A stretch of 37,744 bases of DNA, taken from the NCBI GenBank assembly GCA_902793285.1, contig CADBCV010000037.1, positions 1 to 37,744 of the forward strand. Direction: 5' to 3'. The notes below the pieces were generated by a model. It saw only the letters and a list, made by a program, of their open reading frames with translations. It was not told where the DNA came from and did no database searches. This document shows, piece after piece, positions 1 to 37,744 of this stretch. Numbering within the stretch: the stretch's first letter is position 1; every line of letters begins with the position of its first letter. This stretch comes from Oscillospiraceae bacterium (GTDB lineage: Bacteria; Bacillota; Clostridia; Oscillospirales; Oscillospiraceae). The translations under genes were made by a program, and so were the position numbers.

Positions 1-1
1 C

Positions 2-421
2 GACAAGTGCGCCGCCGGCACCGGCCGCTTCTTCGAGGCCATGGCCCGCTCCTTCGAGCTGAGCCTGCCCGAATTCTCCAAGCTCTCCCTCACGGCGAAA
101 AACGTCATCCCCATCACGGCCCAGTGCACCGTTTTTGCCGAGTCTGAGGTCATCACCCTCGTGGGCGAGGGCAAGGCCACCGATGAGATCGCGGCGGGCA
201 TCGAGATGGCGGTCGCGAAGCGCTGCTTCGTCATGGCGAAGAAGGCCGGCGCGACGGACAGCATCACCCTGACCGGCGGCTGCGCGAAGAACGACGGGCT
301 CAAGGAGGCCATCGAGCACGTCCTCAAGCTCAAGGTCGTGAACCTCAAGACCGACCCCCAGCTCATGGGCGCCCTCGGCGCGGCCGAGTATGCCCGCCAG
401 AAGGGCCTGGCCAAGAGATAA
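2..421 (+). CDS. 2-hydroxyacyl-CoA dehydratase activase (BadF/HgdC family), 3' part
   Basis: The gene is cut by the left window edge; 139 codons remain, read from base 2 to the TAA at 419-421. The visible part opens with DKCAAGTGRFFE, in which the Cys is the ligand of the [4Fe-4S] cluster bridging the two subunits of HgdC-type activators. Later glycine motifs (LTGGCAKN and MGALGAAEYA) fit the C-terminal ASKHA nucleotide-binding fold. Family members hydrolyse ATP to push one electron at very low potential into 2-hydroxyacyl-CoA dehydratases or benzoyl-CoA-reductase-like enzymes in anaerobes. The partner dehydratase is not in the window and would be expected to the left. A 55-codon membrane peptide follows after 44 bases. 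Family assignment is firm; the substrate is unknown. Confidence 0.9.
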   Translation, partial: DKCAAGTGRFFEAMARSFELSLPEFSKLSLTAKNVIPITAQCTVFAESEVITLVGEGKATDEIAAGIEMAVAKRCFVMAKKAGATDSITLTGGCAKNDGLKEAIEHVLKLKVVNLKTDPQLMGALGAAEYARQKGLAKR

Positions 422-465
422 GGGCACTTTAATCCTCTACAATCGGAAAGGAGCCTGTACAAAAC

Positions 466-633
466 ATGTGCAAAGTCTTTGATATCCTCAAAAAGATCCT
501 GCTCATCCTCGTGGGCGTGGTCGGCGTTCTGTTCGTCGTCTATTTCTGGAATCTCGACCAGAAGCTGCTGGGATGGGCCTACAAGCAGGTCAACCTCATC
601 TTTGACCGCAAGAAGGTCGACCAGGTATTTTAG
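466..633 (+). CDS. small single-pass membrane protein, 55 aa
   Basis: A short ORF starts with ATG at 466 and ends with TAG at 631-633. It has a good Shine-Dalgarno sequence (AAAGGAG around 447-453). After a short basic start (MCKVFDILKK) residues 11-28 form one strongly hydrophobic helix, followed by a soluble tail with lysines and aromatic residues ending in DQVF. It sits 44 bases after the activase gene and only 3 bases before the next gene, so the three are probably one operon. I do not recognise the family. The spacing, the ribosome binding site and the clean transmembrane helix argue for a real gene; a role as membrane anchor or small partner of the neighbouring redox proteins is only a guess. 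Confidence 0.7.
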   Translation: MCKVFDILKKILLILVGVVGVLFVVYFWNLDQKLLGWAYKQVNLIFDRKKVDQVF

Positions 634-636
634 TCT

Positions 637-1371
637 ATGGAGCTTTACAATTCCCTCATTCGGGAGACCCGCGCCCTGGTGGACAAGCTCCCCGCGAAGG
701 TCTGGGACTATGACCCCCGCGCCGCCTGGGCAAGCGACAGCGCAAACGAGCTGGTTTTGCAGAAGGACGCGGCTTATGAGCTCGGCGCCTCCGGCAGGGG
801 CTCGGCAAACTTCGTGCTCTTCACCTCGAGTGCGGAGCTCGGCGGCAGGGACCAGGTCGTCCTCTGCGGCCGGGATCTCCGGGAGATCAAGGGCGACTGC
901 GACTTTGCCCGCATCGTGATCCTGCGCATCGGCGTCCTCGAGGACGAGGACGAGGCCGTCTACCGCACGCTCCGGGACATCGAGTTTGCCAAATACCATG
1001 TCTACCCCCAGGGCTACATGGTGCGCATCTCGCCCGAGAGCTACCGGGAGCAGGTCCGCGTGAGCCGGGACGCCGTCCGCCGCGGCATCAGCTTCAAGGC
1101 CCTCGGCATGAACTACATCCAGGCGTACAAGCAGGACCCGAACGTCATCAGCGCCACCGTCATCTTCCTCACGGACCCCGCCGCCGATTACGCCGCCTTC
1201 AAGGCCCTCGCCAAGAAGTCCGCCGACGTGACCGGCACCCTCACCCACATTTTCGAGGGCCTGCCCACGGACTGCTCCGCGTGCGCGCTCAAGGACATCT
1301 GCGACGAGGTGGAGGGCATGAAGGAGCTCCACTTCGGCGTCGGCGACAAGGGCAGGGAGCACAAGCACTGA
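637..1371 (+). CDS. CdhC / acetyl-CoA synthase beta-subunit-like protein, short form
   Basis: The protein has 244 residues. Its middle part (an ELVLQKDAAYELG segment, then VVLCGRDLREIKG and RVSRDAVRRGISF, then VIFLTDP) follows the order of segments I recall from the N-terminal part of CdhC, the beta subunit of CO dehydrogenase/acetyl-CoA synthase. Near the C-terminus it has a C-x2-C-x5-C motif (CSACALKDIC) at about the place where CdhC carries its first cluster-A cysteines. It then stops, so the Ni-binding Cys-Gly-Cys part and the rest of the catalytic domain are absent. It is therefore probably not an acetyl-CoA synthase, but may carry an iron-sulfur cluster. It lies 3 bases after the small membrane gene and in an operon with a dehydratase activase. 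The family call is from memory of the motif pattern and is moderate; the function is unknown. Confidence 0.55.
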   Translation: MELYNSLIRETRALVDKLPAKVWDYDPRAAWASDSANELVLQKDAAYELGASGRGSANFVLFTSSAELGGRDQVVLCGRDLREIKGDCDFARIVILRIGVLEDEDEAVYRTLRDIEFAKYHVYPQGYMVRISPESYREQVRVSRDAVRRGISFKALGMNYIQAYKQDPNVISATVIFLTDPAADYAAFKALAKKSADVTGTLTHIFEGLPTDCSACALKDICDEVEGMKELHFGVGDKGREHKH

Positions 1372-1436
1372 AAAAAAAGGGCTGCTTTTACCGCAGGGGC
1401 GGGGCTTGTGCCCGCGCGGTGAAATGTTCCGACATG

Positions 1437-1555
1437 TTAAAATGTACGGCGATTTCGTAGAAAGTTACGATTTCGCCGTACATTGCTTTTTTCGTTATCT
1501 TCTGCTGCCGGGCGGGGCAAGCCCCGCCCCTGCGGTGTGGTCGGAAGTATCCGCG
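1437..1555 (+). repeat. composite double-hairpin repeat, copy 1 (plus orientation)
   Basis: This holds a long hairpin (AATGTACGGCGA stem) followed by a second palindrome made of GGCGGGG-CAAG-CCCCGCC and then GTGGTCGGA. The same two-part order with similar spacing occurs in opposite orientation at about 14018-14135. The rest of the gap 1372-1716 holds a smaller GC hairpin (1392-1420) and a GATCGACC-type repeat at 1638-1664; no gene is convincing there. Confidence 0.7.
1441..1492 (+). terminator. intrinsic terminator formed by the repeat hairpin
   Basis: AATGTACGGCGA (1441-1452) pairs with its complement ending at 1484, with a nearly perfect stem of about 19 bp and a 6-base loop, followed by GCTTTTTTC. 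It is placed 70 bases after the CdhC-like gene and fits the end of that operon. Confidence 0.65.
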
Positions 1556-1637
1556 CTCCTTTCGCCTTATTGCCGAACTGTAAACAATTTTCCGCTTCCC
1601 TTGACAGGAACGCCGCGGTTTTTTAAAATGGCTTTTC

Positions 1638-1664
1638 GTAGGGGTCGATCCCCTGATCGATCCG
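1638..1664. repeat. 27-bp GTAGGGGTCGATC-type palindromic repeat
   Basis: GTAGGGGTCGATCCCC followed by TGATCGATCCG. The same unit recurs at 7201-7227, 7614-7640 and 8429-8455, and in a diverged form at 13957-13983. GGGGTCGATC pairs with GATCGACCC, so each copy can form a small stem-loop. Confidence 0.75.
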
Positions 1665-1716
1665 ATCTTTCCTGCGCGGGCTCCTGTCCGTGCGGGGCAT
1701 CTCCGGGAGGCACAGG

Positions 1717-2118
1717 ATGAAAGAGAAGCTGCGTCAGATATTCGCCGGGCGGCAGGGGATGGATGAATTATCCAAGCTCCTGTTCTGGCTCGGCATCGCG
1801 CTCTTCACGCTCGCGCTGGTGTGCGGCGGGGCGCTGGGGTCTCTGCTGCTGCCGCTTGCGCTGATGGCGGTGGTGCTCGCGTTCGTGCGGGCCTTTTCCC
1901 GGAACCTGCCCCTGCGGGAGGCGGAAAACCTGCTGCTCCTGCGCTGGATCGACAAAAAGAAGCACGCCTGGGCGGCCTTCCGGGACCGCTTTGCAAACCG
2001 GCGGGAGTACCGGTATTTCAAGTGCCCGAGCTGCGGGCGCTGGCTGCGCGTGCCCCGGCGCAAGGGCAAGATCCACATCAACTGCCGCTGCGGTTACACG
2101 CTCTACCGGCGGACATGA
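1717..2118 (+). CDS. membrane protein with C-terminal zinc ribbon
   Basis: I place the start at ATG 1717, which has GGGAGG six bases upstream; an upstream ATG at 1690 in the same frame has no such site. The 133-residue product has two hydrophobic segments (about residues 17-36 and 38-52), then a basic amphipathic stretch and a C-terminal zinc-ribbon-like motif CPSC followed by CRCG (four Cys in two pairs, about residues 107-127). The tail is rich in Arg and Lys. Clostridial proteins of this layout are usually annotated as hypothetical membrane zinc-ribbon proteins; I know of no function. It converges on the S1-domain gene, with a shared bidirectional terminator between them. Confidence 0.75.
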   Translation: MKEKLRQIFAGRQGMDELSKLLFWLGIALFTLALVCGGALGSLLLPLALMAVVLAFVRAFSRNLPLREAENLLLLRWIDKKKHAWAAFRDRFANRREYRYFKCPSCGRWLRVPRRKGKIHINCRCGYTLYRRT

Positions 2119-2121
2119 AAT

Positions 2122-2164
2122 AAAAAAACGGTGAATCCGTCCGTTGGATTCACCGAATTTTTTT
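2122..2164. terminator. bidirectional intrinsic terminator
   Basis: A run of A's, CGGTGAATCC, a short loop, GGATTCACCG, then a run of T's. The 10-bp perfect stem flanked by A and T runs can end both the zinc-ribbon gene (plus) and the minus-strand yab-type operon. Confidence 0.9.
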
Positions 2165-2176
2165 ATGTACTGTCCC

Positions 2177-2617
2177 TTACCGGCTGCGGCGGCGCTGGCG
2201 ATGGTCGGCATACATGCGGCTGTCGGCGATGCGGCTGTCCGATTCCTGCATGAATTTCTTGAGCCGGTCTTCAAAGTCCTGGTTGCCGCTGGTCTCCGCG
2301 GGGGGCGGGACGGCGCGGTCCTGCCGCGGCGCGGGGCGCGGCTCCGGCCGCCTCTCGCGCATCTCCGGTTTGGGCTGCGCCGCGGCCAGGGCGCGCTTGA
2401 TGGAGAGGTTGATCTTTCCCTCCGGCGTGACGCTGAGGAGCATCACCTTCACGGTCTGGCCGAGCTGCACATGCTCGCTCACATCGCTGACAAAGGCGTT
2501 GGCCACCTCGGAGATGTGGACGAGACCGCTCTTGCCGCCGGGGAGGGCAACAAACGCCCCGAACTTTGTGATGCCGGTGACCTTTCCTTCCAAGATTTCG
2601 CCGATGTGTTCCTCCAT
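2177..2617 (-). CDS. yabR: S1 RNA-binding domain protein, YabR-like
   Basis: The 146-residue protein begins with one S1 domain (residues 1-72) with the typical GKVTGITKFGAFVAL start, GLVHISEVA centre and GKINLSIKRA end. A low-complexity, proline- and arginine-rich linker follows (about 73-115), then a short helical, basic tail ending in RQRRRSR. S1 proteins of this size (YabR, GSP13/YugI) bind RNA or ribosomes in Firmicutes. Its place directly downstream of a DivIC-like gene repeats the B. subtilis order yabP-yabQ-divIC-yabR. It is the last gene of its minus-strand operon. Confidence 0.88.
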   Translation of the reverse strand: MEEHIGEILEGKVTGITKFGAFVALPGGKSGLVHISEVANAFVSDVSEHVQLGQTVKVMLLSVTPEGKINLSIKRALAAAQPKPEMRERRPEPRPAPRQDRAVPPPAETSGNQDFEDRLKKFMQESDSRIADSRMYADHRQRRRSR

Positions 2618-2686
2618 GGGTCTCCCTCTCTCTGTTTTGTCAAATGCGAACGGGATTCGCTCTGCCCGCCTGCGTGCGGCGGTCTT

Positions 2687-2986
2687 TCAGGCTTCCGGCG
2701 CCGGCGCAAAGCGGAAGATTTTGTCCCCCGGGCGGACGAGGCCCAGCCTCTCCCGTGCGAGCGCTTCCAGCTCCCCGGCGCTCAGCCCCTCGCGGAGCTT
2801 CCGGTCCAGCGCAAGATTCTCCCGCTCGGCCGCCTGCAGCTCCTGCCGCAGGCGGGTCCGGGCGGCCTGCGCCGCATAGAGCTCCCGCCCCGACAGGGCA
2901 AGGCACACCGCCGCGTACAGCAGCAGCGCCACCAGCACAATACGAATCAGCGTCTCTTTCGTGTCCATGGCCTTGTTTTTATCCAT
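2687..2986 (-). CDS. divIC: FtsB/DivIC-type septum formation initiator
   Basis: From ATG 2986 the product has 99 residues: a short cytoplasmic start (MDKNKAMDTKETL), one transmembrane helix (about residues 13-30), then a coiled coil rich in Leu, Arg and Glu (about 33-65) and a C-terminal LARERLGLVRPGDKIFRF, which is the usual LxLVKPGE-type end of DivIC/FtsB/FtsL proteins. These bitopic proteins join FtsL and FtsQ/DivIB in the divisome and help activate septal peptidoglycan synthesis. A start at ATG 2968 is possible; the upstream 16-residue extension to 3034 is less likely. It lies between yabQ and the S1 gene, the standard clostridial and bacillar arrangement. Confidence 0.87.
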   Translation of the reverse strand: MDKNKAMDTKETLIRIVLVALLLYAAVCLALSGRELYAAQAARTRLRQELQAAERENLALDRKLREGLSAGELEALARERLGLVRPGDKIFRFAPAPEA

Positions 2987-3040
2987 GCCGGGTCCCTGCC
3001 GCAAGGCCGCTTCCCGCACGGAATACCCCCACACTATAGC

Positions 3041-3421
3041 TTATTTTTCCTCGTTTGAAAAGAGTTTTTTTGCAGAGAAAGCCACTTTTTTTGCAGAATT
3101 TTGAGTAATTATCCAGAAGACTCTAATTTTTTCGAGTCCCGCGGTGAAGATCGGCAGGCAGAGCGGGCTGAGACACCGAAAATAGAGCAGCAGCCCCGCG
3201 AGACTCAGCAGCAGCTCCCCCGTGCCGTAGAGCCCGTTTTCGGCGCGCATGGCAAAGAGAAAGGCGCAGAGCGCGGCGAGCAGGCAGAACAGGAGGTCCC
3301 AGGGCGTGTCCCGGCCCCTTCTCCGCAGGGCGCGCAGGACATCATATGTAAGCCCCAGCCCGGCGCCGAGGGCGCAGGCCAGCAGCAGCGACACGGCCTG
3401 CGCGCGGATGCTCAGCGCCAT
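3041..3421 (-). CDS. yabQ: spore cortex biosynthesis membrane protein YabQ
   Basis: I start at ATG 3421, one base after the yabP stop (3423), because the frame upstream only overlaps yabP. The 126-residue product has three or four hydrophobic helices: an N-terminal one with GAGLGLTYDVLRALRRR, a second with LLFCLLAALCAFLFAM and a third around LLLSLAGLLLYF. The LTYDVLR motif after the first helix is typical of YabQ. In B. subtilis YabQ sits in the outer forespore membrane and is needed for cortex formation. Its place between yabP and divIC supports the call. The C-terminal 25 residues are basic and AT-rich in codon use. Confidence 0.87.
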   Translation of the reverse strand: MALSIRAQAVSLLLACALGAGLGLTYDVLRALRRRGRDTPWDLLFCLLAALCAFLFAMRAENGLYGTGELLLSLAGLLLYFRCLSPLCLPIFTAGLEKIRVFWIITQNSAKKVAFSAKKLFSNEEK

Positions 3422-3422
3422 C

Positions 3423-3707
3423 TCAGCCGAAGAGCCGCGACCAGAGGCCGCCCTCCCGCGCGGGCTCCTCATAGCTCAGTTCCCGGATCTTGCCGCGCAC
3501 CTCAAGCTCGCCGGCGTTCAGGTCGATCCTGTCGATATGCAGCCCCTCGCCCCGCACCGCGAGCGGGCCGAGCGCGGTCACCAGCGCGATGAGGCTCTCG
3601 TCAAAGCCGCTCACATCGGTGACTCCCGTGAGACTGAGCTTCTCCCGGTTCTCAAGGCTCATAAGCTGCTGCTTCTGGGCGCTCTTCGGCGTCTGTTCAT
3701 AGGCCAT
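3423..3707 (-). CDS. yabP: sporulation protein YabP
   Basis: The 94-residue protein carries the YabP/YqfC core: LTGVTDVSGFDES, then ALGPLAVRGEGLHIDRIDL and ELEVRGKIRELSYEE. The start ATG at 3707 has a very strong ribosome binding site (GGGGGAGGTGAGCGC before ATG). YabP is a mother-cell sporulation protein; the related YqfC/YqfD pair and YabP/YabQ act around the forespore membrane. It is the first of four tightly packed genes (yabP, yabQ, divIC-like, S1), 47 bases downstream of the nucleotidyltransferase gene. The S4-domain gene yabO, which precedes yabP in B. subtilis, is not seen in this window. Confidence 0.9.
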   Translation of the reverse strand: MAYEQTPKSAQKQQLMSLENREKLSLTGVTDVSGFDESLIALVTALGPLAVRGEGLHIDRIDLNAGELEVRGKIRELSYEEPAREGGLWSRLFG

Positions 3708-3754
3708 GCGCTCACCTCCCCCATGAAAAGCATATGCCCGTCCGGGGGCAGATA

Positions 3755-4774
3755 TTACATCCCGAGCTTTTCCGCCACCTCCCGCGCGGAGAGGCAGAGG
3801 GCGCGCGCGAGCTCCGCGTCCGGGGATTTGACCGCGATGCGGACCGCGGAGCGCACCGCGCTCGGGCTGATGTGCAGCTCATAATCCCGCCCGCGCAGCC
3901 TGATGCCGTCGTCATACTCCGCGCCCATGTCCAGCATCAGCTCCGAGAGCGTGCCCATGAGCCGCGCGCGGTTTTCGCAGTCGCAGCAGGCGATGAAGCC
4001 CTCCTCCCCCTGCTCCTCCGGCTCCGGGTGCGGCTCGATGCGGAAGGCTTCCCCCGGCGTCAGGCGGAGCTTGCCGTCCAGCGCGTCGGCGCAGCAGCGG
4101 TAGTAGTCCTGGGGCGTGCCGATATCGGCCCAGTAGCCCTCCATCGGGACGCCATAGAGAAGCGCGCCCTCTCGCAGGAGCTTTGGGAAGAGATCGCCCC
4201 CGAAGTCGAAGGGGCCCTCCGGCACGCGCTCCAGCGCCCGGGGCGAGAGTACGTAGATGCCCGTGTTCACAAGGTCCGTCACCACCCGGGGCCAGGCGGG
4301 CTTCTCAAGAAAGCTGCGGATGCGCCCGTCCCCATCCGTCACCGCAAGGCCGTAGCGCAGGGGGACCCGCTCGGCGCTGAGGGCGATGGTCACGGCGGCG
4401 CCCCGCTCCCGGTGGGCCTGCATGAGCTCATCGAGGCGGTAGTCGCAGGCGGCGTCCCCGGAGATGACAAGAAAGTCCTCGTCCCCGTAGAAGTCCCGGC
4501 AGTTTTTGACGCTGCCCGCCGTGCCGAGATTTTCCGTCTCGATGCGGTATTCAAGCTCCACGCCGAAGCGCCGCCCGTCGCCGAAGTGGGCCATGATCTC
4601 CCCGGCCCGGTAGTGCAGCGCCGCGCAGATCCGGGTGTAGCCGCACGCGCGCAGCAGATCCACGATATGCTCCATCATCGGCCGCCCGAGCATCGGCACC
4701 ATGGGCTTCGGGTGCTCCCCCGTCACCGGCCGCAGCCTTGTCCCGAGTCCCCCCGCGAGGATCACTGCTTTCAT
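3755..4774 (-). CDS. sugar-phosphate nucleotidyltransferase with a C-terminal phosphomannomutase domain-IV-like remnant
   Basis: Residues 1-235 form an NTP_transferase domain: GGLGTRLRP and KPMVP (nucleotide and phosphate binding), LGTAGSV, the metal-binding ISGDAACDY, FLEKP, NTGIYVLSP and GYWADIGTP. This fits mannose-1-phosphate guanylyltransferase and related enzymes that make a nucleotide sugar in the cytosol. Residues about 262-339 (LSELMLDMGAEYDDGIRL, then ELHISPSAVRSAVRIAVKS) resemble the last domain of phosphomannomutases, where the phosphate loop is normally RPSGTEP; here it is ISPSAVRS. In larger clostridial and archaeal fusions the nucleotidyltransferase is followed by all four phosphomannomutase domains; here three appear to be missing. 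The left-handed hexapeptide domain common in this family is absent too. ATG 4774 has AAAGGAG nine bases upstream. Substrate not determined. Confidence 0.82.
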   Translation of the reverse strand: MKAVILAGGLGTRLRPVTGEHPKPMVPMLGRPMMEHIVDLLRACGYTRICAALHYRAGEIMAHFGDGRRFGVELEYRIETENLGTAGSVKNCRDFYGDEDFLVISGDAACDYRLDELMQAHRERGAAVTIALSAERVPLRYGLAVTDGDGRIRSFLEKPAWPRVVTDLVNTGIYVLSPRALERVPEGPFDFGGDLFPKLLREGALLYGVPMEGYWADIGTPQDYYRCCADALDGKLRLTPGEAFRIEPHPEPEEQGEEGFIACCDCENRARLMGTLSELMLDMGAEYDDGIRLRGRDYELHISPSAVRSAVRIAVKSPDAELARALCLSAREVAEKLGM

Positions 4775-4842
4775 CTGTGTCCGCTCCTTTGGTGTTATAT
4801 TTCCGTCTATGGGTATTATTGCGGAACGGGCGCATTTTATGA

Positions 4843-4871
4843 TTGTAAAGCGCCGGAAATTTTGGTATAAT
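4843..4871 (+). promoter_or_regulatory. sigma-A type promoter for gdpP
   Basis: TTGTAA (4843-4848), 17 bases, TATAAT (4866-4871). It faces gdpP and gives a leader of about 220 nt that contains both copies of the 75-bp repeat. Confidence 0.75.
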
Positions 4872-4907
4872 ATAGTACTGGTTTTTATTGTGACTGAAAA
4901 TGCGGTC

Positions 4908-4982
4908 TGTCATCCTGAGCGTCAGCGAAGGCTCTCCCGGTCGTCCGCGGGATTCTTCGTCGCTGTGCTCCTCAGAATGACA
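4908..4982. repeat. TGTCATCCTGAGC repeat, tandem copy 1 (75 bp)
   Basis: It runs from TGTCATCCTGAGCG to CTCAGAATGACA. The ends are inverted (TGTCATCCTGAG against CTCAGAATGACA), so the unit can fold on itself. It is identical base for base to the copy at 4992-5066. Related, diverged copies occur at 7235-7316 and 28168-28251, and a right half at about 7868-7900. Confidence 0.9.
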
Positions 4983-4991
4983 CAAACTTCC

Positions 4992-5066
4992 TGTCATCCT
5001 GAGCGTCAGCGAAGGCTCTCCCGGTCGTCCGCGGGATTCTTCGTCGCTGTGCTCCTCAGAATGACA
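4992..5066. repeat. TGTCATCCTGAGC repeat, tandem copy 2 (75 bp)
   Basis: This is a perfect second copy of 4908-4982, with a period of 84 bp. It ends 33 bases before the gdpP start codon and so lies in the transcribed leader of gdpP if the promoter at 4843-4871 is used. Confidence 0.9.
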
Positions 5067-5098
5067 CAAATCGAATCATAAAAAAGGGGGGTGTTCGC

Positions 5099-7090
5099 GT
5101 GAAGAAGGCGCTGCGGCAGTTTACCGCACCGGACAGGCTCGCCTATATCCTGCTGCTGCTCGCGGCGGGGGCGGCCGTGTATTTCAGACAGTATATTCTC
5201 GCCGCCGGCATCGGGGGCGCCCTGCTTCTCCTGCTGATCGTGGATCTCATCCGCCACCGCCGGCAGCAGAAGGCGCTGCAAGCCTATGTGGAGAGCTGCA
5301 TCTACGAGAGTGAGAGCGCCAAGGGCAACACGCTCATCAACTTCCCGCTGCCGATCGTGATCTTCAAGCTGGAGGATTCCCGGATCATCTGGGGCAACGA
5401 GCAGTTTTTCCAGATGTGCGGGGAGAACGGCACAAAGCTCGACGCCGCCATCGCCGATCTTGTCCCCCGCTTCAGCGGCGGCTGGCTTCTGGAGGGGAAA
5501 AACCGCTACCCCACGCTGCTCGAGATCGGCGGCCGCAAATACCAGGTGCACGGCACGCTCATCCGCTCCGACCAGGAGAGGGAGAGCGCCAGCAATCTCT
5601 TCATGGGCATCACCTACTGGGTGGATGTGACGGAGTATGAGAGCATCCGCCTGGAGTACGAGAACAGCCGCCCGGTCGCGGGCATCGTCATCATCGACAA
5701 TCTGGACGAGCTGACCAAAAACGCGACGGAGCGCGTCAAGAACGACCTGCGCGACGCGGTGGAGGACCGGCTGGGCCGCTGGAGCGCGGACTTCAACGGC
5801 ATCCTGCGCCGCTATGACCGCGACCGCTATCTCCTTTTGATGGAGCGGCGGGATCTGGAGCGGCTCAAGGAGGGCAAGTTCAAGATCACGGACGAGATCC
5901 ACGAGGTCATAAACCCCGCGGGGCTCGCCGCCACGATCAGCATCGGTCTCGGCGCGGACGCGGAGACCTTTGCCGACACGCTCCAGTCCGCCACCGTCGC
6001 GGTGGAGCTCGCCCTCTCCCGCGGCGGCGACCAGACGGTCATCAAAAACCGCGTGGACTTTGAGTTTTTCGGCGGGCGCGGGTCCGAGGTGGAGAAGCGC
6101 ACCAAGGTGCGCTCCCGCGTGACGGCCAGTGCCTTCTCAAACCTTTTGAGTGAGTCCGCGGCCGTGCTCATCATGGGCCACCGCCACGGCGACATGGACA
6201 GTCTCGGCGCGGCGGTCGGCGTCTACAGCATCGCCCGGCAGCGGGGGCTGCGCGCCGCCATCGTGCTGGACGTGCAGAACTCCAACACCCAGGTCCTCTA
6301 TGACCGGGTACACCGGGAGCCGGAGTATGAAAACGCTTTCATCGCCCCCGCAGACCTGCCCGCGAGGCTGGAAGCGCACACCCTCCTCGTGGTGGTGGAC
6401 ACGAGCCGCCCCGAGCAGACCGAGGCGCCCGCGCTTTTGAGCCAGTGCGAGCGCGTGGTCGTCATCGACCACCACCGCGTAGCCGCGACCTACATTCAAA
6501 ACGCGGCGCTCAACTATGTGGAGCCCTACGCGTCCTCCGCCTGTGAGCTTGTGACGGAGATCCTGCAGGAGCTGCCGGATGTGGAGCATATCCTGCGCTG
6601 TGAGGCGGAGGCCCTGCTCGCGGGTATGGTGCTGGACACCAAGAACTTCACCCTCCGCACGGGGGAGCGCACCTTTGACGCGGCCTCATGGCTCCGGAGC
6701 GAGGGGGCGGACACCACGGCGGTCAAGCGCATGTTCCAGTCCGATTTTACCCATACCGTGGCAAAATACCGCATCCTCCAGCAGGCGGAGATCTACCGCG
6801 GCGTCGCCCTCGCCGCCCCGCAGGATGTGCAGGAGCGCATCGTGGTGGCCCAGGCCGCGGACGAGCTTTTGAACATCTCCGGGGTAGACGCCTCCATCGT
6901 CGTGGCCCCCAACGCGAAGGGGGGCAGCTTCGCCTCGGCCCGGTCCATCGGAGATATCAACGTCCAGGTCATCATGGAAAAGCTCGGCGGCGGCGGCAAC
7001 CGCAGCGCGGCAGCGGCCCAGTTTGCGGACATTTCCTCCGGGGAGGCCGTCAAAATGGTCCGCCAGGCCATCGACGATTATTTGTCATAA
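5099..7090 (+). CDS. gdpP: cyclic-di-AMP phosphodiesterase GdpP (DHH family)
   Basis: The start is GTG 5099, with AGGGGGGTG about eight bases upstream. The 663-residue protein has two N-terminal transmembrane helices (about 14-30 and 34-52), a PAS-like domain (about 65-175), a degenerate GGDEF domain (about 175-310), and a DHH/DHHA1 phosphodiesterase (about 345-663). The metal motifs are visible: GHRHGDMDSLGA, VVVDTSR and DHHR, and the DHHA1 signature GGGGNRSAAAA. GdpP cleaves c-di-AMP and so adjusts potassium, osmotic and cell-wall balance; the PAS domain senses heme or redox in other species. Order gdpP-rplI-dnaB is conserved in Firmicutes. The length matches the family (about 655-660). Confidence 0.95.
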   Translation: MKKALRQFTAPDRLAYILLLLAAGAAVYFRQYILAAGIGGALLLLLIVDLIRHRRQQKALQAYVESCIYESESAKGNTLINFPLPIVIFKLEDSRIIWGNEQFFQMCGENGTKLDAAIADLVPRFSGGWLLEGKNRYPTLLEIGGRKYQVHGTLIRSDQERESASNLFMGITYWVDVTEYESIRLEYENSRPVAGIVIIDNLDELTKNATERVKNDLRDAVEDRLGRWSADFNGILRRYDRDRYLLLMERRDLERLKEGKFKITDEIHEVINPAGLAATISIGLGADAETFADTLQSATVAVELALSRGGDQTVIKNRVDFEFFGGRGSEVEKRTKVRSRVTASAFSNLLSESAAVLIMGHRHGDMDSLGAAVGVYSIARQRGLRAAIVLDVQNSNTQVLYDRVHREPEYENAFIAPADLPARLEAHTLLVVVDTSRPEQTEAPALLSQCERVVVIDHHRVAATYIQNAALNYVEPYASSACELVTEILQELPDVEHILRCEAEALLAGMVLDTKNFTLRTGERTFDAASWLRSEGADTTAVKRMFQSDFTHTVAKYRILQQAEIYRGVALAAPQDVQERIVVAQAADELLNISGVDASIVVAPNAKGGSFASARSIGDINVQVIMEKLGGGGNRSAAAAQFADISSGEAVKMVRQAIDDYLS

Positions 7091-7905
7091 AGAAATGCGC
7101 ATCGCGGGACGATTGTACCGGATCGCAGCTTTGCGGGCGTTTTAAGCCTTCCCCTGGAGTTCTAAGCAGCTGTCTCAGAACGTATAAAAATGTGAAAGCC
7201 GTAGGGGTCGATCCCCAGATCGACCCGTCTACGCTGTCATCCTGAGCATCAGCGAAGGATCCCGTGGTTAGCTGCAAAAGGTACGGGATTCTTCGTCGCG
7301 AAGCTCCTCAGAATGAGGGGCGTGGCTTGCCCCGCCCGGCGGCACAGTGTTTGTTCACGCATTCGCCCGGGCGCAGAGCAAAGACGCCGATTCCCGCGTG
7401 CGGGAGGGGCAAGCCCCTCCCCTACGGTGATAGGGGAACATTTGCACAGCGTGATACGCTTGTACCGCGACGCGGGTTTACGGGACGTCGAGGACGCCGT
7501 CCCCTACGGTGATGCGGGAACATTTCTGGATCGTGGTACGATTGTACCATGTCGCAGCTTTGCGGGCCGATGAGGGCATCGGCCCCTACGACAGGCGGAA
7601 ATATTTGCGCGACGTAGGGGTCGATCCCCTGATCGACCCGAAACGTCACGGCAATAGAAATGTGGATATAGAGGCAAAACGTCCGTCCCCACCGTAGGGG
7701 CGGGCGTCCCCGACCGCCCGGCGGCACGATGTCGGATTTACGCATTCGCCCGGGCGCGGAGCCGAGACGCCCGTTCCTCCGCGCGGGCGGCTGATAGCCG
7801 CCCCTACGGACAGGCGGCGACATTTTAACCCCCCCTTGCCTTAAGGGGGCCATATCCCCGCTTATCCACGGGATTCTTCGCCGCAGGCTCCTCAGAACGA
7901 CAGAG
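7091..7905. repeat. repeat-packed intergenic region between gdpP and rplI
   Basis: No gene is supported here. The stretch is a mosaic of short palindromic repeats: GTAGGGGTCGATC units (7201-7227, 7614-7640); GCGGGCCGATGAGGGCATCGG unit (7562-7590, repeated at 8483-8511); GGGAGGGGCAAGCCCCTCCC-type hairpins (about 7404-7430, 7323-7340, 7695-7728, 7787-7807); a TGTCATCCTGAGC element (7235-7316); and several copies of a unit resembling CATTTGCGCA followed by GGGACGATTGTACC (7095-7120, 7438-7470, 7519-7552). The right end (7868-7900) is a half copy of the TGTCATCC element. The rplI promoter is not obvious. Confidence 0.85.
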
Positions 7906-7947
7906 ACAGGCATGATTTGATTTTTATTCCGAAAGGAGATATACACT

Positions 7948-8394
7948 ATGAAGGTCATTTTCAATACCGATGTGAAGGGTCAGGGCAAAAAGGGCGAGAT
8001 GAAGGAGGTCTCCATCGGCTACGCCCGCAACTACCTCATCCCCCGCGGTCTCGCTACCGAGGCCACCGCAGACAACCTCAACGCGCTCAAGCTCAAGGAG
8101 AAAGCCAAGGCCGCCCAGATCGCCCGCGAGAAGGCGCTGGCGGAGGAGAACGCCAAAAAGCTCAGCGCGGTGCAGGTCATCGTGCGCGCCAAGGCCGGCG
8201 GCGCGGGCAAGCTCTTCGGCGCCGTCACCTCCCAGGAGATCAGCGACGCCCTGAAGGAGCAGTTTGACATCGAGATCGAGAAGAACAAGATCGTCCAGGC
8301 CGACCCCATCAAAACCTTCGGCAGCTACCAGGTCAAGGCCAAGCTCGGCTACGAGGTCAGCGGCACCATCAACGTGCTCGTGGTGGAGGGGTAA
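7948..8394 (+). CDS. rplI: 50S ribosomal protein bL9
   Basis: The 148-residue product begins [21 protein letters not shown] and continues [17 protein letters not shown], the signature of the L9 N-terminal domain that binds 23S rRNA. A long helical linker rich in Lys, Ala and Glu (about 41-75) joins it to the C-terminal domain with [17 protein letters not shown] 7948 has AAAGGAGATATACACT just upstream. Length and domain layout are standard. It lies between gdpP and dnaB as in most Firmicutes but is separated from both by repeat-filled gaps (857 and 184 bases), so it may have its own promoter. Confidence 0.97.
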
Positions 8395-8428
8395 GCAAAT
8401 ACCTCCCTTTGGAAAAGGGAGCAAAACC

Positions 8429-8511
8429 GTAGGGGTCGATCCCCGGATCGACCCGTCGAATTGCACGAATTGTCACAGAACAGCGGGCCGATGAGGGCAT
8501 CGGCCCCTACG
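8429..8511. repeat. two palindromic repeat units between rplI and dnaB
   Basis: 8429-8455 is a GTAGGGGTCGATC unit and 8483-8511 is the GCGGGCCGATGAGGGCATCGG unit also found at 7562-7590. A small ACCTCCCTTT/AAAAGGGAG hairpin (8401-8421) follows the rplI stop and may act as a weak terminator. Confidence 0.75.
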
Positions 8512-8578
8512 GGATTCGTTTTTTCAGGCTTGTCTCATTTCGAGACAGTCCCTTATTTCACAGGCGTGAGGTAACACT

Positions 8579-9925
8579 ATGGACGAACTGCTGGGCAGAA
8601 AGACGCCCCACTCCGCGCCCGCGGAGCAGGCGGTGCTCGGCTCCATGCTCATCGACTCCCGCTGTATTCCGGAGGTCCTTGAGAAGCTGAAAGCCGACGA
8701 ATTTTATATCCAGCTCAACCGGGATATCTACGAGACCATCAACACCATGTTCTCCTACAGCATGGCCATCGACCCGGTGACCGTGCTGGGCCAGATGAAG
8801 GTCCGGGGCGTGTACAAGGACAACTGCGAGGAATATCTCGCGGAAATCATGCGCATCACGCCCACCGCGGCAAACGTTCTGGAATACGCCGCCATCGTGC
8901 GCGACAGGGCGCTTTTGCGGCGTCTCGGCGAGACGGCGGATGAGATCAACTCCATGGTCTACGAGGGCAGCGGCGAGGCCGAGGCCATGCTTGAGGCGGC
9001 GGAGCGGAAGATCTACGCCCTGCGCCAGGGCAGAAACGTCGGCGGGCTCATCCCGGTGGCCTCCGTGGTGCAGAACGTGTTTGACACCCTGTCCGAGGCG
9101 GCGGCCTCCGGCAACGCGATCCCGGGCCTCTCCACGGGCCTGCCCGATCTCGACCGGGTGACGCTCGGTCTCAACAAATCTGAGCTCATCCTCATCGCGG
9201 CGCGCCCCGGCATGGGCAAGACCAGCATCGCCCTCAACATGGCCCTGCACGCCGCCATGAACGAGCACCAGACCGTGGCGATCTTCTCGCTCGAAATGTC
9301 GCGCGAGCAGCTTGTGACAAGGCTTCTGTCCCGCGCGGCGCTGGTGCCGTCCCAGAACCTTCTGACGGGGCAGCTCTCCGACCAGCAGTGGCGGGAGATC
9401 TCGAACGCGGCCCAGGCCCTGAGCGCCACCGATATCCGCATCGACGACAACCCCACCCTCACGGTCTCGGACATGAACGCCCAGTGCCGCAGGGTCGCCA
9501 ATCTCGGCCTTGTGGTCATCGACTACCTCCAGCTCATGCAGTCGGCGGGCTCCGGCCACTCCTGGTCCAACGAGAGCCGCACCCAGGCCGTGAGCGACAT
9601 CAGCCGTATGCTGAAAATCATGGCGAAGGAGCTGAACGTGCCCGTCATCTGCCTGTCCCAGCTCTCGCGCGCCAACGAGTCGCGCCAGGACAAGCGCCCC
9701 ATGCTCTCTGATCTGCGCGAGTCCGGCGCCATCGAGCAGGACGCGGACGTGGTCATAGGACTCTACCGCGACGGGTATTATAACAAGGAGAGCGAGAACG
9801 CAAATCTCGCCGAGGCGATCATCCTGAAAAACCGCAAGGGTCAGACCGGCACCGTGGAACTTTTGTGGCTGCCGGAGTACACGAGCTTCAGTCTCTATGA
9901 GAAGCGGCGCGAAGATGAATATTGA
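8579..9925 (+). CDS. dnaB: replicative DNA helicase DnaB (DnaC of B. subtilis)
   Basis: The 448-residue protein has the N-terminal DnaB domain (residues 8-110, starting with PHSAPAEQAVLGSML), a linker, and a RecA-like helicase core with Walker A ARPGMGKTS (about residues 207-215), FSLEMS, the Walker B region LVVIDYLQLM (about 310-319), and a C-terminal QDADVV followed by LKNRKGQTG. It forms the hexamer that unwinds DNA 5' to 3' at the replication fork. The start ATG 8579 follows GTGAGG. Its last 11 bases overlap the tilS start, so tilS is probably translated by coupling. Length is normal for Gram-positive DnaB. Confidence 0.97.
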   Translation: MDELLGRKTPHSAPAEQAVLGSMLIDSRCIPEVLEKLKADEFYIQLNRDIYETINTMFSYSMAIDPVTVLGQMKVRGVYKDNCEEYLAEIMRITPTAANVLEYAAIVRDRALLRRLGETADEINSMVYEGSGEAEAMLEAAERKIYALRQGRNVGGLIPVASVVQNVFDTLSEAAASGNAIPGLSTGLPDLDRVTLGLNKSELILIAARPGMGKTSIALNMALHAAMNEHQTVAIFSLEMSREQLVTRLLSRAALVPSQNLLTGQLSDQQWREISNAAQALSATDIRIDDNPTLTVSDMNAQCRRVANLGLVVIDYLQLMQSAGSGHSWSNESRTQAVSDISRMLKIMAKELNVPVICLSQLSRANESRQDKRPMLSDLRESGAIEQDADVVIGLYRDGYYNKESENANLAEAIILKNRKGQTGTVELLWLPEYTSFSLYEKRREDEY

Positions 9926-11216
9926 CCTTGCGCCCCTTGCGGGAAAAAAGCTCCTGTGCGCGGTGTCCGGCGGGGCAGACTCCATGTGTCTTCTGCATCT
10001 GCTCACCTCCCAGGGGCTCGACGTGACCGCCGCCCACTTTGAGCACGGCATCCGCGGGGAGGAGTCCCTGCGCGACGCGGCCTTTGTCGAGACCTGGTGT
10101 AAGGCGCGGGGCATCCCCTTCGTCCTCGGCCGCGGCGACGCGCCGGGGTACGCGCGCGCGCACGGCATGGGGCTTGAAGAGGCCGCGCGGGAGCTGCGCT
10201 ACCGCTTCCTCCGGGAGGTGATGGAGGAGACCCGCGCGGAGCTGATCCTCACGGCCCACAACCGGGACGACAACGCCGAGACCGTTCTCCTGAACCTCAT
10301 CCGCGGCAGCGGGACGGCGGGGCTCTGCGGGGTCCCTTTCATGCGCGGCGCGATCCTGCGGCCGCTGCTCACGGTCTCCCGGGAGGAGATCGAGGCTTAT
10401 CTCACGGCGCACAGCGTCCCCCACGTGGAGGACAGCAGCAACCAAAGCGACGACTATACGCGAAACCTGATCCGCCGCCGCGTCATGCCCCTCCTGCGGG
10501 AGATAAACCCCCGCTTTTCGGAGGCCGCGGCGCGCACCGCCCGTCTCGCCCGGCGGGACGAGGACTGCCTTTCCGCCCTCGCCGCGGAGTTTTTAAAAGG
10601 CGAGCTGAAGGACGAAAGCCTATCCTTAAAGGCGCTCTGCTCCCTGCACCCGGCGATCGCCTCCCGCGTCGTGCGGCAGCTTTTTCCGGGCCTGTCCATG
10701 GAGCGCTGCGAGGCTGTGCTGGCCTTTGCCCGGGGCCGCGAGTACGGCATTCTGGAGCTTCCGGGCCGCGTCATCCGGCGCGAGCAGGGCAGGCTCTATC
10801 TTTCCGCGGGGCGAACAATACAGCTTCCCGACCGCCCGCTCATCCCCGGCGAGGGGCTTTTGATCCCGGAGCTCGGCCTTCGCATCGAGACGGAGCGCAC
10901 AGTCTACCGCGGAGAAATTCACGACTTGTTCAAGACTTCTTACCTCAAATATGAGATAGTATCTACCGATCTCCTGTGCACGGGCAGACGCCCCGGCGAC
11001 AGTCTCCGCCCCCTGGGGCGCGGGGTGCGCAAGAGCCTGAGCGCGCTTTTCAAGGAGGCCGGTTTCACACGTGAGCGGCGGGATGCCGCCCTTATCCTGC
11101 GCGACGGCGCTGGGCCGCTTTTGGTGCGCGGTCTCGCCCTCGACGAGCGCGCCCGGCCCCGGATCGGCGGCGAGGCGCTGAAGGTCAGCTTTGCGGAAGC
11201 CGTGCAAAATCCCTAA
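9915..11216 (+). CDS. tilS: tRNA(Ile)-lysidine synthetase
   Basis: I use ATG 9915, which starts 11 bases before the dnaB stop and gives MNIDLAPLAGKKLLCAVSGGADSM; the earlier ATG at 9897 has no ribosome binding site. The 433-residue protein has the PP-loop SGGADS motif (about residues 19-24), ITLAAHN-like LILTAHNRDDNAETVLLNLIRG, the VEDSSNQSDDYTRNLIR loop, and a C-terminal domain with LRPLGRGVRKSLSALFKEAG. TilS uses ATP and lysine to change C34 of the CAU anticodon of tRNA-Ile so that it reads AUA; it is essential. Order tilS-hpt-ftsH is the same as in B. subtilis. Confidence 0.95.
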   Translation: MNIDLAPLAGKKLLCAVSGGADSMCLLHLLTSQGLDVTAAHFEHGIRGEESLRDAAFVETWCKARGIPFVLGRGDAPGYARAHGMGLEEAARELRYRFLREVMEETRAELILTAHNRDDNAETVLLNLIRGSGTAGLCGVPFMRGAILRPLLTVSREEIEAYLTAHSVPHVEDSSNQSDDYTRNLIRRRVMPLLREINPRFSEAAARTARLARRDEDCLSALAAEFLKGELKDESLSLKALCSLHPAIASRVVRQLFPGLSMERCEAVLAFARGREYGILELPGRVIRREQGRLYLSAGRTIQLPDRPLIPGEGLLIPELGLRIETERTVYRGEIHDLFKTSYLKYEIVSTDLLCTGRRPGDSLRPLGRGVRKSLSALFKEAGFTRERRDAALILRDGAGPLLVRGLALDERARPRIGGEALKVSFAEAVQNP

Positions 11217-11243
11217 TACTATTCCTTGATAAGAAGCTTTATT

Positions 11244-11312
11244 GGATTCCCGAGGAAAATTTGTGCCAGACAAGGCGAAGCCCGCAGAGCATAATGGAGA
11301 TATATGGTCAAG
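11244..11312 (+). repeat. dispersed 69-bp repeat, copy A
   Basis: It runs from GGATTCCCGAGG to TATATGGTCAAG and matches 32507-32575 at 64 of 69 positions, with the last 40 bases identical. One frame translates in both copies to a stretch with AKPAEHNGDIWS; here it stops soon after at TAG 11320-11322. It sits just upstream of hpt. Confidence 0.8.
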
Positions 11313-11352
11313 CAAGGGATAGTATAAGATATAAAGAAAACAGGAGAACAAT

Positions 11353-11886
11353 ATGCGCAACGATATTGAAAAGGTCCTCATCAGCGAGAAAGAGCTGGAA
11401 GCGAGCGTGGCGGAGATCGGCCGCCGGATCTCGGAGGATTTCCGGGACAAGGACCCCATCTTTGTGGGCGTTTTGAAGGGCTGCTTTATCTTCATGGCAG
11501 ACCTCATGCGCCATGTGGACATCAAGTGCAGCATGGACTTCATGGCCGTGTCCTCCTACAGCGGGACAAGCTCCACCGGCGCCGTGAAGATCAACAAGGA
11601 CCTCTCGGAGGATATCGAGGGCCGGCACATCATCATCGTGGAGGACATCCTGGACTCCGGCGTGACGCTCAGCTATCTCAAGGGCTATTTGATGAACCGC
11701 CGCCCGGCCTCTATCACCATCGCCACCCTGATGGACAAGCCCTCCCGCCGTAAGGCGGATGTCTACGCCGACTACTCCTGCTTCGAGGTGCCGGACGCCT
11801 TTGTGGTGGGCTACGGCCTCGATTATAACGAGCACTACCGCAACCTCCCCTACATCGGGATTCTGAAAAGCGAAATCTACAGTTGA
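11353..11886 (+). CDS. hpt: hypoxanthine phosphoribosyltransferase
   Basis: The 177-residue protein begins with IEKVLISEKELEASVAEIGRRIS, has the flexible-loop region DFMAVSSYSG, the PRPP-binding motif IIIVEDILDSGVTL (about residues 92-105) and a C-terminal VVGYGLDYNEHYRNLPYIG, all typical of bacterial Hpt. It converts hypoxanthine or guanine plus PRPP to IMP or GMP in the cytosol. ATG 11353 follows ACAGGAGAACAAT. It lies between tilS and ftsH; in B. subtilis Hpt also interacts with TilS in control of ftsH. A repeat-bearing gap of 136 bases separates it from tilS, with AT-rich TATAAG and TATAAA sequences that might be a promoter. Confidence 0.95.
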   Translation: MRNDIEKVLISEKELEASVAEIGRRISEDFRDKDPIFVGVLKGCFIFMADLMRHVDIKCSMDFMAVSSYSGTSSTGAVKINKDLSEDIEGRHIIIVEDILDSGVTLSYLKGYLMNRRPASITIATLMDKPSRRKADVYADYSCFEVPDAFVVGYGLDYNEHYRNLPYIGILKSEIYS

Positions 11887-11928
11887 CCATAGATTTTTTC
11901 CCAGCAAGATAAAGGATGTGAATCGGAT

Positions 11929-13935
11929 TTGAACTCAAAACGCGCGCGCGACCTGGGCTTCTACGTTCTGCTCATTGCGATCATGATCGCCGTCATCTTC
12001 ACCATGACCGGGAACTCGGACGCCAAGAAGCTGAAAAACTACTCCGACCTTGTGGATCTGTTTGAAAATGAGCAGGTCAAGTCCTTCACCACGGAGGGCA
12101 GCACCATCATTCTCCAGGTCCGCACCGAAAACGGCGAGCCGCCCACGGAGGAGATGACCTACGACCTGATGAGTTTCAGCGTCTTCTACGAGGACTTTCA
12201 CGAGCTTATCAAGGAGCAGTACGCCTCCGGGGTCCTGGAAAAGTACGATTATGACGAGGGCTTCGTCGTCCCCTGGTGGGCGAGTATGCTGCCGTACCTG
12301 CTCATTATGGGCGGGGCGATGGGCCTCTGGTATTATATGATGCGCTCGGCCGGCGGCGGCGCGGGGGGGATCGCCAAATTCTCCAAAGCGCGCACCCGTC
12401 TCGGCAGCGACGAGAAGAACAAGAAGACCTTCAACGACGTGGCGGGCTGCGACGAGGAGAAGGAGGAGCTGTCTGAGATCGTGGACTTCCTCAAGGACCC
12501 CAAAGCCTATACCGCCATGGGCGCCCGCATCCCCAAGGGCGTGCTGCTCGTCGGCCCTCCGGGCACCGGCAAGACGCTTTTAGCCAAGGCCGTCGCGGGC
12601 GAGGCCGGGGTGCAGTTTCTGTCCATCTCCGGCTCCGACTTTGTGGAGCTCTATGTGGGCGTCGGCGCGGGCCGCGTGCGCGATCTCTTTGAGCAGGCCA
12701 AGAAGGCCGCCCCCGCCATCATCTTCATCGATGAGATCGACGCGGTCGGCCGGCAGAGAGGCAGCGGTCTCGGCGGCGGGCATGACGAGCGCGAGCAGAC
12801 CTTGAACCAGCTCCTTGTGGAGATGGACGGCTTCGGCTCGAACGAGGGCGTCATCGTCATGGCCGCGACGAACCGGGCCGATATCCTCGACAACGCCCTC
12901 CTGCGTCCGGGCCGCTTCGACCGCCAGGTCTATGTGGGCCTGCCCGATATCCGCGGGCGCGAGGCCATTTTGAAGATCCACTCCCGCGACAAGCAGCTCG
13001 CGGAGGACGTGGATCTCAACTCCATCGCGAAGGGCACGCCCGGCTTTGCGGGCGCAGACCTTGAAAACCTCATGAACGAGGCGGCCCTGCTCGCCGTGCG
13101 GCGCAAGCACCGCTTCATCAACATGGAGGATATCGACGAGGCCATTTTGAAGGTCCAGATGGGCCCCGAGAAGAAGAGCCGCAAGATGAGCGACAAGGCC
13201 CGCCGTCTCACCGCCTATCACGAGTCCGGCCACGCCATCGCGGGGCGCTATCTCACCCACGTGGACCCCGTGCACTATATCACCATCATCCCCCGCGGCG
13301 GGGCAGGCGGCTTCACGCTCTTCCGCCCGCAGGAGGATCTGGAGAACTTCAAGTCCCGGGCCGAGATGTTTGAAAACATCGTCATGGCCCTCGGCGGGCG
13401 CATGGCGGAGAAGCTCTTCCTGGACGACATTTCCACCGGCGCTTCCAACGACATCCAGCAGGCGAGCTCCATCGCCCGCGACATGGTCATGCGCTACGGC
13501 ATGAGCGACAGGCTCGGCCCTATCTCCTACGACAACTCCGGCCACTCCATCTTCATCGGCCGCGACTTCGGCCAGACCAAGAGCTATTCCGAGGAGACCG
13601 CCGGCATGATCGACGAGGAGGTCAAGAAGATCTTCGACGAGGCGAGCGCGACCTGCGAGCGCATCCTGACCGAGCACGCGGATGAGCTGCGCGCCATCGC
13701 GGAATACCTCCTGGAGCACGAGACCATGGAGGCCGAGGAGTTCAACTACTACTTCGAGCACGGGGAGTTCATGCCCATGCCGCCGAAGGAGCTCCGCAAG
13801 GTGCGCGAGGACGACACCATCGAGCGCCCCGCGAAGAAGATCTCCATGTCGGACGGCGAGGAGGCCGGGACGGAACCCGCCCCCGCAGAAGAGAAAGCGG
13901 AGCCTTCCGCGGAGGAAGAAAAGCCCGCCGAGTGA
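11929..13935 (+). CDS. ftsH: ATP-dependent zinc metalloprotease FtsH
   Basis: The start is TTG 11929, with AAAGGATG about 11 bases upstream; no better ATG gives the first transmembrane helix. The 668-residue protein has two membrane helices (about 11-28 and 115-140) around an extracytoplasmic domain, an AAA domain with Walker A GPPGTGKT (about residues 206-213), Walker [13 protein letters not shown], the second region of homology [20 protein letters not shown], and an M41 protease domain with the zinc motif HESGHA (about 434-439) and the distal [16 protein letters not shown]. It degrades membrane and short-lived cytosolic proteins. The last 40 residues are rich in Glu, Pro and Ala, as in many FtsH. 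It is the last gene of the run. Confidence 0.97.
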
Positions 13936-14433
13936 GCGCGGGCAAGACGGAAAATCGCAGGGGCCGATGCCTTGATCGACCCGAAACCTCAGCTCGGCGG
14001 AAACGTGTGTGCGGCGGGAAAACGTCCGACGATTCCGTAGGGGCGGTGCTTGCCCCTCCCGGCAGAATGAGGCAATCAATTGAAAGCAATGTACGGCGAC
14101 ATCGCAGCATTTTGCGACATCGCCGTACATTTTTTGCATATTGGCGCCTTTCACCGCACAGGCGGGGACATTTGCGCAGCATGGGACGATTGTACCGGGA
14201 CGCGGGCGTTTTAAAGCCTTCCCCTGGAGGGAACCTCTAAAAACTCAGGTCTGGTGATGCGTCGAGAGATTTTGTTCCAGATTGAAGGGCAAAAAACGCA
14301 GGAATCCTTTGTGGCTTTCAAGTTTGACCTCAAGGGGAAGCCAAACCTGCCTGCCCGCAGGGGCCTTCGATCCCTCCACCGCAAGCGGTCCCCCTCCCTT
14401 TTTCCAAAGGGAGCTTAGAGGGGAGGGCGTCCC
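13936..14433. repeat. repeat-filled gap between ftsH and the HAD gene
   Basis: No gene is supported. It contains a diverged GATCGACC unit (13957-13983), a GTAGGGGCGGTGCTTGCCCC hairpin (14038-14060), the inverted copy of the composite hairpin (14088-14135), a CATTTGCGCA/GGGACGATTGTACC unit followed by CCTTCCCCTGGAG (14168-14228; the same pair of units occurs at 7095-7160), and a CTCCACCGCAAGCGG/CCCTCCCTTTTTCCAAAGGGAG element (about 14372-14420, similar to 28467-28515). Confidence 0.8.
14088..14135 (+). terminator. terminator hairpin after ftsH (composite repeat, copy 2)
   Basis: AATGTACGGCGACATCGCA pairs with TTGCGACATCGCCGTACATT with two mismatches and is followed by TTTTT. It is the inverted-orientation counterpart of the hairpin at 1441-1492. 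Confidence 0.7.
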
Positions 14434-15087
14434 CTACCGCGCAAGCCAGGCGGCGAGCTCCGAGACCTTTTTGAAATAGAGGGGGCAGTTTCGGCGCATG
14501 AAGCTTTCGATCTCCGGGATGTCATAGGCCCAGCCGACGCCGGCGAAGTCCACCCCCACGGCGCGGGCCATGTCGTAGCCGGGCTTGAGATCGTCGATCA
14601 TCAGGATCTCCTCGGGCCGGAGCTCAAAGCGCGCCATGATGTCCGCAAGCGGGAAGGGGTTCGGCTTGCGCTCCTCCTCGGGCCGCTCCCAGCCGTAGAC
14701 GGCGTCCGGCGCCGGCAGGCCGTTTGCCGCGTAATCCCGGCGGATGTTGAAGTCATAGGAGTGGGACACCACGCACACAAGGCCCCCCTCCGCCTTCTGC
14801 CGCTCCATGATCTCGCGGATGCCGGGATAGGCCGCGGGGATGTGGTTTTTCACATAGTCCTGCCAGTAGCGCTCCTCCTCATGGAGCTGGGCGTCCGTCA
14901 TGCCGTAGCGCTCCCGGCATAGGGCGACGAAGCCGGGGTCGAAGTTCAGGAGAAAATACTCCTCCAGCGTCATGCTCTCGCCGGGGTAGTATTCCCGCAG
15001 GTACTCGACAAAGCTCGGGAAGTGGATCGTGGCGGTGGAATTGACGACCGTATCGTCGTGGTCAAAGACGAGGCATTTGTATTTCAT
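14434..15087 (-). CDS. HAD-superfamily hydrolase (phosphatase-like)
   Basis: The 217-residue protein has the four HAD motifs: DHDDTVVNS at residues 9-17 with the nucleophile Asp and the acid/base Asp, VVSHS (about 109-113) as motif II, a conserved Lys in ERKPNP (about 142-147), and MIDDLKPG (about 163-170) as the acidic motif. A helical cap lies between motifs I and II (about 20-90). Such enzymes remove phosphate from small sugar or nucleotide phosphates; motif I as DHDDT is like HAD proteins often annotated as phosphoglycolate phosphatase-like. The substrate cannot be told from sequence. It has its own promoter at 15115-15142 and is separated from the upstream minus-strand lipoprotein gene by a terminator. 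Confidence 0.85.
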   Translation of the reverse strand: MKYKCLVFDHDDTVVNSTATIHFPSFVEYLREYYPGESMTLEEYFLLNFDPGFVALCRERYGMTDAQLHEEERYWQDYVKNHIPAAYPGIREIMERQKAEGGLVCVVSHSYDFNIRRDYAANGLPAPDAVYGWERPEEERKPNPFPLADIMARFELRPEEILMIDDLKPGYDMARAVGVDFAGVGWAYDIPEIESFMRRNCPLYFKKVSELAAWLAR

Positions 15088-15114
15088 AGAGCCGCTCCGT
15101 TTCTTTTTTCCGAC

Positions 15115-15142
15115 AGTATACCATAAAAATATAGAACTGCAA
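15115..15142 (-). promoter_or_regulatory. sigma-A type promoter of the HAD hydrolase gene
   Basis: On the minus strand: TTGCAG (15142-15137), 16 bases, TATACT (15120-15115). It starts right after the terminator of the preceding gene, which makes the HAD gene a single transcription unit. Confidence 0.7.
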
Positions 15143-15170
15143 CAAAAACCGCCCCGAAGGGCGGTTTTTT
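15143..15170. terminator. intrinsic terminator of the DUF4349 gene
   Basis: AAAAACCGCCC, loop CGAA-type, GGGCGGTTTTTT. The short GC stem with A and T flanks lies just past the stop of the minus-strand lipoprotein gene and works in both directions. Confidence 0.9.
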
Positions 15171-15174
15171 GATT

Positions 15175-16242
15175 TTACTTCTTCTCCCCCTCGGGGCCGG
15201 GCTTTTTGCCGCTCTTCTCCTCGCGGCGGCGGGCACGGCGGGCACGGAACCCTGCCGCGAGCTTTCGGACGAGCGGGCGGCAAGCGAAGAACAGGGCCGC
15301 GAGGATCACAAGCGTCGGGAGCGCGGAGACGAGCCAGACCAGCAGATCCTTGAAGAACTGCCCCGCGTTTTTGAGCGCGTCCCTGAACGCCAGGGCGAGC
15401 TCCTGCCCGTAGCTGAGCTTCGTGACCTTCTCGGGCGTGTACTCCTGGACCTCCTTGACCGTGACGCTCAGGGTGCTGTAGGCCACGCGGCGGTCCCAGT
15501 TGTTGAGACTGGACTGGTGCGAGTCGATGCGGTAGCGCACATCGCTGAGCTTATCCTCGATGGTGATGATGTCCTCCACCGTCTCGGCGATGGAGAGCAT
15601 CTCCACAAGCCTTGCCTCCTGGGCCTGGAGGGCCTTGAGCCGGGCCTGCACATCGTAATACTGCGCGGTGACGTTCTCGGTATAGGTGTGGGTGTAGGGG
15701 ACGTTGCCGATGTCCGAGAGGCTCCCCATGAGGGCGGAGAAGCGCTCGCTCGGGATGCGGAGGGTGTAGCTCGCGCTGCGGCGGGAGGCGCGGCCGCGGG
15801 ATGTATCATAGTAGTTGCTGCCGTTGACGGAGCTGGACTCGATGAAGCCGCCCTCGCGCGCGATCATCTCCTCGAGGGCCGCGATGCTCCTGTCAAAGTC
15901 GGTGGTCTCGACCGTGGCGTCGCCGGAGTAGATGATCTTCTCGGGGTTTTCTTCCGGGGTGTCGCTGCCCTCAGCGCCCGCCGCCTTTTTCGCGCCGGTC
16001 GCGGCGGTGTTCATCATGGCAAGGCCGCTGTCCTCCATCGCCATTTCCATATCCATGTCATAGGCGGCCGACATCTGCATGGGGGCGGGGGCCATCTCGG
16101 GCGCGTAATATTCATAGTAGTCGGCGTAGTCGGCGGCCTCGCGGGCCTCATATTGGGCGCTTTTGTCGGCGCTTCCGCAGGCGCAGAGGGACAGGCACAG
16201 CACAAGTGCCAGCAGGAGCGCGGCGTAACGTTTTGTTTTCAT
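15175..16242 (-). CDS. DUF4349 lipoprotein
   Basis: ATG 16242 has AGGGAGGATC upstream and gives 355 residues. Residues 1-22 are a lipoprotein signal peptide with lipobox LCAC (LSLCACGS). A low-complexity acidic and methionine-rich linker follows (about 25-95). The DUF4349 domain (about 105-325) starts with YSGDATVETTDFDRSIAALEEMI, contains long coiled-coil helices (ENVTAQYYDVQARLKALQAQEARL, shown here only as landmarks at about 195-240), and ends with a membrane helix (about 303-325) and a basic cytoplasmic tail. Proteins with this layout are anchored to the cell surface of Firmicutes; the function is unknown. It diverges from argG, with about 240 bases between the two starts. Confidence 0.85.
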   Translation of the reverse strand: MKTKRYAALLLALVLCLSLCACGSADKSAQYEAREAADYADYYEYYAPEMAPAPMQMSAAYDMDMEMAMEDSGLAMMNTAATGAKKAAGAEGSDTPEENPEKIIYSGDATVETTDFDRSIAALEEMIAREGGFIESSSVNGSNYYDTSRGRASRRSASYTLRIPSERFSALMGSLSDIGNVPYTHTYTENVTAQYYDVQARLKALQAQEARLVEMLSIAETVEDIITIEDKLSDVRYRIDSHQSSLNNWDRRVAYSTLSVTVKEVQEYTPEKVTKLSYGQELALAFRDALKNAGQFFKDLLVWLVSALPTLVILAALFFACRPLVRKLAAGFRARRARRREEKSGKKPGPEGEKK

Positions 16243-16411
16243 GGTTTGATCCTCCCTGTATCTCGATCTTGTATCAAAGCAGGCTGCTTGCCTTCGCTTT
16301 TTCTGACGCATGAGGCGCAAAATTGTTCCCGGAAAACGCACAAAAAGGGCGGGGCGCTTTCGCTTCCGTCTGGGCAAGTTGAATGAAAAATCAAAAAGCG
16401 CCCGGGAGGAC

Positions 16412-16440
16412 TTGACATTTCCCGGCGCTGAGAGTATAAA
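16412..16440 (+). promoter_or_regulatory. sigma-A type promoter of argG, with a palindrome over the -10 box
   Basis: TTGACA (16412-16417), 17 bases, TATAAA (16435-16440). The -10 box lies inside GTATAAATATAC (16434-16445), which has symmetric half sites GTATA/TATAC. This could be an ArgR-type operator, as could TGAATAAAAATGAG over the start codon, but both only partly fit the Arg box. Confidence 0.75.
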
Positions 16441-16483
16441 TATACACATCAAGCGAATAATCCTTGCATAGGAGGCAAATGAA

Positions 16484-17704
16484 ATGAATAAAAATGAGAT
16501 AAAGAAAATCGTTCTTGCATATTCCGGCGGGCTCGACACCTCGGTCATCATCCCCTGGCTCAAGGAGAACTACAACGATCCCGAGATCATCGCCGTGGCC
16601 GGAAACGTCGGCCAGGTGGGGGAGCTGGACGGTCTGGAGGAGAAGGCCATCAAGACCGGCGCGAGCAAGTTCTACGCCCTCGATCTCGCGGACGAGATGG
16701 TCAACGACGTCATCATCCCCTGCGTACAGGCCGGCGCGAAATATGAGGATTACCTCCTCGGCACGGCCTTCGCCCGCCCCATCATCGCCAAGGGTTTGGT
16801 GCAGATCGCCCTCCAGGAGGGGGCCGACGCCATCGCCCACGGCTGCACCGGCAAGGGAAACGACCAGGTCCGCTTTGAGCTTGCCATCAAGCACTTCGCC
16901 CCGGGCATGAAGGTCATCGCCCCCTGGCGCGAGTGGAACATCAAATCCCGCGAGGAGGAGATCGACTATGCCGAGGCGCACAAGGTCCCGCTCAAGATCA
17001 GCCGCGAGACCAACTACTCCAAGGACAAAAACCTCTGGCACCTGAGCCACGAGGGCCTGGATCTGGAGGACCCCTGGAACGAGCCGCAGTATGAAAAGCC
17101 CGGCTTCCTTGAAATGGGCGTGAGCCCCCTGGAGGCGCCCGACACGCCGGAGTACATCACCATCGACTTTGAAAAAGGCGTGCCCACCGCGCTCAACGGC
17201 GAGAAGATGAGCGCGACGGACATGATCTGGAAGCTCAACGACATCGGCGGCAGGCACGGCATCGGCTTACTCGACATCGTGGAGAACAGGCTCGTCGGCA
17301 TGAAGTGCCGCGGCGTGTACGAGACCCCGGGCGGCACGATCCTGTATGCCGCGCACGCGGCGCTTGAGACCCTGTGCCTTGACAAGATGACGGCCCACAA
17401 AAAGCAGGAGCTGAGCGTCTGCTTTGCGGAGCTCCTCTACAACGGCCAGTGGTTCTCCCCCCTGCGGGAGGCGCTCTCCGCCTTTGTGACGGCGACGCAG
17501 AAGAACGTCACCGGCACGGTGAAGCTCAAGCTCTACAAGGGCAACATCATCAAGGCCGGCCTCAAGAGCCCCTGTTCCCTCTATTCCGAGAACATCGCCA
17601 CCTTCGGCGAGAGCGATTACGACCAGGCCCAGGCCGCGGGCTTCATCAATCTCTGGGGCCTGCCCACCACGGTGCAGGCGCTGATGGAGCAGGGGAAACT
17701 GTGA
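16484..17704 (+). CDS. argG: argininosuccinate synthase
   Basis: The 406-residue protein has the N-type ATP pyrophosphatase P-loop AYSGGLDTS (residues 12-20), the citrulline/aspartate-binding [13 protein letters not shown] (about 119-131), APWREW, and the C-terminal YETPGGTIL. It joins citrulline and aspartate using ATP to give argininosuccinate, AMP and pyrophosphate. ATG 16484 has TAGGAGGCAAATGAA upstream. It is the first gene of the arginine cluster and has its own strong promoter about 45 bases before the start. The 355 bases to argH are filled by repeats, so argH may be read through or have its own promoter. Length is standard. Confidence 0.97.
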
Positions 17705-17708
17705 GAAC

Positions 17709-17869
17709 GCCTTCCCCTTGAGGGGAAGGTGCCCCAGTGCTCACACTGGGGCGGATGAGGTGGAGCTTGCCGCCTCAGACCGGCTCCGTGCAAGCGGCGA
17801 CATTGACACCTCATCCGTCTCGCCCCTTGCGGGGGACGGGGCGATCCACCTTCCCCTCGAGGGGAAGGC
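17709..17869. repeat. 161-bp MITE-like palindromic element between argG and argH
   Basis: The ends are 23-bp inverted repeats (17709-17731 and 17847-17869) differing at one base, each itself a palindrome of CCTTCCCC and GGGGAAGG. Inside is a second inverted pair, GCGGATGAGGTG (17751-17762) and CACCTCATCCGT (17807-17818). It begins 4 bases after the argG stop. No ORF of note lies inside. Confidence 0.8.
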
Positions 17870-17880
17870 AAAGCGAAAAC

Positions 17881-18045
17881 ACTCCCTCAGTCAGCTTCGC
17901 TGACAGCTCCCTCGGAGAGGGAGCCTTGAAAGCCTCCCTCTTTGAGGGAGGTGGCACGGCCGATCTCCCGCGAGGCCGTGACGGAAGGAGTCACTCCCTC
18001 AGTCAGCTTCGCTGACAGCTCCCTCAGGGGGGGGAGCCTATAAGG
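17881..18045. repeat. CTCCCTCAGTCAGC repeats before argH
   Basis: A 33-bp unit starting ACTCCCTCAGTCAGC occurs at 17881-17913 and, identical, at 17993-18025. Between them lie GCCTCCCTCTTTGAGGGAGG and GGCACGGCC...GGCCGTGACGG inverted pairs. The second copy runs into GGGAGCCTATAAGGAAAGGA, whose last part is the argH ribosome binding site. A related element has the same position before argF. Confidence 0.85.
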
Positions 18046-18059
18046 AAAGGATTAGGATT

Positions 18060-19436
<1,377 letters not shown>

Positions 19437-19449
19437 AAGGAGCACGACA

Positions 19450-20217
19450 ATGAAAAAGACATTCGCATTTCTGCTTGCGCTGTGCATGATTTTTGCACTC
19501 GCCGTCCCCGCCTATGCCGACGGGAAGACCACCCTCACCATGGCGACGAGCCCCGACTTTCCTCCCTTTGAGGAGCTGCAGGCCGACGGCAGCGTCGTCG
19601 GCATCGAGGTGGACCTGCTGAACCTGATCTGCGAGAAGCTGGGTCTCGAGCTCGTGATTGAGCAGATGGACTTCGACTCCGTGCTCCCCGGCGTGCAGGC
19701 CGGCAAGTACGATGTGGGCGTGTCCGGCATCTCCGTCACCGAGAAGCGGCAGAAAAACGTCCTCTTCACCGAGCCCTACTGCCTCGCGGCCCAGGCCATC
19801 GTTGTGAAGACCGGCAGCGAAATCACCGGCAAGGCCGACCTTGACAAGAAGAAGATCGCCGTCCAGACCGGCACCACCGCCGAGAGCTTCTGCATGGAGA
19901 ACAACTACAAGGTCTCCTCCTTCCAGGCCAATTCCGACGCGGAGATGGCCCTCATCGTCGGCAAGGTGGACGCCTGGGTCATCGACGATCTGACCGCGGC
20001 CGAGATGGTCAAGGCCTACAACAAGGATCACCCCGACGCCCTCACCATCCTCTCGGAGGCCATGACGACCGAGCCCTACGCCTTCGCCTTTGCCTTCGGC
20101 AGCGAGGAGCTCGTGGAGAAGATCAACGCCGCGCAGGCGGAGCTTCTTGCCGACGGCACCATCGCCGCCCTCTTTGAGAAGTTCGACGCGCCCTACACCG
20201 CGCCGAGCGCCGCGTAA
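19450..20217 (+). CDS. polar amino-acid ABC transporter, substrate-binding protein
   Basis: The 255-residue protein has an N-terminal signal peptide (residues 1-24, cleavage likely after AYA) and a periplasmic-binding-protein type II (SBP_bac_3) fold: TMATSPDFPPFEEL, GIEVDLLNLICEKLGLEL, DVGVSGISVTEKRQKNVLFTEPY and the C-terminal AFGSEELVEKINAAQAEL. There is no lipobox Cys at the cleavage site, unusual for a Gram-positive binding protein, which is normally a lipoprotein. ATG 19450 follows AAAGGAGCACGACA. It is placed inside the arginine cluster, so arginine, ornithine or citrulline is a reasonable ligand, but glutamine/glutamate-type ligands are not excluded. Confidence 0.9.
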   Translation: MKKTFAFLLALCMIFALAVPAYADGKTTLTMATSPDFPPFEELQADGSVVGIEVDLLNLICEKLGLELVIEQMDFDSVLPGVQAGKYDVGVSGISVTEKRQKNVLFTEPYCLAAQAIVVKTGSEITGKADLDKKKIAVQTGTTAESFCMENNYKVSSFQANSDAEMALIVGKVDAWVIDDLTAAEMVKAYNKDHPDALTILSEAMTTEPYAFAFAFGSEELVEKINAAQAELLADGTIAALFEKFDAPYTAPSAA

Positions 20218-20400
20218 AAAACGGCTCCCCCTCTGGGGGAGCTGGCACGGCGCGTCCCACGCAAGCGCCGTGACGGAAGGGGTCATATGCCGACATTCAG
20301 ACCCCTTCCACCGCTGAAGCGGTCCCCCTCCCCCAGACGCCGCAAGCGGCTACGGGAGGCGAGTAAACACCGTACACCCGGGGCGCGCCCCGGGTTGCGG
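20218..20400. repeat. palindromic repeat between binding protein and permease genes
   Basis: GGCTCCCCCTCTGGGGGAGC (20222-20241) then GGCACGGCGC paired with GCGCCGTGACGG, GGGGTCAT, CACCGCTGAAGCGG and CCCCCTCCCCC. It shares its parts with 28079-28150 and 21825-21930. It could act as an internal processing or attenuation site lowering downstream expression, as REP-like elements do between importer genes. Confidence 0.7.
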
Positions 20401-20421
20401 CGCGTATAAAGGAGAATGCCC

Positions 20422-21108
20422 ATGAGCGCATGGCTTGCGAAATTACACGAAACATTCATCGAGACCGGGTATTACCGGATGCTCCTGCAGGGGCTCGGCA
20501 ACACCCTCATCATGACGCTGGGGGCGCTGTGCATCGGCGTTGCGATCGGCACGCTCATCGCGGTGGTCAAATACTTTGCCGAGGATGTCCCGGCCCTCCG
20601 GCCCCTGGACATCTTCTGCGACCTGTATGTGACGGTGATCCGCGGGGTGCCGGTGGTGGTGCTGCTGATGATCTTTTTCTACGTCATCATGACCTCCGCC
20701 GAGGGGATCACGGTGGGCATCATCGCCTTCGGCATCAACTCCGGCGCGTACATGGCGGAGCTCATCCGCAGCGGCATCAACGCCGTGGACAAGGGCCAGA
20801 TGGAGGCCGGGCGCAGTCTCGGCATGAGCAAGGTGCAGGCCATGCGCAAGGTGGTCTTCCCCCAGGCGGTGCGCTACATCCTGCCCGCCATCGGCAACGA
20901 GATGATCGCCCTTTTGAAGGAGACCTCCGTCGCAGGCTATGTGGCGGTGGTGGATCTCACCCGCGCGGGAAACCTTGTGCGAAACAATACCTATGACGCG
21001 TTTAACCCCCTGATGGCCGTGGCGCTGACCTATCTGCTGCTTGTGATTCTGCTGTCGGGGTCGCTGAAAAAGCTCGAAAGGAGGCTCGCCGGGCGTGATA
21101 AGCGTTAA
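20422..21108 (+). CDS. polar amino-acid ABC transporter, permease
   Basis: I take ATG 20422, since AAAGGAG at 20408-20414 is too close to the ATG at 20416. The 228-residue protein has about five membrane helices starting with [20 protein letters not shown] (residues 18-37), and the EAA loop [20 protein letters not shown] (about 133-152) that contacts the ATPase. The family is the HisM/GlnP type (His/Glu/Gln/Arg/opine transporters, 3-TMR form). It overlaps the ATPase gene by 14 bases. A homodimer with the ATPase dimer and the upstream binding protein would form the importer. Confidence 0.93.
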
Positions 21109-21817
21109 GAATCTCAGAAAGGTCTTCGGGGAAAACGAGGCCCTCAAGGGCGTGAGCGTGGAGATCAACAAGGGGGATGTCATGTGCATCATCGGCCCCT
21201 CCGGCTCCGGCAAGTCCACCTTCCTGCGCTGCCTGAACCTCCTGGAGCGGCCCGACGGCGGGCAGGTCATCTTTGACGGGGACGATCTCATGGACCGGCG
21301 CGTCAATCTCAACCAGCACCGGCAGAAGATGGGCATGGTGTTCCAGCAGTTCAATCTCTTCCCCCACATGACGGTGCTGGAAAATCTCACCTGCGCGCCC
21401 ATGATGCTCAAAAAGGTCAGCCGCGAGGACGCCGAGAAGACCGCCATGGACTATCTCCAGCGGGTGGGGCTTGCCGACCGGGCGGACGCGCGCCCGAACC
21501 AGCTCTCCGGCGGGCAGAAGCAGCGCATCGCCATTGTGCGGGCCCTCTGCATGGAGCCGGAGGTCATGCTCTTTGACGAGCCCACCTCCGCCCTCGACCC
21601 CGAGATGGTTGGCGAGGTGCTGGACGTGATGAAAAAGCTCGCCGAGCGGGGCATGACCATGGTTGTCGTCACGCACGAGATGGGCTTTGCCCGCGAGGTG
21701 GGAAACCGCGTCCTCTTCATGGACAACGGCCTCATCGTCGAGGAGGGCACGCCCGAAGAGATCTTCGAGCACCCCAAGAGCGAGAGGCTGCGGAGCTTTC
21801 TGTCAAAAGTATTGTAA
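21095..21817 (+). CDS. polar amino-acid ABC transporter, ATP-binding protein
   Basis: The start is GTG 21095, inside the permease 3' end and preceded by AAAGGAGG. The 240-residue protein has Walker [10 protein letters not shown] (about residues 33-41), the Q-loop [21 protein letters not shown] signature LSGGQKQR (about 136-143), Walker [15 protein letters not shown] and the H-loop [10 protein letters not shown]. It is a typical GlnQ/HisP-type subunit with no extra regulatory domain. It powers the importer whose other subunits lie directly upstream. Confidence 0.95.
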
Positions 21818-21824
21818 AGAGAGC

Positions 21825-21930
21825 CTCCCTCTCTGAGGGAGGGGGACCGCGAAGCGGTGGAAGGAGTACTCCCTCAGTCACAGCGCGGCCGAACACGCGC
21901 TGCGACAGCTCCCTCAGGGAGGGAGCCTAT
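21825..21930. repeat. palindromic repeat before argF
   Basis: GCCTCCCTCTCTGAGGGAGG, then CCGCGAAGCGG, ACTCCCTCAGTCACAGCGCG paired with CGCGCTGCGACAG, then CTCCCTCAGGGAGGGAG and GCCTATAAGGAAGGA. The end runs directly into the argF ribosome binding site, in the same way as the repeat before argH (GCCTATAAGGAAAGGA). Confidence 0.8.
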
Positions 21931-21946
21931 AAGGAAGGATAATGAT

Positions 21947-22933
21947 ATGATGGATTTACACGGACGCGATTTTCTGACCCTGCTGGACTTTACGCCGGAG
22001 GAGATCGGAGGGCTTCTGGATCTTGCCGAGGAGCTCAAGGCGAAGAAGAAGGCGGGTATCCCGCATAAGATACACGAGGGGAAGAACATCGCCCTCATCT
22101 TTGAAAAGACCAGCACCCGCACCCGCTGCTCCTTTGAGGTGGCGGGCCGCGATCTCGGCATGGGGGTGACGTATCTGGACCCCGCGGGCTCGCAGATCGG
22201 GAAGAAGGAGAGCATCGCGGACACGGCGCGGGTCCTCTCGCGCATGTTCGACGGGATCGAGTACCGCGGCTATGGCCAGGAGATCGTGGAGGAGCTGGCA
22301 AAATACGCCTCCGTCCCGGTCTGGAACGGGCTTACAAACGAGTTTCACCCGACCCAGATCCTCGCGGACTTTCTCACCGTGCGGGAGCATTTCGGGAAGC
22401 TGCGCGGCATCAAGCTCGTCTATCTCGGCAACGCGCGCTACAACATGGGCGACTCTCTCATGGTGGGCTGCGCGAAGATGGGGATGCACTTTGTCGCCTG
22501 CGCGCCGGAGGGCTACTTCCCCGACCCCGCCCTCGTGGAGAAGTGCCAAAAGATCGCCTCCGAGACCGGCGCGGCGCTGGAATTTGAGCCTGACCCCATG
22601 AAGGCCGTGCGGGGCGCGGATGTCCTCTACACCGACGTGTGGGTCTCCATGGGCGAGCCGATGGAGGTCTGGGCCGAGCGCATCGCGGCCCTCGCCCCCT
22701 ACCAGGTCAATCAAGGGCTCATGGACGCGGCGGGGCCGCAGGCCGTGTTTCTTCACTGTCTGCCCGCCTTCCACGATCTCAAGACCGGGATCGGCAGGGA
22801 GATGGGCGAGAAATTCGGGAGACAAGAGATGGAAGTGACGGACGAGGTTTTCGAGGGGCCCCGGTCCCTGGTCTTTGACGAGGCCGAAAACCGGATGCAT
22901 ACGATCAAGGCGGTCATGGCCGCGACACTGTGA
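21947..22933 (+). CDS. argF: ornithine carbamoyltransferase
   Basis: I start at ATG 21947 (a second ATG follows at once); AAGGAAGGA lies 7 bases upstream. The in-frame ATG at 21857 would begin in the repeat and is unlikely. The 328-residue protein has the carbamoyl-phosphate motif STRTRCSFE (about residues 53-61), the [10 protein letters not shown] segment (about 131-140) and HCLPAFHD (about 268-275) which holds the ornithine-side Cys. It makes citrulline from ornithine and carbamoyl phosphate. No arcA or arcC is near, so the anabolic role is favoured. carA follows after 7 bases. Confidence 0.95.
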
Positions 22934-22940
22934 GGCTCAT

Positions 22941-24011
22941 ATGAAGAAGGCTTATCTTGTATTATCCGACGGGCGCTCCTTTGAGGGCGTCCGCATCGGC
23001 GCGGAAGGGGCCGGTCTCGGCGAGCTGGTGTTCACCACCGGCATGACCGGCTATCTCGAGACGCTGACAGACCCGAGCTACGCCGGGCAGATCATTTTGC
23101 ACACCTTCCCTCTCATCGGAAACTACGGCGTCATCCCGGAGGACTTTGAGGGGGCCTGTCTCGCCCGCGGCTACGTGGTGCGGGAGCTCTGCGACACCCC
23201 CTCGAACTTCCGGAGCGAGTACGCCCTCGACAGGTTTTTGAAAGAGCAGGGCGTCCCCGGCATCTGCGGGGTGGACACCCGCGCCCTCACCCGCATCCTC
23301 CGCGAGGAGGGCGTCATGAACGCCGTGATCTGCGACGAGATCCCCGCGGATCTCAGCGCGGTAAAGGGCTATCAAGTGCGGGGCGTCGTGGCCGAGGCGA
23401 GCGGCAAAGAGATCCAGACCTTCCCCGCCGCGGGGGAGGAGCGCTTTCACGTCGCGCTGATGGACTACGGCGCGAAGCACCATATTGTGGAAAATCTCCA
23501 GGAGCGCGGCTGCCGCGTGACCGTCCTGCCCCACGACACCGCGGCGGAGACGGTCCTCGCCCTGCATCCGGACGGGCTCATGCTCTCGAACGGGCCCGGC
23601 GACCCGAAGGAGAACGTGTTTGAGATCCGGCAGCTTCAAAAGCTCATCGGAAAGCTCCCGGTCTTCGGCATCTGTCTCGGCCACCAGCTCGCGGCCCTCG
23701 CTCTCGGCGGGGAGACCGTGAAGCTCAAGTACGGGCACCGGGGCGCAAACCAGCCCGTGCGCGACCTCAAAAGCGGGCGCTGCTTCATCACAAGCCAGAA
23801 CCACGGCTACGCCGTTTTGAGCGAGAGCGTGAAGGGTCTCGGCGAGCTGCGCTTTGAAAACGCGAACGACCTGAGCTGCGAGGGGCTCGATTACCCCGAA
23901 AAGCGCTGCTTCACGGTGCAGTTTCACCCGGAGGCCAGCGCCGGGCCCCACGACACCGGCTTTCTCTTTGACCGCTTTGCAGCCATGATGGGAGGTGAGG
24001 ACCATGCCTAA
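22941..24011 (+). CDS. carA: carbamoyl-phosphate synthase small (glutaminase) subunit
   Basis: ATG 22941 gives 356 residues; the in-frame start at 22875 lies in argF. The N-terminal CPSase small-chain domain (about 1-150) includes GELVFTTGMTGYLETLTDPSY. The C-terminal class I glutamine amidotransferase has SNGPGDP, the nucleophile loop FGICLGHQL (about 235-243) and the His-Glu pair in QFHPEASAGPHD. It splits glutamine and passes ammonia to CarB. It starts 7 bases after argF and overlaps carB by 8 bases, so the three are translated together. Confidence 0.96.
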   Translation: MKKAYLVLSDGRSFEGVRIGAEGAGLGELVFTTGMTGYLETLTDPSYAGQIILHTFPLIGNYGVIPEDFEGACLARGYVVRELCDTPSNFRSEYALDRFLKEQGVPGICGVDTRALTRILREEGVMNAVICDEIPADLSAVKGYQVRGVVAEASGKEIQTFPAAGEERFHVALMDYGAKHHIVENLQERGCRVTVLPHDTAAETVLALHPDGLMLSNGPGDPKENVFEIRQLQKLIGKLPVFGICLGHQLAALALGGETVKLKYGHRGANQPVRDLKSGRCFITSQNHGYAVLSESVKGLGELRFENANDLSCEGLDYPEKRCFTVQFHPEASAGPHDTGFLFDRFAAMMGGEDHA

Positions 24012-27000
24012 AAATCCGAATATTCAGAAGGTGCTGGTCATCGGCTCCGGCCCCATCGTGATCGGCCAGGCCGCGGAATTTGACTACGCCGGGGCCCAGG
24101 CGTGCCGCGTGCTGCGGCAGGAGGGCATCCGCACGGTGCTCGTAAACTCCAACCCCGCCACCATCATGACGGACAAGCACCTCGCGGACGCGATCTACCT
24201 CGAACCCCTCACGGCGGAGACCCTGCGCCGCATCATCGCCCTGGAGAGACCCGACGGGCTTCTCGCGGGGCTCGGCGGGCAGACGGGCCTCACCCTCGCC
24301 ATGCAGCTCACAAAGGACGGGACGCTCGAGAAATACGGCGTGAAGCTCCTCGGCTCCGGCATCGACGCCATCGAGCGGGCCGAGGACCGCGAGCGCTTCC
24401 GCGAGACTCTCGCCGAGATGGGGCAGCCCGTCATCCCCTCCGCCACCTGTGAGGATGTGGAGACGGCGCTGAAAATCGCAAGGGACATCGGCTACCCCGT
24501 CATTGTGCGCCCCGCCTACACCCTCGGCGGCAGCGGCGGCGGCATCGCCCGGGACGCGGAGGAGCTCGCCGCGATCGCCCGGCAGGGTCTCGACCTCTCC
24601 CCCATCACGCAGGTGCTGGTGGAAAAATGCGTCTCCGGCTGGAAGGAAATCGAATTTGAGACCATGCGGGACGCCGCGGGCAACGTGATCGCGGTCTGCT
24701 CCATGGAAAACGTTGACCCCGTCGGCATCCACACGGGCGACTCCATCGTCGTGGCCCCGGCGCTGACGCTCGCGGACAGGGAATACCAGATGCTGCGCTC
24801 GGCGGCTTTGAACATTGTGGGCGCCATCGGCATCGAGGGCGGGTGCAACGTGCAGTTTGCCCTGGACCCCGAGAGCTTTGACTATGCCGTCATCGAGGTG
24901 AATCCCCGGGTATCCCGCTCCTCGGCCCTCGCCTCGAAGGCGACGGGCTACCCGATTGCGAAGATCTCCACCCGCATCGCCCTCGGCTACACGCTCGATG
25001 AGATCAAAAACGACATCACCGGCAAGACCTGCGCCTGCTTTGAGCCGACCGTGGACTACGTGGTGGTGAAGTTTCCCAAGTGGCCCTTTGAGAAGTTCGC
25101 CGGGGCGAGCCGCAGGCTCGGCACCCAGATGAAGGCGACCGGCGAGGTCATGGCCATCGCGCCGGGCTTTGAAATGGCCCTCATGAAGGCCGTGCGCGGC
25201 GCGGAGCTCGGGCTTGACACCTTAAACGCCCCGCCCCTCTCGGACGCGCCGCTTTCAGAACGGCTCGCCGCGCAGGACGATCGGCGCATCTTCACGGTCT
25301 TTGAGGCTTTGAAGGCCGGCATGAGCGTGGACGAGATTTTTGACATCACGAAGATCGACCGCTGGTTTTTGAATAAGCTCCTCGGCCTTGTGAACTTCGA
25401 GGCCGCGCTTGCCGGCGGGCTCACGGAGGAAAACTACCGGAAGGCAAAGCGCCTCGGCTACCCGGACGAGGCGATCCTGCGCATCTCCGGGGCGGAGCGC
25501 GTGCCCGGCATGGAGATGCACTACAAGATGGTGGACACCTGCGGCGCGGAGTTTGACGCCGAGACCCCCTACTTTTACTCCTCCTTTGATGCCGAGTGCG
25601 AAAGCCGCCTCTTCCCCCGCTCGGGAAAGCCCGTCGTGATGGTCCTCGGCTCCGGCCCCATCCGCATCGGCCAGGGCATCGAGTTTGACTACTCCTCCGT
25701 CCACTGTGTCTGGACGCTCCGGGAGATGGGCTACGACGTCGTCATCGTGAACAACAACCCCGAGACCGTCTCCACCGACTACGACACGGCGGACAGGCTG
25801 TACTTTGAGCCCCTCTGCAAAGAGGACGTGTGGAACATCGTGCAGCTTGAGAAACCGGTGGGCGTGGTGGTGGCCTTCGGCGGACAGACGGCCATCAAGC
25901 TCACGGACTTTCTCAGCAAAAAGGGCGTGCAGATCCTCGGCACCTCGGCCGAGAGCATCGACACCGCCGAGGACAGGGCGAAGTTTGACGCCCTGCTCGA
26001 GCGCTTTTCGATCCGCCGCCCGAAGGGGCGCGGCGTCCTGACGCTCACGGAAGCGCTGAACGCTGCCGAGGAGCTGGGCTACCCCGTCCTCCTGCGCCCG
26101 AGCTACGTGATCGGCGGGCAGAACATGTGCATCTCCCGCGACGCTCTGAGCACCGAGCGATACATGAAGGGCATCCTCGCCCAGGGGATCGAAAACCCCG
26201 TCCTGGTGGACAAGTACATGCCCGGCACGGAGCTCGAGGTGGACGTCATCTCCGACGGGGAGGACGTGCTCATCCCCGGCATCATGGAGCATATCGAGCG
26301 CGCGGGCGTCCACAGCGGCGACTCCATCGCGGTCTACCCGCCCTGGAACCTGAGCGACAAGTTTTTGCAGCGCATCACCGACGTGTCCGCGAGGCTGGCC
26401 CTCGCCCTCGGGACAAAGGGGCTTGTGAACATCCAGTATCTCATCTGGCAGGACGAGCTCTATGTCATCGAGGTGAACCCCCGCGCCTCCCGCACGGTGC
26501 CCTATATCAGCAAGGTCACGAACGTGCCGATGGTCGATCTCGCCTCCCGCATCATGCTGGGGGCGAAGCTCCGCGACCTCGGCTGGGGCACGGGCCTCTG
26601 CCGCACGCCGCCCTATTTTGCGGTGAAGGTGCCGGTGTTCTCCTTTGAAAAGCTCGCGGACGCAAACTCCATCCTCGGGCCCGAGATGAAGTCCACGGGC
26701 GAGGTGCTCGGCATCGGCAGGACGCTCGCGGAGGCGCTTTTCAAGGGGCTCACCGCGGCGGGCTTCCGCCTGCCGAACGGGCTTGAGGGCGCGCGCGGCG
26801 TGCTGCTCAGCGTGGAGAACGAGGACAGCCAGGAGATCCTGACCCTCGCACGGCGCTTTTATAAGCTGGGGCTGCGGCTCTACGCCACGCGGGACACCGC
26901 GGCGGCCATCGCATCCCTCGGCATCCCGGTCACATCCGTCCCGAACGCCGGGGAGAGCGGGGAGATCACCCGCCTCATGGACAGCGGCGCACTCCGCTAC

Positions 27001-28032
27001 ATCGTCTACACCGGCGCTGTGAAGGACGGCACCATGGGCGACTACACCGCCCTGCACCGCCACGCCATGCAGCGGGGCGTGCCGTGCCTCACCTCGCTCG
27101 ACACAGCGAACGCCCTCGCCGAGATCATCGAGAGCTGCTTCCACGAGAGCAGCACCGAGCTGGTGGACATCAACGCCATGCGCTCTGCCCACCAGACCAT
27201 CCGCTTCACCAAGATGCAGGACTGCGGCAACGACTATATCTTCATCGAAAACTTCGACGGCGCCATTACCTGCCCGGAGTCCCTGTGCGTGAGTCTCTGC
27301 CGGGCGCACACCGGCGTCGGCAGCGACGGCATCGTGCTCATGGAAAAGTCCGACATCGCCGATGTGAAAATGCGCTCCTTCAACCGCGACGGGAGCGAGG
27401 GCAAAATGGCCGGCAACAACCTCCGCTGCGTGGCAAAATACGTCTACGACCGGGGCATCGTCCCGAAAACGGAAATGACCGTCGAGACGGGCAGCGGCGT
27501 CAAGTCCCTGCGCCTTTTCCTGCGCGACGGCGTCGTGAGCTCCGTGGAGGCGGACATGGGCAAAGTCTCCCTCAAATCCGCCGAGATCCCCGTCGTAAGC
27601 GAGCGCGAGAAGCTCGTCAATTGCCCGATCCAAATCGGCGGGCGGGAGTATTTCGCCACCTGCGTCAACGTGGGAAACCCCCACTGCGTCATTTTCTGCG
27701 ACGCCATCGACGGTCTCGAGCTTGACGAGATCGGCCCGCAGTTTGAGTACGCCCCCATCTTCCCCGAGCGCGTGAACACCGAGTTTGTGCGCGTGGTGAA
27801 CCGCCACACCCTGCGTATGCGCGTCTGGGAGCGCGGCAGCGGCGAGACCCTGGCCTGCGGCACGGGCGCCTGCGCCGCGGTGGTGGCCGCCTGTGAAAAC
27901 GGTCTCTGCGACAAGGGCAGCGACGTGAAGGTCAGTCTCCTCGGCGGGGAGCTCACGGTCAACTATACGGACGCGCGGGTCCTCCTCACCGGCGGGGCAA
28001 ACATCGTCTTCGAGGGCAGCTTCCAATATTGA
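24004..28032 (+). CDS. carB: carbamoyl-phosphate synthase large subunit fused to diaminopimelate epimerase (CarB-DapF)
   Basis: I start at ATG 24004, which has GGAGGTGAGG directly upstream; GTG 23995 is in frame but lies in that site. One uninterrupted frame of 1342 residues follows. Residues 1-1050 are a complete CarB: carboxyphosphate half with VIGSGPIVIGQAAEFDYAG, oligomerisation region, carbamoyl-phosphate half with VLGSGPIRIGQGIEFDYSS (about 546-565), and the MGS-like regulatory domain from residue 932 to about 1045. A short linker leads at about residue 1066 into a full-length DapF (about 277 residues): FTKMQDCGNDYIFIE, the NRDGSEGKMAGNN motif, VNVGNPHCVIF, ERGSGETLACGTGACAA. DapF interconverts LL- and meso-diaminopimelate for lysine and peptidoglycan. 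The first catalytic Cys position (consensus CGNG) is Ala1136; the second Cys (1285) is present. An internal ATG at 27178 could make free DapF, but its ribosome binding site is weak. Confidence 0.95.
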   Translation: MPKNPNIQKVLVIGSGPIVIGQAAEFDYAGAQACRVLRQEGIRTVLVNSNPATIMTDKHLADAIYLEPLTAETLRRIIALERPDGLLAGLGGQTGLTLAMQLTKDGTLEKYGVKLLGSGIDAIERAEDRERFRETLAEMGQPVIPSATCEDVETALKIARDIGYPVIVRPAYTLGGSGGGIARDAEELAAIARQGLDLSPITQVLVEKCVSGWKEIEFETMRDAAGNVIAVCSMENVDPVGIHTGDSIVVAPALTLADREYQMLRSAALNIVGAIGIEGGCNVQFALDPESFDYAVIEVNPRVSRSSALASKATGYPIAKISTRIALGYTLDEIKNDITGKTCACFEPTVDYVVVKFPKWPFEKFAGASRRLGTQMKATGEVMAIAPGFEMALMKAVRGAELGLDTLNAPPLSDAPLSERLAAQDDRRIFTVFEALKAGMSVDEIFDITKIDRWFLNKLLGLVNFEAALAGGLTEENYRKAKRLGYPDEAILRISGAERVPGMEMHYKMVDTCGAEFDAETPYFYSSFDAECESRLFPRSGKPVVMVLGSGPIRIGQGIEFDYSSVHCVWTLREMGYDVVIVNNNPETVSTDYDTADRLYFEPLCKEDVWNIVQLEKPVGVVVAFGGQTAIKLTDFLSKKGVQILGTSAESIDTAEDRAKFDALLERFSIRRPKGRGVLTLTEALNAAEELGYPVLLRPSYVIGGQNMCISRDALSTERYMKGILAQGIENPVLVDKYMPGTELEVDVISDGEDVLIPGIMEHIERAGVHSGDSIAVYPPWNLSDKFLQRITDVSARLALALGTKGLVNIQYLIWQDELYVIEVNPRASRTVPYISKVTNVPMVDLASRIMLGAKLRDLGWGTGLCRTPPYFAVKVPVFSFEKLADANSILGPEMKSTGEVLGIGRTLAEALFKGLTAAGFRLPNGLEGARGVLLSVENEDSQEILTLARRFYKLGLRLYATRDTAAAIASLGIPVTSVPNAGESGEITRLMDSGALRYIVYTGAVKDGTMGDYTALHRHAMQRGVPCLTSLDTANALAEIIESCFHESSTELVDINAMRSAHQTIRFTKMQDCGNDYIFIENFDGAITCPESLCVSLCRAHTGVGSDGIVLMEKSDIADVKMRSFNRDGSEGKMAGNNLRCVAKYVYDRGIVPKTEMTVETGSGVKSLRLFLRDGVVSSVEADMGKVSLKSAEIPVVSEREKLVNCPIQIGGREYFATCVNVGNPHCVIFCDAIDGLELDEIGPQFEYAPIFPERVNTEFVRVVNRHTLRMRVWERGSGETLACGTGACAAVVAACENGLCDKGSDVKVSLLGGELTVNYTDARVLLTGGANIVFEGSFQY

Positions 28033-28567
28033 GGATAGCGGCCCCTGCGGCAAGGGGGCCAAGGGCCGCGCGCTCTTGGCTCCCCCTCTGGGGGAGCTGG
28101 CACAGCGCGTGTACGGCCGCGCTGTGACTGAGAGGGCCATCGAGGGCCCTACCGCGTTCCCCCTCGCTGTCATCCTGAGCGCCAGCGAAGGATCTCGTGG
28201 TTGGTTGCAGTTGGGACGGGATTCTTCGTCGCAAAGCTCCTCAGAATGACACAAATCAGCGGCAAAGCGCCCGACCACACCACGCTCTCCAAGCTCCCTT
28301 TCGAAAGGGCGCGACGCGTTAAGCAAACGTGCCGGGGGCACGTTTGTAGCCAAAGCGGGGAGCAAGCTGTGCTTGCGACCTGGGCCGAAGGCTGTCATGG
28401 CAGAGGGCGAAGCCCATCCATAAACGTGCTTAGTCCTTTAGGGGCGAGGCCATGACTGAGGGATCGATCCCTCCACCGCCTTCGGCGGTCCCCCTCCCTT
28501 TTTCCAAAGGGAGGTTAAAAACATTTGCGCATCGTGGGACGCCTGTGCCTTTTTTGGGCATGGAAAA
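28033..28567. repeat. repeat-filled gap after carB-dapF
   Basis: No gene is supported. It contains GGCTCCCCCTCTGGGGGAGC with flanking GGCACAGCGCG/CGCGCTGTGAC pairs (28079-28135), a TGTCATCCTGAGC element (28168-28251), a CTCCACCGCCTTCGGCGG plus CCCTCCCTTTTTCCAAAGGGAGG element (28467-28515) and a CATTTGCGCATCGTGGGACG unit (28521-28542). The stretch 28290-28450 (AAACGTGCCGGGGGCACGTTTG hairpin and AAGCGGGGAGCAAGCTGTGC) has no match elsewhere in the window. Confidence 0.75.
28168..28251. repeat. TGTCATCCTGAGC repeat, diverged copy
   Basis: It has the same ends as 4908-4982 (TGTCATCCTGAGCG and CTCAGAATGACA) and the central GGGATTCTTCGTCGC, with a different inner loop. Confidence 0.85.
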
Positions 28568-28616
28568 GCCCCGGCGAGAGCGGATTTCTGTCCGTTTCGC
28601 CGGGGCGTTTTTTTAC
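28568..28616. terminator. intrinsic terminator between carB-dapF and the PurN-like gene
   Basis: GCCCCGGCGA pairs with TCGCCGGGGC around an inner GCGGATTTCTGTCCGTTT arm, followed on the plus strand by GTTTTTTT and preceded by AAAA. It overlaps the 3' end of the minus-strand PurN-like gene and can serve both converging units. Confidence 0.85.
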
Positions 28617-29230
28617 TTTTCGATCAGGACCTTGCTGCCGCGGATCTTGAGCTTGCCGGAGCAGTAGAGGATCACGGCGCGGCTGAGGATGCGCCACTCG
28701 CCCTCCTCCAGGACGCGGCGCTCGAGCGTCTCGGGGGTATCCTCGGGCTTGATCTCCACCGCCCGCTGGAGGATGATGCCGCCGACGCGCCCGTCCCCAT
28801 CGGCAAAATAGGCCGTGGCCCCGGTGATCTTGAGGCCCCGCTCCAGCGCGGCGCGCGGGATGTCCGCGGGGTCTGCGTCCTCAAAGGCGGGGCAGAGCGC
28901 GGGGAAGGTGCCGATGATGCGGTTTTTGAACTGGTAGGGGATAACGCCGAGGGGCATGTCATAGCCCGCGAGGATCACAAGCTCGATATCCATATCCCGC
29001 AGCTTGTTCGCCACCGCCATGCTGTGGCTCGTGGTGTTCGGGAAGAGCTCCGGGTCCACCACATAGGCCGGCACATGGGCGTTGAGCGCGCGCTTCATCG
29101 CGTAGACGTCCTTCGCCGTGGAGATGACCGCCACAAGCTCAAAATTCGGTATTTCCTTAAAATACATGGAGTCCAGGATCGCCTGGAGTCTCGCCCCGTC
29201 GCCGGAGACCAATGCCGCCGCTCTGACCAT
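28613..29230 (-). CDS. PurN-like formyltransferase-fold protein lacking the catalytic residues
   Basis: ATG 29230 with GAGAGGTTCAAC upstream gives 205 residues. The sequence lines up along its length with glycinamide ribonucleotide formyltransferase PurN: VSGDGARLQAILDSM (PurN SGNGSNLQAI), LVILAGYDMPLG (VVLAGFMRIL), RIIGTFPALCP (RLLNIHPSLLP) and GATAYFADGDGRVGGIILQ (GTSVHFVTDELDGGPVILQ). The PurN triad Asn106, His108 and Asp144 (E. coli) corresponds here to Gly107, Phe109 and Arg148, so formyl transfer by the usual mechanism is unlikely. The fold seems intact, with no stop or frameshift, so it may bind a nucleotide or folate as a sensor or act on something else. It is divergent from the phosphatase-acetyltransferase gene and has its own promoter. 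Confidence 0.8.
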   Translation of the reverse strand: MVRAAALVSGDGARLQAILDSMYFKEIPNFELVAVISTAKDVYAMKRALNAHVPAYVVDPELFPNTTSHSMAVANKLRDMDIELVILAGYDMPLGVIPYQFKNRIIGTFPALCPAFEDADPADIPRAALERGLKITGATAYFADGDGRVGGIILQRAVEIKPEDTPETLERRVLEEGEWRILSRAVILYCSGKLKIRGSKVLIEK

Positions 29231-29266
29231 GTTGAACCTCTCACCCCGGTTTTTTCCCTCCGGCAC

Positions 29267-29295
29267 TTGTCCGGCGGGTCAAAACACGCTATAAT
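29267..29295 (+). promoter_or_regulatory. sigma-A type promoter of the phosphatase-GNAT operon
   Basis: TTGTCC (29267-29272), 17 bases, TATAAT (29290-29295) within ACGCTATAATA. Transcription would start near 29302 and run through the oppositely oriented promoter at 29336-29364. Confidence 0.75.
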
Positions 29296-29335
29296 AGACG
29301 CACGTTTGCCGCGCGGTGTTGTATTATGTCGACTT

Positions 29336-29364
29336 ATTATAGCGTATCCGGCGGCGGCGGTCAA
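29336..29364 (-). promoter_or_regulatory. sigma-A type promoter of the PurN-like gene
   Basis: On the minus strand: TTGACC (29364-29359), 17 bases, TATAAT (29341-29336) within ACGCTATAATA, the mirror image of the plus-strand promoter. Transcription would start near 29329 and pass through the other promoter. Confidence 0.75.
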
Positions 29365-29382
29365 GCGTCAGGAGGCTGGGTT

Positions 29383-30516
29383 ATGACAGAAATTTATGTT
29401 ATCCGACACGTACAGGCGGAGGGGAACCTCTACCGCCACATGCAGGGCCATTGGGACGGGGACGTCACCCCCATCGGCATCCGGCAGCGGGACGCGCTGA
29501 GCCTGCGCTTCCGGGATGTCCCGGTGGACGCGCTCTACTCCAGCGACCTCTACCGCGCGCGCTTTACCGCGACGGCCATCACCCGCTTCCACGATCTGCC
29601 CATCCAATGCGACAGACGCCTCCGGGAGATCAACATCGGCCCCTGGGAGGCCCTGCCCTTCGGCAACGCCGTATGGGAGCAGCCGGAGGCGTTCGATACC
29701 TTTCTGCACGATCCCGAGCATTTTGAGATTCCCGGCTGCGAGACCTATCACGACGTACAGGCGCGGGCCCTGGAGGCCCTCCGTGACATTGCGGCGGAAA
29801 ACCCCGGGCGCACTGTCGTCATCACGACGCACGGCATCACGATCCGCTGTATGCTGACAAAGCTGCTCGGCATCTCCCTCAACGAGACGGAGACCGTGCC
29901 CATCTTCCACAACACGGGCGTTGCCCATCTCCTCTATGAAGACGGGCGCTTCACCGTGGATTATCTCAACGACGCCTCCCACCTTCCGCCGGAGCTTCTG
30001 CGCCGGGTGAGCGATGTGCCCACCCTGCGGGACGAGTGCGTCGATCCGGCAAAGCATCGGGCCACCTACGAGCGCTGCTATGCCGACGCCTGGATGAGCG
30101 CCCACGGGGATCTTGAGGGCTTTGCGGCGGAGCCGTATTATCGCGCCGCGTGCGAGCATTACCGCCGCGATGCGGAGGCCGTGATGCTCCTCTATGAAAA
30201 CGAAAACTTCGCGGGCCTGCTCGATCTCGACACCGGGCGCGGCAGTCACGCGGGCTACGGGTGGATCAGCCTTCTCTATCTCTGCCCGGAATACCGCTAC
30301 CGGGGTCTCGGCGTGCAGCTTCTGGGCCGCGCGGTGGCAAAGTACCGCAGGCTCGGCCGGCGGTCCATCCGCCTGCACGTGGCGGAGGACAACACGGCCG
30401 CCCTCGCCTTCTACCGCGCGAACGGCTTTGAGGAGCTCTCGCGGGAGCCGGGCGCGCACGCGCCGCTGCTGCTGATGGAGAAAACGCTCCGGAGGCTCTC
30501 GGATGAGCGGCTATGA
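29383..30516 (+). CDS. histidine phosphatase - GNAT acetyltransferase fusion
   Basis: I start at ATG 29383 (TCAGGAGGCTGGGTT upstream); the earlier in-frame start at 29326 overlaps the promoter region. Residues 1-200 are a histidine phosphatase domain: VIRHVQAEGN with the phospho-accepting His (RHxxxxxN in place of the common RHGxTxxN), SSDLYRARFTATAI, the acid/base Glu in LREINIGPWE, and TTHGITIRCML with the second His. Residues about 230-377 are a GNAT N-acetyltransferase with GYGWISLLYLCPEYRYRGLG (acetyl-CoA loop RYRGLG) and NTAALAFYRANGF. Both active sites look complete. The substrates are unknown; the pair could act on one small phosphorylated amine in turn. The 3' end overlaps the next gene by 14 bases. 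Confidence 0.9.
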   Translation: MTEIYVIRHVQAEGNLYRHMQGHWDGDVTPIGIRQRDALSLRFRDVPVDALYSSDLYRARFTATAITRFHDLPIQCDRRLREINIGPWEALPFGNAVWEQPEAFDTFLHDPEHFEIPGCETYHDVQARALEALRDIAAENPGRTVVITTHGITIRCMLTKLLGISLNETETVPIFHNTGVAHLLYEDGRFTVDYLNDASHLPPELLRRVSDVPTLRDECVDPAKHRATYERCYADAWMSAHGDLEGFAAEPYYRAACEHYRRDAEAVMLLYENENFAGLLDLDTGRGSHAGYGWISLLYLCPEYRYRGLGVQLLGRAVAKYRRLGRRSIRLHVAEDNTAALAFYRANGFEELSREPGAHAPLLLMEKTLRRLSDERL

Positions 30517-31606
30517 CGAGCCCGCGCGCATCCTGCGCCCCCAAATCGAGGCGGGGCGGCGGGTGCTCGTCATCTCCGACATCCACGCAAACCTCCCCTA
30601 TTTCGAGGGGCTTTTGCAGAAGGTCGGCTTCGGCGCGGACGATGTGCTCATCTTAAACGGGGACTTTCTCGAAAAGGGCGCGGAGAGTCTCAGGACGCTC
30701 CGCCGCGTGATGGCGATGACGGAAAAGGGAAACGTGCTGCCCATCCTGGGCAACTGCGACGACTGGGGTTTTGTTCTCCGGGAGGAGCGGCCCTGGGTCC
30801 CCGGCTACATGCAGCGCAGAAAAAAGGGGCTTTTGTGGGACATGGCCCTCGAGCTGGGACTTGACCCCCTGGCGCTCCCCGAGCTTGCCGACTTTCGCGC
30901 AAGGCTTGCGCGGCGCTTTCCCGAGGAGTTTTCTTTTCTCGACGCCCTCCCCCACGCGATGGAGGCGGGGCGCTATGTCTTCGCCCACGCCGCGGTCTAC
31001 CCGGGCAGGCCCCTCGAGGCGCATACCGCGGGGGAGCTTCTGCGCTGCGACGCCTGGTATAAGCTGGGCTACCGCTTTGACAGATGGGTCGTGGTGGGCC
31101 ACTACCCCGTGATGCTCTACTGTGAGGACACCGTCTGCGCAAACCCCATCCTCGACCGGGAGCGGCACATCGCCTGCATCGACGGGGCGTGCGTGCTCAA
31201 GGACGACGGGCAGCTCAACTGCCTTATCATCCCGGACATCACGAAGGACGAGGTCGCCTTTGAAGCCTACGACCCCTTCCCCGTCCGGCGGGTGCTGCAA
31301 GATCAGACGGCGTCGCGCCGTTCAGCCTATATCCGTTGGGGCGACAGCCGGGTCCAGGTCCTGGAGCGGGGAGAGGAATTTTCCCGCTGCCGCCATGTCC
31401 GCACGGGCTACGAGCTCGACATTTTGACAAAATATCTCTTCTCCGAGGGGGAGTTTACCGACTGCAACGACTGCACGGACTACGTGCTGCCGCTGCGGGC
31501 CGGCGACCTTGTCGGCGTGGTGGAGGAGACCTCCCGCGGGTATTTTGTAAAGCACAACGGCGTCTCCGGCTGGTATTTTGGGCCGCTTGCGGAGGAATCC
31601 TTATGA
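30503..31606 (+). CDS. calcineurin-like metallophosphoesterase
   Basis: The 367-residue protein has the metallophosphoesterase motifs: SDIHAN (about residues 25-30), LNGDFLEKG (about 51-59), GNCDDWG (about 83-89) and VVGHYPVML with a metal-binding His (about 196-204). Residues about 265-367 are an extra C-terminal region with several Cys (CNDCTDYVLPL) and a beta-rich GDLVGVVEETSRGYFVKHNGVSGWYFG, which looks like an SH3-type fold. The domain combination is not one I can name. It overlaps the phosphatase-GNAT gene by 14 bases and the next gene by an ATGA, so all three are translated as a unit. Confidence 0.85.
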   Translation: MSGYDEPARILRPQIEAGRRVLVISDIHANLPYFEGLLQKVGFGADDVLILNGDFLEKGAESLRTLRRVMAMTEKGNVLPILGNCDDWGFVLREERPWVPGYMQRRKKGLLWDMALELGLDPLALPELADFRARLARRFPEEFSFLDALPHAMEAGRYVFAHAAVYPGRPLEAHTAGELLRCDAWYKLGYRFDRWVVVGHYPVMLYCEDTVCANPILDRERHIACIDGACVLKDDGQLNCLIIPDITKDEVAFEAYDPFPVRRVLQDQTASRRSAYIRWGDSRVQVLERGEEFSRCRHVRTGYELDILTKYLFSEGEFTDCNDCTDYVLPLRAGDLVGVVEETSRGYFVKHNGVSGWYFGPLAEESL

Positions 31607-31884
31607 AAAAAATGATCCTCGCGGCGGGGCTTTTCTGCGCCGTTATGAGCCTTGCGCTCTTTGCGCTGATGGGGGCGGACAAGCGTCTCGCCCAAAAGGG
31701 CGCGCGGCGGGTGCCGGAGCGGACGCTCTTCCTCCTCGCCCTGCTGCTCGGCGCGCCGGGCGGGCTTCTCGGCATGTACGCCTTCCGCCACAAGACAAAG
31801 CACTGGTATTTTGTGCTGGGCTTCTGGGGGCTTGCGCTCGCGGAGCTTTTTGCGCTGGGCTGGTTCTTCTACCGTTTTATGTAA
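31603..31884 (+). CDS. DUF1294 membrane protein
   Basis: ATG 31603 lies in an ATGA overlap with the phosphoesterase stop and has GGAGGAATCCTT upstream. The 93-residue product has three hydrophobic segments and the DUF1294 core ADKRLAQKGARRVPERTLFLLALLLGAPGG (motif ADKxxAxxxxxRvPExtL, then GGxxGMYxFRHKTKHWYF). DUF1294 proteins are small inner-membrane proteins, sometimes fused to cold-shock domains; no function is known. Confidence 0.92.
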   Translation: MKKMILAAGLFCAVMSLALFALMGADKRLAQKGARRVPERTLFLLALLLGAPGGLLGMYAFRHKTKHWYFVLGFWGLALAELFALGWFFYRFM

Positions 31885-31897
31885 GCGCCGGGCCGCA

Positions 31898-31924
31898 CGG
31901 AGAGGGGCGCTTATCCCCTCTCCG
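31898..31924. terminator. stem-loop between converging DUF1294 and DUF378 genes
   Basis: CGGAGAGGGG, loop, CCCCTCTCCG. A perfect 10-bp stem lies between two convergent genes but has no T run, so termination is likely but not certain. Confidence 0.45.
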
Positions 31925-31938
31925 CGCCGCAGGAAACA

Positions 31939-32151
31939 TTACATCTCGTCGTCCACGATGGCGTCGCTGCGAAACAGCAGGCTCACACACCACAGAGCAG
32001 ACAGGCCCACCAGCGTGTAGATCACCCTGCTGACGGTGGCCGTCTGCCCGCCGAAGAGCCAGGCCACAAGATCAAAACGAAACAGGCCGATGCTGCCCCA
32101 GTTGATGCCGCCGATGATGGTCAGCACCAATGCGATCCGGTCCATAAGCAT
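31939..32151 (-). CDS. DUF378 small membrane protein (YuzA-like)
   Basis: The 70-residue product has two transmembrane helices and the DUF378 sequence MDRIALVLTIIGGINWGSIG (residues 3-22) with LVGLSALWCVSLLF later. ATG 32151 has AGAGGAGCG upstream on the minus strand; MLM gives a possible second start. The family is common in Firmicutes with no known role. It converges on DUF1294, and the upstream region up to the possible small RNA (32318) has no other gene. Confidence 0.92.
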   Translation of the reverse strand: MLMDRIALVLTIIGGINWGSIGLFRFDLVAWLFGGQTATVSRVIYTLVGLSALWCVSLLFRSDAIVDDEM

Positions 32152-32282
32152 ACGCGATACGCTCCTCTCTTTTCGGGAAACATGGCTCCCTTGGATTCCT
32201 GCCTATTGTTCCCCGTGCCGGGCGCAGTATGCGTCTGAAAACGAAAATTTTTGCGTTCGACAAAAGTGGTGCTCTTTCGCTC

Positions 32283-32311
32283 TTTACAAGCGGGGGCCGG
32301 CGTGCTACTAT
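32283..32311 (+). promoter_or_regulatory. sigma-A type promoter in a gene-free region
   Basis: TTTACA (32283-32288), 17 bases, TACTAT (32306-32311). It points at a terminator about 75 bases on, with no convincing ORF between. Confidence 0.6.
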
Positions 32312-32317
32312 ACAGGC

Positions 32318-32412
32318 ACAGCTTATCCAATTGGCCTTTCGGGAGAAAGGCCGCGGCTCATATCTTTATCCCAAACCCTGTCTTGCGGACCGCCCTGCGG
32401 TCCGCCTTTTTT
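32318..32412 (+). ncRNA. candidate small RNA of about 95 nt
   Basis: A promoter (32283-32311) is followed by about 95 bases that can form GGCCTTTC-GGGA-GAAAGGCC (32335-32354) and then a strong terminator, GCGGACCGC-CCT-GCGGTCCGC plus TTTTTT (32384-32412). No ORF with a start and ribosome binding site fits. It does not match SRP RNA, 6S RNA or tmRNA features that I know. The call rests only on promoter plus structure plus terminator. Confidence 0.45.
32384..32412 (+). terminator. strong intrinsic terminator
   Basis: GCGGACCGC, three-base loop, GCGGTCCGC, CTTTTTT. A nine-bp GC stem with a clean T run. Confidence 0.9.
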
Positions 32413-32506
32413 ATGAAAAGAGCGGTGAAAAAGGCGGTATGATCCCGTAGGGGAGGGGCTTGCCCCTCCCGCGCGGTAATACGATTCCCTGATAGAAAGC
32501 GGACAA

Positions 32507-32575
32507 GGATTTCCGAGCAAAATTTGTGTCAGGCGAGGCGAAGCCCGCAGAGCATAATGGAGATATATGGTCAAG
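32507..32575 (+). repeat. dispersed 69-bp repeat, copy B
   Basis: It matches 11244-11312 at 64 of 69 positions. In the frame shared by both copies the reading continues here past AKPAEHNGDIWS for another 23 codons (KHGERFVAEEPVLQELIYLG at the end) to TGA 32644-32646, with coding-like composition but no start codon after the upstream stops. A GTAGGGGAGGGGCTTGCCCC hairpin lies just left of it (32447-32470). Confidence 0.75.
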
Positions 32576-32661
32576 GGCTTCAACGAAGCATGGCGAGCGT
32601 TTTGTCGCGGAAGAGCCCGTCTTGCAGGAATTGATCTATTTGGGCTGACATTCAACATACT

Positions 32662-32699
32662 GGGCGCAGGCCTCCAAAAGCCTGCGCCCATTTCTTTTA
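32662..32699. terminator. stem-loop next to the DUF4143 gene end
   Basis: GGGCGCAGGC, 8-base loop, GCCTGCGCCC, then ATTTCTTTTA on the plus strand. It lies 11 bases past the stop of the minus-strand ATPase gene and could end either strand. Confidence 0.6.
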
Positions 32700-32709
32700 C
32701 TGTAACCAT

Positions 32710-34023
32710 TTATTGCAGAGCCAATGCCAGAAGCCGATACAACTCGTCAACCATAAACAGCGGGACGTTCAACATCTTGCCGTCGAAGCTGAGATTTCGC
32801 AGGGAAAGGCGAACCATGATCGGGGTTTCTCCCGGGTACTCTTTTTCATAACGCTTGATGCTGGTCGCCTTGACATTCTCTCCGGCCTTTGCCTCCACGG
32901 GGATGACGATGCCCTCGCGCTGGAGAATAAAGTCCACTTCATGCGGCGCCTCCGCCCAGTAGCGCGGCGGAACCTCAAAGCTGCGGATCAGTGCCTGGTG
33001 TACATAGTTTTCCGTCAACGCGCCCTTAAACTCCGTAAACAGGCGATTGTTCTCGGCAAAAGCCGTCGTCGGCAGATGAGACAGGCGGCGCAGAATGCCA
33101 ACATCCACAGCGTAGATCTTGAATGCGCTCAGATCGTCATACGCCGACAGCGGAAGCCCCGGCTTGCTGACCCGATTTACCTTGCTGACGATATCCGCAT
33201 CCCGCAGCCAGTTCAGGGCATTCTCGTACTCGCGGGCCCGGGCGCCGGGCTTCACGACGCTGTACAGGAACTTCTTGTTTTCCTTTGCCAGCTGAGACGG
33301 AAGCGACTCCCAAATGTACCGGATCTTCGGTACGTCTTCTGTTGGCGCGTGCTTTCCGAAATCGCTCTCGTAAGAGGTGATGATATCCGAAAGAACCTTG
33401 TCCACTTCCTTCGGGTCCTTATCCTCCGTCCAGACGGAAACGGCTTCCGGCATGCCGCCTGTGACGAAATAGCACTTGAGCTTTTCCAAGAGCGGGGCAA
33501 AGAAAGCGTCCGGGATCGGGGAGAAGCTGTCAACGGAGGCGAGATATTCCGCCAGATTCTCCGCATGGTCGGCCAGCAAAAACTCCGTAAAGGTCATGGG
33601 GCCCATTTCGAGAAAGTCCACCTGCCCCACCGGGAAGCCACCGGCAAGCTGCAGCCCCAGCAGGGAGCCGGCGCTGGCGACATAGTATTCCGGGGCATCC
33701 TCATGAAAGTATTTGAGACTGTTCAGCGCTTCCTCGCAGGCCTGGATCTCATCAAAAACGATCAGGGTATCCTTCGTGATCCGCTGTCCGCTCGCCATCG
33801 CCAGATTCTGCAGGATGCGATGCACATCCTTTGTAGATTGAAAGAACTGCGCGTACTCCGGGTTTCGGTCAAAGTTGAAGCGCACATATCCGTCAGGGAA
33901 ACTCCTGCCGAATTCCTCCAGGACCCAGGTCTTGCCGACCTGGCGTGCGCCGCGCAGTACAAGAGGTTTCCTGCGTTTGGATTCCTTCCATCGCTCAAGA
34001 TCCCGCAATATCAATCGTTCCAT
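32710..34023 (-). CDS. AAA ATPase with DUF4143 domain
   Basis: The 437-residue protein has an N-terminal AAA_14 domain with Walker A LRGARQVGKTW (about residues 23-33), Walker B LIVFDEIQACEEAL (about 87-100) and sensor VASAGSLLG, and a C-terminal DUF4143 domain (about 205-400) ending in a nuclease-like ALIRSFEVPPRYWAEAPHEVDFIL and VIPVEAKAGE (D...ExK pattern). Such proteins are frequent, often multicopy, accessory genes in gut anaerobes; the role is unknown and may involve defence or nucleic acids. Codon use is more AT-rich than in the core genes to the left. It has its own promoter (34060-34088). Confidence 0.92.
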   Translation of the reverse strand: MERLILRDLERWKESKRRKPLVLRGARQVGKTWVLEEFGRSFPDGYVRFNFDRNPEYAQFFQSTKDVHRILQNLAMASGQRITKDTLIVFDEIQACEEALNSLKYFHEDAPEYYVASAGSLLGLQLAGGFPVGQVDFLEMGPMTFTEFLLADHAENLAEYLASVDSFSPIPDAFFAPLLEKLKCYFVTGGMPEAVSVWTEDKDPKEVDKVLSDIITSYESDFGKHAPTEDVPKIRYIWESLPSQLAKENKKFLYSVVKPGARAREYENALNWLRDADIVSKVNRVSKPGLPLSAYDDLSAFKIYAVDVGILRRLSHLPTTAFAENNRLFTEFKGALTENYVHQALIRSFEVPPRYWAEAPHEVDFILQREGIVIPVEAKAGENVKATSIKRYEKEYPGETPIMVRLSLRNLSFDGKMLNVPLFMVDELYRLLALALQ

Positions 34024-34059
34024 ATTCGCACCCCTCTGATTTGCTCTTCTATGGAATCC

Positions 34060-34088
34060 ATTATACCGTGCCTCGGTGTCGCAGTCAA
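34060..34088 (-). promoter_or_regulatory. sigma-A type promoter of the DUF4143 ATPase gene
   Basis: On the minus strand: TTGACT (34088-34083), 17 bases, TATAAT (34065-34060). It lies 37 bases before the start codon at 34023. Confidence 0.85.
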
Positions 34089-34261
34089 TCGAAATCGCGT
34101 TTTTCTTGATAAATATGTGGGCTGAATCACATTATTCTTGGAAAACGCCTTTAGCGATGCTGACCTGTGGAGAGCTGTTGTGTTCACGAATCGCTCAATT
34201 GCAAAGTGAGGTTCCAGTTTGCAAGGGTAAGTTCCAGTGAGTCAAAATTTGCAAAAGAAAG

Positions 34262-34548
34262 CACCGAAAATCCTGGCCTCGGAGGGATATATCCGGCTGA
34301 AGGCGGATCTCACCGTCACCACTTAGGATCTGTACGCCGTGTATTGCCTGTGGTGTGAGGATAACGCCATCAAGCCCTACGCCCAAAACACCATGAGCCA
34401 CTATCTGAAGGAATACGGCGATGCCTACAACATTGTGGATACCAATAACCTGCAAAATGAGCGCGGCGTACGTGTCCGCGGCTTTGAGGGCATCGGCATC
34501 GTCATCAGGCCGGACGCCCCATACGCCAAAATAAATGACGTGGAGTGA
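34262..34548 (+). pseudogene. remnant of a phage/plasmid primase-helicase (P4/D5 type), C-terminal end
   Basis: In one frame the region reads SEGYIRLKADLTVTT, a TAG stop at 34324-34326, then DLYAVYCLWCEDNAIKPYAQ and on through SHYLKEYGDAY, RVRGFEGIGIVIRP to the TGA at 34546-34548. The second part resembles the C-terminal winged-helix end of P4/D5-type phage primases, where a residue such as Lys or Arg would take the place of the stop. Upstream of about 34260 the frame has no recognisable primase sequence. A translated piece could still start at GTG 34339 (69 codons), but there is no ribosome binding site. I read it as the tail of a decayed element gene. Confidence 0.6.
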
Positions 34549-34553
34549 GAATC

Positions 34554-34579
34554 ATCTGTACGTACGTACAGATCTTTTT
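34554..34579 (+). terminator. terminator after the primase remnant
   Basis: A perfect 20-bp palindrome, ATCTGTACGT plus its complement, followed by CTTTTT. Confidence 0.75.
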
Positions 34580-34629
34580 CACTCCACCACTATTTTTTAT
34601 TTCAAATTCAAAGGAGGATCTTTATCGAT

Positions 34630-34848
34630 ATGTTATTTACGCAATACCCCGATCTCATGTCCATCAACGATTTAAGAGGCGCGCTCGGCATCGGGCGCAC
34701 CAAGGCCTATAAGCTCGTCAGCTCCGGCGAGATCCGATCCATCCGGGTCGGAAACGCGATCCGCATTCCCAAAACATCTTTACTTGATTATGTCAAGGGG
34801 AGCGGCTATAAAGACACCGCCGATGTGCTGGATCTGCTGCTGGCATGA
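34630..34848 (+). CDS. excisionase-family helix-turn-helix protein
   Basis: ATG 34630 with AAAGGAGGATC about 14 bases upstream gives 72 residues. It reads MSINDLRGALGIGRTKAYKLVSSGEIRSIRVGNAIRIPKTSLLDYV, the HTH_17 (excisionase/MerR-like winged helix) pattern with the recognition helix at GRTKAYKLV and the IPK wing. Proteins like this direct excision of integrated elements or regulate their genes. It stands between the primase remnant and the broken serine recombinase, in keeping with a decayed integrative element. Confidence 0.9.
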   Translation: MLFTQYPDLMSINDLRGALGIGRTKAYKLVSSGEIRSIRVGNAIRIPKTSLLDYVKGSGYKDTADVLDLLLA

Positions 34849-34981
34849 AAGAAAAAAGCTCTGCTTTGCGGACAGAGAGCCTGAACGGCAAATTGAGGCC
34901 TTGGATAATCTTGTTGGATGTTTTGTTGGATGCTGGCAAAAGGGCCGTTCTATCGCTTAAGGAATTGCCTCAAAAAGTTAG
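34849..34981. other. short gap with no gene
   Basis: It holds an AGCTCTG/CAGAGAGC stem (about 34857-34881) and the TTGTTGGATG direct repeat (34910-34931); no gene or attachment core could be identified. Confidence 0.4.
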
Positions 34982-35016
34982 AAAAAAGCCCTAAATCTTT
35001 CGATTTAGGGCTTTTT
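34982..35016. terminator. bidirectional intrinsic terminator
   Basis: AAAAAAGCCCTAAATC, TTTC loop, GATTTAGGGCTTTTT. The stem of 13 bp with A and T flanks can end both the HTH gene and the minus-strand recombinase operon. Confidence 0.92.
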
Positions 35017-36414
35017 CTTTGGTGCACCGGGGCAATCCAAATCCGAACCGGAAGCGGAGGTGCGCATGGAAAGCGCGCTCTCCATTTCACTAAAATTTAC
35101 AGTTTTAGTTCCGTCCTTGTAATTGCATGAGATTACGATCTTATCGTTGAACACATATACGGCGTTAAGGAAAACCTCGATCAGCATTTTCCGATGCTCC
35201 AGCTTCGAGAGGTCGAGATTTCGGAAGCGCTCCAAGAAGAACCGAACGGCTTTGACAGCTTCTCAAGAGCAATCTTGTTCTCCAAATCGTCACGAGCGGC
35301 TTCCAATTCTTCCAGTCTGCTTTTCGTGGATTTTGTCAGAATGCCCTGCTGGATCGCGTTGAGTAAATTATTGATTCCGGTATTGGCCTCCTGCAGCTGC
35401 TGCTCATACATCGGCAGGGCCACACTCTCCTGATCCTGCATGGCCAGCACCATCGAAGTGATCGCGTCTATGGTGCGGTCATCAGCCAGCATCTCCATGA
35501 TAGAATCAAGGACAAGTTTTTCAATCCAGGCTTTTCGAACAGGCTTGCACTCGCACTCGGTACGCTTCTTTTTCACGGAAACGCACTTGTAATAGTGGTA
35601 GACACCATTACGCCCGGTTCCACTTTCACCGCAGAGATAAGCACCGCAGTAGCCGCAAAAGATCTTGGTGGTGAGCAGATAGTCGTCCTCGGCTTTATGA
35701 CGGGCCGGGGCCTTTTTATTTACCTCCAGTTTCTTCTGGACTCGTTCAAATAAGTCGTCCGGCACAATACTTGGAATGCCATTAGGAATCACCGTATCCC
35801 GAAAAGCAAACTCTCCGATGTAACGGCGGTTACAGAGCATGTGCTGGATGGAGTTATAGGCCTTTGTCGTAGCGTTTGAACACTTCCAACACATAGGGCG
35901 CTGTGATCGGGTCAACTTGAAAATGATGCTCATCGTCGATCACATAGCCGATGGGGATCGTTCCTCCGTTGAACTTGCATTTCAAGGCATTGTCCGTCAT
36001 GCCTCGGACGACCTTTTCGGCCAGATCTGCTGAGTAGTATTCCGCGTAGCCCTCCAGGACAGATTCCAAAATGATGCCTTCCGCGCCTTCGGAAATGACC
36101 TCTGTGGCCGACACCACCTTGACGCCATTCTTTTTTAGCAAGGATTTGTACCTGGCACTGTCGTAGCGATTTCGGGCAAAACGGTCGAGCTTCCACACGA
36201 TCACCATATCGAACAGTTTTTTACCGCTGTCCTTGATCATGTTTTGAAACTCAGGTCTGTTATCCGTCTTGGCGGAATAAGCGCGGTCTATGTAGTGTCG
36301 CAAAATTGTGATGCCGTTCTTCTCGGCAAAAGCGGTGCACTCGCGGATCTGTCCCTCTATGCTCTCTTCCCGCTGGTTGTCGGAGGAATACCGGGCATAG
36401 ATGACGGCTTTCAT
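35005..36414 (-). pseudogene. large serine site-specific recombinase, broken by two frame changes
   Basis: From ATG 36414 the first frame (to 35854) holds the resolvase domain with the catalytic Ser in YARYSSDNQ and IVWKLDRFARNRYDSARY, and continues to VDPITAPYVLEVFKRYDKG, then stops. The reading resumes in another frame from about 35870 (NSIQHMLCNRRYIGE) through the recombinase domain, zinc ribbon (FCGYCGAYLCGE and the later Cys pair) and coiled coil to ALEKLSKP. A third frame, from about 35255 to 35005, gives FFLERFRNLDLSKLEHRKML and the C-terminal end. At the first break about 25 residues usual in this family (between KRYD and NSIQHML) are missing, so it is a deletion. The second break is a small indel. 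The recombinase is very likely inactive. It overlaps the Bro-N gene by ATGA. Confidence 0.85.
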
Positions 36415-37280
36415 TCGTCATCCTCCTCTTTCACAACGCCCTCGATCAGATCTGTTACAACCGCGTTGAGCTGTTTAGCGTTTTTGCTGGTGATTACAGG
36501 CCGCCCGGTTCTGCTTTCAATAGCTTTACGCGCATCTCCGGCAACCTCACCGCCAGATTTGGCAATCTTCATGTTCTCCTGCAAGCCTTGGGGATTTTCT
36601 ACCTTTGTCAGTTCCGTGGTTGTAGCCTCGGCCAGAATGTTCAACGCGAGTTCCAACGTACTCATATTGTCCCGAAGGTTTTGCTTTTTCAGTCCTTTGA
36701 GATTCTTATACTGTCTGGTGCTCATACCGGACCAGGCGCGAGTTACCTCATCTGTCAGGATCGCATATTCCCGGTTGGTCTCAACGCCGTGGGCTTTCCA
36801 TTCGTCCGTCAGTTCTTTGCGAGCTTGAATGGTGCGCATCCGCTGATTGATCCATTCCGGCGAATAGCCAAGACGCGAATAGGTTTCCAATGCTCTGCTG
36901 ATCGTCAGTTCCGGGTCGATCGTTTCCTCCATGCGCTCCTTGCCGACCTGGGCCAGCCACATCTTGAACGGCTCTGCCTTAGGAGATGGGATCGACTCAA
37001 TGATGCGGAGAAGACCAGACGTTTCGGCTACGTCTGTATTGTATCGTTTGCCGTCAGCCGCCAGGAGCTTCAGTTGACTACAAACTGTAGTCAACTGATT
37101 GCCCTCTTTTTTCAAGCGCGTTTTCATGACGCTCCAATATTTTGCAGCATGACGTGTGTCCGGCTGATCGGTCAGCACGCGGATCACATCAACAATGGAG
37201 AAATACCACTCTTCGTTCTCCTCGTCCCAAGCCGTGCGGATCGGCTGATCCTCGAAAAGCTGCAATTTGTCGTTGCTCAT
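36411..37280 (-). CDS. Bro-N domain protein (BRO / DinD-like)
   Basis: The 289-residue protein opens with LFEDQPIRTAWDEENEEWYFSIVDVIRVLTD, the Bro-N domain (about residues 7-110) with YWSVMKTRLKKEG and LLRIIESIPSPKAEPFKMWLAQVG. The middle (115-210) has RALETYSRLGYSPEWINQRMR and the C-terminal part is helical and rich in Thr, Glu and Lys, as in DinD (DNA-damage-inducible protein D). Bro-N proteins bind DNA and are common in phages and mobile elements. Its start overlaps the XRE stop by ATGA and its stop overlaps the recombinase start by ATGA, so XRE, Bro-N and recombinase form one translationally coupled operon. Confidence 0.88.
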   Translation of the reverse strand: MSNDKLQLFEDQPIRTAWDEENEEWYFSIVDVIRVLTDQPDTRHAAKYWSVMKTRLKKEGNQLTTVCSQLKLLAADGKRYNTDVAETSGLLRIIESIPSPKAEPFKMWLAQVGKERMEETIDPELTISRALETYSRLGYSPEWINQRMRTIQARKELTDEWKAHGVETNREYAILTDEVTRAWSGMSTRQYKNLKGLKKQNLRDNMSTLELALNILAEATTTELTKVENPQGLQENMKIAKSGGEVAGDARKAIESRTGRPVITSKNAKQLNAVVTDLIEGVVKEEDDE

Positions 37281-37624
37281 TTCTTTTCCTCCGATACCAT
37301 TTTCAGAATGGATGCCTTTAACTCTTTGTTGGCCCGCGTTCCCGGCTCAAAACACATCTCTACGAATTTTGCCATCTCCGGATCAAGCTTTGGCTTATAT
37401 TGATAGCGTTTCCCCTGGGGCTTGTCCGTTCTGCCAAAGAGGAAATCCAGAGATACATCAAAATAGTCCGCATACCAAACCAGCGTTTCCGGTGCGGGAT
37501 TGGAAAAACCGCTCTCATATCGATTGATACTCGACTGCGGGAGTCCGACCAGCTTGGCCAGCTTATTTTGCGAAAAGCCGCTTTCTTCCCGCAACTGTTT
37601 CATGCGTTCTCCGAGGATCTTCAT
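37277..37624 (-). CDS. XRE-family transcriptional regulator
   Basis: From ATG 37624 (TTAGGAGATGCAAGCAG upstream) the product has 115 residues. Residues 1-60 are a Cro/C1-type helix-turn-helix: ILGERMKQLREESGFSQNKLA, then LPQSSINRYESG and the LVWYADYFDVSLDFLFGRTD tail that is standard for this family. The C-terminal part (62-115) is a short acidic helix. A longer form from ATG 37723, which has a stronger AGGAGG site, would add 33 basic residues with no family likeness; I favour the shorter form because the extra stretch is AT-rich and carries a candidate operator pair. It probably represses its own operon with the Bro-N and recombinase genes. Confidence 0.88.
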   Translation of the reverse strand: MKILGERMKQLREESGFSQNKLAKLVGLPQSSINRYESGFSNPAPETLVWYADYFDVSLDFLFGRTDKPQGKRYQYKPKLDPEMAKFVEMCFEPGTRANKELKASILKMVSEEKK

Positions 37625-37625
37625 C

Positions 37626-37696
37626 TGCTTGCATCTCCTAATCATCAGCATTTTCATCAATGCCAGATTAACATAACCATTGGGAACTTGCAAGCA
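37626..37696. promoter_or_regulatory. candidate operator pair upstream of the XRE gene
   Basis: TGCTTGCA (37626-37633) and TGCAAGCA (37689-37696) are exact inverted copies 55 bases apart, one next to the ribosome binding site and one upstream. Such paired sites suit a dimeric XRE repressor, but no clear -35/-10 pair could be fixed. Confidence 0.4.
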
Positions 37697-37744
37697 CTTT
37701 CTTTGAAATCTTTTACTGCTCATTTTTCTTTTCCTCCTGAGCCT

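Follow-up and report, generated by a model that had tools for sequence, protein, structure and literature searches.

A CarB-DapF fusion in Clostridia whose epimerase domain has repeatedly lost a catalytic cysteine

Gene organization and domain architecture

The window, the whole 37,744-nucleotide stretch of an Oscillospiraceae contig (CADBCV010000037.1) analyzed here, encodes an arginine operon on the forward strand with the gene order argG-argH-transporter-argF-carA-carB::dapF, the fusion being last. The upstream genes are argG (argininosuccinate synthase, 16484..17704, +), argH (argininosuccinate lyase, 18060..19436, +), three genes for a polar amino-acid ABC transporter between argH and argF (19450..21817, +), argF (ornithine carbamoyltransferase, 21947..22933, +, TIGR00658, 426 bits) and carA (glutaminase subunit of carbamoyl-phosphate synthase, CPSase, 22941..24011, +, TIGR01368, 424 bits). 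The profile matches of these neighbors bear out the initial annotation, which had placed the fusion in an operon with argF and carA. CarA/CarB of B. subtilis are likewise an arginine-type CPSase. Among the matches listed, a separate CarB lies beside pyrK- and pyrD-like genes (named by eye) in two carriers of the fusion, G098 and G043; no second CarB was found in the window's own genome, which is 79.5% complete.

The carB::dapF gene (24004..28032, +) is a single open frame of 1342 residues without a stop. Its ATG at 24004 is preceded by GGGAGGTGAGG and stands in an 8-base overlap with the carA stop; an alternative GTG start 9 bases 5' of this ATG corresponds to the longest ORF listing. The CarB part (24010..27126, +, residues 3-1041), a large subunit by profile (TIGR01369, 1383 bits, cut-off 1027) and by the CarB tree and probably of the arginine type, retains both ATP-grasp halves, the oligomerization domain and the MGS-like allosteric domain (26833..27093, +, residues 944-1030), as judged by domain profiles. 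The junction VDINAM (27163..27180, +, residues 1054-1059) corresponds to the old CarB C-terminus and is followed by the DapF part (27199..28023, +, residues 1066-1340; TIGR00652, 271 bits, cut-off 114.65), so that the protein exceeds an ordinary CarB by about 280 C-terminal residues. With the frame open and both profiles over cut-off, the uninterrupted CarB-DapF frame described initially is a true in-frame fusion within the arginine operon, and the two parts are therefore produced one to one, as had been proposed. The description of two full enzymes holds for CarB and for the length of DapF. It does not hold for the DapF active site, which had been taken to be functional: the first catalytic cysteine, Cys73 of stand-alone DapF, was overlooked as missing and is replaced by Ala1136 (codon 27409..27411, +) in a MAGNN motif (residues 1135-1139), while Cys217 is kept as Cys1285 (codon 27856..27858, +).

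The window sequence reads straight through the junction region (27100-27250), and many independent genomes carry the same fusion in one frame, which rules out an assembly or sequencing error as its cause. A separate DapF product from an internal start, the other possibility raised at the outset, is unsupported for the window, where no Shine-Dalgarno-like site lies near the junction. Strong internal start sites (an ATG with at least 5 matching Shine-Dalgarno bases) occur in 8/46 relatives with a two-cysteine DapF, versus 0/78 cysteine-losing genes and 29/2480 background windows; codons for a Met-Arg-Ser-Glu motif may account in part for the 8 sites.

Distribution and origin of the fusion

The search for other proteins combining CarB and DapF, suggested by the initial annotation, reveals that the architecture is widespread. 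DapF lies inside frames of at least 856 residues in 45 of the 99 genomes searched, the window's own included, and order- and class-wide searches extend the fusion to several families among the matches listed. It is also present in a Ruminococcus sp. FC2018 record (L139) whose title carries no MAG mark. The loci fetched contain 233 distinct DapF domains, 124 fused and 109 stand-alone; the named loci are the best 80 of at least 588 and not a random sample, with the window's own genus over-represented. Fused rows ending at contig ends (L058, L062, L114, L132) were scored as fused from the upstream frame. Left out of the total are duplicate domains and two stand-alone DapF, that of G078 (L072, also in L259) and that of L097, each matched in two pieces and each with Cys at both catalytic places.

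In trees thinned at 80% identity, the DapF rows (186/233) require 3 changes between the fused and stand-alone states, a value reached in 0/500 shuffles, with an unstarred support of 90 for the fused group. In the CarB tree (39/114 rows), the fused rows group in a single clade (support 99), inside which two unfused rows are nested. Both trees fit a single origin with rare later splits, a single origin being the simplest reading, and the fusion is an old event in gut and rumen Clostridia. The nearest unfused CarB (L192) terminates in ELIDLNTI-stop and a secondarily shortened CarB (L259) in LVNINA-stop. On this reading, carB and a downstream dapF were joined once, long ago, in Clostridia, and the matching C-terminus at the junction points to loss of the carB stop codon as the step. 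Within the cysteine-less clade the DapF domain has since disappeared again (L259, G078) and is thus not indispensable.

Loss of the catalytic cysteine and alternative sources of meso-DAP

The DapF epimerase mechanism uses two cysteines. Both are present in 109/109 stand-alone domains, whereas one or both are missing in 78/124 fused domains: 77 lack Cys73, 1 lacks Cys217 only, and 46 retain the pair. Residue 73 in the 77 Cys73-less domains is Ala (62), Gly (9), Ser (3), Phe (2) or Thr (1). The losses amount to at least 8 changes on the DapF tree, where one large cysteine-less clade, which includes the window, comprises 49 thinned rows (support 100). Given the known mechanism, the cysteine-less fused domains have very probably lost epimerase activity. 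A Cys-to-Ser exchange in the DapF relative PddB leaves <0.1% activity (PMC8225329), and C73A/C217A E. coli DapF is inactive as an epimerase, with RppH binding and activation persisting when both cysteines are Ala (PMC4227774).

Genome content differs between the two classes of fusion. Across 41 genomes outside the window's own genus with a fetched fused sequence, tabulated by hand, and among the matches listed, a second DapF accompanies 2/22 two-cysteine versus 11/19 cysteine-losing fusions (Fisher p 0.0018, related genomes being treated as independent). Any backup, either a second DapF or a meso-DAP dehydrogenase (Ddh), is found in 11/22 versus 16/19 of these genomes (p 0.046, under the same treatment and among the matches listed). 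Of the 11 second copies, 8 were read, and both cysteines are present in 8/8. Additional genomes from the class search, outside that test, show a second match in 0/7 two-cysteine versus 4/6 cysteine-losing genomes (among the matches listed). Backup by Ddh alone is unsupported as the driver of cysteine loss, since Ddh occurs in 11/22 two-cysteine and 8/19 cysteine-losing genomes. Conversely, the two-cysteine fusion is the only DapF found in 20/22 genomes (among the matches listed), and there the link between arginine nitrogen and peptidoglycan suggested initially is real at least in stoichiometry.

Cysteine loss thus occurs mostly alongside a backup, with exceptions. No match to a second DapF or to Ddh was found in G087 and G065, whose fused copies have lost a cysteine, and G088, scored as having no backup, contains no second DapF and a weak DAPDH_C match (50 bits, cut-off 30). 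The window, with Cys73 missing and a second DapF in its own genome, very probably does not encode a bifunctional CarB/DapF enzyme. Among the 10 fused genomes of its genus with a completeness of 90% or more, 4 (G018, G029, G043, G048) show no other DapF. Ddh was found in 0/61 genomes searched there; DapB (TIGR00036) exceeds the cut-off in 0/14 and TIGR03542 in 0/19, and LysA in 11/19. Six LysA neighborhoods were fetched from the genus, and in the four inspected by eye no dapA or dapB was recognizable. Six genomes of other orders have DapB and LysA over cut-off in 6/6 cases and TIGR03542 in 4/6 (not G065 and G088). Because Ddh, DapB and TIGR03542 were not found over cut-off in the genomes of the window's genus that were searched, and 4 of these 10 near-complete fused genomes show no other DapF, the ligand there may be something other than DAP, or unrecognized enzymes may make DAP.

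Conservation of the DapF pocket and fold

The window's DapF retains Asn11, Asn64, Asn75, Asn157, His159, Asn190, Glu208 and Arg209, the substrate contacts of the family. This preservation extends to the 77 Cys73-less domains: Asn157, Asn190, Glu208 and Arg209 are each present in 77/77, Cys217, Asn64 and His159 in 76, Asn75 in 74 and Asn11 in 64. Within the large cysteine-less clade, 36 of the 39 columns that are invariant in active domains hold one residue at >=90%, a figure that includes position 73 with its Ala. Five columns have moved to a new conserved residue. The relaxed positions are Asn11, the Met before Cys73 and Thr1162. Glu1114 is the sole newly conserved acid found. The median dN/dS is 0.194 for 203 cysteine-losing pairs versus 0.129 for 37 two-cysteine pairs, values that point to continuing purifying selection on the cysteine-losing domains. 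Structurally, an AlphaFold model of the C-terminal 413 residues (930-1342) reaches a mean pLDDT of 90. The solved structures nearest to it are those of DapF, and 2otn and 9mro match it structurally with 41% identity, so the DapF fold is predicted to be intact. How the two domains are oriented relative to each other is uncertain in the model (pTM 0.67, low linker confidence). Because a catalytic cysteine has been lost while the binding pocket is kept, the fused DapF is, in the window and many relatives, probably a regulatory or structural part of the protein, a possibility that the initial annotation had raised and that gains support here.

The effector site of the CarB allosteric domain

In the window's MGS domain, the equivalent of Lys954 (E. 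coli numbering), a nucleotide-effector lysine of CarB, is Ser, that of Lys993 is Asn, and those of Thr974 and Thr977 are kept. The Thr1042 equivalent, just behind the Pfam MGS match, is also kept and is Thr in all 70 alignment rows. According to PMC6245113, Lys993 belongs to the nucleotide-effector site and Thr1042 to the ornithine site. Both effector lysines are preserved in 46/46 two-cysteine rows, in 13/14 cysteine-losing rows that lie elsewhere on the tree, a set chosen by hand, and in 2/64 big-clade rows, one or both being lost in the other 62/64. Both are kept in L250 and L255 despite Ala at 73. Since this is essentially one clade, the association between Cys73 loss and lysine loss represents few independent events.

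Proposed history and alternative explanations

Sequence comparison establishes the fusion, the cysteine loss, the retention of the domain and the decay of the effector site; the functional history is more conditional. Intact cysteines, and genomes in which no DapF other than the fused copy was found, suggest that the first product was a bifunctional protein with CPSase and working DAP epimerase activities. On several later occasions the epimerase half lost a catalytic cysteine, for the most part in genomes where a second DapF or Ddh could supply meso-DAP, a pattern with exceptions. The cysteine-less domain has mostly been retained; in the window's lineage it is under purifying selection and its DAP-binding residues are kept, and the lysines of the nucleotide-effector site in the allosteric domain of CarB have decayed. 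The resulting non-catalytic domain may bind DAP or a similar diamino acid and adjust the arginine-type CPSase. We tentatively favor this reading, in which the DapF half of a bifunctional enzyme turned repeatedly into a non-catalytic, probably ligand-sensing domain, although the near-invariance of Cys217 in the Cys73-less set is something that pure ligand binding does not need. Its stronger form is possible but on the doubtful side: after the one-off fusion and the repeated cysteine losses, DapF would, in the one large clade that includes the window, have taken over effector control from the CarB nucleotide site, such that the carbamoyl phosphate of the arginine pathway would respond to DAP, lysine or ornithine as a diamino-acid effector and no longer to UMP.

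The DapF fold is often dimeric, and the domain could serve as a scaffold that holds CPSase in a particular oligomer or stabilizes its C-terminus, ligand binding being irrelevant now. The predicted intact fold and the retention under purifying selection after Cys73 loss are what such a role would leave behind. A scaffold would not need every ligand contact, yet Glu208, Arg209, Asn157 and Asn190 are without exception, and the model, by its pTM and low-confidence linker, does not indicate that the MGS domain is held in a fixed contact; we consider this role doubtful.

It is unlikely that the domain is a functionless relic in the course of decay, kept as removal of a C-terminal domain is seldom neutral. 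The large cysteine-less clade combines its conserved columns with newly fixed residues, and all 124 fused domains have unbroken frames, in a count that could detect unbroken frames only. The somewhat higher dN/dS, the three relaxed positions and the renewed loss of the domain in L259 are the traits that decay would explain.

A change of chemistry, with Cys217 as the sole acid/base of a new enzyme, would account for the retention of that residue in 76/77 Cys73-less domains, and 3-hydroxyproline dehydratase and PhzF carry out their activities on the same fold with one or no catalytic cysteine. This appears improbable, as residue 73 shows no single new catalytic residue and Glu1114 has no known position in the active site. 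That another residue stands in for Cys73 and the domain still epimerizes DAP is very improbable: the six cysteine-losing genomes without another DapF or Ddh (G087, G065 and, from the window's genus, G018, G029, G043, G048) would fit, but gaps in MAGs or unknown enzymes explain them equally well, and the PddB and E. coli DapF mutants described above argue against it.

Relation to known systems

To our knowledge, ornithine is the only diamino acid to which arginine CPSase is known to be directly linked, and a link to any other would be new, if true; no description of a CarB-DapF fusion was found in the literature searched. Living relatives form a natural series from enzyme to non-catalytic domain: dapF as a gene of its own, a fusion that is apparently needed, a cysteine-less fusion that mostly has a backup, and renewed loss of the domain. 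This makes the origin of a new regulatory domain directly testable. The series also shows that profile-based annotation is unsafe here, because it would assign to many Clostridia a DapF that is very probably unable to epimerize DAP, which bears on how lysine and cell-wall synthesis are predicted and on DapF as a target for drugs.

The window's protein resembles DapF (TIGR00652, PF01678; PDB 2otn, 9mro) in fold, length and the pocket residues tested, and differs in its fusion to CarB and in Cys73, which is Ala here and lost in 77/124 fused domains. Similarly, it shares all domains of CarB (TIGR01369) and the adjacent argF and carA, but carries the C-terminal extension and, in its clade, has lost the nucleotide-site lysines. 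E. coli DapF as an activator of RppH (PMC4227774; PDB 6d13) offers a precedent in which DapF acts on another enzyme without needing its cysteines; unlike the fused domain, it is a separate protein with another partner and keeps its natural cysteines. PddB and O-ureidoserine racemase (7vdy, compared by sequence and structure match only) are further cases of the DapF fold in a changed role, and PddB works with a two-cysteine pair (PMC8225329).

carB::dapF fusion and its recurrence

The frame at 24004-28032 is open over 1342 residues and, as the initial annotation had proposed, joins CarB to DapF: profile searches place a CarB match (TIGR01369, 1383 bits) at residues 3-1041 and a DapF match (TIGR00652, 271 bits) at residues 1066-1340, both well over the curated cut-offs. 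By profile matches, carB::dapF closes a gene series of argG, argH, three amino-acid ABC transporter genes, argF and carA; argF and carA directly precede it, in agreement with the operon setting first described, and its ATG overlaps the stop codon of carA. A repeated intergenic element, CTCCCTCAGTCACAGCGCGGCC, flanks argF-carA-carB::dapF at 21822-21928 and 28115-28136, with two copies of opposite orientation in the window at up to 2 mismatches and none in 100 shuffles; inverted arms enclose the first copy. Elsewhere, 5099-7090 matches NF011110, a signalling protein/L9 fusion model, at 306 bits, below the cut-off of 707; we take its product to be GdpP-like.

TIGR00652 was searched in 99 genomes (the window's own, 60 congeners and 38 from elsewhere in the order), and frames of 856-1505 aa containing DapF were present in 45/99: 25/61 of the genus, window counted, and 20/38 of the others. 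Among the matches listed in searches across the order (297 genomes) and the class (293 genomes), such frames appeared in further families. A sequencing or assembly error, raised initially as a possible source of the joined frame, is therefore rejected. Among the best 80 of 588 named loci, record titles of fused carriers mainly name Oscillospiraceae, Ruminococcus or 'Clostridia' MAGs, and one names Treponema; Ruminococcus sp. FC2018 is one carrier without a MAG mark in its title.

Loss of the catalytic cysteine

DapF catalysis relies on two cysteines, Cys73 and Cys217, according to PMC4227774 (E. coli) and PMC3581254 (PDB 1BWZ). The description of the window's domain as full-length DapF thus stands for its length (residues 1066-1340), not for its catalytic set: the motif MAGNN puts Ala1136 in the place of Cys73, while Cys217 is kept as Cys1285. 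The same genome encodes another DapF, with both cysteines, on a different contig. Across 233 distinct DapF domains from fetched loci (two split domains left out), both cysteines are present in 109/109 stand-alone and 46/124 fused domains. Position 73 of the other fused domains is Ala (62), Gly (9), Ser (3), Phe (2) or Thr (1), the Thr row also having Ser at 217; one fused domain keeps Cys73 with Ser at 217.

Constraint and proposed role

Asn157, Asn190, Glu208 and Arg209 are invariant in 77/77 domains lacking Cys73, which also keep Cys217, Asn64 and His159 (76 each), Asn75 (74) and Asn11 (64). These sequences support a domain that probably can no longer epimerise DAP yet has reason to keep its pocket. 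Its most likely role, held at slightly less than even confidence, would be ligand sensing for an arginine-type CPSase. An AlphaFold model of residues 930-1342 (mean pLDDT 90, pTM 0.67, linker low-confidence) has DapF as its closest solved structures, 2otn and 9mro (TM 0.91 on target); a scaffold function for this fold is the next alternative, and a doubtful one. Median dN/dS is 0.194 among Cys73-less domains (203 pairs, maximum 0.448) versus 0.129 among two-cysteine fused domains (37 pairs). Slow decay appears unlikely. The large clade of fused, cysteine-less domains that includes the window's (49 rows) keeps 36/39 columns invariant in active domains at ≥90% one residue, counting position 73, as Ala; five columns (1083, 1090, 1114, 1319, 1328) have a new conserved residue and Ser1093 is fixed. 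New chemistry is less probable still, and residual epimerase activity is very unlikely. A precedent for DapF acting on another enzyme without its cysteines is E. coli DapF with RppH (PMC4227774).

The literature listings searched, with subscription papers and protein databases outside their scope, held no report of a CarB-DapF fusion; earlier notice of the domain architecture is possible. Gene fusion and catalytic loss are each familiar types of event; their combination here, with a graded natural series, appears new.

Backup enzymes and the DAP route

Backup, meaning another DapF or Ddh (meso-DAP dehydrogenase), was counted in 41 genomes outside the window's genus with a fetched fused sequence (22 two-cysteine, 19 cysteine-losing), in part from the order-wide matches listed. 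Among the matches listed, 20/22 two-cysteine genomes lack another DapF and 11/22 have neither enzyme; 11/19 cysteine-losing genomes have another DapF, with both cysteines in 8/8 of these copies read, and 16/19 have either enzyme. With genomes treated as independent though related, a second DapF gives a Fisher p of 0.0018 and any backup one of 0.046; taken alone, Ddh shows no difference (11/22 versus 8/19). In a further class-search set, a second match was among those listed for 0/7 two-cysteine versus 4/6 cysteine-losing genomes. Genomes G087 and G065 run counter to the pattern in lacking any backup, as does G088, whose DAPDH_C match, at 50 bits weak though above the cut-off of 30, was scored as absent.

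Within the window's genus, Ddh was found in 0/61 genomes (window counted), DapB (TIGR00036) over cut-off in 0/14 asked, with two weak matches, and the DAP-route model TIGR03542 over cut-off in 0/19; LysA exceeded its cut-off in 11/19 asked. Another DapF is missing from 4/10 fused genomes of the genus at least 90% complete. The genus's stand-alone DapF (L005:5217-6071 on C18, a contig of the window's genome; loci L076-L096 and L098) forms a distant clade that keeps Asn157 in 3/23 rows versus 84/86 elsewhere, and may, judging from sequence, be another racemase. Given these absences and the loss of Asn157, neither DapF of the genus can safely be called a DAP epimerase, and the gaps in the route mean that the fused domain's ligand there may not be DAP.

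Effector site and CPSase type

Lys954, a nucleotide-site lysine of E. coli CarB, and Lys993 are both kept in 46/46 two-cysteine rows, 13/14 cysteine-losing rows outside the large clade and 2/64 rows within it; the window's CarB has Ser and Asn at these places. In E. coli CarB, UMP binding needs Lys993 and ornithine needs Thr1042 (PMC6245113); Thr1042 is kept in 70/70 rows of one CarB alignment. In two large-clade loci, L250 and L255, Ala at 73 accompanies two intact lysines, which suggests that loss of the cysteine preceded loss of the lysines.

The matches listed include a second, unfused CarB for many carriers. Five unfused-CarB loci were read by eye. Three of them (carriers G098 and G043, non-carrier G008) have pyrK- and pyrD-like neighbours; the other two (carrier G067, non-carrier G012) have carA but, in the stretch examined, no pyrK/pyrD-like genes. 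Judged by the neighbours in G098 and G043, the fused enzyme of at least some carriers is probably an arginine-type CPSase. The window's genome (79.5% complete) yielded no second CarB, and several other carriers, e.g. G061, G063 and G075, have no second large match among those listed.

History of the fusion

On a tree of 186 DapF domains, thinned at 80% identity and excluding the two cysteine columns, fusion status requires 3 changes and, among fused rows, the state of the cysteines at least 8. One group (support 90) contains every fused row and three stand-alone rows. In one of these, L276 (190-2331), genes named by eye are a carA-like gene, directly followed by a stand-alone dapF with both cysteines, then a CTP-synthase-like gene; this order makes it seem that carB dropped out of an old carA-carB::dapF. 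The CarB-part tree (39 rows) has one fused clade (support 99), with unfused L201 and L259 nested inside, L259 in its cysteine-less part. L192, the nearest unfused CarB outside, ends in ELIDLNTI and L259 in LVNINA; fused proteins have VDIN-x-M at that place, shortly ahead of the DapF start, which fits fusion through a lost carB stop, with the extra domain lost again later at this same point. In genome G211 (L256:2400-7512), carB::dapF is immediately followed by a stand-alone dapF; each has two cysteines, and the arrangement may be a transitional state. Unfused stand-alone dapF genes also lie about 3 kb or less from carB, downstream in G095 (L257) and upstream in G082 (L258).
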